Of a stretch of DNA of 64,000 bases, positions 1-64,000 are shown in pieces; position 1 is the stretch's first letter; each line of letters begins with the position of its first letter. The stretch spans positions 62,001 to 126,000 of the forward strand of contig NZ_RSFE01000001.1 in the NCBI RefSeq assembly GCF_004025325.1. Direction: 5' to 3'. The position numbers and the translations under genes were made by a program. Source of the stretch: Pseudidiomarina gelatinasegens. GTDB lineage: Bacteria; Pseudomonadota; Gammaproteobacteria; Enterobacterales; Alteromonadaceae. Below the pieces are notes generated by a model. That model did not search any database and had not been told where the DNA came from. It saw nothing but the letters and a program-made list of their open reading frames with translations.

Positions 1-863
1 CGCTTTTCGTCTTCCGCTTGTTGAATACGGGCCTGCAATACAGACATCGCCTTGGCGCGGTTCTTATGCTGAGAGCGTTCGTCTTGGCACTCCACCACAA
101 AACCGGTCGGAATGTGAGTAATTCGAATTGCGGAATCAGTTCGGTTAACGTGCTGACCACCGGCTCCGGATGCGCGATAGGTATCAACTCGCAAATCAGC
201 CGGGTTTATTTCAATTGCTTCTGCTTCGGGTATCTCAGGCAATACGGCCACGGTGCAGGCTGATGTATGCACACGCCCTTGCGACTCGGTTTCTGGTACC
301 CGTTGTACACGGTGGCCACCCGATTCAAATTTTAATCGTCCGTAAGCGCCATCACCAGACACGTGGGCAATGACTTCTTTGTAGCCACCATGCTCACCTT
401 CACTTGCGCTGACAATGCTAACCTTCCAGCCATGTTGTTCGCCGTAGCGGCTATACATGCGGAATAAATCGCCAGCAAAAATGGCGGCTTCATCGCCACC
501 CGCACCGGCGCGTATTTCCAGATAACACGGGCGGTCATCGTTTGGATCTTTCGGCAGCAATAGAATCTGCAGTTCTTGCTCAAGTTGTTCTTGCTTCGCT
601 TGCGCTTCGTCTAATTCTGCTTTAGCCATTTCGCGCATTTCAGCGTCGTCTTCTTGCATCATTTCGTTAGCAGCCGCTTCGTCAGCCTGCGCCTGCTGAT
701 AGCTGGTAAAACACTTCACCAGTTCTTCGAGTTGCGAATACTCGCGCGACAACCCACGAAACTTATCTTGATCGCCAATTACACCAGGGTCACTCAATAA
801 GTGCTGAACTTCTTCATAACGTTCTAATAAAGCTTCTAATTTTCGAATAATCGAAGGATTCAT
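1..863 (-). CDS. prfA: Peptide chain release factor 1, 3' end outside window
   Basis: Class I release factor that reads UAA and UAG stop codons on the ribosome and triggers hydrolysis of the peptidyl-tRNA ester bond. About 287 codons are visible; E. coli RF1 has 360 residues, so the C-terminal fifth lies beyond base 1. The catalytic GGQ motif is at residues 235-237 (context [14 protein letters not shown]). The stop-recognition PxT motif is present as PET in [13 protein letters not shown], and the GAGGDEAA segment of the family is intact. An ATG at 866 precedes the chosen ATG at 863, and the sequence [12 protein letters not shown] matches the E. coli start best. It lies 15 bases after hemA, the classic hemA-prfA operon. 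Confidence 0.95.
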
Positions 864-878
864 CATGCGGTGAGGACC

Positions 879-2129
879 TTACTCGTCATCTGCTATTAAT
901 CGTTGGAATACCGCCAAGGTTTCGTAATCACCGGCAGCCCCAGCTTCACGCATCATTTGCGTTGGCTGATGTAAAAATTGTTTGGTCAGTCGTTGCGCCA
1001 ATTCATTAATGACGTCTTCCGGAGCTTTCCCCGCAGCAAGTTGATTGCGAGCACGTTGTACCTGCTCATTACTCATGTGCTGAGTGCGTTGGCGAAAGTC
1101 ACGAATTACATCAACATGGTCTAACTGTCGCAGCCACGCGGTAAACGCTTGGCTGTGCTCACTGATGATAACTTTGGCTTCTGCTGCGGCTTCTTCGCGG
1201 TTGCGAAGGTTCTCAGTGATAATGCCTTGCAAGTCATCAACCGTGTACAAGTACGCATCATTGAGTTCGTTAACTTGTTCTTCGATATCACGCGGCACCG
1301 CTAAATCAATTAACAACATAGGCTGTCGCCGACGTGCTTTTAACGCGGATTCAATCAAACCCTTACCGATAATTGGCAATGGGCTGGCGGTAGAACTAAT
1401 CACAATATCAGCTTGCGGTAACAGTTCAGGCAATTCCCCCAAGGTGTGGGCTTGCCCGTCAAATTTATCTGCCACAGCACTCGCTCGCGCCAGTGTTCTG
1501 TTGGCAACCATCAGTTGCTTCACGCCATGTTCAGTTAAATGCTGCGCCACCAATTCGGCAGTGTCGCCCGCACCAACTAATAGCACACTGGATTGCGGTA
1601 GTTCCGAAAAGATTTGACGCGCAAGATTCACTGCCGCGTAAGCCACAGAAACCGCATTTTCACCCACTTTGGTTTCATTGCGCACGGTTTTTGCCACGCG
1701 AAAGGTGCTTTGAAACAAACGTTCGAGCACGGTGCCGACACTGGCTTGATTGCGTGCGAATTGATACGCCTGCTTCACTTGCCCTAAAATTTGCGGCTCA
1801 CCCAACACCAACGAATCCAAGCCGCTGGCCACGGCCATTAAATGCTCAATGGCTGCATTGTCTTCGTAGATGTAGCAGTGCTCGCGTAATTGCTCCAGCG
1901 GTAAGCGATGGTAGCCCGCCAGCCAACCAACCAACATGTCGATTGAGGTTGCGCCTTGGCAATACAGCTCAGTGCGGTTACAGGTTGACAGAATGACTGC
2001 TTCGGCCACGCCCGTTTGCTCACGCAACGCTGGCAACGCCTGGTGCAACTGCTCAGGCGAAAAGGCGACTTGCTCCCGTAATGCTACGGAAGCTGTTTTA
2101 TGGTTAACACCGAGTGCGAAAATGGTCAT
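879..2129 (-). CDS. hemA: Glutamyl-tRNA reductase
   Basis: Reduces glutamyl-tRNA(Glu) to glutamate-1-semialdehyde with NADPH, the first committed step of C5 haem synthesis. The 416-residue protein has the N-terminal catalytic domain with nucleophile Cys50 in LSTCNRTELY and His/Lys in GVNHKTAS. A Rossmann NADPH domain (VLLVGAGDTAELVA) and a C-terminal helical dimerisation domain follow. The frame is open up to 2207, but the family start is MTIFALGVNHKT, so I place the ATG at 2129. It is followed by prfA and is divergent from lolB; a good promoter is visible at 2175-2203. Confidence 0.95.
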   Translation of the reverse strand: MTIFALGVNHKTASVALREQVAFSPEQLHQALPALREQTGVAEAVILSTCNRTELYCQGATSIDMLVGWLAGYHRLPLEQLREHCYIYEDNAAIEHLMAVASGLDSLVLGEPQILGQVKQAYQFARNQASVGTVLERLFQSTFRVAKTVRNETKVGENAVSVAYAAVNLARQIFSELPQSSVLLVGAGDTAELVAQHLTEHGVKQLMVANRTLARASAVADKFDGQAHTLGELPELLPQADIVISSTASPLPIIGKGLIESALKARRRQPMLLIDLAVPRDIEEQVNELNDAYLYTVDDLQGIITENLRNREEAAAEAKVIISEHSQAFTAWLRQLDHVDVIRDFRQRTQHMSNEQVQRARNQLAAGKAPEDVINELAQRLTKQFLHQPTQMMREAGAAGDYETLAVFQRLIADDE

Positions 2130-2174
2130 AATAGCAAAAAATTGCGAGCCTCTGGCTACTGCTAAACGCTGGCA

Positions 2175-2203
2175 ATTGTACGTGAAAGCCCGCATGATGA
2201 AAA
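2175..2203 (-). promoter_or_regulatory. Predicted sigma70 promoter for hemA-prfA
   Basis: On the minus strand a TACAAT -10 hexamer (2175-2180) lies 17 bases downstream of TTTTCA (2198-2203). It is about 45 bases upstream of the hemA ATG in the gap shared with the divergent lolB gene. The -35 matches consensus at four of six positions. Prediction only. Confidence 0.5.
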
Positions 2204-2229
2204 GCACACGAACAGGGATAGCTTAGCGA

Positions 2230-2862
2230 ATGAAACGTCTTCTATTAGTAGTACTCACAAGCGGTTGGTTAGCTGCCTGTAGCACAGTGCCTGAACCGGT
2301 CACCCACAGCGACGTTGATGACCGCGCAGTTGCGGCACAACAACAGCAGTTGGAACAACGGGACCAGTGGCGACTAAAAGGACAAATGGCTTTATTCGAC
2401 TTGCGTGAGGACAACCGTCATGGGGTTTATGTTGATTGGTTTTCAAGTGCATCAACCCTTACTATGCGGTTTTCTCATCCGTTGCGTGGCACCTTAGCTC
2501 GCTTGCACCAACAAGATGGTTTAGCGGTACTTACCGACGAAGACGGCAAAGAATACCAGGCCGAATCAGCTGAACAGTTGCTGTTAGAGTATTTTCAAAT
2601 GGATCTACCCATAACGGTGATTAACTCCATTGTTATGGGCAAACAGTTGCCGGGCATGATTGACACCCACTATCAGTTGCGCCGACAGGACCAACAGCAA
2701 CTGGCGTTGCTATCAGATTTTGTCATGATTGCCGCCGACCAACTGTGGCGCGCGCAACTGCGGGAATACACGATGGTTGATGGCACCTTTATGCCACATA
2801 GTATTGATTTAACAACCGACGCGTGGCGCCTCAAACTCAAGGTGTCTGCATGGAGCTTTTAA
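2230..2862 (+). CDS. lolB: Outer-membrane lipoprotein LolB
   Basis: Receives lipoproteins from periplasmic LolA and inserts them into the inner leaflet of the outer membrane. The 210-residue precursor starts with a lipoprotein signal peptide (MKRLLLVVLTSGWLAAC), with the lipobox LAAC giving acylated Cys17 and Ser at +2, as expected for outer-membrane sorting. The body has the LolB pattern RWLKGQMALFD-like strand, YFQMDLPI and the C-terminal [10 protein letters not shown]. It is divergent from hemA, and its end overlaps the start of ispE by 13 bases, the usual lolB-ispE-prs order. Confidence 0.9.
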   Translation: MKRLLLVVLTSGWLAACSTVPEPVTHSDVDDRAVAAQQQQLEQRDQWRLKGQMALFDLREDNRHGVYVDWFSSASTLTMRFSHPLRGTLARLHQQDGLAVLTDEDGKEYQAESAEQLLLEYFQMDLPITVINSIVMGKQLPGMIDTHYQLRRQDQQQLALLSDFVMIAADQLWRAQLREYTMVDGTFMPHSIDLTTDAWRLKLKVSAWSF

Positions 2863-3722
2863 CCTTACCCGCGGTCGCTAAACTCAATTTATTTCTGCAC
2901 ATTGTTGGGCAACGCACCGACGGTTACCATAATTTGCAAACCCTGTTTCAGTTTGTCGACTACGGCGATGAACTGACTTTTCAATTAAATTCAAGCGGTC
3001 AAATCACGCTCAGTTGTTCCGAACCTGCATTGGAGAGCCCTGCCAATTTAGTGGTACAGGCTGCTCAGTTGCTTCACGAGCAAGCGCACGGTCAGTTATC
3101 CGGTATTCACATTCATATCGATAAGAAGCTGCCCTTTGGCGGTGGCTTAGGCGGCGGGTCTTCCGACGCTGCCACCACATTATTGGCGCTGCGACATCTC
3201 TGGCAATTACCAATTCCTGATCGCCAGCTCGAGCAGATCGGCCTACAACTTGGTGCCGATGTTCCAGTATTTTTGCGCGGCCATGCAGCTTTTGCCGAAG
3301 GCGTTGGCGAACAATTAACACCGGCCACCCCACCCTGCCCGTGGTACCTGATTATTCATCCGGGTGTGCAAATTAGTACGCCAAGTATTTTTAAGCACCC
3401 AGACTTAATTCGTAACCACGCACCACTGCAATGGCCGAACTGGAGTTGGGCAAACACCAGCAATGACTGCGAAGTTCTGGTTCGTAAACTTTACCCAGAA
3501 GTTGCCAAGGCCCTCGACTGGTTGGTAGAATACGCGCCTTCTCGATTGACCGGCACCGGTGCATGCCTTTTCGGTCACTTCGAAAACGAATTAGATGCCC
3601 GTGCTGCGTTGCAAAGGATGCCTGCACAGTGGACAGGATTTGTCGCGCGAGGCCTCAATGAAAACCCGGTCTGCCAGCAATTGCGGCAGGCTTCAACTGT
3701 GAACCTAACCAACCAAGATTGA
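2850..3722 (+). CDS. ispE: 4-diphosphocytidyl-2-C-methyl-D-erythritol kinase
   Basis: GHMP-family kinase of the MEP isoprenoid pathway; phosphorylates the 2-hydroxyl of CDP-methylerythritol. The GHMP ATP-binding loop is [17 protein letters not shown] and the N-terminal [18 protein letters not shown] matches the family. The frame is open from 2823, but the ATG at 2850 ([15 protein letters not shown]) is preceded by AAGGTGT at suitable spacing and gives 290 residues, close to the E. coli protein (283). It overlaps lolB by 13 bases and its TGA abuts the ribosome binding site of prs, suggesting translational coupling. Confidence 0.95.
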
Positions 3723-3730
3723 GGTTTAGT

Positions 3731-4678
3731 GTGCCTGACATGAAGCTCTTTGCTGGCAATGCGACGCCAGAACTCGCCAAAAAAATTGCCGACCGCCTAT
3801 TTATTAAACTCGGTGACGCCGATGTTGGCCGTTTTAGTGACGGTGAAATCAGCGTTATGATCAACGAAAATGTTCGTGGTTCGGACGTCTTTATTATTCA
3901 ATCTACCTGTGCACCAACCAACGACAACCTCATGGAGTTGGTAGTTATGGTCGATGCGCTACGCCGCGCTTCTGCTGGCCGCATCACGGCTGTCATTCCA
4001 TATTTCGGTTATGCACGCCAGGATCGCCGCGTACGTTCTGCGCGAGTGCCAATTACTTCAAAGGTAGTTGCTGACTTTTTATCTAGCGTTGGCGTTGATC
4101 GGGTATTAACTGTCGACCTGCATGCCGAACAAATTCAAGGCTTTTTCGATGTGCCAGTAGACAACGTGTTTGGTAGCCCGGTGTTAATGGAACATCTACG
4201 CCAGCAAGAATTCCATAATCCTGTGGTGGTTTCACCGGATATTGGCGGTGTTGTACGCGCACGCGCCATCGCAAAATTACTGAATGACATCGACTTAGCA
4301 ATCATCGATAAACGCCGTCCACGCGCTAACGAGTCGCAAGTAATGCATATCATTGGTGACATTCAAGACCGCGACTGCATCATTGTTGATGACATGATTG
4401 ATACCGGCGGCACCTTGTGCAAAGCCGCAGATGCACTGAAAAAGAACGGTGCACGCCGCGTATTTGCTTACGCCACGCACCCAGTTTTTTCGGGCAACGC
4501 GTTTGAGAACATTCGCGACTCGCAAATTGACCGTGTCATTGTCACTGACAGTATCCCGCTTAGTGAAGAAATGAAGAGCCTGGATAAGGTTCATCAATTG
4601 ACCTTAAGCGGCATGTTGTCTGAAGCGCTGCGCCGCGTCAGTAACGAAGAATCTATCTCAGCGATGTTCGAGTATTGA
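3731..4678 (+). CDS. prs: Ribose-phosphate pyrophosphokinase (PRPP synthetase)
   Basis: Makes 5-phosphoribosyl-1-diphosphate from ribose 5-phosphate and ATP, feeding purine, pyrimidine, histidine, tryptophan and NAD synthesis. Near-identical to the E. coli enzyme over long stretches: the catalytic flexible loop region [15 protein letters not shown], the PRPP-binding loop [12 protein letters not shown], and the C-terminal [12 protein letters not shown] chose GTG at 3731 ([10 protein letters not shown]), preceded by GAGG at 3721-3724, giving 315 residues, the E. coli length; an in-frame TTG at 3719 lacks a ribosome binding site. It follows ispE by 8 bases. Confidence 0.96.
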
Positions 4679-4684
4679 TTGAAT

Positions 4685-4721
4685 TTCGAGGGCTTCAGTG
4701 GTAATATTCCGCGCCCTCGAA
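4685..4721 (+). terminator. Hairpin after prs, possible weak terminator
   Basis: A perfect 9-bp inverted repeat (TTCGAGGGC at 4685-4693, GCCCTCGAA at 4713-4721) with a 19-base loop sits directly after the prs stop. There is no T-run behind it, so it may be a partial or factor-dependent terminator, or an mRNA 3' stabiliser. Confidence 0.35.
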
Positions 4722-4749
4722 TAAGCAAGACATATTTTTGAGGAACTTG

Positions 4750-4784
4750 TCGGGTATTTGGTCGCGAATATCCGGCTTATTTTT
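4750..4784 (+). promoter_or_regulatory. Leader hairpin with T-rich tail upstream of rplY
   Basis: TCGGGTATT (4750-4758) pairs with AATATCCGG (4767-4775) through nine pairs including two G-T wobbles, loop of 8, followed by CTTATTTTTATTT and then the rplY ribosome binding site (CGGAG) 16-20 bases later. It could terminate prs transcripts or attenuate rplY. The position suits autogenous control of a ribosomal protein, but that is inference. Confidence 0.35.
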
Positions 4785-4804
4785 ATTTAACGGAGACACT
4801 CCAT

Positions 4805-5476
4805 ATGTCAACTATCGATTTTACTATCCAAGCAGAATTGCGTACGGATACAGGGAAAGGTGCGAGCCGCCGCCTGCGTCGTGCGGAAAAACTGCCTGCA
4901 ATTTTATACGGTGCTGATAAAGAAGCGATTTCAATCACGTTGGATCACAACAAAGTGAACAACATGGCTGACTACGAAGCATTCTACTCACACATTCTGA
5001 CTTTGGTTATCGACGGCAAGAAGCACGAAACTATCTTGAAAGACGTTCAACGTCACCCGTACAAGCCTAAATTGACTCACTTGGATTTCCAACGTGTTGT
5101 TAAAGGTCAGAAACTGCACACTCACGTACCTGTTCACTTCACCAACGAAGCGACAGCTGTTGGCGTGAAAGAAGAAGGTGGTGTTGTTGTTCACCACGTT
5201 GCAGATTTAGAAATCTCTTGCTTGCCAAAAGATCTGCCTGAGTTCGTTGAAGTTGATATCGCGAACTTGAAATTAGGCGAAACCTTGCACTTAACCGACC
5301 TGAACATGCCAAAAGGTGTTGAGCTGGTTGAGTTAACTAAAGGCGAAGATCACGACCAAGCAGTTGTTTCAATCACTGCGCCACGTGTAGAAAAAGAAGC
5401 GGAAGAAACTGAAGAAGTATCAGCTGAAGTTCCTACTGCTAAAGAAGCGAAAGAAGAAGACAAAGACGCTGAATAA
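4805..5476 (+). CDS. rplY: 50S ribosomal protein L25, long CTC/TL5 form
   Basis: 5S rRNA-binding protein of the large subunit. At 223 residues this is the two-domain general-stress (CTC) form, not the 94-residue E. coli form. The N-terminal L25 domain (about 1-92, with GKGASRRLRR and the GADKE loop) is followed by the TL5 C-terminal domain (about 100-190, LHTHVPVHF to TAPRVEKE) and a strongly acidic Glu/Asp/Lys/Ala tail to the end. Start ATG at 4805 has GGAG upstream. pth starts 6 bases after the stop, and the pair rplY-pth is a frequent operon. Confidence 0.93.
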   Translation: MSTIDFTIQAELRTDTGKGASRRLRRAEKLPAILYGADKEAISITLDHNKVNNMADYEAFYSHILTLVIDGKKHETILKDVQRHPYKPKLTHLDFQRVVKGQKLHTHVPVHFTNEATAVGVKEEGGVVVHHVADLEISCLPKDLPEFVEVDIANLKLGETLHLTDLNMPKGVELVELTKGEDHDQAVVSITAPRVEKEAEETEEVSAEVPTAKEAKEEDKDAE

Positions 5477-5482
5477 GGTCTT

Positions 5483-6076
5483 ATGTCGACAATTCGCTTA
5501 CTCGTGGGCCTGGGTAATCCAGGCCCCGAATACTCCCAAACACGTCACAATGCAGGCTTCTGGCTAGTCGAGCAGTACGCTCGTATGCACGGCCATACAC
5601 TCCAGCCTGACACCAAATTCTTTGGCAATAGCACCCGTATTCAAAAAGGCGGCATGGACTTGCGCGTTTTACAGCCAATGCAATTTATGAATCGCAGTGG
5701 TAACGCAGTAGCCAGCCTTGCAAATTTTTATAAAATTGCACCCGAAGAAATCTTGGTCGCTTATGACGAGTTAGACTTGCCTCCTGGCGTTGCTAAATTC
5801 AAAACGGGCGGCGGTACAGGCGGACATAACGGCATTAAAGACATTGTGGCTCGCTTAGGTAGCCATGATTTTCATCGCTTACGTATTGGTATCGGTCATC
5901 CTGGTGATAAAAGTAAAGTAACCGGATGGGTGTTGGGAAAAGCATCACAAGCTGACCAACTATTGATGGACGATACCATTACGGAAGCCTGCCGCAGCAT
6001 TGATATCTTGTTGCAACAAGATATGCGCGCGGCACAACAGCATTTACACAGTTTTAAAGCACAGAGAGAGAAATAA
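5483..6076 (+). CDS. pth: Peptidyl-tRNA hydrolase
   Basis: Cleaves the ester link of peptidyl-tRNAs dropped from stalled ribosomes, recycling tRNA. 197 residues, the usual length. The catalytic His22 lies in [10 protein letters not shown], Asn12 in GLGNPG, and the catalytic Asp and substrate Asn in YDELDLPPG and [12 protein letters not shown]. The [15 protein letters not shown] strand is intact. The ATG at 5483 has AAGG eight bases before it, inside the short rplY-pth gap. ychF follows after 2 bases, as in E. coli. Confidence 0.95.
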
Positions 6077-6078
6077 GC

Positions 6079-7170
6079 ATGGGATTCAAGTGTGGTATCG
6101 TCGGCTTGCCGAACGTAGGTAAATCAACGCTGTTTAACGCGCTGACCAAAGCTGGTATTGAAGCAGCTAACTTTCCTTTCTGTACCATTGAGCCAAATAC
6201 TGGCGTGGTTGCAGTGCCTGATCCGCGTTTAGATGAACTGGCCGCCATTGTTAACCCGCAACGTGTAGTACCAACCACCATGGAGTTTGTCGACATTGCT
6301 GGCTTGGTTAAAGGCGCGTCTAAAGGTGAAGGCCTCGGTAACCAATTTCTTGCCAACATTCGTGAAACGGATGCGATTGGTCACGTTGTGCGTTGTTTTG
6401 AAAATGACAACATTGTGCACGTTGCCGGTAAAGTTGACCCCGCTGAAGACATTGAAGTTATCAACACAGAGTTGGCGTTGGCTGACTTGGATAGCGTCGA
6501 AAAAGCGATCCATCGTCAAGGTAAAAAGGCGAAAGGCGGCGACAAACAAGCTGCTGCTGAAATTGCGGTACTACAAAAACTATTGCCCGCACTCGAGAAC
6601 GGCGAAATGGCCCGTTCAGTTGCCCTTAGTGATGATGAAAAAGCCACTATTCGCAGCTACAACCTGTTAACGATGAAACCGACCATGTACATCGCTAACG
6701 TGAATGACGACGGCTTTGAAAACAACCCTTACCTCGACAAAGTACGCGCCATTGCAGCCACCGAAAACGCTATTGTGGTTCCAGTTTGTGCCGAAATCGA
6801 ATCTGAAATCGCTGAACTTGATGACGAAGAGAAAGCTGAATTTATGGCTGACTTAGGGCTAACAGAGCCAGGTTTAAATCGCGTTATTCGCGGCGGCTAT
6901 CAGTTGCTTAACTTGCAAACTTACTTTACCGCTGGGGTGAAGGAAGTGCGCGCATGGACCATTCCTGTTGGCGCTACCGCACCACAGGCAGCTGGCAAGA
7001 TTCACACCGACTTTGAAAAAGGCTTTATTCGTGCTGTGGTTGTTGGTTATGACGACTACATTACGCACAAAGGCGAACAAGGTGCGAAAGAAGCTGGTAA
7101 GCGTCGTGAAGAAGGCAAAGAATACATTGTGAAAGACGGTGATGTAATCTTGTTCCGGTTTAACGTTTAA
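6079..7170 (+). CDS. ychF: Redox-responsive Obg-like ATPase YchF
   Basis: P-loop nucleotide hydrolase of the Obg family that prefers ATP, binds ribosomes and influences the oxidative stress response. 363 residues, identical in length to the E. coli protein. G1 is GLPNVGKS at residues 9-16, G3 is [17 protein letters not shown], and the altered G4 is NVND. A coiled-coil insertion is followed by the TGS domain (about 280-363) ending [12 protein letters not shown]. It is transcribed with pth; downstream it runs into the heptamer repeat at 7182. Confidence 0.95.
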
Positions 7171-7181
7171 AGAGCAAGAGC

Positions 7182-7230
7182 GATATTAGATATTAGATAT
7201 TAGATATTAGATATTAGATATTAGATATTG
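7182..7230 (+). repeat. Heptamer tandem repeat (GATATTA)7
   Basis: Six perfect GATATTA units (7182-7223) plus a seventh variant GATATTG (7224-7230), lying 11 bases after the ychF stop and overlapping the last codons of the convergent sulfurtransferase gene. Seven bases is not a multiple of three, so unit gain or loss would change the reading frame of that gene's tail. The same unit occurs at 42078-42111 and 44311-44409. Confidence 0.95.
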
Positions 7231-8078
7231 GGTCGATGGGGAGCTGCGGATTAGCGCCCCATTCGGACCATGATCCATCATAAAGCTGCACTTCACTGAA
7301 GCCCGCAATGCGCGCCGCAACCAACAAAATACACGCAGTAATACCTGAACCACAGGTTAAAACCAAATGTGGGGATTTTGGGCCAACGAGCGACACAAAC
7401 ATATCTTCGAGCTCCGCCGACTTTTTAAATCTGTTGTCATCCAGCACATCAAGAAATGGTAGATTAAACGACCCACGAATATGACCACTGCGCATTCCTT
7501 TGTGCGGCTCTTCTTTTTGGCCCAAATAACGCTCGCGTGAACGTGCATCGATAATGCTGCTAGCCCCGCTTTGCGTTGCTGCTAAAACTTGTTTGGCCGT
7601 AACCAACCATTCTTTCTCAAACTTTGCGACAAAGTTTCCACGGGCCGATTTCGGCCGTGCATGTTCGGTATCCGCAGGATAGCTGTCCGCAAGCCATTGC
7701 GGTAATCCACCGTCCAAAATATAAACCTGTTTAAAGCCCATCGATTTGAAGATCAACCCAAGCGCGCGGCGACGAGTAAATACCCTGATTATCGTAAAGC
7801 ACCAAGGTGTCGTCTTTATTAATGCCTAAAGTTTGTGTTGCTAAAGTAACCTGCTCAGCCGTCGGAAATGTATTCGGCAAACTCGTGCTGGTATCTGTAA
7901 AATTTTTCTCTAAAGCCATGTCCAGCGAATTTGGTATGACAGTGAGTTCGTTGTATTCAAGGGGAGTACGCCCCGCAACTTTTTTCATGCTTGCATCAAG
8001 CACATGCAAATTAGGTTGCGATTTATGTTCAGCCAACCACTTGGTTGTTACTAGACACGATTTATCTGACGTACTCAT
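7214..8078 (-). pseudogene. sseA: 3-mercaptopyruvate sulfurtransferase, frameshifted
   Basis: Two-domain rhodanese that would transfer sulfur from 3-mercaptopyruvate to thiols or cyanide. The N-terminal part (8078 down) reads normally through LYDNQGIYSSPRAW and then hits TAA at 7731-7733. The C-terminal part continues in the next frame from about 7756 as IFKSMGFKQVYILDGG. Removing one G from the GGG at 7757-7759 (minus strand) joins them into about 287 residues, close to E. coli SseA (281). The active-site loop CGSGITA, typical of mercaptopyruvate rather than thiosulfate enzymes, is intact in the second half. The last residues and the stop codon come from the heptamer repeat. It may be a true mutation or a base error. 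Confidence 0.85.
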
Positions 8079-8150
8079 ACCTTATCATTCCATTTGCTAA
8101 AGGTTGTTTACTTAGAGCTTAATTGCCGTGCGGGAATCTACAGCTATCAA

Positions 8151-9527
8151 TCATTGATAACCAATAGAAACCGCAATCAACATCGCTATCGCACAAGCAA
8201 AAATAAGCTTCAGCATCAGCGGCGCTACAAACTTAAACCAACGTTCGTAAGGCACACCTGCTAAGCCTAATATGCCCATCAACACTGGGTTGGTGGGTAC
8301 AATCATATTCATCAAGCCGTCGCCCATTTGAAACGCTAACACAGCTATTTGGCGACCAATACCGGCGGTGTCTGCAATCGGAACCATAATCGGCATGGTC
8401 ACAAACGCCTGACCACTGCCCGACGGAATAAACAGGTTCAACAAGCTCTGGATAATTAACATGCTAACCGCACCAAAATGCGCACCAAAAGCCTCAACTG
8501 GCATTGCCAGATAGTAAATAACGGTGTCGAGTACTTGCCCATGCTCCATAATCATTGCAATTGAGCGCGCGAAACCAATCAGTAGCGCAGTTGCAGTTAG
8601 CTCCGCGGCCCCTTCAATAAACTTATTGGCCGCATCGTTGGCACCCATGTGTGCGACCAAAGCCGCAAATAAACCAAACCCAAGAAACAGTGCACTGAGT
8701 TCAACAAGGTACCAACCGTGTTCTTTGATGCCCCACACCAATAGCCCAAGCACCACGACGAAGCCCATCAAAATAATTTTATGGCGTCCTGTAAGTGCTG
8801 GGTAGTCCTCGGCATCAGTGCTTTTAGCAGGAGTTATATCAGCCAGTAGCGAATTATTTGGGTCTGCAGCCACACGCTTCGCATAGCGGTACACATGGTG
8901 AAAACCAATGGCGAATAACACCGGCCACAGTGCAAGGCGATACCATAAGCCAGAAGCTGGCGGTACTTCAGCAATGGCTTGTGCGATTAACAGCGTAAAC
9001 GGGTTGAACAATGACAAGCCGTAACCAATGCCATAGCCAACAATTAAAATTCCCATAGCGGTGATGCCATCGAGCTTTAATGCGCGGCACAATGCCACCA
9101 GCATGGCTACAAATATGAGATATTCTTCGGCTACCCCAATCAAGGCCGAAAAAATACCGAAGGTCAGCATACCGCCCAAAATGAGCCAACCGGTTTTATC
9201 TGCAAACTTTTTCAGGAGCAAGCCAATCACCGCATCAAGCATTCCTGTCGCGCGCAAGATGCCCATAACACCGCCTATCAACAAGACAAAGAAAATCACG
9301 CCTTGCGCATCACCCAGTGCTTGTGGAATAACAGTAAACAGTGTCAGGGGCGACAGTATGGGTTGCTCTGCTAGCACGCTATAGGTGCCAGGCTGCACTA
9401 CCGTTTGCCCAATGTCATTTACGCTGCGTTCAAATTCTCCAGCTGGAATAACCCAAGTCAGCACCAGTGCGGCAACCATCATGTACATCATGAGAACTAA
9501 GGTGTGCGGTATTTTTATTTTTATCAT
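8151..9527 (-). CDS. YfcC-family carrier (basic amino acid / C4-dicarboxylate type)
   Basis: Polytopic inner-membrane protein of 458 residues with about 12 hydrophobic segments, beginning IKIPHTLVLMMYMMVAALVLTW. The opening IPHTLVLM, the WVIPAGEFER loop after the first helix and the repeated glycine-rich segments (IGGVMGILRATGMLD, IVGYGIGYGLSLFNPFT, IIQSLLNLFIPSGSGQAF) are characteristic of YfcC, a branch of the ion transporter superfamily with ArcD and DcuC. The substrate cannot be read from sequence. It lies 28 bases after the haemoglobin gene on the same strand, so it could be a fifth cistron of that operon or separately transcribed. Confidence 0.85.
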   Translation of the reverse strand: MIKIKIPHTLVLMMYMMVAALVLTWVIPAGEFERSVNDIGQTVVQPGTYSVLAEQPILSPLTLFTVIPQALGDAQGVIFFVLLIGGVMGILRATGMLDAVIGLLLKKFADKTGWLILGGMLTFGIFSALIGVAEEYLIFVAMLVALCRALKLDGITAMGILIVGYGIGYGLSLFNPFTLLIAQAIAEVPPASGLWYRLALWPVLFAIGFHHVYRYAKRVAADPNNSLLADITPAKSTDAEDYPALTGRHKIILMGFVVVLGLLVWGIKEHGWYLVELSALFLGFGLFAALVAHMGANDAANKFIEGAAELTATALLIGFARSIAMIMEHGQVLDTVIYYLAMPVEAFGAHFGAVSMLIIQSLLNLFIPSGSGQAFVTMPIMVPIADTAGIGRQIAVLAFQMGDGLMNMIVPTNPVLMGILGLAGVPYERWFKFVAPLMLKLIFACAIAMLIAVSIGYQ

Positions 9528-9555
9528 GGGAGAACTAACCTACTCTCTTTAATTG

Positions 9556-9975
9556 TTATAAATGAATCACTTCCTTATGCATTGCAGCGAGTATAGCAAG
9601 TAATCTGTTTTGTGCGCTAACAGGTATCTGTTCGGATTCCATGGCCTGTATCAAATCTTCCACCAGCGCATTAAATTCCGCGCGGGTAATATTCATTCCA
9701 AGGTGTACTTCTGGCATCGGCTTACCGGTGTATTCGCAAGGCCCTGCACTTAATTCACAGATGTGCTCGGTCAGCATTTTATGGAAGCGATCAATATCGA
9801 CATTTTCGAAGTGATGAATAATACGGTCGTCTTCAGCAATTTCGAGTATGAAGGTCTCCATTAATTTGCTGATGCCTTCATATTCACCCAATTCTTGATA
9901 CAGCGAGCCCTTGTCCGCCTGTGCCAGCGGCGTCATTAACAATCCAAGAGCCAGTATTGCTGTTCGTAACATCAT
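9556..9975 (-). CDS. Exported group 1 truncated haemoglobin
   Basis: Small 2-on-2 globin of 139 residues with an N-terminal signal peptide (residues 1-20, LALGLLMTPLAQA cut before DKG), so it should act in the periplasm; most truncated globins are cytoplasmic. The core matches group 1: SLYQELGEYEGISKLME, the LSAGPCEYTGKPM loop, and proximal haem ligand His91 in PEVHLGM. The ATG at 9975 (or the next codon) has AAGGGG six bases upstream; that ribosome binding site overlaps the end of the DUF3034 gene, indicating translational coupling. It is the last gene of a four-gene operon. Possible roles are oxygen, NO or peroxide binding; none is shown. Confidence 0.88.
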   Translation of the reverse strand: MMLRTAILALGLLMTPLAQADKGSLYQELGEYEGISKLMETFILEIAEDDRIIHHFENVDIDRFHKMLTEHICELSAGPCEYTGKPMPEVHLGMNITRAEFNALVEDLIQAMESEQIPVSAQNRLLAILAAMHKEVIHL

Positions 9976-9985
9976 GATGCGCCCC

Positions 9986-10837
9986 TTAGAATGTGACTTG
10001 AATACTGCCGTACATACCGGTCTGGTTATCAGCACCGGCAATCGACTTCAAATTGGTGTAAGCCAAGGCTACCGCAACCCGCTTATTCGGAAACCACCCG
10101 ATAAACACATCATGCCAATCATGCTCTTCGGCGAAGCTAAGGTTACTCGGTTTTTGGCGGTACTCCACGCCCACAATCCAATGGCGATTCACAAACATAC
10201 CCACGGAAGCTTCCGCTTGTAGTTTATAACTGTCGTTGCGATCACCACCAAAGCCTAGCAGCCCCATTTCATTGGCTTTGGTAGCCCGCAACGTCAAATT
10301 AACCAGCCAGGTTCTATGCCACGGCCCATCCAACCAAGCTTTGGCTGCGCTGAAGTACACATCAGTGCCGCTGTCATCGCGCGCACCAACAGCTTCTGGT
10401 AACGCGAAAGTTTTATTGCGTTTGTGCTGCAAGCCAATACTCAGTTGCGGTTCTTGGCCATAAACCAAGTCGCCATAAAGATGATATTTAACCCCGTAGA
10501 TATCTTGTTTAAGTTCACCGCCCAAACTCACCAAATCAAACTGTTGCCGGGCATAACTGAATTCCCAGCGATTGTCGTAGTTTAACGTGAGTGCACTGAC
10601 ACCGAGTTCATAGTCTTCAACGTTGGCATAATTGTAAGCAACAGTTCCGCCCCACTGCCCCTCTTCGGCATAACTAGAAAGCGTCGCCCAAGGCACTAAA
10701 CCGCCACCCCCACTGCCCTCCACACTGGTTAACCCGCCAGTTGCCAATAGCTTGCCAAAGTCTGCAGCTGCGGGGCCAGATGCAATTACCGCTATGGTTA
10801 GCGTAAACGACTTGACCAGCATTCTGCTAAGGCTCAT
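9986..10837 (-). CDS. DUF3034-like outer-membrane beta-barrel protein
   Basis: Uncharacterised exported protein, 283 residues. A signal peptide (about residues 1-25, ending ASGPAAA) precedes the family-like opening FGKLLATGGLTSVEGSGGGG followed by LVPWA. The rest alternates polar and hydrophobic strands (WEFSYARQQFDLVSL, LSIGLQHKRN, WLVNLTLRAT) and ends in a C-terminal phenylalanine (YGSIQVTF), the usual outer-membrane barrel signature. The ATG at 10837 overlaps the TGA of the GGDEF/EAL gene (ATGA) and has AAGGAG seven bases upstream, so this start is firm. The DUF3034 call is from memory of the family, not a search. Confidence 0.75.
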   Translation of the reverse strand: MSLSRMLVKSFTLTIAVIASGPAAADFGKLLATGGLTSVEGSGGGGLVPWATLSSYAEEGQWGGTVAYNYANVEDYELGVSALTLNYDNRWEFSYARQQFDLVSLGGELKQDIYGVKYHLYGDLVYGQEPQLSIGLQHKRNKTFALPEAVGARDDSGTDVYFSAAKAWLDGPWHRTWLVNLTLRATKANEMGLLGFGGDRNDSYKLQAEASVGMFVNRHWIVGVEYRQKPSNLSFAEEHDWHDVFIGWFPNKRVAVALAYTNLKSIAGADNQTGMYGSIQVTF

Positions 10838-13134
10838 GGTGAAACTCCTTGATAATCGCGCAGCCACTGTTCGAACTGGGTCGCTGCTAATGGTCGACTA
10901 AAATAATAGCCTTGTACCGTATCACACCCCAACTGCTGCAGAATCTGCCATGCGGATTCCTCTTCGATGCCCTCGGCAACCGTGGTTAATTGCAATTCAT
11001 GCGCCAGCGCCAAGGTTGAGCGCACAATGGTTAAGTCGGCATGACTGTTGGCAATATCTTGTATGAAAGAACGGTCCAGTTTCAGTTCATCAACCGGTAA
11101 ACGTTTCAGCTGAGCCAACGAAGCATAGCCCGTACCGTAATCATCGATAGCAATTTTAAAACCGGCCTCGCGCAGTTGGGTCAGCCGTTTAATCGCTTGT
11201 TCCGGCTCCACCATCACCGCACTTTCCGTTACTTCTAAGGTAATGGATTGTGGCGATAATCCGCGCTTCTGTGCAGCTTCACGCAAAAATTTAACCAAAT
11301 CCGGCCACTGTAAATCCAATGCTGATAAGTTAATGGCCAGCGCCAGTTGCAGTCCCTGTTCATGCCACAACTGCAATTGATCGAACGCCGCCGTGCAAAC
11401 CCAGCGAGTCAACCGATTAATTTCACCGGTTTGTTCCGCCAATGGGATGAATTCGTCCGGCCGCACCACGCCGAGGTGTTCATCACGCCAGCGCAGCAGC
11501 GCCTCCACACCCAATATACGGCCGTCATTGCAGTTAACCTTGGGTTGGTAGTGCAACTGCAAACGTTGTTCGCGTACCGCGCTTGGCAGTGCCTGCACAA
11601 TTTGCAAACGACGTAAGTGCTGTTCGTCCATGCCATGTTCGTAGGCCACCGCAAAAGCATTGCGTTGCTTTGCTTGGCGCGCGCAAATTTGAGCACGGCG
11701 CAAAATACTATCGGCGTCGTCGCCAATGTTCGGAAAGGTTAAATAGCCGGCACGAAATTCAAGTAAGTAACTGGTTTCATCAAGCCACCAAGGCTGCGAA
11801 AGTGTTTGTTCAACGTCGCGAAGCAACGCCTTGGTTTGCGGTTCCGATTGGCCTTCACCAATTAATACAAATTCATCGCCCGCCAAGCGACCAATCCACC
11901 ACTGTTCGGGAGCACTGTCGCGTAAGCGCTGCGAAATCATTTGCAATAATCGGTCGCCAACTTGTTGACCAAAACGGTCATTCACTTCACCAAAGCGCGC
12001 AACATTTAACAACACCACGTAACCGTTTTGCTTGGACTGAATGGCTCGTGATAAATAGTCCCGCAAAGAAACGCGGTTGGGCAGTCCGGTTAACAAGTCA
12101 TGCTGCAGTTGATACATAATTTGCTGCTCACGCTGCGAAATGCCTTGTCGCATGGTTTCAAACGCTGCGCCTAAAGCGCCAAATTCATCATTGCGTTGCA
12201 ATGTAATCGGTTGATTATAATCACCGGCCCCAAGCTGCTCGGCTGCGCGGGTCAAACTTGCCACAGGCTGGTTGATTTTTCGAGCGGTGATCATTGCTAA
12301 CAGGACGGCAAATATCAGCGTTGCCAACGCAATGACCAAGTATTGTTGTTGCAACGTGACAAATTCACTGGTTGCTGCAAATTCGTCGGTACTGAACAGA
12401 ATGACCAAATTTGGGTCGTTACTCAGAGCATATTGAATATCATTAAAACCCGAAACATTGGCCGCTAAATTTAGATTATCCAATGCCGTATTTAGCGCTA
12501 TTGCGGGATCTTCGATCTGCGCAAGTATTTCCTCATCAAGGCTACTCGCAAATACGTTGCGCTGCTGGCGGTTCATAAAAGTGATATCAGCATGTGTTAA
12601 CTGGCGCATTAACACCGCGAAATCATCGTCCACACCGAAACCCAACGTTGCCCAAGCTATTAAATCGGGGGCGCGAACTGGCACCGTAACAATTTGGAAA
12701 ATTTCATCGTCAACCAACACCAACTGCGCGGCCGATTTGCCTGCGGTAAGGTTCTCGATACTGGGTAAAAGTTGGCTGGTGTGCGTTGCTGCTATTTCTT
12801 CGCCGTTGGGTGACTGCAGCACAATAAGGTCGGTACCAATGCGCTCGCCATGGTTAATCAAGGCAGAAATAATTGTATTTTCGTCGCCACTGGCAACCGC
12901 CTCACGAAAACCAAAATCGGTGGTTAATACTTCCGCAGCCTGTTGCAGCTGTTGAGCGCGCACGTCCATCAACTCGGCAAACACCCGCTCACTTACTTCC
13001 AGTTCACGTTCCAGTGTACGTTCGGATTGTTGTGACGTGGCTAACCACACTGCTACCAGCGAGATAATTAACACCGCGCCTGCCAGCGTCATAAAACTTA
13101 CCAATAATCGTGACCGAAAACTTTTTATCATCAT
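10834..13134 (-). CDS. Membrane GGDEF/EAL protein, likely c-di-GMP phosphodiesterase
   Basis: 766 residues. One transmembrane helix (about 10-32), a periplasmic sensor region (33-262) resembling double-Cache domains, a second helix (264-284), HAMP (285-335), GGDEF (345-505) and EAL (510-760). The EAL residues look intact: E544-A-L, the INLSA and EVTES strands, DDYGTGY at 664-670, Lys685 and Glu721. The GGDEF half looks degenerate: the signature is AGDEF (418-422), the metal-binding DxD is NVA (377-379), and no RxxD inhibitory site is visible. So I infer c-di-GMP breakdown, with the GGDEF domain perhaps a GTP-sensing regulator. Second gene of the operon; the stop of the cupredoxin-like gene lies 1 base upstream. 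Confidence 0.88.
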   Translation of the reverse strand: MMIKSFRSRLLVSFMTLAGAVLIISLVAVWLATSQQSERTLERELEVSERVFAELMDVRAQQLQQAAEVLTTDFGFREAVASGDENTIISALINHGERIGTDLIVLQSPNGEEIAATHTSQLLPSIENLTAGKSAAQLVLVDDEIFQIVTVPVRAPDLIAWATLGFGVDDDFAVLMRQLTHADITFMNRQQRNVFASSLDEEILAQIEDPAIALNTALDNLNLAANVSGFNDIQYALSNDPNLVILFSTDEFAATSEFVTLQQQYLVIALATLIFAVLLAMITARKINQPVASLTRAAEQLGAGDYNQPITLQRNDEFGALGAAFETMRQGISQREQQIMYQLQHDLLTGLPNRVSLRDYLSRAIQSKQNGYVVLLNVARFGEVNDRFGQQVGDRLLQMISQRLRDSAPEQWWIGRLAGDEFVLIGEGQSEPQTKALLRDVEQTLSQPWWLDETSYLLEFRAGYLTFPNIGDDADSILRRAQICARQAKQRNAFAVAYEHGMDEQHLRRLQIVQALPSAVREQRLQLHYQPKVNCNDGRILGVEALLRWRDEHLGVVRPDEFIPLAEQTGEINRLTRWVCTAAFDQLQLWHEQGLQLALAINLSALDLQWPDLVKFLREAAQKRGLSPQSITLEVTESAVMVEPEQAIKRLTQLREAGFKIAIDDYGTGYASLAQLKRLPVDELKLDRSFIQDIANSHADLTIVRSTLALAHELQLTTVAEGIEEESAWQILQQLGCDTVQGYYFSRPLAATQFEQWLRDYQGVSP

Positions 13135-13135
13135 T

Positions 13136-13816
13136 TTAGTTATTATTTTTTCGACGATTAAATCGTTGCTGTAACGCCGATGGTGGCGGTGGGTTTTGTG
13201 CTTGTGGCAGTACCGGTAAATTGACCGTCAGGTTCGTTTCAGCGTTCACTACCTCAACCACCAATTCGTCAGTAATGGTGTCGGTTAAGCCTGGGTACCA
13301 AACATGGAACTGAGACACCCCGTTCGGTAACTCAGCCTGCCCAGCTGCATTCGTTTGCACACTATAACCGTGCGGACTGACATAAATATAGGCTTTCATG
13401 TGGTCGTGTATGTTGCACCCCAGCACCACAATACCCGGCTCATCAAAGCGTAGTTCAGGTGCTTGTTGATTGCTATACAGCGGCAGCTCGAAGGGTTTGG
13501 TCGGTGAGAATGAGTAAACTTGATGGCGAATGTTGTCGCTATTAGGGAAGCTCACTGAACTACCTTGCGACACGTTAAGCACAAAGGGCGAAAACAGTTT
13601 GTCGACTTGATCCATCACGGCATCAGTCACTATTGAATTTTCATTTGTCGCATCAGCAACGCTCACAATGGCGTGCGGCAGCGGCTTACCATTGGCATCC
13701 AGTACAGTTACCGTTAGCGAAACTTGCGCCTGAGCGGCACTCGTTGGGCTGCATAGAACAGCAAAAGCTGCAATGAATGCAGTAAAAAACACCGCAGGAA
13801 TTTGAAACTTGGTCAT
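13136..13816 (-). CDS. Exported cupredoxin-like protein ('methylamine utilization' type)
   Basis: 226-residue secreted protein with a signal peptide (1-30, cut after SPTSAAQA). The central part is a cupredoxin fold with a plausible type 1 copper site: His98 (NIRHQVYSF), Cys134, His137 and Met140 (GCNIHDHM). It is preceded by a short carboxypeptidase-regulatory-like segment (LDANGKPLPHAIVSV), and the tail is proline- and arginine-rich (QNPPPPSALQQRFNRRKNNN). Such proteins are often labelled methylamine utilization protein, but no methylamine dehydrogenase genes are present. First gene of the operon; the 190-base gap to fumC upstream must hold its promoter. Confidence 0.8.
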   Translation of the reverse strand: MTKFQIPAVFFTAFIAAFAVLCSPTSAAQAQVSLTVTVLDANGKPLPHAIVSVADATNENSIVTDAVMDQVDKLFSPFVLNVSQGSSVSFPNSDNIRHQVYSFSPTKPFELPLYSNQQAPELRFDEPGIVVLGCNIHDHMKAYIYVSPHGYSVQTNAAGQAELPNGVSQFHVWYPGLTDTITDELVVEVVNAETNLTVNLPVLPQAQNPPPPSALQQRFNRRKNNN

Positions 13817-14006
13817 ACTGACCCCATGCTATCTTTGAGTCGGCAGACGATCGATGCTTGCGATCGGTCCAACAGGTTATGTCAAAATGACGTGCCTGAT
13901 TATAAGTACGACGCTCATTTAGGCTGGATCAGAGTGTACTGATATTTATCAACATATTGCACGTATTAATTGCCGATATCCATACTGACAAAAAAGGAGT
14001 CAGACC

Positions 14007-15368
14007 ATGGCAACACGAATAGAAACCGATAGCATGGGTGATATTGAAGTACCCGAACAGGCGCTGTGGCGCGCACAAACGGAGCGCGCCCGACAAAACT
14101 TTCAACTCAGCGCGTTACGTTTCCCACCCCAATTTATTCATGCTCTAGCCCACATTAAGGCTGCAGCGGCAGCGGCAAATGCCGAAGCGGATATAATCAG
14201 TAATGAACAGGCGCAAGCGATCACTAAAGCCGTTGAATTAATATTAGACGGTAAAGCCGACGATGCCTTTCCGCTGGATATATTTCAAACCGGCTCTGGC
14301 ACCAGCACCAATATGAATATGAATGAAGTGCTGGCCAGTTTAGCCTTGCGCGAGCATGCTGTTGAGGTTCACCCGAATGACCATGTCAACGCAAGTCAAA
14401 GCAGTAACGACGTGATTCCAACAGCTATCTTAGTTAGCAGTGCCATCGCGCTCAAAACGGATTTAATGCCCGCGTTAGCACATTTACGCCAAACCATAGC
14501 GACCAAAGCCGATACCTTAACCGACACCATCAAAACTGGGCGTACCCACCTCATGGATGCAATGCCATTGAGTATGGCTCAGGAGTTATCGGCGTGGGCC
14601 AGCCAGGTTGCCAATGTTGAACGCGCCCTAACCGATGGTTTGGCGCAGATAGCCGAATTACCGCAAGGTGGCACCGCAATTGGCTCCGGCATTAATGCAC
14701 CCGATAACTTCGGCGAACGCTTCTGTCATTTTTTGAGTCAACGCACCGCACAACAATTTACAGCCGCCGCGAATCCGTTTGCAGGCATTTCGGGGCAAGA
14801 GGTGAATTTATTACTCAGTGGTCAACTCAATGCTTTGGCGACAGTGTTGCTGAAAATCAGCAACGATTTACGTTGGATGAATAGCGGCCCCTTGGCAGGC
14901 CTTGGCGAAATAAGCCTTAAAGCTTTGCAGCCAGGCAGCAGTATTATGCCCGGCAAAGTTAACCCTGTGATTCCTGAAGCAGTCGCAATGATCGCCGCAC
15001 AAGTAGCAGGAAATCATCAAACCATTTCAGTCAGTGCGCAGCAAGGCAACTTTCAGTTAAATGTGATGCTGCCCGTTATTGCGTACAACCAATTACAGAG
15101 CATCGAATTACTCAGCAATGCAGCGCGGGCTTTGGCTGACCAAGCCATCGCTGATTTCACTGTAAATCACGAGCGAATTGATGAAGCGCTGGCGCGCAAT
15201 CCGATTTTAGTGACTGCATTGAACCGTAAAATTGGTTACAACAAAGCCGCCCAAATCGCCAAACAAGCTTATCAACAACAACGTCCAATTCTCGACGTGG
15301 CAACAGAGATGACAGACCTGTCACAAGAAGAATTGGCGCAGTTGTTGAATCCGAAAAATTTAATTTAG
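14007..15368 (+). CDS. fumC: Fumarate hydratase class II
   Basis: Iron-independent fumarase interconverting fumarate and L-malate in the TCA cycle; homotetramer. 453 residues. The superfamily signature GSSIMPGKVNP holds the flexible catalytic serine loop; TGSGTSTNMNMNEV, HPNDHVNASQSSNDVIPTA and GRTHLMDAMPL are the other conserved regions, with the catalytic His in the last. Start ATG at 14007 has AAGGAG upstream. The family also includes aspartase, but the HVNASQSSNDV and TGSGTSTNMN pattern and length suit FumC. The SDR gene follows 15 bases later, so the two may be co-transcribed. Confidence 0.93.
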   Translation: MATRIETDSMGDIEVPEQALWRAQTERARQNFQLSALRFPPQFIHALAHIKAAAAAANAEADIISNEQAQAITKAVELILDGKADDAFPLDIFQTGSGTSTNMNMNEVLASLALREHAVEVHPNDHVNASQSSNDVIPTAILVSSAIALKTDLMPALAHLRQTIATKADTLTDTIKTGRTHLMDAMPLSMAQELSAWASQVANVERALTDGLAQIAELPQGGTAIGSGINAPDNFGERFCHFLSQRTAQQFTAAANPFAGISGQEVNLLLSGQLNALATVLLKISNDLRWMNSGPLAGLGEISLKALQPGSSIMPGKVNPVIPEAVAMIAAQVAGNHQTISVSAQQGNFQLNVMLPVIAYNQLQSIELLSNAARALADQAIADFTVNHERIDEALARNPILVTALNRKIGYNKAAQIAKQAYQQQRPILDVATEMTDLSQEELAQLLNPKNLI

Positions 15369-15383
15369 AAAAAAGGAGTAAAC

Positions 15384-16049
15384 ATGTCACAGCATATTGT
15401 TATTACAGGCGCTAATCGCGGTATTGGTCTTGCTTTGGCAACCCAATTGCACCAACGCGGTGAGAAAGTTACTGCGGTATGCCGAACCGCTTCAGATGCC
15501 TTAAAGAAGTTAGGTGTGAACATTGTTGAAAATATTGATGTGACTGACACCGACAGCATTACCGAGTTAGCCAAGCAGTTGCATGACCAGCCCATTGATA
15601 TGCTGATTAATAATGCAGGCCTGCTGGAACGCGAATCTTTAGGTAACCTAACCCCACAAACTATCGAAGCACAATTTCGAGTGAATGCCATGGGTCCGTT
15701 ATTGGTTACCGATGCGCTACGCGATAATCTTAAGCAAGGCAGTAAAGTCATTTTAATTACCAGCCGCATGGGTTCAATGGCGGATAACGGTTCTGGCGCC
15801 TATTATGGATATCGTATGAGTAAAGCTGCACTCAACGCGGCCGGTGTGTCACTCGCCAACGACTTAAAAGATGCAGGCATTGCTGTCGCTATGTTGCATC
15901 CAGGTTTTGTGCAAACGGAAATGGTCAATAACGCCGGTGATATCAGCGCGGATACAGCAGCTGAACGCCTAATTGCCCGCATGGATGAACTTAACATCGA
16001 GTCCACGGGTCAATTTAGGCATAGCAACGGCGATTCGTTGCCGTGGTAA
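15384..16049 (+). CDS. Short-chain dehydrogenase/reductase
   Basis: Classical SDR of 221 residues, NAD(P)-binding Rossmann protein. Cofactor motif TGANRGIG at about residues 8-15, NNAG at about 75-78, catalytic Ser in LITSRMGS, and YxxxK as YRMSK. The shape resembles the sniffer/CsgA-like small SDRs. The substrate is unknown. Start ATG at 15384 has AAAGGAG upstream and follows fumC closely; the SIMPL gene follows 16 bases after its stop, so the three may form an operon. Confidence 0.88.
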   Translation: MSQHIVITGANRGIGLALATQLHQRGEKVTAVCRTASDALKKLGVNIVENIDVTDTDSITELAKQLHDQPIDMLINNAGLLERESLGNLTPQTIEAQFRVNAMGPLLVTDALRDNLKQGSKVILITSRMGSMADNGSGAYYGYRMSKAALNAAGVSLANDLKDAGIAVAMLHPGFVQTEMVNNAGDISADTAAERLIARMDELNIESTGQFRHSNGDSLPW

Positions 16050-16065
16050 CTTTGAGGATATAATC

Positions 16066-16785
16066 ATGTCAACTTCTCGCTCGAGCGTTAATGCCATTAT
16101 TTTTGCTGTTGCAGCCATCGCTAGTGCAGCGCTATTAAGTTCAGGGCTGACTAGCAGCATAAATAACTTTCGTAGTTTTGATCGGGTCGTCGAAGTAAAA
16201 GGCTTAGCCGAGCGAGAGGTGGCCGCGGATACCGCAATTTGGCCCTTAAAAGTGACCCGCGCGGGCAACACACAAAACACCATTTATCAGGAACTCGACC
16301 AAGACATACAAGCGATTCGTGCCTTTTTGCTGGTTAATGGCTTTGATGAGAGTGAATTGTCTGTTTCTGCACCTAATGTGTTAGATAAGCTAGCCGAGCG
16401 CTGGGCAACCGAAGATGTTGGCCTGCGCTTTACCGGCGACCAAACCATCACCGTATACACTGAAAAAGTGAACCAAGTGCGTGAACTGCGCCAACAACTG
16501 TCCGAACTAGGCAAAAAAGGCGTAAGCTTGAGTAGTAATGGCTATGATACGCAGGTTGAATACCATTTTAATGGCCTCAACGCGATTAAGCCGAGCATGA
16601 TTGAAGAGTCTGCGCGTAATGCCCGTGAGGTCGCATTAAGGTTCGCTGAGCATTCAGACAGTGAATTAGGGAAGATTCGCAGTGCCAATCAAGGTCAATT
16701 TACTATTTATGATCGCGACTCGAATACACCGCACCTAAAAATTGTGCGTGTAGTGTCCACTGTTGCGTATCAACTGGTCGATTAG
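16066..16785 (+). CDS. SIMPL-domain (DUF541) periplasmic protein
   Basis: 239 residues: an N-terminal hydrophobic segment (about 9-27, signal anchor or signal peptide) followed by the SIMPL domain, with VVEVKGLAEREVAADTAIW, FDESELSVSAP and the repeating YTEKVNQVRELRQQL pattern. E. coli YggE of this family reduces oxidative stress damage by an unknown mechanism. The frame is open from 15973 inside the SDR gene; ATG at 16066 has TGAGGA upstream and gives a clean N-terminus, so I chose it. Confidence 0.85.
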   Translation: MSTSRSSVNAIIFAVAAIASAALLSSGLTSSINNFRSFDRVVEVKGLAEREVAADTAIWPLKVTRAGNTQNTIYQELDQDIQAIRAFLLVNGFDESELSVSAPNVLDKLAERWATEDVGLRFTGDQTITVYTEKVNQVRELRQQLSELGKKGVSLSSNGYDTQVEYHFNGLNAIKPSMIEESARNAREVALRFAEHSDSELGKIRSANQGQFTIYDRDSNTPHLKIVRVVSTVAYQLVD

Positions 16786-16860
16786 TCGTCGATTAAATAG
16801 GCAAACTATCCGTTTTTTAAGCAATCGCACCGAAATCATGGATTTTTTAGGAAAAAGAGG

Positions 16861-16889
16861 TTGACGGTTTCCCCCCTGATTTGCATAAT
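16861..16889 (+). promoter_or_regulatory. Strong sigma70 promoter for the tRNA operon
   Basis: TTGACG (16861-16866) and CATAAT (16884-16889) with a perfect 17-base spacer, followed by the GC-rich discriminator ACGCGCCGC. This architecture is typical of stable RNA promoters under stringent (ppGpp/DksA) control. The first tRNA starts 45 bases downstream. Confidence 0.8.
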
Positions 16890-16934
16890 ACGCGCCGCAC
16901 TCAACGAGTGCAGTTTGATAGAAAATTTGATATT

Positions 16935-17011
16935 GGCTACGTAGCTCAGCTGGTTAGAGCACAGCACTCATAATGCTGGGGTCGCAAGTTCGAATCTCGC
17001 CGTAGCCACCA
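16935..17011 (+). tRNA. metT: tRNA-Met (CAT), elongator
   Basis: 77 bases including encoded CCA. Cloverleaf arms are complete; anticodon loop CTCATAA gives CAT. The sequence is very close to E. coli elongator metT (opening GGCTACGTAGCTCAG, ending CGTAGCC-A-CCA), which separates it from tRNA-Ile2 and initiator tRNA. First member of the met-leu-gln-gln-leu operon that mirrors the E. coli metT-leuW-glnUW cluster. Confidence 0.95.
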
Positions 17012-17027
17012 ATCAAATCCCTTTTGG

Positions 17028-17112
17028 GCGGACGTGGTGGAATTGGTAGACACGCTGGATTTAGGTTCCAGTGCCTCACGGCGTGAGAGTTCAAGTCTCT
17101 CCGTCCGCACCA
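17028..17112 (+). tRNA. leuW: tRNA-Leu (TAG)
   Basis: 85 bases with CCA, class II tRNA with a long variable arm (CCTCACGGCGTGAG region). Anticodon stem CTGGA/TCCAG encloses TTTAGGT, anticodon TAG. Second gene of the tRNA operon, 16 bases after tRNA-Met, matching the place of leuW in E. coli. Confidence 0.95.
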
Positions 17113-17141
17113 ACTCAAACTGTCAGGCGGTATACACAAGT

Positions 17142-17216
17142 TGGGGTATAGCCAAGCGGTAAGGCAGCGGGTTTTGATCCCGCCATTCCCAGGTTCAAAT
17201 CCTGGTACCCCAGCCA
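17142..17216 (+). tRNA. glnU: tRNA-Gln (TTG), copy 1
   Basis: 75 bases with CCA; anticodon loop TTTTGAT gives TTG, reading CAA and CAG by wobble. Identical to the copy at 17248-17322, a recent tandem duplication or homogenised pair, as in the E. coli glnUW cluster. Confidence 0.95.
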
Positions 17217-17247
17217 ATCGCCCTTCTCTTCTTGATGCACCCAGTGT

Positions 17248-17322
17248 TGGGGTATAGCCAAGCGGTAAGGCAGCGGGTTTTGATCCCGCCATTCCCAGGT
17301 TCAAATCCTGGTACCCCAGCCA
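17248..17322 (+). tRNA. glnW: tRNA-Gln (TTG), copy 2
   Basis: Identical in all 75 bases to the preceding tRNA-Gln, separated by a 31-base spacer whose sequence is not repeated. No separate CTG-anticodon glutamine tRNA is seen here, so these two may raise UUG-tRNA dosage. Confidence 0.95.
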
Positions 17323-17340
17323 TTTTTTCCCCTGTTTGTT

Positions 17341-17427
17341 GCGGGGGTGGCGGAATTGGTAGACGCGCTAGCTTCAGGTGCTAGTGAGCTAACGCTCGTG
17401 GGGGTTCAAGTCCCCCCCTCCGCACCA
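17341..17427 (+). tRNA. tRNA-Leu (CAG)
   Basis: 87 bases with CCA, long variable arm (GAGCTAACGCTC). The anticodon region GCTAGC-TTCAGGT gives CAG, similar to E. coli leuT/leuQ-type CUG-reading leucine tRNA. Its encoded CCA overlaps a CACCAC-TTCG-GTGGTG hairpin (17423-17438) that could block 3' exonucleases or mark the operon end; no T-run follows. Confidence 0.95.
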
Positions 17428-17462
17428 CTTCGGTGGTGAAAACCGCAACAAACATTTAAAAC

Positions 17463-17531
17463 CGTTATTCGTTATTCGATCGCTTCGCTTGTCGTTATTC
17501 GTTAAACACGAATAACCAATAACGAATAACG
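17463..17531 (+). repeat. Inverted heptamer repeat (CGTTATT)n / (AATAACG)n
   Basis: CGTTATT units at 17463-17469, 17470-17476 and 17493-17499; inverted AATAACG or AATAACC units at 17511-17517, 17518-17524 and 17525-17531. The outer 14-bp arms (17463-17476 and 17518-17531) are perfect complements, and an inner arm pair nearly so, giving a nested cruciform or hairpin. It lies between the tRNA operon and the end of convergent ubiF, with no T-run. Same unit length as the GATATTA family but a different sequence. Confidence 0.9.
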
Positions 17532-17545
17532 CTTTTCGCTTTTCC

Positions 17546-18676
17546 TCACTTAATTCCTATCGCTTGCTTGATTAACGCTCGCTTCAGTGGCTTCACCCGA
17601 TCAACTAACACTAAACCGCTGGCAATTAATGCCCGTGGAATCAAGTGCTGTGAACGAAAGCCGAAGTGAATCGCATCCATCGCGCGCATCATTTGTTGAT
17701 TTTCGCGCTCGCGTGCACGTTCATAAGCACGCAATGCTGCAGCTACCGGTTGTTGATCATTCAACTGGCTAAGCAATTCTTGAACGTCCGCAAACCCAAT
17801 ATTAACGCCCTGCCCAGCTAATGGGTGAATACTATGTGCTGCATCACCAATCAGTACGACTGAGTTGTGTGCGTGATATCTTAAAGCGCGCTGACGCCTA
17901 AGCGGAAAGCTCGCGAATCGCGATACCTTGTGGTCACCAATATGTGGGGCAAAGGTTTCGTACAGTGCGCGATGAACCTGCTGCGCATCGCCACTAAGTT
18001 GCTGCCACTCCTGCTCACTGCGGTAATCAATCAGGCACGCCTGGTGAGTACCCAACGGCAATAACGCAAATGGTCCAGCTTCACGAAACACTTCCCATGT
18101 TGCAGGCTGGATCGGCTCACTGACATCAGCAATTGCCAACAAGCAGCGCATGTCATAATCCCAGCCGCGCATGGCAATACCTGCGGCTTTCGCAACTTGC
18201 GAATTTGAACCATCAGCGCCAACCAGTAAGTCGTAAGGGAGTTGCTCACCGGTGTCTAGCTCAACCCGTTGCGCTGGCAGCTGCATATTGACCACGCGCG
18301 TTGAGCTTAAACAGCGCACGCCATGTTGGTTCAGAAGCTGCCATAAGCTCTGTTGCAATGCATTGTTTTCAACCATTGCCCCGAGTGCTTCGGCGTTAAC
18401 TTCGCTGGCCGCAAAATTAACGCGTATACCATCACGGCATTCAACCGCTAAATCGGTGTAACAAAACCGCCGCTCAGGGCGCACATCAACCCACACGCCA
18501 AGTTCATTTAGCCAGGCGACATTACGTTGATGAATTGAAGAAATTCGCAAATCCCAGTCACCTGTACTGGTAGCTGGTTTACCCGCCTCAATCACGGTTA
18601 CGTCATGGCCGCTTTGCGCGAAAGCCAATGCCGCTGAAGCTCCCACCATGCCACCACCGATTACGACAATTTGCAT
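17546..18676 (-). CDS. ubiF: Ubiquinone C6-hydroxylase, UbiF-type FAD monooxygenase
   Basis: Flavin monooxygenase that hydroxylates 3-demethoxyubiquinol in ubiquinone synthesis. 376 residues. N-terminal FAD Rossmann motif VVIGGGMVGASAALAFAQSG; second FAD/NADPH motif LLVGADGSNSQVAKAAGI; and the GDAAHSIHPLAGQGVNIGF signature of the UbiH/UbiF/VisC family. Assigned UbiF because of its place beside the tRNA-Gln cluster and near miaB, as in E. coli, and overall similarity; UbiH, UbiI or a broader-specificity homologue cannot be excluded. Transcribed leftward, convergent with the tRNA operon and divergent from the DMT transporter. Confidence 0.85.
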   Translation of the reverse strand: MQIVVIGGGMVGASAALAFAQSGHDVTVIEAGKPATSTGDWDLRISSIHQRNVAWLNELGVWVDVRPERRFCYTDLAVECRDGIRVNFAASEVNAEALGAMVENNALQQSLWQLLNQHGVRCLSSTRVVNMQLPAQRVELDTGEQLPYDLLVGADGSNSQVAKAAGIAMRGWDYDMRCLLAIADVSEPIQPATWEVFREAGPFALLPLGTHQACLIDYRSEQEWQQLSGDAQQVHRALYETFAPHIGDHKVSRFASFPLRRQRALRYHAHNSVVLIGDAAHSIHPLAGQGVNIGFADVQELLSQLNDQQPVAAALRAYERARERENQQMMRAMDAIHFGFRSQHLIPRALIASGLVLVDRVKPLKRALIKQAIGIK

Positions 18677-18849
18677 CTCTATAATCCACTGAATCGTTTA
18701 ACGTACTGCGCATCATAGAAAATACTGCGCCACAAATACACCAACAACGCCAAAAAACATTGCTAAACGCCTGCATTGTGAACGTGATAAGATAGTACCT
18801 TATTTAGCTCTCATCTTTTCAGCGGCACCGCAAGCCGTGTAAGGATTCT

Positions 18850-19734
18850 ATGGACACCCCACAACGAACGGTGTTTATTGCCTCCGCGCTAGTGCTTGGC
18901 GCTGAGCTTTGCTTTGCTGGCGTAAGCGCATTGGTGAAGTATCTGAGCACTGACTTACCATCTGAACAGCTGGTATTTTTCAGAAATTTAATGGCGTTTG
19001 TGGTGCTGTTACCGTGGATATGGCGTAAAGGGCCAAGTGCTTTTAAAACCAAGGCTTGGGGATTTCATATAACCCGCGGTTTAGCAGGCCTTGCGGCGAT
19101 GTATTTATTTTTCTACGCGATTGCCAATTTGCCGCTGGCGCAAGCAACCTTAGTCCTGTTGCTATCGCCCTTCCTGATTCCAATAATTGGGCGGGTATGG
19201 CTTAAAGAACGTGTGCTTGCCCAAACCTGGCTGGCAATCGCCATCGGCTTTATCGGGGTGTTTGTTTTTTTAAATCCCGCGCAAACCACATTGTCGCCCA
19301 TTGTTGGTATTGCCTTTATTGCGGCATGTTTAGCCGCATTCACCAAAACATTGATCCGGCAGATGTCTGCCACCGAGTCGTCCAGTAAAATTGTGTTCTA
19401 TTTTGCGACCCTCGCCACCGTGATTTCGGCGCTACCACTCATTTGGCGCGGCGAGTCCATTGCCAGTGAACACTGGTTTGGGATCATGGTGATGGGGGCA
19501 CTCGCCGTGGCGGGTCAGCTCGGCATGACCAAGGCGTTTGCCTTAGCCCCAGCAGCACGGGTTGGAGTTTTCACCTACAGCTCGGTGATATTCGCCGCTT
19601 TGATGGGTTATTGGTTTTGGGATGAACCCATTACCGTGAGTATGATTTTAGGTGCCACCATTATCACTGTCGCAGGCTATTTAGCCATTCGCACCCGCCG
19701 CAAAGCAGAAACTGGCGGCAAAGTTGGCAGTTAG
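18850..19734 (+). CDS. EamA/DMT-family transporter
   Basis: Inner-membrane drug/metabolite exporter family, 294 residues with about ten helices in two EamA repeats (roughly 10-142 and 150-285). Repeat features include SALVKYLSTDLPSEQLVFFRNL in the first and AARVGVFTYSSVIFAALMGYWFWDEP in the second; the C-terminus is positively charged (RTRRKAET). The substrate is unknown. It sits between ubiF and miaB, where E. coli has no gene. A terminator follows immediately, so it is probably a single-gene unit. Confidence 0.85.
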   Translation: MDTPQRTVFIASALVLGAELCFAGVSALVKYLSTDLPSEQLVFFRNLMAFVVLLPWIWRKGPSAFKTKAWGFHITRGLAGLAAMYLFFYAIANLPLAQATLVLLLSPFLIPIIGRVWLKERVLAQTWLAIAIGFIGVFVFLNPAQTTLSPIVGIAFIAACLAAFTKTLIRQMSATESSSKIVFYFATLATVISALPLIWRGESIASEHWFGIMVMGALAVAGQLGMTKAFALAPAARVGVFTYSSVIFAALMGYWFWDEPITVSMILGATIITVAGYLAIRTRRKAETGGKVGS

Positions 19735-19766
19735 GGGCTGTTCAGGCTAAAATAGCAGCCCTTTTT
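19735..19766 (+). terminator. Rho-independent terminator after the DMT gene
   Basis: GGGCTG (19735-19740) pairs with CAGCCC (19756-19761), followed by TTTTT (19762-19766), starting right after the TAG of the transporter gene. It separates this gene from miaB. Confidence 0.65.
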
Positions 19767-19812
19767 ATGTGTGGTGTATTTAACGTAATTGAGCAAGTGA
19801 GCGCGAAGATTT

Positions 19813-21255
19813 ATGAGTAAGAAGTTATACATTAAAACTTGGGGTTGTCAGATGAACGAGTATGACTCAGCAAAAATGGCTGATCTACTTAAGGCAACTC
19901 ATGGCTATGACGTCGCAGCTGAGCCTGAAGAGGCTGACTTGATCCTGCTCAACACCTGTTCCATTCGCGAAAAAGCGCAGGAAAAAGTCTTTCACCAACT
20001 GGGACGCTGGAAAAATCTGAAAGATAAGAATCCAGACTTAGTTATTGGTGTGGGTGGTTGCGTTGCCTCACAAGAAGGCGATCATATTCGTGAACGTGCA
20101 CCATACGTTGATATCGTATTTGGTCCACAAACTTTGCATCGTTTACCTGAAATGGTGAAGCAAGTGCAAACGAATCACACCCCAATGATTGATATTTCAT
20201 TTCCAGAAATTGAAAAATTCGATCGTTTGCCTGAACCCAAAGCCGACGGCCCAACCGCCTTTGTCTCCATCATGGAAGGGTGCAGCAAATACTGTACGTT
20301 CTGTGTGGTGCCCTATACCCGTGGCGAGGAAGTTAGTCGCCCGGTCGACGACGTATTGTTTGAAATTGCGCAATTGGCCGAACAAGGCGTGCGCGAAGTG
20401 AATTTGTTGGGTCAAAACGTGAATGCCTTCCGCGGTGATTACCACGACGGCAGCGTTTGCCGCTTCTCTGAACTGTTGCATATGATTGCCGCGATTGACG
20501 GCATCGACCGTATTCGCTACACCACTTCGCATCCGGTTGAATTTACCGACGATATCATTGAAGCCTACGCAACCATTCCTGAATTGGTCAGCCACTTACA
20601 TTTGCCGGTACAAAGCGGTTCAGATCGTATTCTAGCAATGATGAAACGTGGCCACACTGCACTGGAATACAAGTCACAAATTCGTAAGCTGAGAAAGATT
20701 CGTCCAGATATCGCCATGAGTTCAGACTTTATCATCGGCTTCCCAGGCGAGAGCGATGCTGACTTCGAAGCGACTATGGATTTAATCCAGGCGGTTGATT
20801 TTGATATGAGCTTTAGCTTCATTTACAGTGCGCGCCCAGGCACCCCTGCGGCTGACCTGCCTGATGACGTGAGTGAAGAAACCAAAAAGCAGCGTCTACA
20901 GCTGCTGCAACAGCGCTTAAATCAACAATCACATATACATGCCCGTCGTATGCTCGGTACTGAGCAACGTATTTTAGTTACCGGCCCGTCGAAAAAAGAC
21001 CCGATGGAGTTAAGCGGCCGTACTGAAAACAATCGTGTGGTGAACTTTGTCGGAACACCGGACATGATCGGTAAATTTGTTGATGTAAAAGTCACCGACG
21101 TGTTTGTGAACTCATTACGCGGTGATGTGCTGCGCGTTGAGTCAGACATGGGCTTGCGTGTTGATACCGCACCGCAAACTATTTTGGCGCGTCAATCACG
21201 TACACAGCCCGATGAGCTTGGTGTGACAACATTTGTTCCACCAGCAACCAATTAA
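19813..21255 (+). CDS. miaB: tRNA-2-methylthio-N6-dimethylallyladenosine synthase
   Basis: Radical SAM methylthiotransferase converting i6A37 to ms2i6A37 in tRNAs reading UNN codons. 480 residues. The auxiliary 4Fe-4S cluster ligands are Cys12 (WGCQMN), Cys49 (NTCSIRE) and Cys83 (GGCVASQ); the radical SAM cluster is Cys157, Cys161 and Cys164 ([10 protein letters not shown]). A C-terminal TRAM domain (about 380-445) binds tRNA. The first gene of miaB-ybeZ-ybeY-corC-lnt, the conserved gammaproteobacterial order. Confidence 0.97.
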
Positions 21256-21267
21256 AGTGAGGTAAAT

Positions 21268-22257
21268 TTGAGTCCATCTGTTAGCACCATAGACATCGAT
21301 TTAGAACCTGCAGATAACCGCCGAATTGCGGATTTATGTGGCGCTTTAGATGAAAATCTAAAGCACATCGAACGGCGCTTAGGCATTGAAATAAGCCATC
21401 GCCATAACGAGTTTCGTATTATCGGCCCCAGCCATACCGTTCAGGCTGGTGCTAAAATTTTACGCGATCTCTATGTCGAAACTGCGACAGTGAAAGGCGA
21501 CGAGGGTAAAGTTACCCCGCAAATGGTGCATCTGGCGGTACAACAAGCAAAAGTGCTTGAACAGACACCAGCCGACGACCCCGCCGCTGAAAAAATGACT
21601 CACATTAAAACGAAACGTGGCTTAATTAAGCCGCGTAATCATAATCAAGCTGAGTATGTTCGTGCCATTTTGACGCACGATGTTAATTTTGGTGTGGGCC
21701 CTGCCGGTACGGGTAAAACTTATCTTGCTGTTGCTTGCGCGGTTGATGCGCTTGAACGGCAAGAAATTCGCCGGATATTACTGACGCGTCCCGCGGTAGA
21801 AGCTGGTGAAAAGCTGGGCTTCTTACCGGGTGATTTAGCGCAAAAGGTCGACCCATACCTGCGCCCTTTGTATGACGCACTGTTTGAGATGTTGGGCTTT
21901 GAAAAGGTTGAAAAGCTTATTGAACGCAATGTCATTGAAGTGGCACCGCTCGCTTACATGCGTGGCCGCACACTTAACGATGCATTTATTATCTTGGATG
22001 AGAGCCAAAATACTACCTGTGAACAAATGAAAATGTTCCTTACCCGTATCGGCTTTAATTCGCGCGCCGTGATTACTGGCGACATCACGCAAGTTGACTT
22101 ACCGCGTGGGCAGAAGTCGGGTTTACGCCATGTTATTGAAGTGCTCAAAGACATCGATGCAATTAGCTTCACCTTCTTTCAGGCATCTGATGTTGTGCGT
22201 CATCCTGTGGTGCAACGCATTGTACAAGCCTACGAGGCGTTTGACGAAAAATCATGA
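21268..22257 (+). CDS. ybeZ: PhoH-like ATPase YbeZ
   Basis: PhoH-family P-loop protein that works with YbeY in rRNA maturation and RNA quality control. 329 residues. An N-terminal KH-like segment (about 25-75) is followed by Walker A GPAGTGKT, the [14 protein letters not shown] region and Walker B IILDESQN. Start is TTG at 21268 with GTGAGGT just upstream; no ATG fits the family N-terminus. It overlaps ybeY by 4 bases (ATGA), so the two are translationally coupled. Confidence 0.92.
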
Positions 22258-22736
22258 CAAACTTAACTGTTGACCTGCAAATTGCCTGTGAAGCAGACAA
22301 TTTGCCCTCAGACGCTTCGTTTGAAGCCTGGATTGAGGCAGTACTGCAACATTTAAGCTGCAGTACTGAAACCGAGCTTACGGTACGCATTGTCGATGCC
22401 GAAGAAGGTTTAGCCTTGAATCATCAGTATCGCGGTAAAGCCTACGCCACGAATGTATTGTCCTTCCCATTTGAAGCCCCCGTTCCCTTGCCGGTCAATT
22501 TACTCGGCGATCTTGTCATTTGTGCAGCTGTTGTTGCCGATGAAGCCAAGGCTCAAAATAAGCCATTGGTCGCACACTGGGCGCATATGGTTGTACACGG
22601 AACCTTGCATTTGCTAGGTTATGACCATATTAACAACGACGAAGCCGAGCACATGGAACAGCTCGAAAAAGATATTCTTGCAGCCTTAGGGTATGCTGAC
22701 CCTTACGCTGATGACCACGCTGATGATCAGCATTAA
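22254..22736 (+). CDS. ybeY: Endoribonuclease YbeY
   Basis: Single-strand endoribonuclease with a zinc site, needed for 16S rRNA 3' end maturation and 70S quality control. 160 residues. The metal-binding motif is [11 protein letters not shown] near residues 120-130, the UPF0054 signature; NVLSFPFE precedes it. The tail is Asp/His-rich. Overlaps ybeZ by 4 bases; corC follows after 18 bases. Confidence 0.95.
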
Positions 22737-22754
22737 CTGGAGCAATAACAGCAA

Positions 22755-23633
22755 ATGAGCGATGACAATCCACACTCTACCAACGGTTCTGCGCGTAAAA
22801 CGTGGGCAACCAAACTGTTGCAACTTTTTACCGGAGAACCGAATAGCCGCGCAGAGTTAGTTGATTTAATCCAAGACGCTGAAGAACGCGATCTGATCGA
22901 CAACGACACCAAAGAGATGATTGAAGGTGTACTCGATGTTGCCGAACTCAAGGTCCGCGATATTATGGTGCCACGTTCACAGATGGTCACTATCGATATC
23001 AATCAAAGCGTTGAATCGTTTTTACCTATCGTGATTGACTCACAACATAGCCGCTATCCTGTCGTCAGTGAGAATAAAGACCACATTGAAGGCATCCTAC
23101 TGGCAAAAGACTTGCTCGCGTACGGTTTCGGTATGACCGACCAAGAATTTGCCCTCGCCGATGTTATCCGCCCAGCGGTTATCGTTCCAGAGAGTAAACG
23201 CGTTGACGTGTTACTCAAAGAGTTTCGCTCCCAGCGTTACCATATGGCAATAGTTGTCGATGAGTATGGCGGTGTTTCTGGCCTGGTGACTATTGAAGAT
23301 ATCTTGGAAGAAATTGTCGGCGAGATTGAAGACGAAACCGATTACAACGAAGACAACAAAGCCGATATTCGCCGCATCAACAAGTCGCGATACTCGGTAA
23401 AAGCCTTGACCACCATTGAAGACTTTAACGACTACTTCAACACAACGTTTGGTGATGAGGAATATGACACTATTGGCGGCATGGTTGCACATGGTTTCGG
23501 ACATTTACCTGAAGTGGGTGAAGAACTCACTTTGGGCAGTATTTTGTTCAAAATAACCGGTGCCGATAAGCGCCGCATTCAACAACTTCAGGTAACCATT
23601 ACGGATACCAATAATGCTGCAGATGCCGACTAA
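22755..23633 (+). CDS. corC: CorC-type CBS-domain protein (Mg2+/Co2+ efflux)
   Basis: Cytoplasmic protein with two CBS domains (about 70-190; [10 protein letters not shown] and [20 protein letters not shown]) and a C-terminal CorC_HlyC domain (about 205-285, [21 protein letters not shown]). 292 residues, the E. coli length. Associated with CorA-dependent magnesium/cobalt efflux; it lacks the membrane DUF21 domain of larger relatives. It ends with its stop codon directly touching the ATG of lnt. Confidence 0.92.
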
Positions 23634-25160
23634 ATGAGGAACTATCGGGTCGCCTCGCTACTACTCGGCGGTAGCTTGGTATTCAGCTACGCACCTTTTC
23701 AACAAGCATGGCTGGTGTTGCCGGTGTTATTTGGGCTGTTGCTGCTTACCCGCAAAGCCTCTGCAGGCATGGCTTGGCGTATTGGCTTTTACTTTGGCCT
23801 GGGCTGGTTTAGCGCGGGCCTAAGCTGGATTTACGTTAGCATCGACCAATTTGGCGGTTTACCCGTAATCGCATCGCTTGCTGTGCTCATGGTGTTGTTC
23901 CTTTATTTGAGCTTATTCCCCGCATTAGCATTGTTTTTGTGGAAGTACAGCGAGCGCTGGTTCGGTTACTTCGCGATAGCCCTTTTGCCGCTAACTTGGT
24001 TAATCAGTGAATCCATTCGTGGATGGTTTCTTACCGGTTTTCCATGGCTAGAACTGGGCTACACGCAAACTGACAGTTGGATAGGCAACTACGCACCATG
24101 GTTAAGTGGTGTGGGCGTTACCGTAATGCTCTGGGCAATCGCCATTGCCTTGTTCGTGTGGTTTGACCGCAAACGCAAAGAGTTCGGTTTAATCGCCTTT
24201 GGGTTATTGATCATCCCATTCACCCTACCTTGGGTAAGTACCATTGAGAAAACCGGTGAACAAGCCCGTGTTTTGTTGGTGCAAGGTAATATTGAGCAGT
24301 CCATTAAATGGAATCCTGATCAGCATTGGCAATCGCTAATGACCTACCTGGATTTAAGTCGGCCGCATTACCTCAGCCACGATATTATTATCTGGCCTGA
24401 ATCAGCAGTAACCATGCCCGAGCCATACACCGATGACGTGCTGAGCAATATTCACAATGCCTTGGTTGAAACCGACACCACCCTCATAACGGGCATCATC
24501 GATTATCAGCAGAATGAATACTTCAACACCATGATTGTGCTGGGGCTGGACGCGCCATACCAACCAGTTGAGCCCTACACGCACGGCCATACTAACCGCT
24601 ACCAAAAGCATCAATTATTACCGATTGGTGAATTTGTGCCATTTGAAGATTTATTGCGCCCGCTTGCGCCGTTATTTGATTTACCAATGAGCTCGTTTTC
24701 ACGGGGCGATTACCAACAGCAGAACTTGCGTGCGAAAGGGTTCCACTTAGCCGGTGCGATTTGCTACGAAATTGCTTTTCCCGACCAAGTACGAGCCAAC
24801 GTGTTACCAACCACCGACTATATTTTAACAGTCAGCAATGATACTTGGTTCGGTGCATCGCACGGCCCAGCGCAGCACATGCAAATTGCACGCATGCGGG
24901 CGCTGGAGCTTGGCCGCCCTTTGCTGCGCGCTACCAATAATGGCATCAGTGCTGTTGTTGATGCCAATGGCCACGAAATTGCGCGCGCTCCTCAGTTTTC
25001 AGCAACATCGTTAAGCGCCCAAGTACCGGTAGTAACTGGGCAAACAGCTTACCACCGCTACGGTTCTATCGGCGCTTGGCTGATTGCGCTTCTAATTGCA
25101 TTAAGCAGTATTTTGGCTGCATTTCGGCATGGTCAAGCGCGTTCAAAATCAGTAAACTAG
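23634..25160 (+). CDS. lnt: Apolipoprotein N-acyltransferase
   Basis: Inner-membrane enzyme adding the third acyl chain to the N-terminal cysteine of lipoproteins before Lol export. 508 residues: about seven hydrophobic segments in the first 200 residues plus a last one near the C-terminus, with a periplasmic nitrilase-fold domain (about 215-475). Catalytic Glu is in IIWPESAVTMPE, Lys in RYQKHQLLPIGEF and nucleophilic Cys in GAICYEIAFPD. Starts directly after the corC stop. Its products would include LolB, LptE, RlpA and NlpI, also encoded here. Confidence 0.95.
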   Translation: MRNYRVASLLLGGSLVFSYAPFQQAWLVLPVLFGLLLLTRKASAGMAWRIGFYFGLGWFSAGLSWIYVSIDQFGGLPVIASLAVLMVLFLYLSLFPALALFLWKYSERWFGYFAIALLPLTWLISESIRGWFLTGFPWLELGYTQTDSWIGNYAPWLSGVGVTVMLWAIAIALFVWFDRKRKEFGLIAFGLLIIPFTLPWVSTIEKTGEQARVLLVQGNIEQSIKWNPDQHWQSLMTYLDLSRPHYLSHDIIIWPESAVTMPEPYTDDVLSNIHNALVETDTTLITGIIDYQQNEYFNTMIVLGLDAPYQPVEPYTHGHTNRYQKHQLLPIGEFVPFEDLLRPLAPLFDLPMSSFSRGDYQQQNLRAKGFHLAGAICYEIAFPDQVRANVLPTTDYILTVSNDTWFGASHGPAQHMQIARMRALELGRPLLRATNNGISAVVDANGHEIARAPQFSATSLSAQVPVVTGQTAYHRYGSIGAWLIALLIALSSILAAFRHGQARSKSVN

Positions 25161-25204
25161 CAGCATTCATCTCATATTAATTAACCACTGCATGGAGAGT
25201 CGCC

Positions 25205-25396
25205 ATGGAAAACATCATTGCCGCGTTATTATTTGCTGTTTTAGTCGCTGCGGGCACCTTAGGTGTTACTAGCTTAGGTATGTTTGCGTTTCACCGTCAT
25301 GAAAACCGTGACACCCAACAACGCGAGCGTCTTGAATACGCTTTCTTTGGTCTTTTTGGCGTCGTTGTGATGCTAATGATGTGGTACGCACTTTAA
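25205..25396 (+). CDS. Small inner-membrane protein, unknown function
   Basis: 63 residues, not recognised. Two hydrophobic helices (about 5-27 and 45-62) flank a charged loop (FHRHENRDTQQRERLEYA), so both ends probably face the same side of the membrane. The ATG at 25205 has TGGAGAG ten bases upstream and the gene sits cleanly between lnt and leuS, on their strand, 44 bases after lnt and 32 before leuS. Length, ribosome binding site and composition support a real gene. Confidence 0.7.
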   Translation: MENIIAALLFAVLVAAGTLGVTSLGMFAFHRHENRDTQQRERLEYAFFGLFGVVVMLMMWYAL

Positions 25397-25428
25397 TTTT
25401 TTAACCGAGCAGTTAAACGGAAAGCCAG

Positions 25429-28026
25429 ATGTCAAAAAAAATAGCGGAACAATACGATCCATCCGTAGTTGAACCAGCCGTTCAACAGCGCTGGGAACGC
25501 GATCAGGTATTCACAGTTACCGAAGACCCAAACAAAGAAAAGTTCTATTGTTTGTCGATGTTCCCCTACCCAAGTGGGAAATTGCACATGGGTCACGTGC
25601 GCAATTACACCCTTGGTGATGTGGTTGCCCGCTATCACCGCATGCAAGGTAAAAACGTATTGCAGCCCATGGGTTGGGATGCTTTCGGGTTGCCTGCGGA
25701 AAATGCTGCCATTCAGAATAAAACCGCACCGGCAAAGTGGACCTATCAAAACATTGACTACATGCGTAATCAGCTAAAATCTTTAGGGTTTGGTTACGAC
25801 TGGTCACGTGAATTGGCAACCTGTACTCCCGAATATTACCGTTGGGAGCAATGGTTTTTCACCAAGCTGTTCGAAAAAGGCTTGGTTTATAAGAAAAACG
25901 CTACAGTTAACTGGGACCCTATCGATCAAACCGTACTTGCCAATGAGCAAGTTATTGATGGCCGCGGCTGGCGTTCTGGCGCACTGGTTGAACAAAAAGA
26001 AATTCCACAGTGGTTTATCAAAATTACCGACTACGCCGATGAGTTATTGACCGATTTAGACCAGCTTGACGGCTGGCCAGAACAAGTCAAAACCATGCAA
26101 CGCAATTGGATTGGCCGCTCTGAAGGTGTCGAAATTGACTTTTCTATAGCGCAAAGTGATGCACAGCTAACCGTGTACACCACGCGCCCAGACACGCTCT
26201 ATGGCGTAACCTATATGGCCGTGGCTGCGCAGCATCCACTGGCGCAAAAAGCTGCCGCATCAAATCCTGATTTAGCAGCATTTATTGAGTCCATTAAAAC
26301 TACCAAGATGGCTGAAGCTGATTTAGCAACCATCGAGAAAAAAGGTATGGACACCGGCGTTCGCGCCATTCACCCAATGACCGGCGAAGAAATTCCGGTC
26401 TGGGTGGCAAATTTTGTACTCATGGATTACGGCTCAGGTGCAGTTATGGCCGTTCCTGCGCACGACCAGCGCGACTGGGAGTTTGCAACAACCTATAAGT
26501 TGCCAATTCAAGTTGTGATTGAAGCCGAGTCAGGCGATGAAGACATCAACAACGGTGCCATTGTTGCCAAAGGAACCACGATAAACTCAGGTGAATACAA
26601 CGGGTTAAGCAGCGACGCTGCGTTTGATGCAATAGCCGCGCATCTGGAACAGCGCAATATTGGACGTCGTCAGGTGAATTATCGCCTACGTGATTGGGGC
26701 GTTTCTCGTCAGCGTTACTGGGGTGCCCCAATTCCAATGTTAAACTTGCCCAATGGCGAATCGGTACCTGTACCGGAAGACCAGTTGCCGGTGCTTCTGC
26801 CAGAAGACGTCGTCATGGATGGCACCAACTCACCAATCAAAGCTGATTTAGAGTGGCGCAAAACCACCTATAATGGCATGCCTGCAGAGCATGAGACGGA
26901 TACTTTTGATACCTTTATGGAATCTTCCTGGTATTACGCACGCTACTGCAGCGCGAACCATCACGACGGTATGCTCAATCCAGAGCAAGCCAACTATTGG
27001 TTGCCTGTTGATCAGTATATCGGCGGTATTGAACATGCGATTTTGCACCTGTTATACGCGCGTTTCTTCCATAAGCTTTTGCGCGACACCGGCTTAGTTA
27101 ACTCAGATGAACCATTCAAGCGTCTACTCACGCAAGGCATGGTCTTAGCTGATAGTTACTTCCGCGAAGACGCGTCTGGAAAAATAACATGGTATTCGCC
27201 GTTAGATGTCGACATCACGCGCGACGAAAAAGGCCGAATCAACAAAGCAATATTGCGAACAGATGGTCAACCGGTCCAACACGGCGGCATGACCAAAATG
27301 TCGAAATCAAAGAATAACGGCATTGACCCACAGGTAATGATTGATAAATATGGCGCCGACACCGTGCGTTTATTTATGATGTTCGCAGCCCCACCAGAAG
27401 CAACTCTGGAATGGGCTGATTCAGGTGTTGAAGGCGCACAACGCTTCTTGCGTCGGGTCTGGCGTTTAGTCGCTGACTACGCTGAAGTTGCCGATCAACC
27501 GCAAAGCTCGGCATGGGCAGATGTCAACGACGCACAGCAAGAGCTGCGCCGTGAAGTGCATCGCACCATTCAGAAAGTATCCGATGATATGGGCCGCCGT
27601 CAGCACTTCAACACGGCTATTGCGGCCATCATGGAACTGCTAAACCGCTTGCAAAAAGCGCCGCTGGCAACCGAACTTGACCGTGGCATTATGGCCGAAG
27701 CGCTTGATGCCGTTGTGTTGATGTTAGCCCCAGTCACACCGCACTTAAGCGAAGCCTTATGGCAAGCCTTAGGGCACGACAGTGATATTAACTTCGCGGC
27801 CTGGCCAGAGTTTGATGAAGCAGCTATGGTTGAAACTTCGGTATTGGTTGTGGTTCAGGTAAACGGCAAAGTGCGCAGTAAAATCACCGTGCCAGCCGAT
27901 GCCACACAAGAGCTGGTTACCCAAGTTGCCATGGCAGATGAAAATGTACTGCGCTTTATAGAAGATAAAACAGTACGTAAGCAAATATACGTGCCCGGCA
28001 AACTGTTTAATATCGTAGCGAACTAA
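25429..28026 (+). CDS. leuS: Leucyl-tRNA synthetase
   Basis: Class Ia synthetase charging tRNA-Leu. 865 residues (E. coli 860). HIGH motif as HMGH in [16 protein letters not shown] (near residue 50) and KMSKS in [14 protein letters not shown] (near 624). The CP1 editing domain lies between, with [16 protein letters not shown] and the [13 protein letters not shown] segment whose Asp clamps mischarged amino acid. C-terminal tRNA-binding domain ends [11 protein letters not shown]. lptE starts 3 bases after the stop. Confidence 0.97.
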
Positions 28027-28029
28027 CTG

Positions 28030-28518
28030 ATGACCAAACTAGTGCACTATATCGGCCTTGTCATTTTAACCACAGCCCTGAGCGGCTGTGGTTTTCAGTT
28101 GCGTGACAACTACCAGTTACCCGCTGCAATGCAAGATGTTTCAGTGCAAGCGCCTGCCTTTAGCGAATTTAGCCAGGTGCTACAACGGCGCCTTAGTTTG
28201 GCCGGCGCTGAACTGGTTGATAGTGCGCAAGCTGGTGTAACCATCGAAGTTCTCAGTGATCAACTTGACCGACGCACGCTATCACTTTCACAATCAGGCC
28301 AAGTTGCCGAATATGAGATGATTTATACCGTTAATTATCAGATCATTCAGCAGGGTTCTGAGCCAAAAAAAATGCAAGTGGAAGTGTATCGGGATTACCA
28401 GGACGACCCGAATTTCGCATTAGCTAAAACCCGCGAACGGGAAGTCTTAATCCGTGAAATGCGTGACGACGCCGCACGACAACTGTTGCGCCAAACCATC
28501 GCCCAACTTAGCGAGTAG
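28030..28518 (+). CDS. lptE: LPS-assembly lipoprotein LptE
   Basis: Outer-membrane lipoprotein that plugs the LptD barrel and helps deliver lipopolysaccharide to the surface. 162-residue precursor; signal peptide with lipobox LSGC giving Cys20, followed by GFQLRDNYQLP, the recognisable LptE opening. The middle has the RRTLSLSQSGQVAEYEMIY strand pair of the family. Lies between leuS and holA, the universal order. Confidence 0.92.
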   Translation: MTKLVHYIGLVILTTALSGCGFQLRDNYQLPAAMQDVSVQAPAFSEFSQVLQRRLSLAGAELVDSAQAGVTIEVLSDQLDRRTLSLSQSGQVAEYEMIYTVNYQIIQQGSEPKKMQVEVYRDYQDDPNFALAKTREREVLIREMRDDAARQLLRQTIAQLSE

Positions 28519-28528
28519 CAAGTAACCT

Positions 28529-29548
28529 ATGCAACTTACGCCAGCACAGCTTAGCGCCCACTTAACCGACCACGGTTTGCCGGCCATTATGAGTGTGTTT
28601 GGCGATACCCCCTTGTTGATTGATGACGCACTACAACAAATTCGACGTTTTGCACGTGAGCAAGGCATTGATGAGCGCCAACGCTGGTTACAGGATAACC
28701 AATTTGATTGGCAACAATTAAACGACCAAAGCGCCAGTCTGAGTCTGTTTTCAACCCTTAAACTGGTAGAGTTAGAACTGCCCGAAGGGAAGCCCGGCCG
28801 CGAAGGCGGTGAAGCATTACGGAACTACGCGCAGGCTCCCACAGCGGACCAGATACTGATCATCATCGGCCCAAAGCTGAAGCAAGAACAACTCAAAGCT
28901 AAGTGGTACAAAGAATTGACTGCAGCTGGCCCCGTTGTAACTGCGAATAGCCCAGAGCGCAGCGCCCTACCCCGATTTATTCAACAACGCGCGCAACTGC
29001 ATCAGGTACAACTTCAACCTGATGCAACGCAGCTGTTGGCAGACTGGTTTGAAGGCAATTTATTAGCACTCGATCAAGAACTGCAAAAGCTTGCGCTTTC
29101 CGACTTACCACAACCACTTAGCATGGCTGATATTCAGCGCGCAGCTGAGGACCAAAGTCGATTTAATGTGTTCGCACTGCAAGAGGCTATTGTACAGGCC
29201 GATCTTGACACTGCCTTACATCGACTTGCTCGGCTATTTGAAGACGGTGTTGAAGAAGCTATTCTGAGTTGGATGTTACAACGCGAGTGGCAACTCGTCA
29301 GCACTCTAAAGAATGCTGATAATTATGCCGATGCCTGCCGCAAAAATGGCGTATGGCGAAATCAAGAAGCTGCCTATCGGAACTTCTGCCAGCGCATGTC
29401 ACCGGCGGCTATAAGCAAAGCTGCCCAGCTTTTGGCACGAATGGAATACGCCTTTAAACGTGACTCTGGTGAGCACTACACTACCTTGGCAACTCACCTT
29501 GTTACCCTTTACTGCCGCCCTGAGGCGGTTGGTGAACTGCCCCAATGA
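28529..29548 (+). CDS. holA: DNA polymerase III delta subunit
   Basis: Clamp-loader subunit that opens the beta clamp. 339 residues (E. coli 343). AAA+-like fold without a functional P-loop: N-terminal VFGDTPLLIDDALQQIRRFA, central LELPEGKPGREGGEALRNY, and the C-terminal collar domain SAQLLARMEYAFKRDSGE-like helix. Overlaps nadD by 4 bases, coupling the two. Confidence 0.93.
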   Translation: MQLTPAQLSAHLTDHGLPAIMSVFGDTPLLIDDALQQIRRFAREQGIDERQRWLQDNQFDWQQLNDQSASLSLFSTLKLVELELPEGKPGREGGEALRNYAQAPTADQILIIIGPKLKQEQLKAKWYKELTAAGPVVTANSPERSALPRFIQQRAQLHQVQLQPDATQLLADWFEGNLLALDQELQKLALSDLPQPLSMADIQRAAEDQSRFNVFALQEAIVQADLDTALHRLARLFEDGVEEAILSWMLQREWQLVSTLKNADNYADACRKNGVWRNQEAAYRNFCQRMSPAAISKAAQLLARMEYAFKRDSGEHYTTLATHLVTLYCRPEAVGELPQ

Positions 29549-30174
29549 TGCGGGCAATACTTGGTGGCACCTTTGATCCGATTCACTGGGGTCATTTACG
29601 CCCGGCACTTGCTGTATCTGCTCATATTGAAGCGCAACATTTGCATTTAATGCCCAGCGCACAACCACCGCACCGCAGTTATCCTGGCGCCACGGCGGAA
29701 CAGCGCTTGGCGATGGCCGAACTGGCGGCCAGTGAATTAGTTAATTGCAGCGCTGACGGCTGGGAGCTGCAACAGCAGCGTAAATCTTACACCCAACTTA
29801 CCTTGCAACAACTGCATCAACGCTGGCCAAACGACACCTTAGTTTTTCTACTTGGCGAAGATGCCTTTGCCGGACTGCAAAGTTGGTTCAATTGGCAGCA
29901 GTTACTCGACCATGCGCATTTTGTAGTGATGCGCCGTCCGCATGCGCAGAATAAGTTTTCACCTGCGTTGCAGCAATGGTTGACACAGGTTCAGGTTGAT
30001 AGTGTGAGCGCCCTGCATCAAAACACGCATGGCCATGTTTACCTTGCCGAAACACCGGCAGTGAATATTTCGGCGACAGCGATACGTCAAGCCATACAAG
30101 CCAATCAACCCTGGCAACATTGGGTACCACCGAGTGTGGCCGACTATATCCAAACAGAAGAGCTATATCGCTAG
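29545..30174 (+). CDS. nadD: Nicotinate-mononucleotide adenylyltransferase
   Basis: Converts nicotinate mononucleotide plus ATP to deamido-NAD in NAD synthesis. 209 residues. The nucleotidyltransferase HxGH motif is HWGH in GGTFDPIHWGHLRPA, and the second phosphate-binding motif is NISATAIRQAI near residue 172. Two adjacent ATG codons open the gene; the first overlaps the holA TGA. Confidence 0.94.
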   Translation: MMRAILGGTFDPIHWGHLRPALAVSAHIEAQHLHLMPSAQPPHRSYPGATAEQRLAMAELAASELVNCSADGWELQQQRKSYTQLTLQQLHQRWPNDTLVFLLGEDAFAGLQSWFNWQQLLDHAHFVVMRRPHAQNKFSPALQQWLTQVQVDSVSALHQNTHGHVYLAETPAVNISATAIRQAIQANQPWQHWVPPSVADYIQTEELYR

Positions 30175-30258
30175 CTGCTTTTTGCATCGCCTTCGTGGTA
30201 AACTACCGCGGTTTTCATTAAATTAGATTTTTGCCGTATAAATTGGAGCGTTGAACTC

Positions 30259-30582
30259 TTGCAAGCAGAACAATTACGCGATTTCGTTGTAGAAAAGTTA
30301 GAAGATCTTAAAGGCCGTGACATCAAAGTGATGGACGTGCGTGAACAAACCGATGTAGCTGAATACATGATCATCTGTTCAGGCAGCTCAAAAACACATG
30401 TTCGCAGCTTAGCGAACTATGTTGCAGCTGAAGCGAAGCATCATGGTGTGCCGCCAATTGGCGTCGAAGGTCACGAACACTCAGAGTGGGTTTTGGTTGA
30501 TTTGGCTGACGTGGTCGTTCACATCATGCAAGAATCAATTCGCGACTTTTACGAGCTCGAAAAGCTTTGGGGACGCAAGTAA
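30259..30582 (+). CDS. rsfS: Ribosomal silencing factor RsfS
   Basis: Binds L14 on the 50S subunit and blocks subunit joining when nutrients are low. 107 residues (E. coli 105). Family features: [54 protein letters not shown] and ELEKLW near the end. The start is TTG at 30259 ([10 protein letters not shown]), with GGAG at 30245-30248; no ATG is available upstream in frame. The 84-base gap after nadD may carry a promoter. rlmH begins within the stop codon. Confidence 0.93.
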
Positions 30583-31052
30583 TGCGGATCCAGCTGATAG
30601 CGGTTGGGCAGAAAATGCCCGATTGGATCAGCACCGGTTATCAAACCTATGCCAAACGTTTCCCCGCCGATTGCCAACTTGAACTGGTTGAAATCGCAGC
30701 GGGCAAGCGCGGCAAAAACGCAGATATTGCGCGTATTCTCCGGCAAGAAGGTGAAGCTATGCTCGCCGCCGTGGGAAAAGGCGATAGAATTGTAACGCTG
30801 GAAGTAACCGGTAAAAGTTGGACCACGCCGCAATTGGCATCGCGACTTGAGCACTGGCTGATGGACGGGCGTGATATCAGTTTACTGGTGGGCGGCCCTG
30901 AAGGGCTTGCGCCAGAATGTGTCGCCGCTGCCGACGAACGTTGGTCATTATCAGCACTCACTTTGCCTCACCCGTTGGTACGAGTGGTCATTGCTGAAAG
31001 TTTATACCGTGCCTGGAGCGTAACCGCTAACCACCCATATCATCGCGAATAA
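30582..31052 (+). CDS. rlmH: 23S rRNA pseudouridine-1915 N3-methyltransferase
   Basis: SPOUT methyltransferase acting on assembled 70S ribosomes at helix 69. 156 residues. The SAM-binding knot is built by [12 protein letters not shown] and [24 protein letters not shown], and the C-terminus NHPYHRE is diagnostic. The ATG at 30582 shares one base with the rsfS TAA (TAATG); the frame is open 15 bases further upstream, but the family start is [15 protein letters not shown]. Confidence 0.96.
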
Positions 31053-31053
31053 T

Positions 31054-32928
31054 ATGAAGCATCGCCGCGTAACCATCCGAGATCATCACGCTGAATCCGC
31101 GCTCTTCGGGCGACGTGTTTTCGTAAGCCTGATTCTTGTTGTGATTGCCTTCGGGGTGCTGCTGACCAACATGTATCATCTGCAGGTGGTCGATCATCAA
31201 AGTTTCCAGACGCGTTCCAATGACAATCGTATTAAGGTTGTTCCATTGGCACCTAATCGTGGCATCATTTATGATCGACATGGCCGCATTTTGGCTGAAA
31301 ACAGGCCTGTTTTAAGTCTTGAAGTAACCCCTGAGAAAGTCAGTAATCTCGAACAAACCCTCGCTGATTTGCAAGCCTTACTCAACATTGATGCGCAGAC
31401 GTTACAGGCTTTTCACGATAACCGCCGCCGTGAACGTCGTTTTAATCAAGTGATTTTGCTCGACCGACTCACTGAAGAGCAGGCGGCACGTTTTGCCGTT
31501 CGCCAACACGAATTCCCAGGGGTCAGTATTGAAGCTCGCTTAGTACGCCACTATCCGTACGGTGATGCAATAACCCACGCCTTAGGCTATGTGGCGAAAA
31601 TCAATCGCAATGACTTAATTGACTTAAGTGAGCAAGGTCGACACGCCAACTATGCCGCTACACGTGTCATTGGGAAATTAGGTGTCGAACGTTATTACGA
31701 AGAATTGCTACACGGCAGCATCGGGTACCAACAGGTAGAAGTAGACATTCATGGCCGCGCCATTCGCACGCTATCGATTGAACCGCCAGTACCGGGCCAA
31801 GACATCTATTTAGAACTCGATGTTGAACTGCAGCAATTTGCCTATGATTTACTGGCTGACGACCGTGGGTCAATTATCCTGATGGACCCGCGCGATGGGG
31901 CTATTCGTGCGATGGTAAGTAAACCTAGTTACGACCCCAATTGGTTTGCTCAAGGCATTTCTTACGCGCAATATCAAAGCCTACTAAACTCGAAGCATTC
32001 ACCATTATTGAATCGCTCAACACAAGGTGGCTACCCACCTGCATCAACAATTAAGCCGCAGCTTGCAATATTAGGGCTGGAACAAGGCACTATTACCCCG
32101 GAAACACGCATCTGGGATCCAGGTTGGTTTCAAATTGAAGGTGTCGATCACCGCTATCGTGACTGGTTAGCATGGGGGCACGGTTGGACCGATGTCACAT
32201 CAGCCATTGTTGAGAGCTGTGATACTTTTTATTACGACCTTGCCCTAAAGCTCGGTATTGATGCAATTCATGATGACATGATTCGTTATGGTTTTGGCGA
32301 GCGTACCGGTATCGACATCGCGGAAGAATCAACGGCCGTGATGCCATCCCGCGGCTGGAAACGTGCGCGTTTTAATCAACCTTGGTATGCCGGTGAAACC
32401 GTTTCTATAGGTATTGGTCAAAGCTATTGGACCACTACCCCAATTCAATTGGCAGTGGGTACCGCAGTGGTAGCAAATAGAGGCGAACGCCCCGTGCCTA
32501 GGCTGTTGCACGCCTTGCAAGAGGGTGAAGTTGTCTTACCTGCCGTAGTTGAAACACGCGAACCGGTCACACTGAAAAAACCTGAAAACTGGGACGTCGT
32601 GCTCAATGCGCTTAATCTGACAGTCAGTTCTATTAAGGGAACTGCGCACCGAGCCTTCGCTGATGCTACCTACACCAGTGGTGGTAAAACTGGTACCGCG
32701 CAAGTGCGCAGCATCGGCCAAGAAGAAGAATACAATGCCGAAGAAATTGATGAACGTTATCGTGATAATGCCATGTATGTCGGTTACGCCCCGGCTGAAG
32801 ATCCGGAGGTGGTGGTGGTGATTGCAGCGGAAAATACCATTGGCGGTGGCGGCAGCGTTGCCGCACCAATGGCCAGAAAACTACTGGACTTCTATTTCCA
32901 ACAGGAGCGGGATGATGCAAAGCGCTGA
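31054..32928 (+). CDS. mrdA: Penicillin-binding protein 2 (elongasome transpeptidase)
   Basis: Class B PBP of the rod complex, cross-linking peptidoglycan during elongation with RodA. 624 residues. One N-terminal transmembrane helix (about 22-42), a pedestal/dimerisation region, then the transpeptidase domain: active Ser in PPASTIKPQ, SxN-type motif SCD in VESCDTFYYD (the PBP2 variant), and KTGT in SGGKTGTAQV. Begins 1 base after rlmH and overlaps rodA. Confidence 0.95.
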   Translation: MKHRRVTIRDHHAESALFGRRVFVSLILVVIAFGVLLTNMYHLQVVDHQSFQTRSNDNRIKVVPLAPNRGIIYDRHGRILAENRPVLSLEVTPEKVSNLEQTLADLQALLNIDAQTLQAFHDNRRRERRFNQVILLDRLTEEQAARFAVRQHEFPGVSIEARLVRHYPYGDAITHALGYVAKINRNDLIDLSEQGRHANYAATRVIGKLGVERYYEELLHGSIGYQQVEVDIHGRAIRTLSIEPPVPGQDIYLELDVELQQFAYDLLADDRGSIILMDPRDGAIRAMVSKPSYDPNWFAQGISYAQYQSLLNSKHSPLLNRSTQGGYPPASTIKPQLAILGLEQGTITPETRIWDPGWFQIEGVDHRYRDWLAWGHGWTDVTSAIVESCDTFYYDLALKLGIDAIHDDMIRYGFGERTGIDIAEESTAVMPSRGWKRARFNQPWYAGETVSIGIGQSYWTTTPIQLAVGTAVVANRGERPVPRLLHALQEGEVVLPAVVETREPVTLKKPENWDVVLNALNLTVSSIKGTAHRAFADATYTSGGKTGTAQVRSIGQEEEYNAEEIDERYRDNAMYVGYAPAEDPEVVVVIAAENTIGGGGSVAAPMARKLLDFYFQQERDDAKR

Positions 32929-34024
32929 TCAAAAAAGTAAGTGGTTTACCCGCTTTCACATTGACGGTCCCCTGTTTGTTGGCCTGTTACTATTGGCGGT
33001 TATTAGCGCGGCTACTGTTTATTCAGCCAGCGGCCAAGAATGGGCGATGACACAGCGTCAAATTGTACGTATCGGTATTGCCTTCATTGGCATGTTGGTC
33101 ATCGCACAAATACCTCTGGGCGCCATTGAGCGCTTCTCATTGCCGTTATTTGCCATTGGTGTGGTGCTGCTATTGGGCGTGCTGTTGTTTGGTGAGTCCA
33201 GCAAAGGCGCACAGCGCTGGCTAAATCTGGGTGTCGCTACCATTCAGCCTTCCGAAATCATGAAACTGGCTGTACCTATGGCCATCGCATGGTTTATTGC
33301 AGAACACGGTATTCCCCCAACCAAGCGCCGTATGGCAGCCGCTTTCATTTTATTGATGGTGCCAACGTTAATGATTGCCAAACAACCTGACTTGGGCACC
33401 TCATTGCTTATCGCTTGTTCAGGTATTTTTGTGTTGTTCTTAGCGGGCATTAGCTGGCGGTTAATTACATTTTTTGCAGTTGCTATTGGAGCGTTCATTC
33501 CAATTCTTTGGACCTTTTTGATGCATGGCTATCAACGTCAGCGCGTACTCACTTTTTTAGATCCTGAACGGGATCCACTCGGCGCTGGCTATCAAATTAT
33601 CCAGTCAAAAATTGCCATCGGCTCAGGTGGTATTGAGGGCAAAGGCTGGATGCAAGGCACGCAGTCGCAACTCGAGTTTTTACCTGAGCGCCATACGGAT
33701 TTCATTTTCTCTGTGTTTAGCGAAGAATTCGGTTTGGTTGGTGTTATCGGCCTATTTTTGGTTTATGGATTTATAATTTTCCGCGGCATGATTATTTCGA
33801 TGCGTGCGCAACGTGTGTACCAGAAATTATTGGCCGGTAGCTTAACATTGACCTTTTTTGTTTATGTTCTTGTAAATATCGGCATGGTTTCCGGCTTATT
33901 GCCGGTGGTTGGTGTACCCTTACCGTTAATCAGCTATGGCGGCACGTCAATGGTGACATTGCTAGCCGGGTTTGGTTTACTGATGGCTATAGCGACAAAC
34001 CAACGCTTGGTTATGCATGATTAA
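32915..34024 (+). CDS. rodA: SEDS peptidoglycan glycosyltransferase RodA
   Basis: Polymerises lipid II into glycan strands in partnership with PBP2. About 369 residues with ten membrane segments. Conserved SEDS stretches: GAQRWLNLGVATIQPSEIMKL, AKQPDLGTS, and QSQLEFLPERHTDFIFSVFSEE with the catalytic Asp and Glu region, then GVPLPLISYGG. ATG codons at 32912 and 32915 both follow AGGAG; the second has better spacing. The start overlaps the mrdA stop, ensuring coupled synthesis. Confidence 0.94.
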   Translation: MQSADQKSKWFTRFHIDGPLFVGLLLLAVISAATVYSASGQEWAMTQRQIVRIGIAFIGMLVIAQIPLGAIERFSLPLFAIGVVLLLGVLLFGESSKGAQRWLNLGVATIQPSEIMKLAVPMAIAWFIAEHGIPPTKRRMAAAFILLMVPTLMIAKQPDLGTSLLIACSGIFVLFLAGISWRLITFFAVAIGAFIPILWTFLMHGYQRQRVLTFLDPERDPLGAGYQIIQSKIAIGSGGIEGKGWMQGTQSQLEFLPERHTDFIFSVFSEEFGLVGVIGLFLVYGFIIFRGMIISMRAQRVYQKLLAGSLTLTFFVYVLVNIGMVSGLLPVVGVPLPLISYGGTSMVTLLAGFGLLMAIATNQRLVMHD

Positions 34025-34044
34025 AACATCACAGGAGTAATGCA

Positions 34045-35046
34045 ATGAGTGGCTTCGTACCTTCACGACTAAGCATCGCCAAGATAATCTTCGCACTATG
34101 CGGATTGGGGCTATTCTCGCAAGCGGCTGTGGCCCAGGATGAAACGGCCAAAGAAACCGAACAATTTATTGAGCAAATGGTCACGAAGCACGATTTCAAA
34201 CGCGCTGAAGTTGAACAACTACTCGCCCAGGCAGAACGGAACGAAACTATTCTTGAAGCGATTGCCCGACCTTGGGAAGCCAAACCGTGGCACCAGTATT
34301 ATCCTATTTTCTTGACGGAAAAACGCCTCAGTGCTGGCCTCAAATTTTGGCAAGAACATGCAGATACGCTAGCACGCGCAGAACAAACCTATGGCGTTCC
34401 TGCAGAAATCATTGTTGCCATTATTGGCGTCGAAACTTTTTACGGCGAATACCGCGGCAAATACAGTGTGCTCGATGCGCTCTACACACTCGGCTTTCAT
34501 TACCCGCCGCGGTCCAAGTTTTTTCGCTCTGAACTTGAACAGTTTATGTTGTTAACGCGTGAAGAATCGCTACCTGCAACCGAGTTAATGGGCTCTTACG
34601 CCGGCGCTATGGGGTATGGCCAATTCATTTCGTCATCATACCGGCACTATGCTGTCGACTTTGACGGCGATGAAGTGCGTGACCTATTGGGCAACCCCGT
34701 CGATGCGATAGGTAGTGTCGCCAACTACTTTTCACGTCACGGCTGGAAGCAAAACGCCCCTGTAGCGCTCAAGCTGGCAACCACAGACACCCATGCAGAA
34801 TTGGTCAGCAAAGGTTTAAAGCCTGAAGCGACGCTTGCTAACCTTTTACAAGACGGTCTAAAATTACCAGAAGGTCATGCGTTAAGCGATGATATGCTTG
34901 GCAAAGTATTCGAATTTGAGCAGGTGGAAAATAATGAATACTGGCTGGGCTTGCATAATTTTTATGTGATCACGCGATATAATCACAGTCCGTTATATGC
35001 CATGGCGGTTTACCAATTTAGTCAACAACTACAACAAGCGCGCTAA
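34045..35046 (+). CDS. mltB: Lytic murein transglycosylase B
   Basis: Cleaves peptidoglycan glycan strands with formation of 1,6-anhydro-muramyl ends. 333 residues. Catalytic Glu in IIGVETFYGEYRG; other MltB features are YPIFLTEKRLSAGLKFW, GSYAGAMGYGQFISSSYR and DFDGDEVRDLLGNPVDAIGSVANYF. The N-terminus is a cleavable signal peptide (about 1-31, SQAAVA before QDE) without a lipobox, so unlike E. coli MltB it is probably a soluble periplasmic enzyme. Lies between rodA and rlpA. Confidence 0.9.
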   Translation: MSGFVPSRLSIAKIIFALCGLGLFSQAAVAQDETAKETEQFIEQMVTKHDFKRAEVEQLLAQAERNETILEAIARPWEAKPWHQYYPIFLTEKRLSAGLKFWQEHADTLARAEQTYGVPAEIIVAIIGVETFYGEYRGKYSVLDALYTLGFHYPPRSKFFRSELEQFMLLTREESLPATELMGSYAGAMGYGQFISSSYRHYAVDFDGDEVRDLLGNPVDAIGSVANYFSRHGWKQNAPVALKLATTDTHAELVSKGLKPEATLANLLQDGLKLPEGHALSDDMLGKVFEFEQVENNEYWLGLHNFYVITRYNHSPLYAMAVYQFSQQLQQAR

Positions 35047-35052
35047 TTACTT

Positions 35053-35850
35053 ATGGTTGGACTTCGTTTTGTTTTCATTATTTTGCTGGTGAGTGTGCTT
35101 GGTGCATGCTCAACGGCTTCGAATTCGCGTTATAGCCAGAAACATGACTCGATTCCAACCCGCTTACCTACCGCGAATGAATTAATTGAGCCAGAACCCA
35201 CCTTCGAAGCACCAAGTCGCCAAGGCAACCGTACCTACTCACTGTTCGGTAATACCTGGCACATCCTTGATGACGTGTCTGCATTCAGTCAAGAAGGCAC
35301 AGCATCTTGGTATGGTGAAAAGTTTCATGGCCATTTAACCTCCAATGGCGAAATTTATGACATGTTCGCCATGAGTGCTGCACACAAAACACTGCCGCTG
35401 CCAACCTACGTTCGGGTCACCAACCTTGATAACAAAAAATCCGTAGTGGTTCGTGTAAACGACCGCGGCCCCTTTCATGGCAACCGTATTATCGACCTTT
35501 CATACGTTGCGGCCTACAAGCTCGATATGCTGAACTCTGGTACCGCCCGTGTGCGTGTTGAAGCCCTGCAACCGAGTTCCAACAATGAGATGTTAGCCGT
35601 TACGCCACCATTGAAGCTGGACGACATTGAACAGTTTTATATTCAAGTTCATGCCGGTAGCGACGCCGAGCGCTTAAAGGCCGAAGCGCAACAATTACAA
35701 GATTTATACCAAGTTCCTGCAACTACTCAGCCAAACAATGGTCTATATCGTGTAGTTTTGGGGCCGTTCGCTGAACCACAAACGAATGAATTGCTGGAAC
35801 AGTTACGAAATGCCGGCTATCCAGATGCGTTTCGGGTTGCAGTGCCCTAA
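35053..35850 (+). CDS. rlpA: Septal-ring lipoprotein RlpA
   Basis: Outer-membrane lipoprotein of the double-psi beta-barrel type; in Pseudomonas it is a lytic transglycosylase cutting naked glycans during daughter-cell separation. 265 residues; lipobox LGAC gives Cys19. DPBB domain (about 75-165) opens GTASWYGEKFHGHLTSNGE and contains the catalytic-type VRVNDRGPF and DLSYVAA motifs. A C-terminal SPOR domain (about 190-262, FYIQVHAGSDAERL to NAGYPDAFRV) should bind denuded peptidoglycan. Confidence 0.93.
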   Translation: MVGLRFVFIILLVSVLGACSTASNSRYSQKHDSIPTRLPTANELIEPEPTFEAPSRQGNRTYSLFGNTWHILDDVSAFSQEGTASWYGEKFHGHLTSNGEIYDMFAMSAAHKTLPLPTYVRVTNLDNKKSVVVRVNDRGPFHGNRIIDLSYVAAYKLDMLNSGTARVRVEALQPSSNNEMLAVTPPLKLDDIEQFYIQVHAGSDAERLKAEAQQLQDLYQVPATTQPNNGLYRVVLGPFAEPQTNELLEQLRNAGYPDAFRVAVP

Positions 35851-35872
35851 TCACTGCGTTTTACCGTTGTTT

Positions 35873-35897
35873 GTGCTATATTCAGCACCCTTTTTTT
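35873..35897 (+). terminator. Short hairpin and T-run between rlpA and dacA
   Basis: GTGCT (35873-35877) pairs with AGCAC (35884-35888), then CC and seven T (35891-35897). The stem is only 5 bp, so termination would be weak. The loop includes TATATT, which could instead be a -10 element for dacA; the sequence does not decide. Confidence 0.35.
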
Positions 35898-35922
35898 CAT
35901 CTAGAGCTAAACAAACCAGAGA

Positions 35923-37098
35923 ATGAATACTATGCGTCGTGTACTCCGTCATTTTGTTCGCACAGTTGTCTTCACTGCAGCCGCTTTTACAGCAGTCGCA
36001 CAAGCCGCAATTGTTCCCCCGGCACCATCAATCAATGCCAAAGGTTACATTCTGATTGATTACACCACCGGTCATGTCATTACCGCAGGTAATGAAGACG
36101 AATCATTAGCTCCGGCAAGTTTGACCAAAATGATGACCAGCTACATTATTGGTCGCGAGTTGCAAGCCGGGCGCATCAATAACGATGACTTGGTGACTAT
36201 TAGCAACAATGCTTGGGCCAAAAACTTCCCTGAATCATCGAAAATGTTCATCGAAGTTGGTAAACAGGTTTCTGTCGCCGACTTGAATCGCGGTATTGTT
36301 ATTTCATCAGGCAACGATGCTTGCGTGGCTATGGCCGAGCACATTGCCGGTAGCGAAGATGCCTTCGCTGATTTAATGAATACTTACTCGGCTGAATTGG
36401 GCATGTCTAATTCCAGTTTTGCCAACAGTCATGGCCTTCCTGATCCAAATCAATATAGCTCACCACGTGACATGGCCACCTTGGCTCGCGCATTAATTCG
36501 TGATGTGCCTGAAGAATATTCGTTGTACGCGGAAAAATCGTTTACCTACAACAATATTAAGCAATACAACCGCAACTCATTACTGTGGGACCGCAGCATG
36601 AACGTGGACGGCATAAAAACCGGCCACACCAACGAAGCAGGTTATAGCCTTGTTTCATCTGCAACTGAGGGCGATACACGTCTTATCGCAGTCGTCATGG
36701 GCACATCAAGCGAACAAGCCCGTAAAGTTGAAAGCAAAAAATTGCTTAACTACGGCTTTCGTTACTATGAAACCGTTACTGCGTATCAAGCCGGCGAAAG
36801 CTTTGTTGACCATCGCGTATGGGGCGGCGAGCAAGACACCGTGCAGTTAGGTGTGACTGAAGCTGTTGTTATTACGCTGCCTAAAGGCCAACGTAATAAT
36901 TTGAAAGCAAACTTCGAGCTTAATCAAACCCTTGAGGCACCTATTGCGAAAGGTACCCAAGTAGGTACTGTTTATCTGCAACTGGAAGGCGAAGACATTG
37001 CCAGTTACCCGCTGGTCACACTCAACAGTGTTGAACAAGGCGGCATTTTTAAGCGCTTCATGGATTGGGCAAAACAACAATTTAGCGACGAATCGTAG
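35923..37098 (+). CDS. dacA: D-alanyl-D-alanine carboxypeptidase (PBP5 type)
   Basis: Trims the terminal D-Ala from peptidoglycan pentapeptides. 391 residues. Signal peptide (about 1-29, VAQAA before IVPPAP). Penicillin-binding motifs SLTK (PASLTKMMTSY), SGN (ISSGNDACVA) and KTG (DGIKTGHT). A second beta domain and a C-terminal amphipathic anchor (IFKRFMDWAKQQF) hold it to the inner membrane. ATG at 35923 or 35932 are both possible. Confidence 0.94.
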   Translation: MNTMRRVLRHFVRTVVFTAAAFTAVAQAAIVPPAPSINAKGYILIDYTTGHVITAGNEDESLAPASLTKMMTSYIIGRELQAGRINNDDLVTISNNAWAKNFPESSKMFIEVGKQVSVADLNRGIVISSGNDACVAMAEHIAGSEDAFADLMNTYSAELGMSNSSFANSHGLPDPNQYSSPRDMATLARALIRDVPEEYSLYAEKSFTYNNIKQYNRNSLLWDRSMNVDGIKTGHTNEAGYSLVSSATEGDTRLIAVVMGTSSEQARKVESKKLLNYGFRYYETVTAYQAGESFVDHRVWGGEQDTVQLGVTEAVVITLPKGQRNNLKANFELNQTLEAPIAKGTQVGTVYLQLEGEDIASYPLVTLNSVEQGGIFKRFMDWAKQQFSDES

Positions 37099-37110
37099 GT
37101 CACCACTTGT

Positions 37111-37959
37111 ATGACCACAACGGTTTATCTGAACGGCGAATGGCTCGCCAGTGAACAAGCAAAAGTCTCGGTCTTCGACCGAGGCTTTTTGTTTTCAGAC
37201 GGCATTTATGAAGTTGTTCCCGTCTATCAAGGCCACCCTTTCTTACTTGAATTGCACCTGCAACGATTGCATCGGTCACTTACAGAAATTGGCATTCAAA
37301 CACCCACCGAAGACTTTTGGAACAACTTGGTTGCTGAATTGATACAACGCAATGCAGACAGTGACTGCCTGGTATATATTCAAGTGACCATGGGTGCAGA
37401 GGCACAGCGTTCGCACTTACCAACAGGCGATTTGCAACCCACTATATTCGCCTGTAGTTCACCATTACACGTGCATTGGCAGGTACCCCAACCGGCCAAA
37501 GTGGCGGTTCTTGACGACATCCGTTGGCAACGTTGTGACATTAAAAGCATTAGTTTGCTAGGCAATATCATGTTAAAGCGCAAGGCCGCTGCGCGTGGCG
37601 CAATAGAGCCTCTCCTTCATCGTGACGGGCGTATTACAGAGGGCGCATCGTGTAACTACTTCGCTGTGCACCAAGGTAAATTACTGACCCCGCCAGCTGA
37701 TCACTTGATTTTGGCAGGTATCACCCGCACATGGGTACTGCACCTTGCGCAACAGCTGCAAATTGACACGGTTGAAGAACCTATTTATGTCAACCAACTG
37801 CACCACTTCGATGAGTTATTCCTAACCAGCTCAAGCCGCGAAGTGCAGCCGGTTGGTCAAATTGATGATATAATTGTTGGCAATGGTCAGTGCGGTGAAG
37901 TTACCGCGCGTTTAGCTGAAGCGTTTCACGCCAGCAAACGACACCTAATTCAGGAGTAA
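37111..37959 (+). CDS. dat: D-amino acid aminotransferase
   Basis: Fold-type IV PLP enzyme; transfers the amino group between D-alanine and 2-oxo acids. 282 residues. Opening [30 protein letters not shown] is typical, the PLP lysine lies in [12 protein letters not shown], and phosphate/substrate contacts are in TEGASCNYF and [10 protein letters not shown]. The DIKS context suits D-amino acid rather than branched-chain or aminodeoxychorismate enzymes. Placed 12 bases after dacA, which releases D-alanine, and before ybeD; E. coli has no such gene here. Confidence 0.85.
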
Positions 37960-37963
37960 AAGC

Positions 37964-38230
37964 ATGCAAAAAACTAGCTTTGACGAATTGGTTGAGTTTC
38001 CATGCCATTTTACCTTTAAAGTAATGGGACTCGCCACGCCAGAACTTCCGGATACTGTCGTTGCCGTTGCTCAGAAGCATGCACCGGGTGATTATTCGCC
38101 TTCGGTAAAGCCGAGTAGTAAAGGCAACTACCATTCGATATCCATTCAGGTTCAAGTAACCAGTCAGCAACACATTGAGACTTTATATCGCGCTCTTGCC
38201 GATATCGAAGAAGTTCGTTATGTCCTCTAA
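37964..38230 (+). CDS. ybeD: YbeD/DUF493 family protein
   Basis: Small cytoplasmic ferredoxin-like (ACT-like) protein of 88 residues, family UPF0250. The pattern [42 protein letters not shown] and the terminal VRYVL match E. coli YbeD (87 residues). No established biochemical role; its constant place before lipB hints at a link to lipoylation. lipB begins inside its last codons. Confidence 0.92.
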
Positions 38231-38885
38231 ACTGATTATTCGCCATCTTGGTCGGCAACCCTATGAACCGGTATGGACAGCTATGCAAACGTTCACCGAT
38301 GAACGTGACGAGCACACCACCGATGAACTTTGGGTACTTGAGCACGACCCGGTGTTTACGCAAGGCCAGGCAGGCAAAGAAGAACACATTTTGGCACCCG
38401 GCGACATTCCAATTGTGAAAGTTGACCGCGGTGGCCAAGTCACCTATCACGGCCCAGGCCAATTGGTGGTCTATTTCTTGTTGGACATTCGTCGCCGTAA
38501 AATGGGTGTGCGCCAACTGGTCAATGCGATTGAAGATGCAATCGTTGCAATGATGGCCGAATACGGCGTTGAGGCGGCAGCACGTCCAGACGCGCCAGGT
38601 GTCTATGTTAACGGTGCTAAACTATGTTCTTTAGGTTTGCGTATACGTAAAGGCTGTTCGTTTCATGGGCTTGCGTTAAACGTCGACATGGACTTAACTC
38701 CGTTTCTACGCATTAATCCCTGTGGTTACGCCGGCATGGAAATGGTACAAAGTATTGATTTGAATGGGCCGCAAAGCGTAAGCGAAGCGGCGCAACACGT
38801 CACCCAGATATTTGCTAAATTGCTGGGTTATGAACACACGACTGAAGAAACAGGATTCGCGAGAAATTATGTCAAAGCCAGTTAG
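38220..38885 (+). CDS. lipB: Octanoyl-[ACP]:protein N-octanoyltransferase
   Basis: Transfers octanoyl from acyl carrier protein to lipoyl domains, the first step of endogenous lipoate synthesis. 221 residues. [14 protein letters not shown] is the family signature; catalytic Lys and Cys lie in [12 protein letters not shown] and [15 protein letters not shown] at 38220 overlaps ybeD by 11 bases and gives the family N-terminus ([16 protein letters not shown]); the longer open frame from 38175 is less likely. Overlaps lipA by 17 bases. Confidence 0.93.
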
Positions 38886-39834
38886 AGTTGAACCTGGAGT
38901 AAAATTACGTGACGCCGATAAAATGGCGTTGATTCCAGTCAAGATTGTCCCAACTGAACGCGATCAAATGTTGCGTAAGCCAGAATGGCTGAAGGTGAAG
39001 CTACCAGCATCAACCCAACGCATTGACGAAATTAAGCAAGCCATGCGTAAGCACGGTTTGCACTCAGTGTGTGAAGAAGCTTCTTGCCCTAACTTAGCCG
39101 AGTGCTTTAATCACGGCACCGCAACCTTCATGATCTTAGGTGCGATTTGCACACGACGTTGTCCATTCTGTGATGTTGCGCATGGTCGTCCATTGCCAGT
39201 TGACCCCGAAGAAGCTGTTAAACTTGGCGCGACTGTACGTGACATGAAAGTAAAATATGTCGTGGTCACCTCGGTCGACCGCGATGATTTGCGTGACGGC
39301 GGTGCTCAGCATTTTGCGGATTGTATTCGCGAAATTCGCGCACACAGCCCGGGTATTCAAGTCGAAGTTTTGGTACCTGACTTCCGCGGTCGTATGGACG
39401 TTGCACTCGATATTTTATCTGACGAAGCACCTGATGTGTTCAATCACAACCTCGAAACCGTGCCGCGCATGTATAAAGCAGCGCGCCCAGGAGCTAACTA
39501 TCAGTGGTCATTGGATTTATTGCAGCGTTATAAGAAAGCACGTCCAGATGTGCGCAGCAAATCTGGGCTAATGGTCGGCTTGGGTGAAACCAATGAAGAG
39601 ATTCTCGATGTCATGCGTGACTTGCGTGCACACGATGTTGAAATGCTGACAATTGGCCAATATTTGCAGCCAAGCCGCCACCACTTGCCAGTGACTCGCT
39701 ATGTAACACCAGCAGAGTTTGAAATGTTCCGTGAAGAAGGTGAGAAAATGGGCTTTACCCATATAGCTTCTGGCCCACTGGTCCGCTCGTCATACCATGC
39801 TGATATGCAAGCTGCTGGGAAGGAAGTGAAATGA
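38869..39834 (+). CDS. lipA: Lipoyl synthase
   Basis: Radical SAM enzyme inserting two sulfurs into protein-bound octanoyl groups. 321 residues, the E. coli length. Auxiliary cluster ligands in [12 protein letters not shown], radical SAM cluster in [13 protein letters not shown], and the conserved C-terminal Ser in [11 protein letters not shown] at 38869 ([20 protein letters not shown]) matches E. coli, within the end of lipB. Overlaps the MAPEG gene by 4 bases. Confidence 0.97.
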
Positions 39835-40232
39835 GTACGCTCATTTGGTGTTTACTTATTGCTGGTTTGTTGCCGATTGCCGCCAAGGCACCCGTGGTTT
39901 ACTTTCAAAACCGTGACAAAGGCTACGACAATCGCCATCCGCGCGCGCAGCAGCAACGTTTAACCGGTGCTGGCGCTCGTGCAGTTGCAGGCCACTACAA
40001 CGCATACGAGGCATTTCCTCTGTTCGCTGCGGCCGTATTGTTGGTCATTGTTACTGAGCAACTTACTGCGTTAAACACCACCTTAGCGGTGAGCTTTATC
40101 GGCTTACGCATTGCCTACCACGTATTCTATTTAACCAATTGGGATAAACTACGCAGTTTGGTATGGTTATTTGCGCTGCTGTGCCCGGTATTAATGATTG
40201 CACAAACGGCAATTACCGTGGTCGGGCAATAA
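39831..40232 (+). CDS. MAPEG-family membrane protein
   Basis: 133 residues with four hydrophobic segments, typical of the MAPEG family (membrane-associated proteins in eicosanoid and glutathione metabolism). The conserved [28 protein letters not shown] segment and [13 protein letters not shown] support this. Whether it binds glutathione is unknown. Its ATG overlaps the lipA stop, so it is probably the last gene of the lipBA unit. The end overlaps the convergent metalloprotease-like gene by 20 bases. Confidence 0.85.
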
Positions 40233-41115
40233 GCTCTAGATACAAATCAGGCCACTGGCCAATATCGTAATATTGCATTGGCGTCATAGTATTTACTGGG
40301 CGCCATGCATACCTCTCAGTTTGCTGACACGTCGCAATCGAATACAAACCAACATCTTCGTCCGTCGACCCCAACCGCCAGCGCTGCTCATTGGTATCTA
40401 ATGGCTGCCCTAGTGCTCGCCAATCAGGTACTGCAAAACGCCACGGCAGTTGCATCCACAAATCAATCAACGCATCGCGATCAAGTGTTGTGCTTGCAGT
40501 GGTCACAACATTAAGGCTTGGATGCGCGTAACGCCCAGCACAATAGTTGTCAGCCAGCTCTTCGCTCATCGCGTATTCATCGACAAACCCTAGCCAGTGT
40601 GCGACTTCATGGGCAAACAGGCTTAATGATGCATTGGTGGGCAACACAATAGAATGATTTTGACTGCTCGCAATACCAAGCTCATCGGCCACAAACAAAA
40701 TCCGGCGATTGTTCTTGTGGTGTGCTTCGCGTAAGGCGCACTGAGCCCGACCCCGCATACCAACCGTGGTGCAGTTTAATTGTTCTGGGGTGTACGTTGC
40801 TACGGAAAAACAATTTATAAAGGCAGCCAACGGGTGATGCTGCCATCTTGATAACATTGCTAACGGTTGATCTTGTTGCTGTTCTGGTAGCCACAATGTT
40901 ACGGCAGCAAGCACACCGCACTGTTGTCCGGCTAATTGTGGTTGTGCCGCTCGCGCTGCTTGCTCAAAGGCTTCCGGAATTGTTGTGGCACCGGCATGGG
41001 GCGACAACAAACTCGCGCAGCACGCTATGATTAACGCCCATTGCCTGGCGACGCGACTACTTGGCTGACGCAGCTTCAATCGCTTGTTTACTGCGTTCGA
41101 GTTCCAAATTCGCAT
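40213..41115 (-). CDS. Exported metalloprotease-like protein, HEVAH motif
   Basis: About 300 residues, not firmly assigned. A hydrophobic stretch (about 26-37, WALIIACCASLL) followed by PHAGATT looks like a signal peptide. The zinc-protease motif HEVAH is at 169-173 in LFAHEVAHWLGFVDEY, whose HExxH then G and DEY resemble the M64 (IgA peptidase) pattern. Several cysteines suggest disulfides and periplasmic or secreted location. The start is uncertain: ATG at 41115 has GAG upstream and overlaps nlpI by 59 bases; ATG 41142 or TTG 41079 are alternatives. Co-directional with and downstream of nlpI. Confidence 0.65.
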   Translation of the reverse strand: MRIWNSNAVNKRLKLRQPSSRVARQWALIIACCASLLSPHAGATTIPEAFEQAARAAQPQLAGQQCGVLAAVTLWLPEQQQDQPLAMLSRWQHHPLAAFINCFSVATYTPEQLNCTTVGMRGRAQCALREAHHKNNRRILFVADELGIASSQNHSIVLPTNASLSLFAHEVAHWLGFVDEYAMSEELADNYCAGRYAHPSLNVVTTASTTLDRDALIDLWMQLPWRFAVPDWRALGQPLDTNEQRWRLGSTDEDVGLYSIATCQQTERYAWRPVNTMTPMQYYDIGQWPDLYLELIARPR

Positions 41116-41950
41116 AGCGGTACTCAAGGAACATAAATACATTGGTACTCATGGCGAGTCTGAAGTACACCGAAGCAGCCTGAAAATCACCTTCCATTTG
41201 CTTCAGTTTACCTAAGTAGAAGTAGGTCTCGCACATCCGCTCTGCCAGCGTTTCATCCGGCTTTAGATCGCGCACCGCAAACCCTTTTAAAAATGTTTGC
41301 TCATCAATTGCTCCGAGCATTAAATCAACCAAGCTCCAGCCCCAATCGGTATTGCCGTGTTCAACACGACGTTGCGCCAAAGCAAGCCTTGCCGCTTCAT
41401 GGCTTTCTTCAACTTCTGCTAAAAACAGCCAGATAACCCGATAAGGATCATCCGGTTGGGCTTCGTAAAAGGTCGTGAAATCATCAATTGCGAGATCAAT
41501 ACGATTGTCATAATAAGCATTCACCCCGCGGTTCAGCGTTGCGTATGGGTGGTCAGGTTCAAGCTCTAATACCCCATCGAACATTTCGTACGCGTAATTA
41601 AACTCTTCCAGTTGGGTGTAATGAATACCTAAATAATTATAGGCGTCAGCTAAACGCGGGTTGTACTCTAAGGCATGATTAAAATCGATACGAGCAAGGG
41701 TAACCAGACCCAAGGCATCGTAAAGCGAGCCGCGGCGATACAGAAGCTCTGCTTGGCTTTCTTCCGGCAATTCCATGTCGCGCGCGACAATCTCATTGAG
41801 TTTAGCGATTTCTAGCTGGTAACGCATATCAGGTGCTTGTGGCGTAACCACAAACAAATTGGTTAACGCAGCGCTTTGTGATGGCCCTGTTTGCGCACAA
41901 GCGCTGAGCATCAGGGCAACCAAAGCTAACGCCCCAAAACGGATTTTCAT
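41057..41950 (-). CDS. nlpI: Lipoprotein NlpI, TPR adaptor
   Basis: Outer-membrane lipoprotein with tetratricopeptide repeats that, in E. coli, binds peptidoglycan hydrolases and the protease Prc and controls endopeptidase levels. 297 residues. Lipobox LSAC gives Cys18; TPR-like helices include LLYRRGSLYDALGLVTLARIDF, AYNYLGIHYTQLEEFNYAYE and YFYLGKLKQMEGDF. Downstream of pnp on the same strand, as in E. coli, but separated by a strong terminator (42030-42073), so it needs its own promoter in 41951-42029. Confidence 0.92.
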   Translation of the reverse strand: MKIRFGALALVALMLSACAQTGPSQSAALTNLFVVTPQAPDMRYQLEIAKLNEIVARDMELPEESQAELLYRRGSLYDALGLVTLARIDFNHALEYNPRLADAYNYLGIHYTQLEEFNYAYEMFDGVLELEPDHPYATLNRGVNAYYDNRIDLAIDDFTTFYEAQPDDPYRVIWLFLAEVEESHEAARLALAQRRVEHGNTDWGWSLVDLMLGAIDEQTFLKGFAVRDLKPDETLAERMCETYFYLGKLKQMEGDFQAASVYFRLAMSTNVFMFLEYRYANLELERSKQAIEAASAK

Positions 41951-42029
41951 GAAGCACGACCTTGTCTATAACATGATGTAAGCATAATAACTTAGATTGA
42001 CAAAAAAGACGAAAACGGAATGTTAAGAA

Positions 42030-42073
42030 ATATAAATAAAAGGGCCGCGCTTTGTCGCCAAAGCGCGGCCCTT
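42030..42073 (-). terminator. Rho-independent terminator of pnp
   Basis: A 15-bp perfect stem (42040-42054 with 42059-42073; AAGGGCCGCGCTTTG) closed by a 4-base loop, followed on the minus strand by TTTATTTATA. Among the strongest terminators in the window; it lies 52 bases after the pnp stop, beyond a heptamer repeat array. Confidence 0.92.
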
Positions 42074-42077
42074 ATCC

Positions 42078-42111
42078 GATATCCAATATCTAATATCTAA
42101 TATCTAATATC
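42078..42111 (-). repeat. Heptamer tandem repeat (GATATTA)3-GATATTG
   Basis: Read on the minus strand (sense for pnp): three GATATTA units (42111-42091), a variant GATATTG (42090-42084) and a partial GATATC. It lies between the pnp stop and its terminator, transcribed with pnp. Same unit and same terminal GATATTG variant as the array after ychF. Confidence 0.93.
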
Positions 42112-42125
42112 AGCTTTGCCTTTGA

Positions 42126-44279
42126 TTAACTCTCAGCGTTATCGCTTGAGTTATCTTCAGTTGCATCCGTTGCTTCTGCAGCAGGTGCAGCAGCTGGCTT
42201 GTCAGACGCATCTTTCATGCTCAAACGCACACGGCCTTGACGGTCAATTTCGAGTACCTTAACTGGTACTACATCACCAACTTTCAAGTATTCGTTTACG
42301 TCATTCACGCGCTCTTCAGCGATTTGTGAAATATGAACCAAACCATCTTTACCTGGCAGAATTGTCACGAACGCGCCGAAATCGACGATACGCGCTACTT
42401 TACCTTGATAAATACGGCCTACTTCTACTTCAGCTGTTAGCTCTTCGATGCGGGCAATTGCTGCGTCAGCTGATTCTTGATCAGTTGCTGCGATGCGCAC
42501 GGTACCGTCATCATTAATTTCGATGTTGGTATTTGTGCTTTCAGTTAATTCACGAATCACCGCACCACCTTTACCAATCACGTCACGGATTTTATCCGGA
42601 TTAATTTTGATAGTGGTATAACGTGGCGCATAGCTTGAAAGCTCAGTACGAGCGCCAGAAATCGCTTCGTCCATGACCTGCAAAATGTGCAAACGTGCAG
42701 CTTTAGCTTGAGCCAAGGCTTTTTCCATGATTTCACGGGTGATACCGTCAATTTTGATATCCATTTGCAGTGCAGTGACACCTTCAGTGCTACCCGCCAC
42801 TTTAAAGTCCATGTCACCTAAGTGATCTTCGTCACCAAGAATGTCAGAAAGAACAACGAAGTTATCGCCTTCTTTCACCAGACCCATAGCAATACCTGCA
42901 ACCGATGCCTTAATCGGTACACCAGCATCCATCAATGCCAGTGACGTACCACATACTGACGCCATTGAACTTGAGCCGTTTGATTCAGTGATTTCTGAAA
43001 CCACACGAATGGTGTACGGGAATTCTTCCTGCGACGGCATAACTGCTTGCACACCGCGCTTCGCTAAACGGCCATGACCAATTTCGCGACGCTTCGGCGA
43101 GCCAACCATGCCGGTCTCACCCACACAGTATGGAGGGAAGTTATAATGCAACATGAAGCGATTACTGATCATGCCTGACAGGTCGTCAATCATCTGTGCA
43201 TCGCGTTCCGTACCCAAGGTAGCGGTCACTAAAGCTTGGGTTTCACCGCGCGTAAATACAGCTGAGCCGTGAGTACGTGGCAATACGCCAGTCGCAATGT
43301 GCAACGCACGAACCATATCAGGTTCACGACCGTCGATACGCTTCTCGCCAGCAATAATGCGGCCACGTACAACTTTACTTTCCAACGAATGGAACAAATC
43401 GCCAATTTCTTTGGTGTTTAACGTTTCATCTTCAGCAAGTAACTTTTCAGTCACTTCAGCTTTCAGTGCTGAGATTTTCTCGTAACGCTCTGCTTTTTCA
43501 GTGATGCGGTATGCATCGCCGATACCCGCTTCTGCTAAATCTTTAATCTTACCAAGCAACGCGTCGTTGGTTGCTGGAGCTTGCCAATCCCACTTCTCTT
43601 TGCCTGCTTCTGCTGCGAATTCGCTGATTGCAGTGATCACGCTTTGCATTTGCTCGTGACCATAAACAACCGCGCCTAACATCGCATCTTCAGACAGCAT
43701 TTGTGCTTCTGATTCAACCATCAATACTGCGCCTGCAGTACCAGCAACAACCAAATCCAACTTCGAAGTTGCTAATTCATCAGCTGTCGGGTTAAGCACG
43801 TATTCGTCGTTGATAACACCAACGCGCGCTGCACCAATTGGGCCAGCAAACGGCGCGCCAGAAATAGCAAGCGCTGCAGAGGTACCAATCAAGGCAACAA
43901 TATCAGGGTTAATTTGCGGGTTTACCGAGATAACCGTAGCCACAACCTGCACTTCATTTTTGAAGCCTTCAGGAAAGAGTGGACGAATTGGACGGTCGAT
44001 AAGACGGCAAGTTAAGGTTTCATTCTCAGATGGACGGCCTTCACGTTTGAAGAAACCACCTGGGATTTTACCTGCAGCGTAAGTACGCTCTTGATAGTTA
44101 ACTGTTAACGGGAAAAAATCTTGGCCTTCTTTAGCTTCTTTCTTGGCAACGACCGTAACTAATACTGTTGTGTCGTCCATGCTTGCAAGAACTGCACCCG
44201 TTGCTTGACGCGCCATCGCGCCGGTTTCTAATGTTACTGTATGTTGACCATACTGAAATTTCTTTGTAATCGGATTCAC
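42126..44279 (-). CDS. pnp: Polynucleotide phosphorylase
   Basis: 3'-5' phosphorolytic exoribonuclease of the degradosome. 717 residues (E. coli 711). Two RNase PH domains (about 5-230 and 310-545; second with [27 protein letters not shown] and [18 protein letters not shown]), then KH (about 553-615, [15 protein letters not shown]) and S1 (about 620-690, [15 protein letters not shown]) and an acidic/Ala-rich tail. Start is GTG at 44279 with AAAGGA upstream ([11 protein letters not shown]). Sits 3' of rpsO; the gap holds a long heptamer hairpin that may set its stability. Confidence 0.96.
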
Positions 44280-44310
44280 GTGTTATTTTCCTTTGTCTTT
44301 CTCTTAAATT

Positions 44311-44409
44311 CTAAAGCGCTATTAGCTACTAGATATTAGATATTAGATACTAGCGAAATGCCGGCTCGATTTTCTAATATCTAATATCTAATATCCAATA
44401 TCGCTTTAG
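44311..44409 (-). repeat. Inverted heptamer repeat forming a long hairpin, rpsO-pnp gap
   Basis: Outer arms CTAAAGCG (44311-44318) and CGCTTTAG (44402-44409) pair perfectly. Inside, five heptads (44319-44353, ATATTAG type) face four inverted heptads (44374-44401, CTAATAT type). Aligned in register, two heptad pairs are perfect and two have two mismatches each, so about 36 bp of stem could form around a loop of roughly 27 bases. It lies between the rpsO terminator and the pnp start, where E. coli has an RNase III-processed pnp leader hairpin. Confidence 0.9.
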
Positions 44410-44422
44410 TTTTTCATTAAAC

Positions 44423-44450
44423 AAAAAAGGGGCCGCAGTTGGGCCCCTTT
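44423..44450 (-). terminator. Rho-independent terminator of rpsO
   Basis: AAAGGGGCC (44450-44442 on the minus strand) pairs with GGCCCCTTT (44434-44426), loop of 7, continuing into TTTTTTG. It lies 13 bases after the rpsO stop. Any read-through reaches pnp. Confidence 0.9.
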
Positions 44451-44463
44451 GCTCGAACAGTGC

Positions 44464-44733
44464 TTAGCGACGTAAACCGAGTCGCTCAATCAGGCTTGCA
44501 TAGCGCTGATTGTCTTTACGCTTCAAGTAGTCCAACAATTTACGGCGTTGGCTTACCATGCGCAACAGACCACGACGTGAGTGGTGATCTTTGGCGTGTT
44601 CTTTAAAGTGGCTTTGCAGCTCGTTAAGGTTCGCAGTTAACAACGCTACTTGAACTTCTGGAGAACCAGTGTCGTTTTCGCCTTGACCAAATTCTTTAAC
44701 GATTTCCGCTTTTTGTGCCGCAGTTAGTGACAT
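44464..44733 (-). CDS. rpsO: 30S ribosomal protein S15
   Basis: Primary 16S rRNA-binding protein needed for assembly of the platform. 89 residues, invariant length. Diagnostic segments [34 protein letters not shown] and [15 protein letters not shown] at 44733 with AGGAG upstream. Own promoter at 44802-44830, followed by a terminator before pnp. Confidence 0.97.
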
Positions 44734-44801
44734 ATATTACTCCTGATTGTTAAAAGATGTCAGTGCCAATCACTAATTCAGCACCGACGAAATCGCTGTG
44801 G

Positions 44802-44830
44802 ATTATACGCATGAACGCGCTAAAACGCAA
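44802..44830 (-). promoter_or_regulatory. Sigma70 promoter of rpsO
   Basis: On the minus strand TTGCGT (44830-44825) and a perfect TATAAT (44807-44802) are separated by 17 bases. The start would lie about 60 bases upstream of the rpsO ATG, leaving a leader in which S15 autoregulation could operate as in E. coli; the E. coli pseudoknot itself was not traced here. Confidence 0.8.
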
Positions 44831-44848
44831 CGCTAACAGCAGCTAATC

Positions 44849-45802
44849 TCAGTCTGCTAAATTGACCACGCGCTTCGGTGCCAAAGCACCATCGCGCCAA
44901 ATGCCAATCCCCAAGAACACCCCGTCTGAGGCCCGAAAAACGCGCATAGGCTGGTCTGGATTCAGCGGCTCTTCGGGCAGGTTTGCCGGATTACCACTGG
45001 TGAAACGTATTGCATTAATAGCATCAATTTCCACCGCCGGCACTTGCCGAATCACGCAGTCATTCGGTTGTAGCAATGCATCAACCGCAGTATAATCGCC
45101 TTCTTCAGGGTTCGTAGTGGCTGCTATTGCGGCTATCTCGTCCATACTGAGAACCGGGCCCTCGACCCCTTCAATCCAAGTACGATGCAACTCCTGCACA
45201 TACGCACCGCAGCCCAACCATTGCCCCATGTCATCGATTAACGTACGAATATAAGTGCCTTTAGAGCAGGTAACTTCCAGCGTCAGCTGATTACTTTCAA
45301 TCGACCAATCAATGAAAGTAATCGCACGGATGGTAATGGTGCGTGTTTTGCGTGGCACCTCAATGCCCTGCCGAGCGTACCAATATAGCGGGCGCCCTTC
45401 ATACTTCAACGCGGAGTACATTGATGGCGATTGTTCTTGGCTGCCGGTGAACTGAATAATTGCTTTATCGATCAAGTCGCGTGTTAGCCGTTCAAGCGCT
45501 TCCGGTTGGCAACGTTCAACCACTTCACCTTCCGCGTCACTGGTGGTGGTTCGAGCGCCAAGTTGCGCAACAACACGGTAGGTTTTGTCCGCTTCAAGAG
45601 CAAAATGCGATACTTTGGTGGCCTCACCAAAACACAATGGTAATAAGCCCGTTGCGAGCGGGTCTAATGCGCCCGTGTGCCCTGCCTTATTGGCATTAAA
45701 AAAACGCCGCACTTGCTGGAGTGCGGCGTTTGATGTGATATCACGGGGCTTGTTTAACAAAATCACGCCACTTACATTGCGGCCCGACTTACGACGTCCC
45801 AT
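44849..45802 (-). CDS. truB: tRNA pseudouridine-55 synthase
   Basis: Makes the universal pseudouridine 55 in the T arm of tRNAs. 317 residues. Catalytic Asp in GHTGALDPLATGLLPLCFG; KPRDITSN near the N-terminus; SALKYEGRPLYWYARQG and CSKGTYIRTLIDDMG complete the family pattern, with a PUA-like C-terminal part. Its ATG directly abuts the rbfA stop, the usual rbfA-truB coupling. Confidence 0.95.
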   Translation of the reverse strand: MGRRKSGRNVSGVILLNKPRDITSNAALQQVRRFFNANKAGHTGALDPLATGLLPLCFGEATKVSHFALEADKTYRVVAQLGARTTTSDAEGEVVERCQPEALERLTRDLIDKAIIQFTGSQEQSPSMYSALKYEGRPLYWYARQGIEVPRKTRTITIRAITFIDWSIESNQLTLEVTCSKGTYIRTLIDDMGQWLGCGAYVQELHRTWIEGVEGPVLSMDEIAAIAATTNPEEGDYTAVDALLQPNDCVIRQVPAVEIDAINAIRFTSGNPANLPEEPLNPDQPMRVFRASDGVFLGIGIWRDGALAPKRVVNLAD

Positions 45803-46204
45803 TTAATCGTCTCCGTTCGAATCCTTGTCACCGGCATCATCACGGTGAGTATCGCGACGAATCGCTTCATCAACCAACCGTGACATTCGAATACCTTCAT
45901 TCAACGAAGGATCATGCACGAAACGCAACTCGGGCATGACCCGAGCGCGTACACGTTTACCGAGTAATGACCGAATGAAACCCGACGCATCATTTAATAC
46001 TTTCAATGCGGTGGTTACATAGGCTTCATCGTCATTGAAAAAGGTCACGAATACTTTGGCGTACGCCAAATCACGCGACACTTCAATGTCCGACACAGTG
46101 ACCATCGACACGCGTGGATCTTTAATTTCACGCTGCAATATCATCGCTATTTCGCGCTGGTACTGCTGACCCACGCGGTCAGTACGGCTAAAATCTTTGC
46201 CCAT
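45803..46204 (-). CDS. rbfA: Ribosome-binding factor A
   Basis: Late 30S maturation factor binding near helix 1 of 16S rRNA, also linked to cold adaptation. 133 residues, KH-type fold with the AxG kink; [23 protein letters not shown] and [19 protein letters not shown] are family hallmarks, followed by [13 protein letters not shown]. The tail is Asp-rich. Located between infB and truB. Confidence 0.95.
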
Positions 46205-46210
46205 TTCGGT

Positions 46211-48895
46211 TTATAAGCTCCGTTCTACTTGAACTGTTTCAAATACTTCGATTTGGTCACCCACTTTCACGTCGTTGTAGTTCTTCACGCCGATACCACA
46301 TTCCATACCGTTGCGAACTTCTTGAACGTCGTCTTTAAAGCGGCGCAATGAATCCAACTCACCTTCAAAGATAACCACGTTGTCACGCAGTACACGAATT
46401 GGCGCAGAGCGTTTCACGACACCTTCGGTAACCATACAACCAGCAATGGCGCCAATTTTCGGTGATTTAAATACATCACGTACTTCAGCCAAACCAATAA
46501 TCTGTTGCTTGAATTCTGGTGCTAACATGCCACCCATTGCCGCTTTAACTTCGTCAATGAGGTCATAAATCACGCTGTAGTAGCGTAAATCAACAGCGTC
46601 TTGCTCAATCAAGCGTTTCGCTGATGCGTCAGCACGTACGTTAAAACCAACCACGATAGCATTTGAGGCACTTGCCAATGATGCGTCAGTTTCAGTAATA
46701 CCACCAACACCACTACCAATAATGTTCACTTTCACTTCATCGGTAGACAGCTTCATCAATGAGTCAGAAATAGCCTCGAGCGAGCCTTGTACGTCAGATT
46801 TCAGTACAATGTTAAGCTCTTGCACGTCGCCTTCTTGCATGTTCGCAAACATGTTTTCCAGCTTCGCTTTCTGCTGTTTCGCCAATTTGATTTCGCGGTA
46901 CTTGCCTTGACGGTAATTTGCAACTTCACGGGCTTTACGCTCGTCTTTAACAGCAGTTGCTTCATCGCCCGCTTGTGGCACACCCGACAAACCAAGTATT
47001 TCTACTGGAATTGATGGGCCTGCTTCTTTGATCTCTTGACCAGTCTCATCACGCATCGCACGAATACGGCCATATTCCAGACCACAGAGTACGATATCGC
47101 CTTGACGCAATGTACCTTCTTGAACCAATACCGAAGCCACTGGGCCACGGCCTTTGTCCAAGCGTGACTCAATCACGATACCTTTGGCCATGCCACTGGC
47201 ATTAGCTTTTAGGTCGAGTACTTCAGCTTGCAATAGAATTGACTCAAGTAATTGCTCGATACCTTCGCCAGAATGAGCTGATACCGGCACAAACATCACG
47301 TCACCGCCCCATTCTTCAGGGATAACGTCACGCTGCGCGAGTTCGTTTTTAACACGATCTGGATCAGCTTCTTCTTTATCCATTTTGTTGATTGCAACAA
47401 CCAATGGAACGCCAGCAGCTTTCGCGTGCTGAATCGCTTCCAAGGTTTGCGGCATCACGCCGTCGTCGGCTGCAACAACCAAGATAACGATGTCCGTTGC
47501 ACCAGCACCACGTGCACGCATTGAGGTAAATGCAGCGTGCCCCGGAGTATCAAGGAAGGTAATCATGCCTTGATCGGTTTCAACGTGGTAAGCACCAATG
47601 TGCTGGGTAATACCACCCGCTTCGCCGCTTGCCACTTTCGCTTTACGAATATAATCCAACAACGAGGTTTTACCGTGGTCAACGTGACCCATAACGGTTA
47701 CAACCGGTGCACGCGACACTTGCTGCTGGTTTTCAGACTCATTACGGTCTGCCAAAATTTCTTGCTCAAGCGCGTTCTCACTAACCAACAACACTTTATG
47801 ACCCATTTCTTCAACGACTAATGACGCTGTTTCTTGGTCTAAAACCTGGTTAATCGTGACCATCTCACCCATTTTCATCATGGTTTTGATCACTTCGCCG
47901 GTTTTAACAGCCATGCGGTTTGCAAGTTCACCAACGGTGATGGTTTCACCAAGCTTCACTTCACGCTCTACCGGTGCGGCTGGCTTATTAAAGCCGTGCT
48001 GCAAGGTCGAACGCTTTGAGCCTTTCCGACGTTTTTCACGACGTGGTGATTCATCACGCTCGTCATCTTTACCACGACGCTTACTCTTGTTGCGACGGGC
48101 ACGACGTTCTTCACCTTCGTCTTGCTCATCTTCAGCCGCTTGCGCGGTTTGTGATGTGGTGAAGTGAACTTCTTCTTGCTCAGCTTTTTTACGCTTGGCT
48201 TCTTCTTCTTGCCAGCGCGCTTCGTTTTCTTCTGCCAAACGGCGTGCTTCTTCCGCTTGTTTTAGCGCTTCAGCTTCAGCTTTTTTACGTGCTTCTTCTT
48301 CTTGCGCTTTACGCAAACGATCAGCTTCAGCTTTGATTTCATCAGCTTTCTGACGTTCTTCAGGTGTCATTGCTGCGCGTTTTTCCGCTTCAGCTTTGGC
48401 CTTCGCTTTTTCTTTTTCTTTGCGTGCTGCTTCTTGCTTCGCTTTTTCTTCCGCCGCTTTAGCGTCTGCTTTTGCTTTGGCTTCTGCCGCTGCTTTCGCT
48501 TCTTCTTCTTTGCGCTTGGCTTCTGCAGCTAAACGTTCTTGTTCTGCTTTCTGATCAGCTTTTTCTTGTTCTTCACGTTGCTGATCTTCCAGCGCTGAGC
48601 GCTTCACATAAGTGCGTTTCTTGCGTACTTCAACCTGTACGGATTTGTTACGGCCGGGGCCGCCACCAATACTCAAGGTGCTCTTTTCTTTGCGCTTTAA
48701 CGTCATTTTGGCCGGCTCACTTGGGCCGCTGCCACCATGCGCTTTGTTTAAATGGGCTAACAGGGCCTGTTTTTCGTCTTCCGTCACACCGTCGCCTGGC
48801 TGCTTTTTCATGCCTGCTTCCGCAAACTGTTGCACCAAACGATCAACTGTCGTACCGACATCGTTAGCTAGTTTATCCAGCGTTACTTCTTCCAT
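46211..48895 (-). CDS. infB: Translation initiation factor IF-2
   Basis: GTPase that places fMet-tRNA on the 30S subunit and promotes subunit joining. 894 residues. The N-terminal IF2 domains (about 1-55 and a second copy near 320-370) flank a long, highly charged Lys/Glu/Ala-rich coiled region (about 100-290). GTPase motifs: G1 GHVDHGKTS near 400, G3 DTPGH, G4 NKMD. Domains II to IV follow, ending [14 protein letters not shown]. Classic position between nusA and rbfA. Confidence 0.96.
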
Positions 48896-48918
48896 AGTCT
48901 GTAGTACCCCCGTTGATC

Positions 48919-50418
48919 TTATTCTTCATTACCGAACCAGCAGATGTTACGCGCTTGCATAATCAGCTCGCCTGCTCGCTCTGCGGTTAGTTCGTCAATA
49001 TCGGCCAAATCATCAATACCTTGCTCAGCAAGGTCTTCTAAGGTGACAATACCGTGACTTGCAAATACGAAAGCCAAATGACGATCTAAACCTTCAAGGT
49101 TCAGTAGTGTTTCATCTGGCTCAGCACTTTCTAACGACTCTTCGTTGGCCAAGGCTTGTGTTGTTAACACGCCTTTCGCACGGCTACGTAATTCTTCAAC
49201 GATGTCCTCGTCCATACCTTCAATATCTAACAGCTCGTCAACTGGTACATACGCGATTTCTTCTAAGGTTGAGAAGCCTTCATCCACCAATACACCAGCG
49301 AAATCTTCATCGATACCTAACTTCGACGTAAACAAGTCGAGCACTTTCTGCGCTTCGGCTTGGTTCTTCTCATTAAATTCGTCAACTGACATGACATTCA
49401 GCTGCCAACCTGTTAACTGGCTCGCAAGGCGAACGTTTTGGCCGGCTTTACCGATAGCTTGTGCAAGGTTGCCTTCTTCAACTGCGATATCCATTGTGTG
49501 CGCTTCTTCGTCAACCACAATAGACGCAACTTCAGCCGGTGCCATGGCATTGATTACGAACTGCGCTGGGTTATCGTCCCACAGTACGATGTCAACACGT
49601 TCGCCACCTAATTCGCCCGACACTGCTTGTACACGTGCACCACGCATACCAACACAAGCCCCAACAGGGTCAATGCGACGGTCATTACTCTTCACCGCAA
49701 TTTTTGCACGCGAACCTGGGTCACGCGCAGCACCACGGATTTCAATCATTTCTTCGCCGATTTCCGGCACTTCAATGCGGAACAGTTCAATCAAGAAGTC
49801 AGGATGGGTACGGCTCATAAATAGCTGTGCACCACGAGCTTCTGGGCGAACTTCAAACAATAAACCACGCAACCGGTCGCCAGCGCGGAATGATTCACGC
49901 GGCAACAAGTCTTCACGATAGATAATTGCTTCAGCATTGTTACCTAAATCTAAAATAACGTGCTCGCGCGTTGCGCGTTTTACGATACCGCTGACTAATT
50001 CGCCAACTTGATCTTGGTATTCATCAACCACTTTCGCCCGCTCGGCTTCACGAACTTTTTGTACGATAACTTGCTTAGCGGTTTGCGTGGTGATTCGGTC
50101 GAACTCAATTGAATCAATTTGCTCTTCAACATAGTCGCCAGCTTGAACACTTTCGTCTTCATACTGAGCAGCTGCTAAGCTGATTTCGCGATACGGGTGC
50201 TCAAGCGGTTGCTCACTGTCGTCAACCACTAACCAACGACGGTAGGTATCAAATTCACCGGTATGGCGATCAATACTTACGCGTACATCGATGTCACCGT
50301 CATATTTCTTTTTGGTTGCGTGCGCGAGCGCAGATTCAAGCGCTTCAAAAATCTTTTCTTTTGAAACATCTTTTTCATTTGAAACTGCTTCTGCAACCAA
50401 TAATATTTCTTTTGCCAT
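48919..50418 (-). CDS. nusA: Transcription termination/antitermination protein NusA
   Basis: Binds RNA polymerase and nascent RNA, modulating pausing, termination and antitermination. 499 residues. N-terminal polymerase-binding domain (about 1-130), S1 (about 135-200), KH1 and KH2 (about 230-345, with [15 protein letters not shown] and [16 protein letters not shown]), then two acidic repeats, the last ending NICWFGNEE. The frame is open to 50439, but ATG at 50418 ([16 protein letters not shown]) has GAGG upstream and matches E. coli. Confidence 0.96.
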
Positions 50419-50442
50419 TGTTTTGCCTCGCCTACGCAATCC

Positions 50443-50901
50443 TTAGTTAAACTGAGGAACTAAATGAGCTTTCTTGATTGATGACTGCGCTACTTTAAAC
50501 GCTTCGCCATCAATATTGAATTCAACGTAATCGCCATCAACTGCGGCAATTACACCTTTAAATTTACGTTTACCTTGTTGGGCCATGGTCAGCTCTACGG
50601 CTGCCGTTTCACCCAGGTAGTCAGCGTACTGAGCCGCTTTGAAGAAAGGCCGTTCCATACCAGGCGAAGAAACTTCAAGGAAATATTCACTTTGAATTGG
50701 ATCTTCAACGTCTAAAATAGCGCTAACCTGATGACTGACTTTTGCACAGTCATCTACACTTACGCCATCTTCATGGTCAATATAAACGCGCAGCGTAGAA
50801 TGTTTACCTGCACGCACAAATTCTACGCCCCACAAGGCATAGTCAAGTGCTGAAACAGCAGGTTCTATCATGTCGAATAAACGGTCTTCAATACGAGCCA
50901 A
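50443..50901 (-). CDS. rimP: Ribosome maturation factor RimP
   Basis: Assists 30S assembly through S12. 152 residues with the two-domain RimP pattern: LRVYIDHEDGVSVDDCAKVS, LDVEDPI and LEVSSPGMERPFF. Start is TTG at 50901, with AGGAG nine bases upstream. Two terminator-like hairpins lie between this gene and tRNA-fMet upstream, so expression of the rimP-nusA-infB operon is probably subject to read-through or antitermination, as known for the E. coli metY-nusA operon. Confidence 0.95.
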   Translation of the reverse strand: MARIEDRLFDMIEPAVSALDYALWGVEFVRAGKHSTLRVYIDHEDGVSVDDCAKVSHQVSAILDVEDPIQSEYFLEVSSPGMERPFFKAAQYADYLGETAAVELTMAQQGKRKFKGVIAAVDGDYVEFNIDGEAFKVAQSSIKKAHLVPQFN

Positions 50902-50921
50902 GTTTGCTAACTCCTAAAAAC

Positions 50922-50942
50922 AAAAAAAGGGCGTAAACGCCC
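50922..50942 (-). terminator. Terminator/attenuator just before rimP
   Basis: GGGCG and CGCCC (50938-50942 and 50929-50933) form a 5-bp stem with a 4-base loop, then TTTTTTTG on the minus strand. It ends about 8 bases before the rimP ribosome binding site, so it can stop transcription into the nusA operon. Confidence 0.75.
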
Positions 50943-51005
50943 AGTGTTGTTGACTGCCCACTCAGTTGTACGCTCATACGTAGAACTGCCGCAGCAAAGG
51001 TCACA

Positions 51006-51038
51006 TAGTAAAAAGCCCCGAACTGCTGCGGGGCTTTT
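51006..51038 (-). terminator. Terminator after tRNA-fMet
   Basis: A 10-bp perfect stem (AAAAGCCCCG at 51029-51038 on the minus strand paired with 51011-51020), 8-base loop, followed by T-rich TTTTTAC counting the stem end. First of two tandem terminators separating the tRNA from rimP. Confidence 0.75.
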
Positions 51039-51061
51039 AAAACACTGGACCCTTTTGTAAT

Positions 51062-51138
<77 letters not shown>

Positions 51139-51202
51139 TCCGAAAACGTGTCCATATTATAAGGGTTTCCAACGGAAACGCAACCGTGGCCGGTCGCTAA
51201 TT

Positions 51203-51287
51203 TGGTGCGGATGGCGGGACTTGAACCCGCACGCCCTAAAGCACTACCCCCTCAAGATAGCGTGTCTACCAATTCCACCACATCCGC
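51203..51287 (-). tRNA. leuU: tRNA-Leu (GAG)
   Basis: 85 bases with CCA, class II with a long variable arm. The anticodon loop TTGAGGG gives GAG, reading CUC and CUU. Lies 25 bases after secG and 64 bases before tRNA-fMet, as leuU does in E. coli. Confidence 0.96.
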
Positions 51288-51312
51288 AAAAAATCTTTTA
51301 GCAATTAAATGC

Positions 51313-51639
51313 TTAGTTACTACCTGGAACGTCACTGTCGTTCGTAGGCACTGCAGGAACTTCTTCCACTGGTACTTCAATTTCATCGAAGTTACCTTTG
51401 GTGTCGCCATTGCCTGAGGATAAGTTACCTAGAATTAAACTCAGTACAAAAAACACAACAGCCAAAACAGCGGTTGTACGGGTTAGGAAGTTACCTGAAC
51501 CGCCTGAACCGAATACAGTATTCGACGAACCAGCGCCGAATGAAGCGCCCATGTCTGCGCCTTTACCTTGTTGGATCATAATGAAACCAACCAGGATTAA
51601 CGCAACAATCAAGTAGGCAATCAATAATATTTCGTACAT
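51313..51639 (-). CDS. secG: Protein translocase subunit SecG
   Basis: Small SecYEG subunit that speeds preprotein translocation. 108 residues. Two transmembrane helices (about 2-22 and 52-72) flank the conserved QQGKGADMGASFGAGSSNTVFGS loop; the C-terminal tail is acidic (VPVEEVPAVPTNDSDVPG). Lies 3 bases after tpiA, which suggests co-transcription, and upstream of leuU-metY. Confidence 0.94.
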   Translation of the reverse strand: MYEILLIAYLIVALILVGFIMIQQGKGADMGASFGAGSSNTVFGSGGSGNFLTRTTAVLAVVFFVLSLILGNLSSGNGDTKGNFDEIEVPVEEVPAVPTNDSDVPGSN

Positions 51640-51642
51640 AGC

Positions 51643-52407
51643 TTACTTACTCCGGGTTTGTGCAGCATCGCAGATGGCTACGAATTGCTCTGGCACTAAA
51701 CTTGCGCCGCCTATCAAACCACCATCTATATCAGCTTGTGCAAAAAGTTGCTCAGCATTATCAGCTTTCACGCTACCACCATACAAAATCTGTAAGTTGG
51801 CGCCTGAAGGCCCGAATTTTTCATTTAACCAGTTACGTATAAACGCGTGAACTTCCTGCGCTTGTTCCGGCGAAGCGGTCAAGCCAGTTCCAATTGCCCA
51901 AACTGGTTCATAGGCAATCACTAAACGTTCGGCGCTGTCAATGTTCTGCAAGGCTTCGTTCAACTGCTGCGCAATAACATCAAACGTGCGTTGTTGCTCA
52001 CGCTCTTGCGCACTTTCGCCAACACACAGCACTGCAGTCATCGGTGAGCTTTCCAGCACATGGCTAACTTTCGCAGCAATACGCTTCGCATTATCACCAT
52101 AAAACTGGCGGCGCTCCGAGTGCCCGATAAGAACCATGCTGGCACCAGCTTCTTGCACAAGTGCAAGGCTATGTTCACCAGTATGGGCACCGCTCGAGTT
52201 CTCGTTTGCGTCTTGCGCGCCTAACTGCACGTTGTCGTAGAATGCTGCTTGCTGCCAAGCGGGCATTAACACTGCGGGTGGACATACCACCACGCTTACT
52301 CCAGCGTGCTGTGCAGCACTGTCTCGGAGTGCATCAGCCATGGTTACGACCAAGGCGCGGTCGCCGTTCATTTTCCAGTTAGCAATAACTAACGGTTGGC
52401 GTTGCAT
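51643..52407 (-). CDS. tpiA: Triosephosphate isomerase
   Basis: Interconverts dihydroxyacetone phosphate and glyceraldehyde 3-phosphate. 254 residues. Catalytic Lys in VIANWKMNG, His in LIGHSERR and Glu in AYEPVWAIGTG with the mobile loop; phosphate site LYGGSVKADN. Between glmM and secG, an arrangement seen in many gammaproteobacteria but not in E. coli. Confidence 0.96.
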   Translation of the reverse strand: MQRQPLVIANWKMNGDRALVVTMADALRDSAAQHAGVSVVVCPPAVLMPAWQQAAFYDNVQLGAQDANENSSGAHTGEHSLALVQEAGASMVLIGHSERRQFYGDNAKRIAAKVSHVLESSPMTAVLCVGESAQEREQQRTFDVIAQQLNEALQNIDSAERLVIAYEPVWAIGTGLTASPEQAQEVHAFIRNWLNEKFGPSGANLQILYGGSVKADNAEQLFAQADIDGGLIGGASLVPEQFVAICDAAQTRSK

Positions 52408-52497
52408 CTAAACCTCTGACTTCATTGAGAGCGGCGAGATATTACATAACCTCGCCCCAAGTTACAAGCAGTGAATGCTTAAATAGTTGTTCACTGA

Positions 52498-53838
52498 TTA
52501 ATTACTAGCCGCTTCCACTTCACTGGCAATTTCTTCAGCAAACTTGCGTACCGTTTTTGCGTCTTTACCTTCTACCATGACACGTATTAACGGCTCAGTT
52601 CCCGACTTTCGCAACAGTACCCGACCATTGTTACCCAAAGCTTGTTCAACTTCGGTAACCACCGCCTGCACATTGTCAGCTGCCAAAGGGTCGGTTCCAG
52701 CTTCGAAACGGACATTCACTAAAGCTTGCGGAAACTTGGTAAAGTTTTGCAATAAGTCGTCAAGGCTTCGGCCTTCGCGTTGCATTGCGGTAAGTACTTG
52801 CAAACCTGCAATGATGCCATCGCCGGTGCTATGGAATTGACGATTAATAATGTGGCCTGAATTTTCGCCACCGATACGCCAATCACGTTTCACCAACTCT
52901 TCCATCACATAACGGTCACCAACTTTAGCCCGAACAAAAGGAATGCGGCGATCAGTAAAAAACTTTTCTAACGCAAAATTACTCATCAAGGTGCCAACAA
53001 TACCACCTTGCAGCAAGCCGTCTTGCTGTGCTGCACGCGCCAGAATATAAATAATATCGTCACCATCAACCACGCGGCCTGATGCGGTTACCATCATAAT
53101 CCGGTCGCCATCACCATCAAGCGCAAAGCCGAGATCAGCGTTCACTTCAAGCACTTTGGCGCGTAGCGCATCAAGGTGGGTGGCACCACATTTTTCATTG
53201 ATATTGACGCCATTTGGCTCAGTACCAATTTCCCAAATATCTGCACCCAATTCGCTGAGCACATCTGGGGCAATATGGTAAGTTGCGCCATGAGCGCAAT
53301 CGACCACTATTTTTAAGCCTTTGAGTGATAAGTCAGACGGGAATACACTTTTACAAAATTCAATATAGCGCCCAGGTGCATCATCAATACGACTGGCGCG
53401 CCCCATATTTTCAGAAGGCACACAGCGAATCGGTTCATCCAATAAGCGTTCTATTTCTGCTTCGACACTGTCAGGCAATTTACTGCCTGAGTCTGAGAAG
53501 AACTTAATGCCATTATCGTAATAAGGATTATGCGAAGCACTAATTACAATCCCGGCTGCTGCGCGAAAATTACGCGTCAAATAGGCAACCGCAGGTGTTG
53601 GCATTGGGCCCAAAAATTCCACGCTGACACCAGCAGATAACAAACCGGCTTCTAGCGCTGACTCCAGCATATATCCAGACAAACGGGTGTCTTTGCCCAC
53701 CAATACACGATGGTTGCCATTAGCTGACAATACGGTACCCGCAGCCCATCCCAGTTTTACAGCAAAATCTGGGGTAATCGGAAAATCACCAACGCGGCCA
53801 CGAACCCCGTCAGTGCCAAAATATTTACGCTCACTCAA
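52498..53838 (-). CDS. glmM: Phosphoglucosamine mutase
   Basis: Converts glucosamine 6-phosphate to glucosamine 1-phosphate for UDP-GlcNAc synthesis. 446 residues. Phosphoserine in [17 protein letters not shown], metal-binding loop [11 protein letters not shown], sugar loop GGENSGHI and phosphate loop [16 protein letters not shown]-like. N-terminal [10 protein letters not shown]. Overlaps folP by 4 bases. Confidence 0.96.
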
Positions 53839-54653
53839 GCGAATTCTCCAGCCAAGGTTGCTGCAACGACTTTCATTGCATCAACCGTTTCCTTGACATC
53901 ATGCACACGAATAATCTGTGCCCCTTTCATCGCGGCAATCGTTGCCGCTGCAATGCTACCTGCTAAGCGCTCACTTACCTCACGGTTGGTAACTTGACCG
54001 ACCATAGATTTGCGCGACATACCAATTAGCAATGGCAGTTGCAGCTCATGGAACGCTTGCAAGCGTTGTAGCAGCTGGTAATTATGCCTGACAGACTTAC
54101 CAAATCCAAAGCCCGGATCGAGATATATATTATTTTTTTGTATGCCCGCGTTCACACAAGCGCGTACACGCGCGTCGAGAAACTGTTTTACCTCCACCAC
54201 CACGTCGTCATAGCGCGGCTCGTGCTGCATGCTACGTGGTTCGCCTTGCATGTGCATCAGACACACTTTAACGTCCGGCCTACTGGCTAACAGCAGCTCA
54301 GCCCCTTCATCGCGCAGCGCATTAATATCATTAATCATGCGCACGCCGTACTTGAGTGCTTCGGCCATTACCGCTGTTTTACAGGTATCGACCGACAGCG
54401 ACACATCAAAGTTCTGACGCAGCTTCTCCACAATCGGAATGACCCGCTCGAGCTCTTCTTGCACGCCCACACCTTGGCTTCCTGGGCGCGTTGATTCGCC
54501 GCCAATATCAAGCCATGCGGCGCCATCAGCAACCATTTGTTCGGCTTGATAAAGCGCTCGGTCGAGCTGATTGAACTTGCCGCCGTCTGAAAACGAATCA
54601 GGCGTTGCGTTCAATATTCCCATGACTTCAATGTTTGTGCGTGTATCCGACAT
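53835..54653 (-). CDS. folP: Dihydropteroate synthase
   Basis: Condenses p-aminobenzoate with dihydropterin diphosphate in folate synthesis; sulfonamide target. About 272 residues. Motifs: [44 protein letters not shown] and [10 protein letters not shown]. The frame is open to a TTG at 54677, but that codon lies in the T-run of the ftsH terminator, so I prefer ATG 54653 ([15 protein letters not shown]). No strong ribosome binding site precedes it; translation may rely on a weak site. Confidence 0.92.
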
Positions 54654-54675
54654 GACTTCGTACCCGTATTCACTC

Positions 54676-54702
54676 AAAAAAAAGCCCCGAATTACGGGGC
54701 TT
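54676..54702 (-). terminator. Rho-independent terminator between ftsH and folP
   Basis: AAGCCCCG pairs with CGGGGCTT (54695-54702 and 54682-54689) with a 5-base loop and then eight T on the minus strand (54683-54676, partly shared with the stem). It follows the ftsH stop by 11 bases. folP would need read-through or a promoter nearby. Confidence 0.88.
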
Positions 54703-54713
54703 CTTATTATTGT

Positions 54714-56642
54714 TTAACTGGCTGGAGAATCTCCAGCTGGTTTGCTCGTTGGCACCGGTTTGCTAACTTCAGACTCACCGTCATCACCACCGGGCTTATT
54801 ATTGTCACGCTGTTGCCAGTCTCGTGGCTCACGTACGTCACGACGATTCATCAGGTCATCAATCTGGTCCGCGTCAATGGTTTCATACTTCATCAACGCA
54901 TCTTTCATGGTATGCAAGATGTCGACGTTCTCTTCCAAGATGCGTTTTGCACGATCGTAGTTGCGGTCAATAAACAGCTTCACTTCCTGGTCGATGGCAC
55001 GTGCAGTATCATCGGACATGTGCTTATGTTGCGTTACCGAGCGCCCTAAGAACACTTCGTTTTCATCTTCTGCATAGAGCAATGGCCCCATCTTCTCAGA
55101 CAAGCCCCATTGCGTCACCATCTTGCGAGCAATTTGCGTTGCCCGCTCGATATCGTTTGACGCGCCGGTGGTAACTTTTTCGTCACCATAGATAATTTGC
55201 TCGGCCAAACGGCCCCCGAACAGACTCGAGATCATACTTTCCAGATGCTGCTTAGAATGACTGACACGGTCTTGCTCAGGCAAGTACATGGTAACCCCTA
55301 AAGCACGCCCACGCGGTATGATGGATACTTTATAAACTGGGTCATGCTCGGGCACCAGTCGCCCAACAATAGCGTGACCAGCTTCATGGTAGGCGGTCAT
55401 GGCTTTTTCTTCTTCAGTCATCACCATTGACCGACGCTCCGCGCCCATCATGATTTTGTCTTTGGCTTTTTCAAACTCTTCCATAGCAACAACTTTTTTG
55501 TTGCCACGTGCCGCGAACAAGGCTGCTTCGTTAACCAAGTTGGCCAAATCAGCACCCGAGAACCCTGGCGTACCACGCGCAATCACCGAAGCTTCAACGT
55601 CTTTGCCCAGCGGAACTTTGCGCATATGCACTTTCAGAATTTGTTCACGTCCGCGCACATCCGGCAAACCGACCATAACTTGACGGTCAAAGCGACCAGG
55701 GCGCAGTAACGCAGGGTCTAAAACATCCGGACGGTTTGTTGCAGCAATAACGATTATGCCCTCATTGCCCTCAAAGCCATCCATTTCCACTAACATTTGG
55801 TTCAACGTTTGCTCGCGCTCGTCGTGACCGCCGCCCAAACCGGCACCACGTTGGCGCCCTACCGCATCAATCTCATCAATGAAGATGATGCATGGTGCAG
55901 CTTTCTTGGCTTGTTCAAACATGTCACGTACACGTGAAGCACCCACACCAACAAACATTTCTACGAAATCAGAACCTGAAATCGAGAAGAAAGGTACCCG
56001 TGCTTCACCGGCAATGGCTTTCGCCAACAATGTTTTACCTGTACCTGGAGGCCCTACCATCAGCACCCCAGTCGGAATTTTACCGCCAAGATGTTGGAAA
56101 CGGCTTGGGTCTTTCAAGTAATCAACCAATTCGCTGACTTCTTCTTTGGCTTCATCACAACCAGCCACATCAGCGAACGTTGTCTTAATTTGGTCTTCGC
56201 TCATCAAGCGCGCTTTGCTTTTACCGAACGACATCGCGCCACGACCACCGCCGCCACCTTGCATTTGTCGCATGAAAAATATCCACACGCCAATCAGCAA
56301 AATCATGGGGAACCACGAAATGAAGATTTGAGCTAACATGCTCGGCTCTTCCGGAAGCTTGCCGTTTACTTCAACGTTGTTTTCTAACAAGTCATCCAAA
56401 AGTTTCGGATCATATTGAGTCGGCACTACCGTGGTAAACGGCTCACCACTGCGCGCTTGCGCAGTAATCACCCGCCCATCAATATCAACCTTGCTTACGC
56501 CACCGTTATGCACTTGGCTAATAAACTGGCTGTAGGGCACTTGCTGGCTAGTGCTGCCGCTTTGACTGAAGTTGTTAAACACAGTCATTAAAACTACGGC
56601 TATTACGAGCCATAGTATGAGATTCTTTGCCATATCGCTCAA
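54714..56642 (-). CDS. ftsH: ATP-dependent zinc metalloprotease FtsH
   Basis: Hexameric inner-membrane AAA+ protease degrading misfolded membrane proteins and regulators such as LpxC and sigma32. 642 residues. Two transmembrane helices (about 7-25 and 103-123) flank a periplasmic domain; Walker A GPPGTGKT, Walker [12 protein letters not shown], second region of homology [19 protein letters not shown], zinc site HEAGH. The tail is poorly conserved and charged. Follows rlmE, as in E. coli. Confidence 0.97.
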
Positions 56643-56687
56643 AGCTGACTACCTCTTGTTTGCATTTGTAGCACGCCTTACAGAGTA

Positions 56688-57314
56688 CTACAGTTTGTAA
56701 CCGGTCGCTACCAGATACACCTCACGAGAACGCGCCCGTGATGAATCAGGTTTGCGGGTTTTCACCGTGGTGAATGCCGCACGTAAATCTTTCAAAAACT
56801 CTTCAAACCCTTGCCCCTGAAATACTTTGACGACGAAACTGCCGTTTGGTTTCAATACCTGATGACACATATCTAAAGCCAATTCAACAAGATACATTGA
56901 TCGCGGCTGGTCAACATTGTCGTTACCGCTCATATTGGGTGCCATATCGGATAATACAACATCTACGTTTTTGCCACCGATTCGGCTCAACAGCGCCGCT
57001 AAAACTTCTTCGTCACAAAAATCGCCTTCAAGAAAGTCGACGCCGGCGATTGGGTCCATCGGTAAAATGTCGCAGGCGATAACTTCACAATTGCCATGCA
57101 GGCTGTCCACCACAAACTGTGACCAACCACCCGGCGCTGCACCAAGATCCACTACCGTCTGACCCTGTTTTAAAATTCGGTCACGTTGCTGAATCTCTTC
57201 TATTTTAAACACTGCACGGGAGCGATAGCCCTTTTTTTGCGCTTTCTGTACATAATGATCGCTAAAGTGTTCTTGTAACCAGCGCGTACTGCTGGCGGAG
57301 CGTTTTTTTGTCAT
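56688..57314 (-). CDS. rlmE: 23S rRNA 2'-O-ribose U2552 methyltransferase
   Basis: Also called RrmJ/FtsJ; methylates the ribosomal A-loop, needed for 50S assembly, heat-inducible in E. coli. 208 residues. SAM motif [18 protein letters not shown] tetrad visible in [32 protein letters not shown] and SREVYLVA. Divergent from yhbY, followed by ftsH. Confidence 0.96.
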
Positions 57315-57395
57315 GTTTCTCTTACCAAACTGGCTTCTTCTACCCAGATGGCGGTAGAATAGCGAAAATTCAAGTCAATTGATGGGATATATTAC

Positions 57396-57704
57396 ATGGC
57401 AACGGCCGTAACCTTAAGCAATAAACAGAAACAACACCTAAAATCGTTGGCTCATTCGTTAAAACCGGTCGTCTTATTGGGCGCTAATGGTCTGACTGAA
57501 GGCGTCATGGCGGAAATCGAACTGGCTCTTGAACATCATGAGCTGATTAAAATAAAAGTACCTGATGAAGATCGGGAATTACGTGAGCAAGTCTACGCAA
57601 CTATCGTTGCGCATACCGGCGGCACCAGAGTTCAAGTTGTGGGTAAGATTTTAACGCTGTATAAGCCAAGCTCAGCGGGAAAAATTCAACTGCCACGTAG
57701 CTAA
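57396..57704 (+). CDS. yhbY: RNA-binding CRM-domain protein YhbY
   Basis: Single CRM-domain protein bound to pre-50S particles. 102 residues (E. coli 97). Features: LSNKQKQHLKSLAHSLKPVV, LGANGLTEGVMAEIELALEHHELIKIKV and GTRVQVVGKILTLYKPS. Divergent from rlmE. In E. coli yhbY is next to greA; here two regulator genes intervene. Confidence 0.94.
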   Translation: MATAVTLSNKQKQHLKSLAHSLKPVVLLGANGLTEGVMAEIELALEHHELIKIKVPDEDRELREQVYATIVAHTGGTRVQVVGKILTLYKPSSAGKIQLPRS

Positions 57705-57713
57705 CGCGTTAAA

Positions 57714-58268
57714 CTACCCTTCTGCATTACCCTGTGCTGTCGCCAATGCAATTGCTACTTGGCGCAGCGCAGTGTCCAGTAACATACCGTCACCGCGCCG
57801 TTTCAAAAATGTTTCAGCCATTATCTGACGGTTCTGCTCGGTCATTTCGACCTTATAATGCTGCATTATCGGCTCTACGTGCTCGAGTGCCTTGAGCGTT
57901 AAAGTCACGGCTTCATTAGACTGATACTCGGTTCCCGTTTCACTCACAACGGAACTCACATTCGGATAAAACAAATCGGTGCTCGGCGCGAAGAACCAAT
58001 CTAACGACACGTTGTGTCGCAGCAATCCTTCTACAACACGATCATAATTCACCGAGTTTCGGCGTTTCCAGTTGCTATGTGTACTTGGTGGAAGCCCCAA
58101 CCAACGCATGATCGCACTCGCTGACTTTTGCTGTGACACCAATGCTAACCGCGCCATACAGGTATCCACATCCGGTAAATCAAGGTTGCTTTTGAACGTT
58201 GTCTGTGGTCTATTTTGTGCGGTTATGTCATTTGACACTATTCTGTTATTTTTTACGTCATTTGACAT
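57714..58268 (-). CDS. CI-repressor-like HTH regulator
   Basis: 184 residues. The middle (about 30-92) fits the phage CI repressor N-terminal HTH: VDTCMARLALVSQQKSASA, MRWLGLPPSTHSNWKRRNSV and YDRVVEGLLRHNVSLDWFF. The C-terminal half (about 110-184) is helical and polar and shows no S24 peptidase pattern, so it is not an SOS-cleavable repressor. ATG at 58268 has AAGG upstream. The coding start contains two operator-like repeats (58226-58267), and the N-terminus repeats SND(V/I). Divergent from a Ner-like gene and convergent with yhbY. Confidence 0.75.
   Translation of the reverse strand: MSNDVKNNRIVSNDITAQNRPQTTFKSNLDLPDVDTCMARLALVSQQKSASAIMRWLGLPPSTHSNWKRRNSVNYDRVVEGLLRHNVSLDWFFAPSTDLFYPNVSSVVSETGTEYQSNEAVTLTLKALEHVEPIMQHYKVEMTEQNRQIMAETFLKRRGDGMLLDTALRQVAIALATAQGNAEG
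58226..58267 (-). promoter_or_regulatory. Two operator-like repeats in the CI-like gene start
   Basis: TGTCA-TT-TGACA (58226-58237) and the near copy CGTCA-TT-TGACA (58256-58267), 30 bases apart, about three helical turns. Each is an inverted repeat with 5-bp arms around 2 bases (second with one mismatch). They overlap codons 1-4 and 11-14 of the CI-like gene, suggesting autoregulation or control of the divergent promoter region. Confidence 0.5.
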
Positions 58269-58349
58269 AAAAAGCCTTCATATGAGTTAACTTTGGAACT
58301 CTCTGTGAATTAATTATTCACTACCATTGAACAAGAAGCACTATACCTG

Positions 58350-58619
58350 ATGGACAGTAAACAAATCAAAAAGGAATTAATGCGGCGCGGATTCGATTTT
58401 TCGATGATTGCCGAAGCACTCGGGAAGAGCCCTTCTCTGGTGTCGAAGGTTGCGTCCCGCAAAGCGCGCTCACAACCGGTGGCGCTGGCAATTGCGAAAG
58501 CATTGGGCGAGGATATTGAAGTCGTGTTTCCTGACGTTGAGGCGTATCATCAACAGCCTCTAACGAGCGAACAACGCAAACAAAAACAGCGCGAACTGGT
58601 CGCGCTGTTGAAGGGTTAA
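58350..58619 (+). CDS. Ner/Nlp-like DNA-binding protein
   Basis: 89 residues, resembling the Ner/SfsB family of small HTH proteins (phage Mu Ner is the Cro-like member). IKKELMRRGFDFSMIAEALG, KSPSLVSKVASRKARSQP and VALAIAKALGEDIEVVFPDV align with E. coli Nlp by eye. Start ATG at 58350 has only a weak GAAG upstream. Divergent from the CI-like gene across 81 bases and convergent with greA 28 bases away. A generic XRE-type HTH is the alternative. Confidence 0.75.
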   Translation: MDSKQIKKELMRRGFDFSMIAEALGKSPSLVSKVASRKARSQPVALAIAKALGEDIEVVFPDVEAYHQQPLTSEQRKQKQRELVALLKG

Positions 58620-58647
58620 TACTTTCTAACCTTTTATATTCAAAGGG

Positions 58648-59124
58648 CTAAACGTAAGCAACGTTCACCACTTCGTATTCAACCTCACCGTTTGGTGTGT
58701 TGACCCGTGCAACATCGTCAATACCTTTACCAATCAATGCGCGCGCAATGGGCGAATTGATTGAAATGAGATTTTGCTTAATGTCAGCCTCGTCATCACC
58801 CACAATACGATAGGTAACTTCCTTTTCGGTCACTGTGTTATAAAGCGTCACAGTCGCCCCAAAAATGACTTTGCCTTGGTTTGGTACTTTGGTGACATCA
58901 ATGATTTGCGCATTGGACAATTTAGCTTCAATTTCTTGAATCCGTCCTTCACAAAACCCTTGTTGTTCACGTGCCGCGTGGTACTCGGCATTTTCTTTAA
59001 GATCGCCATGTTCGCGCGCATCAGAGATAGCCTGAATAATACGCGGTCGATCTTCTGTTTTTAAACGTTTCAATTCTACCCGCAACATTTCTGCGCCGTG
59101 GGTAGTCATTGGAATTTGATTCAT
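58648..59124 (-). CDS. greA: Transcript cleavage factor GreA
   Basis: Rescues backtracked RNA polymerase by stimulating RNA cleavage in the active site. 158 residues, as in E. coli. The acidic tip residues are in [19 protein letters not shown] at the coiled-coil tip; the C-terminal FKBP-like domain has [11 protein letters not shown] and [30 protein letters not shown] overlaps the carB TGA (ATGA), so greA is probably translated from the carAB transcript. Confidence 0.97.
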
Positions 59125-62100
59125 CGTTCTAAAACCCTTTTATGCAGTGCCTGCAACGAATTTACGCGCGCACGGTCATCTGCCGTATTCGCTTTCACTG
59201 TCGCAAACGCTGCGTTTAATGTTGTGGTATAGATTACTTTATTCAACAGCGCTTCACGACGAATGTAAACTGAGTCTTCAATCGCCTGACGCCCTTCAAC
59301 TGTATTGATAATGTAACTGTACTCGCCGTTCTTAATTGCATCAACAATATTCGGCCGGCCTTCCTGCAGCTTGTTCACTACAGAGCACGCTATACCATCG
59401 TCTTTAAGTAATTTTGCGGTGCCGCGTGTCGCTTCCAGACTAAAGCCAAGCCCAATAAGACCTCGCGCCAAGTCAAACAAACGAGCTTTGTCGCCATCAC
59501 GCACTGATAGCAAGGCTTTACCAGCTTTCGCCAGTGCTTCACCTGCACCCAAATTTGCTTTCGCATACGCTTCTTCAAAGCTTTCACCTACGCCCATCAC
59601 TTCGCCAGTAGAGCGCATTTCAGGACCACGGATTGGATCCACGCCTTGGAACTTCGCGAACGGAATAACCACTTCTTTCACTGAGTAGTATGGCGGAATA
59701 ACTTCTTCAGTATAGCCCTGCTGTGCAAGTGACTGTCCCACCATAACTCGCGCGGCAATTTTCGCCAGTGGCAAGCCCGTAGCTTTCGAAACAAACGGCA
59801 CAGTGCGCGCTGCACGCGGATTCACTTCAATCAGATAAATTTCATCATCTTTTACCGCAAACTGCGCGTTCATCAAGCCATTAACACCCAGCTCAAACGC
59901 CAGTTTACGCATCTGATCACGCAACTCGTCCTGAATCTTATCGCTTAACGAATAAGGGGGTAATGAACAGGCGGAATCGCCAGAATGCACACCGGCTTGC
60001 TCAATATGCTGCATGATGCCGCCAATCAGTACATCGGTGCCGTCGCAGATGGCATCAACGTCCACTTCAATGGCGTTATCAAGGAAACGGTCTAACAGAA
60101 CCGGTGCTGAATTTGAAACCTTCACGGCGTCGGTTAAGTAACGCAGTAAGTCAACTTCATCGTACACGATTTCCATGGCGCGACCGCCCAACACGTATGA
60201 AGGACGCACCACCAACGGATAACCAATACGCTCCGCTTCGCGCAATGCCTGTTCAACCTTAGTTACTGTTGCATTTTCAGGCTGCTTTAAACCCAACCGC
60301 GTTACGGCACTTTGGAAGCGTTCGCGGTCTTCCGCACGGTCAATCGCGTCAGGCGATGTACCAATAATCGGCACGCCGTTCGCTTCAAGCTCACGGGCCA
60401 GTTTCAGTGGCGTTTGACCGCCATACTGCACAATAACGCCTTTCGGTTTTTCAACACGAACAATTTCCAGTACATCTTCCAGAGTAATCGGCTCAAAGTA
60501 CAAGCGATCTGAGGTGTCATAGTCCGTAGAAACCGTCTCAGGGTTACAGTTCACCATGATAGTTTCATAGCCATCTTCACGCAGCGCCAGCGCCGCATGA
60601 ACACAACAATAGTCAAATTCAATACCTTGACCAATGCGGTTAGGCCCGCCACCAATAACCATGATCTTGTCGCGGTCGCTCGGCGCTGCTTCACACTCTT
60701 CATCGTAGGTTGAATACATGTATGCCGTGTCAGAACGGAATTCCGCTGCACAGGTATCAACACGCTTGTATACCGGGTGAATATTCAGCTCGTTACGACG
60801 ACGACGCACTTCAGTTTCAGCCACATCAAGTAGATCGGCAATGCGCTTGTCGGCAAAGCCTTTACGCTTTAATAAACGCAATACGTATTCATCAAGGCCT
60901 ACCATACCAAGCTTCTGAATTTCGTCTTCAAGCAGCACAATTTCTTCTATCTGAATTAAGTACCACTCATCAATGCGCGTCAGTTCAAATACTTCACGCA
61001 CGGTCATACCCAAGCGAAATGCATCAGCAATATAGAAGATACGCTCGGCGCCTGGCTCTTTCAGTTCACGAATCACCTTGCCGCGCGATTCTGCGTCATT
61101 CGGATCAACCATCGGGTCAAAGCCTGACACGCCAATTTCCAGACCACGCAAAGCTTTTTGCATTGATTCTTGCTGGTTACGACCAATGGCCATCACCTCA
61201 CCCACTGACTTCATCTGGGTGGTAAGGCGGTCGTTACATCCGGCAAATTTTTCAAAATTAAAGCGCGGTATCTTAGTAACCACGTAATCAAGCGCAGGCT
61301 CGAACGACGCAGGCGTTACACCGCCAGTAATTTCATTTTCGAGTTCATCAAGGGTATAGCCAACAGCAAGTTTCGCCGCCACTTTGGCGATTGGAAAACC
61401 TGTTGCTTTTGAGGCTAATGCCGATGAACGAGAAACCCGTGGATTCATTTCAATAATAACCATGCGCCCGGTATCCGGATCGACACCAAACTGCACGTTT
61501 GAGCCGCCGGTTTCAACACCAATTTCGCGCAATACGGCCATCGCCGCGTCACGCATCAGCTGATATTCTTTATCAGAAAGCGTTTGTGACGGGGCTACAG
61601 TGATTGAATCACCGGTATGGATGCCCATGGCATCAAAGTTTTCAATCGCGCACACGATAATGCAGTTATCTGCTTTGTCGCGAACTACTTCCATCTCGTA
61701 TTCTTTCCAGCCAATTAACGACTGGTCAATCAGCAGCTCTTTGGTTGGCGATAAATCTAAACCACGGCGACAAATTTCTTCAAATTCTTCGCGGTTATAG
61801 GCAATACCACCACCGCTACCACCCATGGTGAAGCTTGGGCGAATAATTAGCGGGAAGCCAAACTCTTCCTGAATTTCGAAGGCTTGCTGTAAGCTGCGCG
61901 CCACTTTAGCATTTGGTGTTTCCAGCCCAATGGCTTTCATTGCTTTATCGAAACGATCGCGGTCTTCCGCTTTGTCGATAGCATCAGCGTTGGCACCAAT
62001 CATTTCTACGTTGTACTTTTCAAGTACGCCATGCTTATCCAGCTCAAGAGCACAGTTAAGAGCAGTTTGCCCACCCATAGTCGGCAATACTGCGTCGGGG

Positions 62101-62345
62101 CGCTCAACTTCAATAATTTTAGCGACGACTTCCCAATGAATTGGCTCAATGTAGGTCACATCGGCCATTTCCGGGTCAGTCATGATGGTTGCCGGGTTTG
62201 AATTCACCAAAATGACCCGGTAACCCTCTTCGCGCAGCGCTTTACATGCTTGTGCGCCAGAGTAGTCGAATTCACAGGCCTGGCCGATAACAATCGGGCC
62301 AGCGCCAATAATCAGAATGCTTTTGATATCGGTACGTTTTGGCAT
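59121..62345 (-). CDS. carB: Carbamoyl-phosphate synthase large subunit
   Basis: Makes carbamoyl phosphate from bicarbonate, ATP and glutamine-derived ammonia for arginine and pyrimidines. 1074 residues (E. coli 1073). Two homologous ATP-grasp halves (carboxyphosphate half about 1-400, e.g. [10 protein letters not shown]; carbamoyl phosphate half about 550-935, e.g. [11 protein letters not shown]), an oligomerisation domain between them and a C-terminal MGS-like allosteric domain (about 936-1074) binding UMP/ornithine. Two bases after carA. Confidence 0.97.
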
Positions 62346-62347
62346 AG

Positions 62348-63499
62348 TTACTGGCTCATCAATTCAATAAAGTGGTCAAATAACGGTGCGGCATCGTTCG
62401 GCCCCGGACTCGCTTCCGGATGGCCTTGAAAACTAAATGCTTTCACATCAGTGCGTTCAATACCTTGCAGCGTACCGTCAAAGAGAGACTTATGCGTCGC
62501 TTTAATGTTTTCCGGTAAACTTGCTTCATCAACGGCAAAGCCATGGTTTTGGCTGGTAATCATGACGCGTCGCGTGGCTAAGTCTTGCACCGGGTGGTTA
62601 GCACCATGGTGGCCAAGCTTCATCTTTATGGTTTTTGCGCCACTGGCTAACGCCAACAGTTGATGACCAAGGCAAATACCAAATATTGGCATTTTCGCCT
62701 CAATCAATTCTTGAATTGCAGTTATTGCGTAGTCACATGGCTCTGGGTCACCGGGGCCATTCGATAAGAACACACCATCTGGTTTCATCGCCAGCACGTC
62801 TTTGGCTGACGTTTGCGCCGGAACCAATGTCACCTTACAACCACGGTCCGCAAGCATTCTCAGAATGTTGCGTTTACACCCGTAATCATAAGCAACAACA
62901 TGGAACTTCGCGTCACTTAATTCGTTAAAGCCCTGCCCGAGCTTCCAGCTTTTACTGGTCCACTCAACAGGTGTGCGGATGCTTACCTCTTTGGCTAAAT
63001 CCAAGCCTTTCAAACCCGGAAATTGCTGTGCCAGCTCAAGCGCTTTGTCCGCATCAATTTCACCCGCGATATTGCCTGCAATAATGCAGCCATTCTGCGC
63101 ACCTTTTTCGCGCAAAATGCGGGTTAATTTACGGGTATCGATATCCGCTATACCAACCACATTGCGTTGACGTAAGTAATCCCCTAGCGACTGCTCGCCG
63201 CGGAAGTTACTTGCCTTTAACGACAGGTCACGAATAATCAGGCCTTTCGCCCAAACACGATTCGATTCTTCATCTTCGTGATTGGTGCCGTAATTGCCGA
63301 TGTGGGGATAAGTAAGAGTGACGATCTGTTCTGCGTAGGAGGGGTCGGTGAGAATTTCTTGGTAACCGGTCATGGCGGTGTTAAAGACAACTTCACCAAC
63401 TGCGGTACCGCCGGCGCCAATCGCCGTGCCGTGAAAAACAGTCCCATCGGCAAGTACCAAAATGGCTTTACTTGCTGAGTGGCTCGCTAGAATACTCAA
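62348..63499 (-). CDS. carA: Carbamoyl-phosphate synthase small subunit
   Basis: Glutaminase subunit feeding ammonia to CarB. 383 residues. Class I amidotransferase triad: Cys in [14 protein letters not shown], His and Glu in [11 protein letters not shown]. Start is TTG at 63499, with a perfect GGAGGT at 63505-63510; this gives the family N-terminus ([19 protein letters not shown]). The frame remains open upstream to an ATG at 63586, running through the leader hairpin; see the leader entry. Downstream of dapB, as usual. Confidence 0.94.
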
Positions 63500-63516
63500 G
63501 GTTAACCTCCGTACAT

Positions 63517-63551
63517 AAAAAAACGGGTGAATCAAATAATGACTTCCCCGT
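63517..63551 (-). promoter_or_regulatory. Terminator-like attenuator hairpin in the carA leader
   Basis: On the minus strand ACGGG (63551-63547) pairs with CCCGT (63527-63523). After a 2-base mismatch the stem continues for five more pairs (AAGTCA against TGATTC region) around TTATT, and is followed by TTTTTTT (63523-63517). The carA ribosome binding site starts 7 bases later. The shape is that of an intrinsic terminator placed to attenuate carAB. Confidence 0.6.
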
Positions 63552-63575
63552 TGATTACCTTGCACCAGCGTCGGA

Positions 63576-63592
63576 TATTCATTCAATGAATA
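63576..63592 (-). promoter_or_regulatory. Palindrome in the carA leader, possible ArgR half-sites
   Basis: TATTCATT-C-AATGAATA, perfect 8-bp arms around one base. ATTCA and TGAAT are the half-site cores of ARG boxes, and carAB is ArgR-regulated in many gammaproteobacteria. However, their order and spacing here differ from a standard ARG box, and the site lies downstream of the predicted promoter. Confidence 0.35.
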
Positions 63593-63644
63593 CCAGTGGA
63601 GTGCGCGTTTCAGCTTGCCTGAAAGTTACCGGCAAATTGATCGT

Positions 63645-63673
63645 ATTCTACAGAAAATACGGCCTTGGGTAAA
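63645..63673 (-). promoter_or_regulatory. Predicted sigma70 promoter for carAB
   Basis: On the minus strand TTTACC (63673-63668) and TAGAAT (63650-63645), spacer 17 bases, 24 bases after the dapB stop. It would give a leader of about 140 bases before the carA TTG, holding the palindrome and hairpin. Between them TTTCAG-GCAAG-CTGAAA forms a further small hairpin. Confidence 0.55.
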
Positions 63674-63696
63674 CTGAAAAATCACGCGGCTTTAAG

Positions 63697-64000
63697 CTAA
63701 GCCAATTGTTTCAAAAGTGTATTCAACGCCAACATGTCAGCCATAGCATAACGCCCTTTCGCCTGCTGAGTTAACCACTGAGCGGCTTGCACCGCACCTT
63801 GTGCAAAAATAGTGCGATTACCCACTTTGTGCATCAACTCAATACGTTCACCCGGCTGCGCAAATAATACACTGTGCTCGCCAATGATGTCGCCGGCACG
63901 AATTACCGAAAAACCGATACTACCTGCTTCACGAACGCCGTCACCACGAATTCCTGCGGACACATTATCCAACAACTGACCACGGCCTGCGGCTGCACTT
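63697..64000 (-). CDS. dapB: 4-hydroxy-tetrahydrodipicolinate reductase, 5' part outside window
   Basis: C-terminal 100 codons only; the gene continues past base 64000. DapB reduces hydroxy-tetrahydrodipicolinate in lysine and diaminopimelate synthesis. The visible part, GSIGFSVIRAGDIIGEHSVLFA, then GERIELMHKVGNRTIFAQGAV and the terminal YAMADMLALNTLL, aligns by eye with the E. coli C-terminal region that covers substrate binding and tetramerisation. Upstream of carA, the usual order. Confidence 0.92.
   Translation of the reverse strand, partial: SAAAGRGQLLDNVSAGIRGDGVREAGSIGFSVIRAGDIIGEHSVLFAQPGERIELMHKVGNRTIFAQGAVQAAQWLTQQAKGRYAMADMLALNTLLKQLA

Follow-up and report, generated by a model that had tools for sequence, protein, structure and literature searches.

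What joins a predicted copper protein, a c-di-GMP receptor, an outer-membrane barrel and an exported haemoglobin in one operon is the question raised by four genes of Pseudidiomarina gelatinasegens. These genes lie in the window analysed here, a stretch of 64,000 nucleotides of contig NZ_RSFE01000001.1. Co-inheritance, gene order, conservation of metal ligands and catalytic residues, domain architecture and the variation of outputs and barrels can all be observed directly in the genomes compared. Together they suggest a cupredoxin-coupled receptor, in which the cupredoxin would be the dedicated input of the dCache receptor and the barrel and globin would feed it; this reading is given about even odds.

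Organization and conservation of the operon

The four genes claimed in an earlier note on this DNA all exist; they lie on the minus strand, in the order cupredoxin-like protein, dCache_3-HAMP-GGDEF-EAL receptor, DUF3034 protein and group-1 truncated globin (Table 1). The gene coordinates agree with the spacing given in that note: a single base (13135) separates genes 1 and 2, genes 2 and 3 overlap by 4 bases (10834-10837), and genes 3 and 4 stand 10 bases apart (9976-9985). The domains dCache_3, HAMP, GGDEF, EAL, DUF3034 and Bac_globin all score above their Pfam cut-offs, and the AlphaFold model of the first protein includes a cupredoxin domain. The three export signals and the two membrane helices of the receptor are predicted by inspection of the sequence. 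The operon is flanked by a fumarase-type lyase gene (14007-15368, plus strand) and a DcuC-type carrier gene (8151-9527, minus strand). A promoter scan was uninformative (4 found versus 5.9 expected), and terminator-like sites (11 versus 5.6 expected) are located within the genes.

Table 1. Positions in the window of the four genes and of their domains and motifs.
Feature	Position	Strand	Basis or remark
Gene 1, exported cupredoxin-like protein, 226 aa	13136..13816	-	AlphaFold model, pLDDT 90.3; export read from sequence
Cupredoxin domain, residues 63-148	13373..13630	-	VIA-align on predicted model
Copper ligand H98, outside the loop	13523-13525	-	Ligand conservation in relatives
Type-1 copper ligand loop, C134-x2-H137-x2-M140	13397..13417	-	Ligand conservation in relatives
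Gene 2, transmembrane receptor dCache_3-HAMP-GGDEF-EAL, 766 aa	10834..13134	-	Pfam
dCache_3 match, residues 40-197, periplasmic sensor region	12544..13017	-	PF14827, E 6e-11
Ectodomain motif DFGF..AVA..D..TI.SAL.N...RI.AD, residues 73-103	12826..12918	-	Receptor alignment
GGDEF domain, degenerate	11662..12105	-	AGDEF; N377 at metal position
EAL domain, catalytic residues intact	10891..11595	-	Pfam and alignment
Gene 3, DUF3034 outer-membrane beta-barrel, 283 aa, 12 predicted strands	9986..10837	-	PF11231, E 4e-103
Conserved Gly-rich N-terminal segment of DUF3034, residues 31-51	10685..10747	-	Mostly low model confidence
Gene 4, exported group-1 truncated globin, 139 aa, His91, Cys73/Cys80	9556..9975	-	PF01152, E 6e-13

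The operon is real and widely conserved. All four genes occur together in 109 fetched loci (106 distinct, as L141, L136 and L135 duplicate L036, L091 and L093, respectively), and because 99 of these (96 distinct) have the identical order, a chance arrangement is excluded. In the remaining layouts DUF3034 and globin are divergent (7 loci) or the arrangement is different again (3 loci); two of these layouts are found on plasmids of beta- and alphaproteobacteria. The cupredoxin gene is followed by the receptor gene in every one of the four-gene loci. Of at least 516 confirmed DUF3034 relatives, the 80 best matches from named genomes were considered, a sample biased to close relatives, and 74 of these loci possess all four genes. 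The other six comprise three contig ends (L020, L054, L056), a split receptor (L044), a locus from which both cupredoxin and receptor are missing (L028) and one from which the receptor is missing (L047).

Two further regions of the window deserve mention. A rhodanese-type sulfurtransferase gene (7214-8078, minus strand) is split between two frames that overlap (7731-8078 and 7214-7756) and both match PF00581, which indicates a frameshift, a pseudogene or an assembly error. Five tRNA genes (Met, Leu, Gln, Gln, Leu) are clustered at 16935-17427 on the plus strand, and a 116-aa ORF that overlaps them on the opposite strand (16954-17304) is probably spurious.

Distribution of the four families

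The distribution of the four families among 398 genomes of the phylum was surveyed with part-wise profiles, presence being scored at E 1e-20 for the cupredoxin, E 1e-10 for the receptor and DUF3034 and 120 bits for the globin. The cupredoxin is found in 56 genomes and the receptor ectodomain in 54, with 51 in common, and DUF3034 is found in 39 and the globin in 41, with 39 in common. All four parts are present in 37 genomes, cupredoxin and receptor only in 13, and other patterns in 11; globin without DUF3034 occurs in G329 and G501. Fisher tests of co-occurrence were extreme; the profiles were built mostly from cluster members, and both the counts and the tests ignore phylogeny. By the family labels of the genome set, DUF3034 extends over 13 families and the cupredoxin over 17. 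Given these shared-genome counts, the four families are two nested pairs, with cupredoxin and receptor as the core and DUF3034 and globin as the second. A single indivisible four-gene unit is ruled out by the 13 of 398 genomes that possess the first pair only.

In a separate survey of the class with its Pfam model, DUF3034 was detected in 9 of 185 genomes; the 14 control genomes gave no match. The stretches fetched from these nine genomes, that of P. gelatinasegens included, contain the cupredoxin in seven cases, the receptor in six and the globin in six. The globin is missing near DUF3034 in G119 and the receptor in G107, and DUF3034 stands alone in G026 and G156.

Plasmids offer a further view of the association. 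While 704 plasmid records match the receptor at E 1e-60, the match spans 80% or more of the receptor in only 12, each of which also possesses the cupredoxin. In one more cupredoxin record, the thirteenth, the annotation shows no more than a short Cache fragment. DUF3034 is found on 13 plasmid records, 12 of which also carry the cupredoxin; one Novosphingobium record has DUF3034 and no cupredoxin match, and one Comamonas record shows the reverse.

Thus, the functional link proposed in the earlier note is well supported by co-occurrence and synteny, and its families, which might have proved to occur apart in most genomes, are mostly together. The co-inheritance of the four as one set stands, but not their indivisibility, as they form two pairs with a variable output and a variable outer-membrane partner. 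The cluster, which the note placed in marine gammaproteobacteria, extends beyond them and is found also in soil and plant Pseudomonas, Xanthomonas, Caballeronia and Novosphingobium.

The cupredoxin

The first protein falls below threshold for every family model that it approaches (CarboxypepD_reg, E 2e-5; amicyanin, E 5e-4), and its assignment is drawn from the predicted model. Re-examined Foldseek matches, a list from which similar families may be missing, place residues 63-148 close to NirK (6hbe, VIA-align Z 12.1), plastocyanin (Z 11.6) and amicyanin (Z about 11). The flanks of this domain (residues about 30-62 and 149-202) form an outer beta-sandwich resembling the SusC NTE domain 9hfj (Z 10.4; 74 residues aligned within the range 30..202, rmsd 2.2), so that in the model the cupredoxin domain is nested within a second beta-sandwich. 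The His, Cys, His and Met of a type-1 copper site are all present within the predicted cupredoxin fold. These four residues are retained by 145 of 146 relatives, or 142 of 143 distinct sequences; the one that deviates (L044) is a gene fragment.

The plasmid relatives of this protein are mostly annotated as 'methylamine utilization protein'. This label was rejected as a functional guide, as the protein scores 20.4 bits against the 110.2 required by the amicyanin equivalog TIGR02657. Methylamine dehydrogenase (PF06433) had no match in genome G000, nor did the control genomes give one. A DUF4394 gene lies immediately upstream of the cupredoxin on a Comamonas plasmid (L101:5976-6926) and in L175:7143-8036.

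Variable partners of the cupredoxin

The neighbourhoods of the cupredoxin were compared in 61 distinct cases, of which 60 were fetched via the cupredoxin alone and the other is L016; the set leaves out the window itself, G407 and matches weaker than G454. A receptor gene is found within 1.5 kb downstream in 47 of the 61, two of them with one intervening gene. The other 14 have no receptor beside the cupredoxin, and five of these possess a porin-like barrel instead. In five genomes (G301, G317, G333, G548, G197) cupredoxin and receptor are both present and apart from each other. The outputs of the 47 adjacent receptors vary: 42 carry EAL, one a Ser/Thr kinase (L185), one a cyclase (L161) and two a hybrid histidine kinase (L187, L188), and the remaining receptor (L142) is truncated where its contig ends. 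The DUF3034 survey contributed another Ser/Thr-kinase receptor (L013). Because the cupredoxin is the usual companion of the ectodomain while the outputs vary, the arrangement fits a dedicated periplasmic input subunit.

Both kinase pairs cluster together in the cupredoxin tree and in the ectodomain tree, which share 31 of 63 splits; this agrees with joint inheritance but also with a shared species history. Between cupredoxin and hybrid histidine kinase lies a CCP/MauG-type di-haem peroxidase gene in L187 (6981-7994) and a 112-aa peroxidase part in L188 (8601-8939). A CCP/MauG-type peroxidase gene also adjoins the cupredoxin at L191:6871-7932. Two candidate pairs were set aside, namely a 4HB chemoreceptor neighbour (L148), dismissed as a Cache partner, and a HAMP hybrid kinase that has a short plastocyanin-like neighbour (L192), excluded as a receptor pair on its weak ectodomain match.

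The outer-membrane partner varies as well. DUF3034 and globin are both present in 32 of the 61 neighbourhoods, and in none is just one of the two found. A porin-like family of about 410 aa (L153:8725-9936, L157:11024-12274, L180:10950-12293 and others) occurs near the cupredoxin in 13 and never together with DUF3034. Sequence comparison of this family with solved structures found none convincing (best E 0.35), and it is called only a likely barrel because its Pfam barrel matches are weak. Ten neighbourhoods have a receptor and neither barrel, and four of the genomes concerned (G435, G399, G562 and G420, the last at L186) carry DUF3034 and globin elsewhere.

One or the other barrel family, never both, is thus present in 45 of the 61 neighbourhoods, as would be expected if the barrel were the primary element of an envelope sensor, sequestering or releasing a periplasmic protein, and the copper were only structural. 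The known model for such a device is YfiBNR (TpbB), an inner-membrane HAMP c-di-GMP enzyme encoded together with its periplasmic and outer-membrane partners, and the layout of the present cluster from outer membrane through periplasm to an inner-membrane c-di-GMP enzyme matches it. An envelope sensor of this type is nevertheless considered quite unlikely, as the strict conservation of the copper ligands and the presence of a haem partner point to redox chemistry and the ten barrel-less neighbourhoods retain the receptor.

The copper itself might instead be the signal. The cupredoxin would then report its apo or loaded state as a measure of copper availability, not a redox state, and the globin would serve a separate purpose. 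The strict conservation of the type-1 ligands (142 of 143 distinct relatives) would be in keeping with such a sensor, as would the 13 of 398 genomes in which cupredoxin and receptor occur without the second pair; the link between DUF3034 and globin and the peroxidase gene would be left unexplained. The flank survey compared 653 ORFs of 72 chosen loci by blastp (E 1e-12, 60% coverage) and not by gene name. At these thresholds, which diverged families could escape, no recurring copper-handling family was seen; recurrence in at least four groups was confined to the porin-like barrel and to Idiomarinaceae synteny, one family of which is also found in an f199 genome. A copper-availability sensor is therefore judged unlikely, and the cupredoxin-coupled receptor remains the preferred reading.

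The receptor

The GGDEF domain of the window's receptor reads AGDEF with Asn at position 377 and thus lacks the signature GG(D/E)EF and metal-binding acids of an active cyclase. Asp occupies position 377 in 24 of 117 distinct cupredoxin-linked receptors; the domain is degenerate in most of them and intact-looking in some (e.g. L012, L015). The EAL residues E544, R548, N602, E634, D664, D665, K685, E721 and Q741, which correspond to the catalytic residues of EAL phosphodiesterases, are found in all 117. The output of the window's receptor should be c-di-GMP hydrolysis. The P. gelatinasegens genome has 15 EAL matches in total, and the receptor is therefore one input among many.

The ectodomain family has no convincing match by sequence among solved structures (best E 0.11). 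Within its conserved motif, N94 is kept in 111 and R98 in all 117 of the distinct cupredoxin-adjacent EAL receptors; L168, whose receptor overlaps a cupredoxin ORF, keeps R98 as well. R98 is also kept in the five receptors distant from a cupredoxin of the same genome, in the second receptor copies of G381, G562 and G399 (3 of 3 checked) and in G294, a genome with no cupredoxin at E 0.001. It is missing from the Ser/Thr-kinase and histidine-kinase receptors. Tandem second dCache-GGDEF-EAL receptors lie beside the Pseudomonas cluster (L063:4364-6787, L066:11573-13915, L090:11444-13837 and others), and R98 is replaced by Gly in 10 of 10 distinct copies of this kind, a loss that may have been one event within Pseudomonas.

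The barrel and the globin

DUF3034 matches PF11231 over profile positions 1-255 with 344.7 bits (cut-off 25), and its model (pLDDT 80.8) is a 12-strand barrel. It resembles two 12-stranded outer-membrane barrels, FapF (5o65, Z 20.1, 213 aligned, 2.7 A) and KdgM (4pr7, Z 18.6, 170 aligned, 2.0 A), with an identity of 10-12%; the likeness is one of fold alone.

The globin scores 49.5 bits against the PF01152 cut-off of 21 and has the proximal His F8, which is present in all 119 loci with a cluster-type globin (3 of these loci being duplicates). The Cys73/Cys80 pair is near-invariant in 19 aligned rows, and 81 of 109 exported globins begin with a lipobox-like start by a loose pattern. Adjacent truncated-globin gene pairs occur in many f194-family genomes (e.g. 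G351:C41:2338-3181). In a family-profile alignment Ile, Phe and Leu occupy the positions of a Tyr and two Gln in a group-1 globin with mutants at these positions (3aq5-3aq9), which are B10, E7 and E11. In PMC11904497, apolar residues at B10, E7 and E11 accompany low O2 affinity, and a Tyr/Gln network there is linked to enzymatic activity. The predicted apolar distal pocket of the cluster globin does not point to any particular gas.

These residues bear on a further explanation, according to which cupredoxin and globin would be an electron-transfer pair that removes NO or peroxide in periplasmic detoxification or respiration, and the EAL protein merely a co-transcribed regulator. The redox proteins are indeed co-encoded, and neighbouring cupredoxin and peroxidase genes occur. 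However, the apolar B10, E7 and E11 are unlike the Tyr/Gln network of PMC11904497, the closest companion of the cupredoxin is the receptor (51 shared genomes) and not the globin (39), and the receptor ectodomain stays constant while the outputs vary. A detoxification unit is accordingly regarded as highly unlikely.

Proposed mechanism and significance

In the cupredoxin-coupled receptor, the exported cupredoxin would be a periplasmic input subunit dedicated to the dCache receptor of the inner membrane. A change at its copper site, in oxidation state (Cu(I) or Cu(II)) or in loading (apo or metal-bound), would alter its docking on the ectodomain, and this change would pass through HAMP to the degenerate GGDEF and intact EAL domains and turn c-di-GMP hydrolysis up or down. 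The DUF3034 barrel and the exported globin would be a second pair feeding the cupredoxin. The former would provide a pore or anchor in the outer membrane, and the latter a haem site that reacts with NO, O2 or peroxide and exchanges electrons with the copper. The most economical signal would be a redox change of the copper driven by the encounter of a haem protein with one of these three molecules. That the proteins touch and pass electrons is inferred, as is what the signal is and in which direction it acts.

More generally, type-1 copper proteins could be redox-readable ligands of Cache receptors with interchangeable outputs (c-di-GMP phosphodiesterase, Ser/Thr kinase, nucleotide cyclase, histidine kinase), their copper being charged by an exported globin or a di-haem peroxidase linked to an outer-membrane barrel. 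Such a new class of sensing is a possible but doubtful extension. For many c-di-GMP enzymes with periplasmic sensors we know of no assigned signal. Here the likely input partner lies next door, is co-inherited and has a predicted copper centre that can be read spectroscopically, and the signal is therefore directly testable. If true, the proposal would suggest a role for DUF3034 and exported truncated globins, and in genera amenable to laboratory work, for example Stutzerimonas, Shewanella and Marinobacter.

Relation to known systems

The portion of the open-access literature consulted, with subscription papers mostly outside it, yielded no recognised account of the cluster or of a cupredoxin partner of a c-di-GMP receptor, and no described function for DUF3034 or exported truncated globins. 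The word DUF3034 occurs in PMC12548924 and PMC4255298, 'periplasmic truncated hemoglobin' in PMC12093952, and truncated hemoglobin together with GGDEF in three papers; a passing mention of the cluster is possible in all of these. The TrHbN of Shewanella benthica, SbHbN (PMC11904497), is like the cluster globin in being a Bac_globin with His F8 and apolar B10, E7 and E11 residues. The cluster globin differs from TrHbN proteins such as SbHbN in its export, its Cys73/Cys80 pair and its genetic tie to DUF3034.

The first protein shares with amicyanin, plastocyanin and pseudoazurin the cupredoxin fold and the ligand set of His and C-x2-H-x2-M. Unlike these proteins it is predicted to be nested in an outer beta-sandwich, is sub-threshold for amicyanin and is linked to a receptor.

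In YfiBNR, YfiN is a cyclase under the control of YfiR, and YfiR is not a cupredoxin. Among the Pfam and NCBIfam matches listed for the four proteins down to E 1, none is to a YfiR or OmpA-type family (for the receptor, among the best 25 of 50 NCBIfam matches). The present cluster differs from YfiBNR in combining a dCache_3 receptor of EAL output with a type-1 copper protein, a beta-barrel and a globin. By analogy of layout, the cluster may thus work like YfiBNR without being a member of that system.
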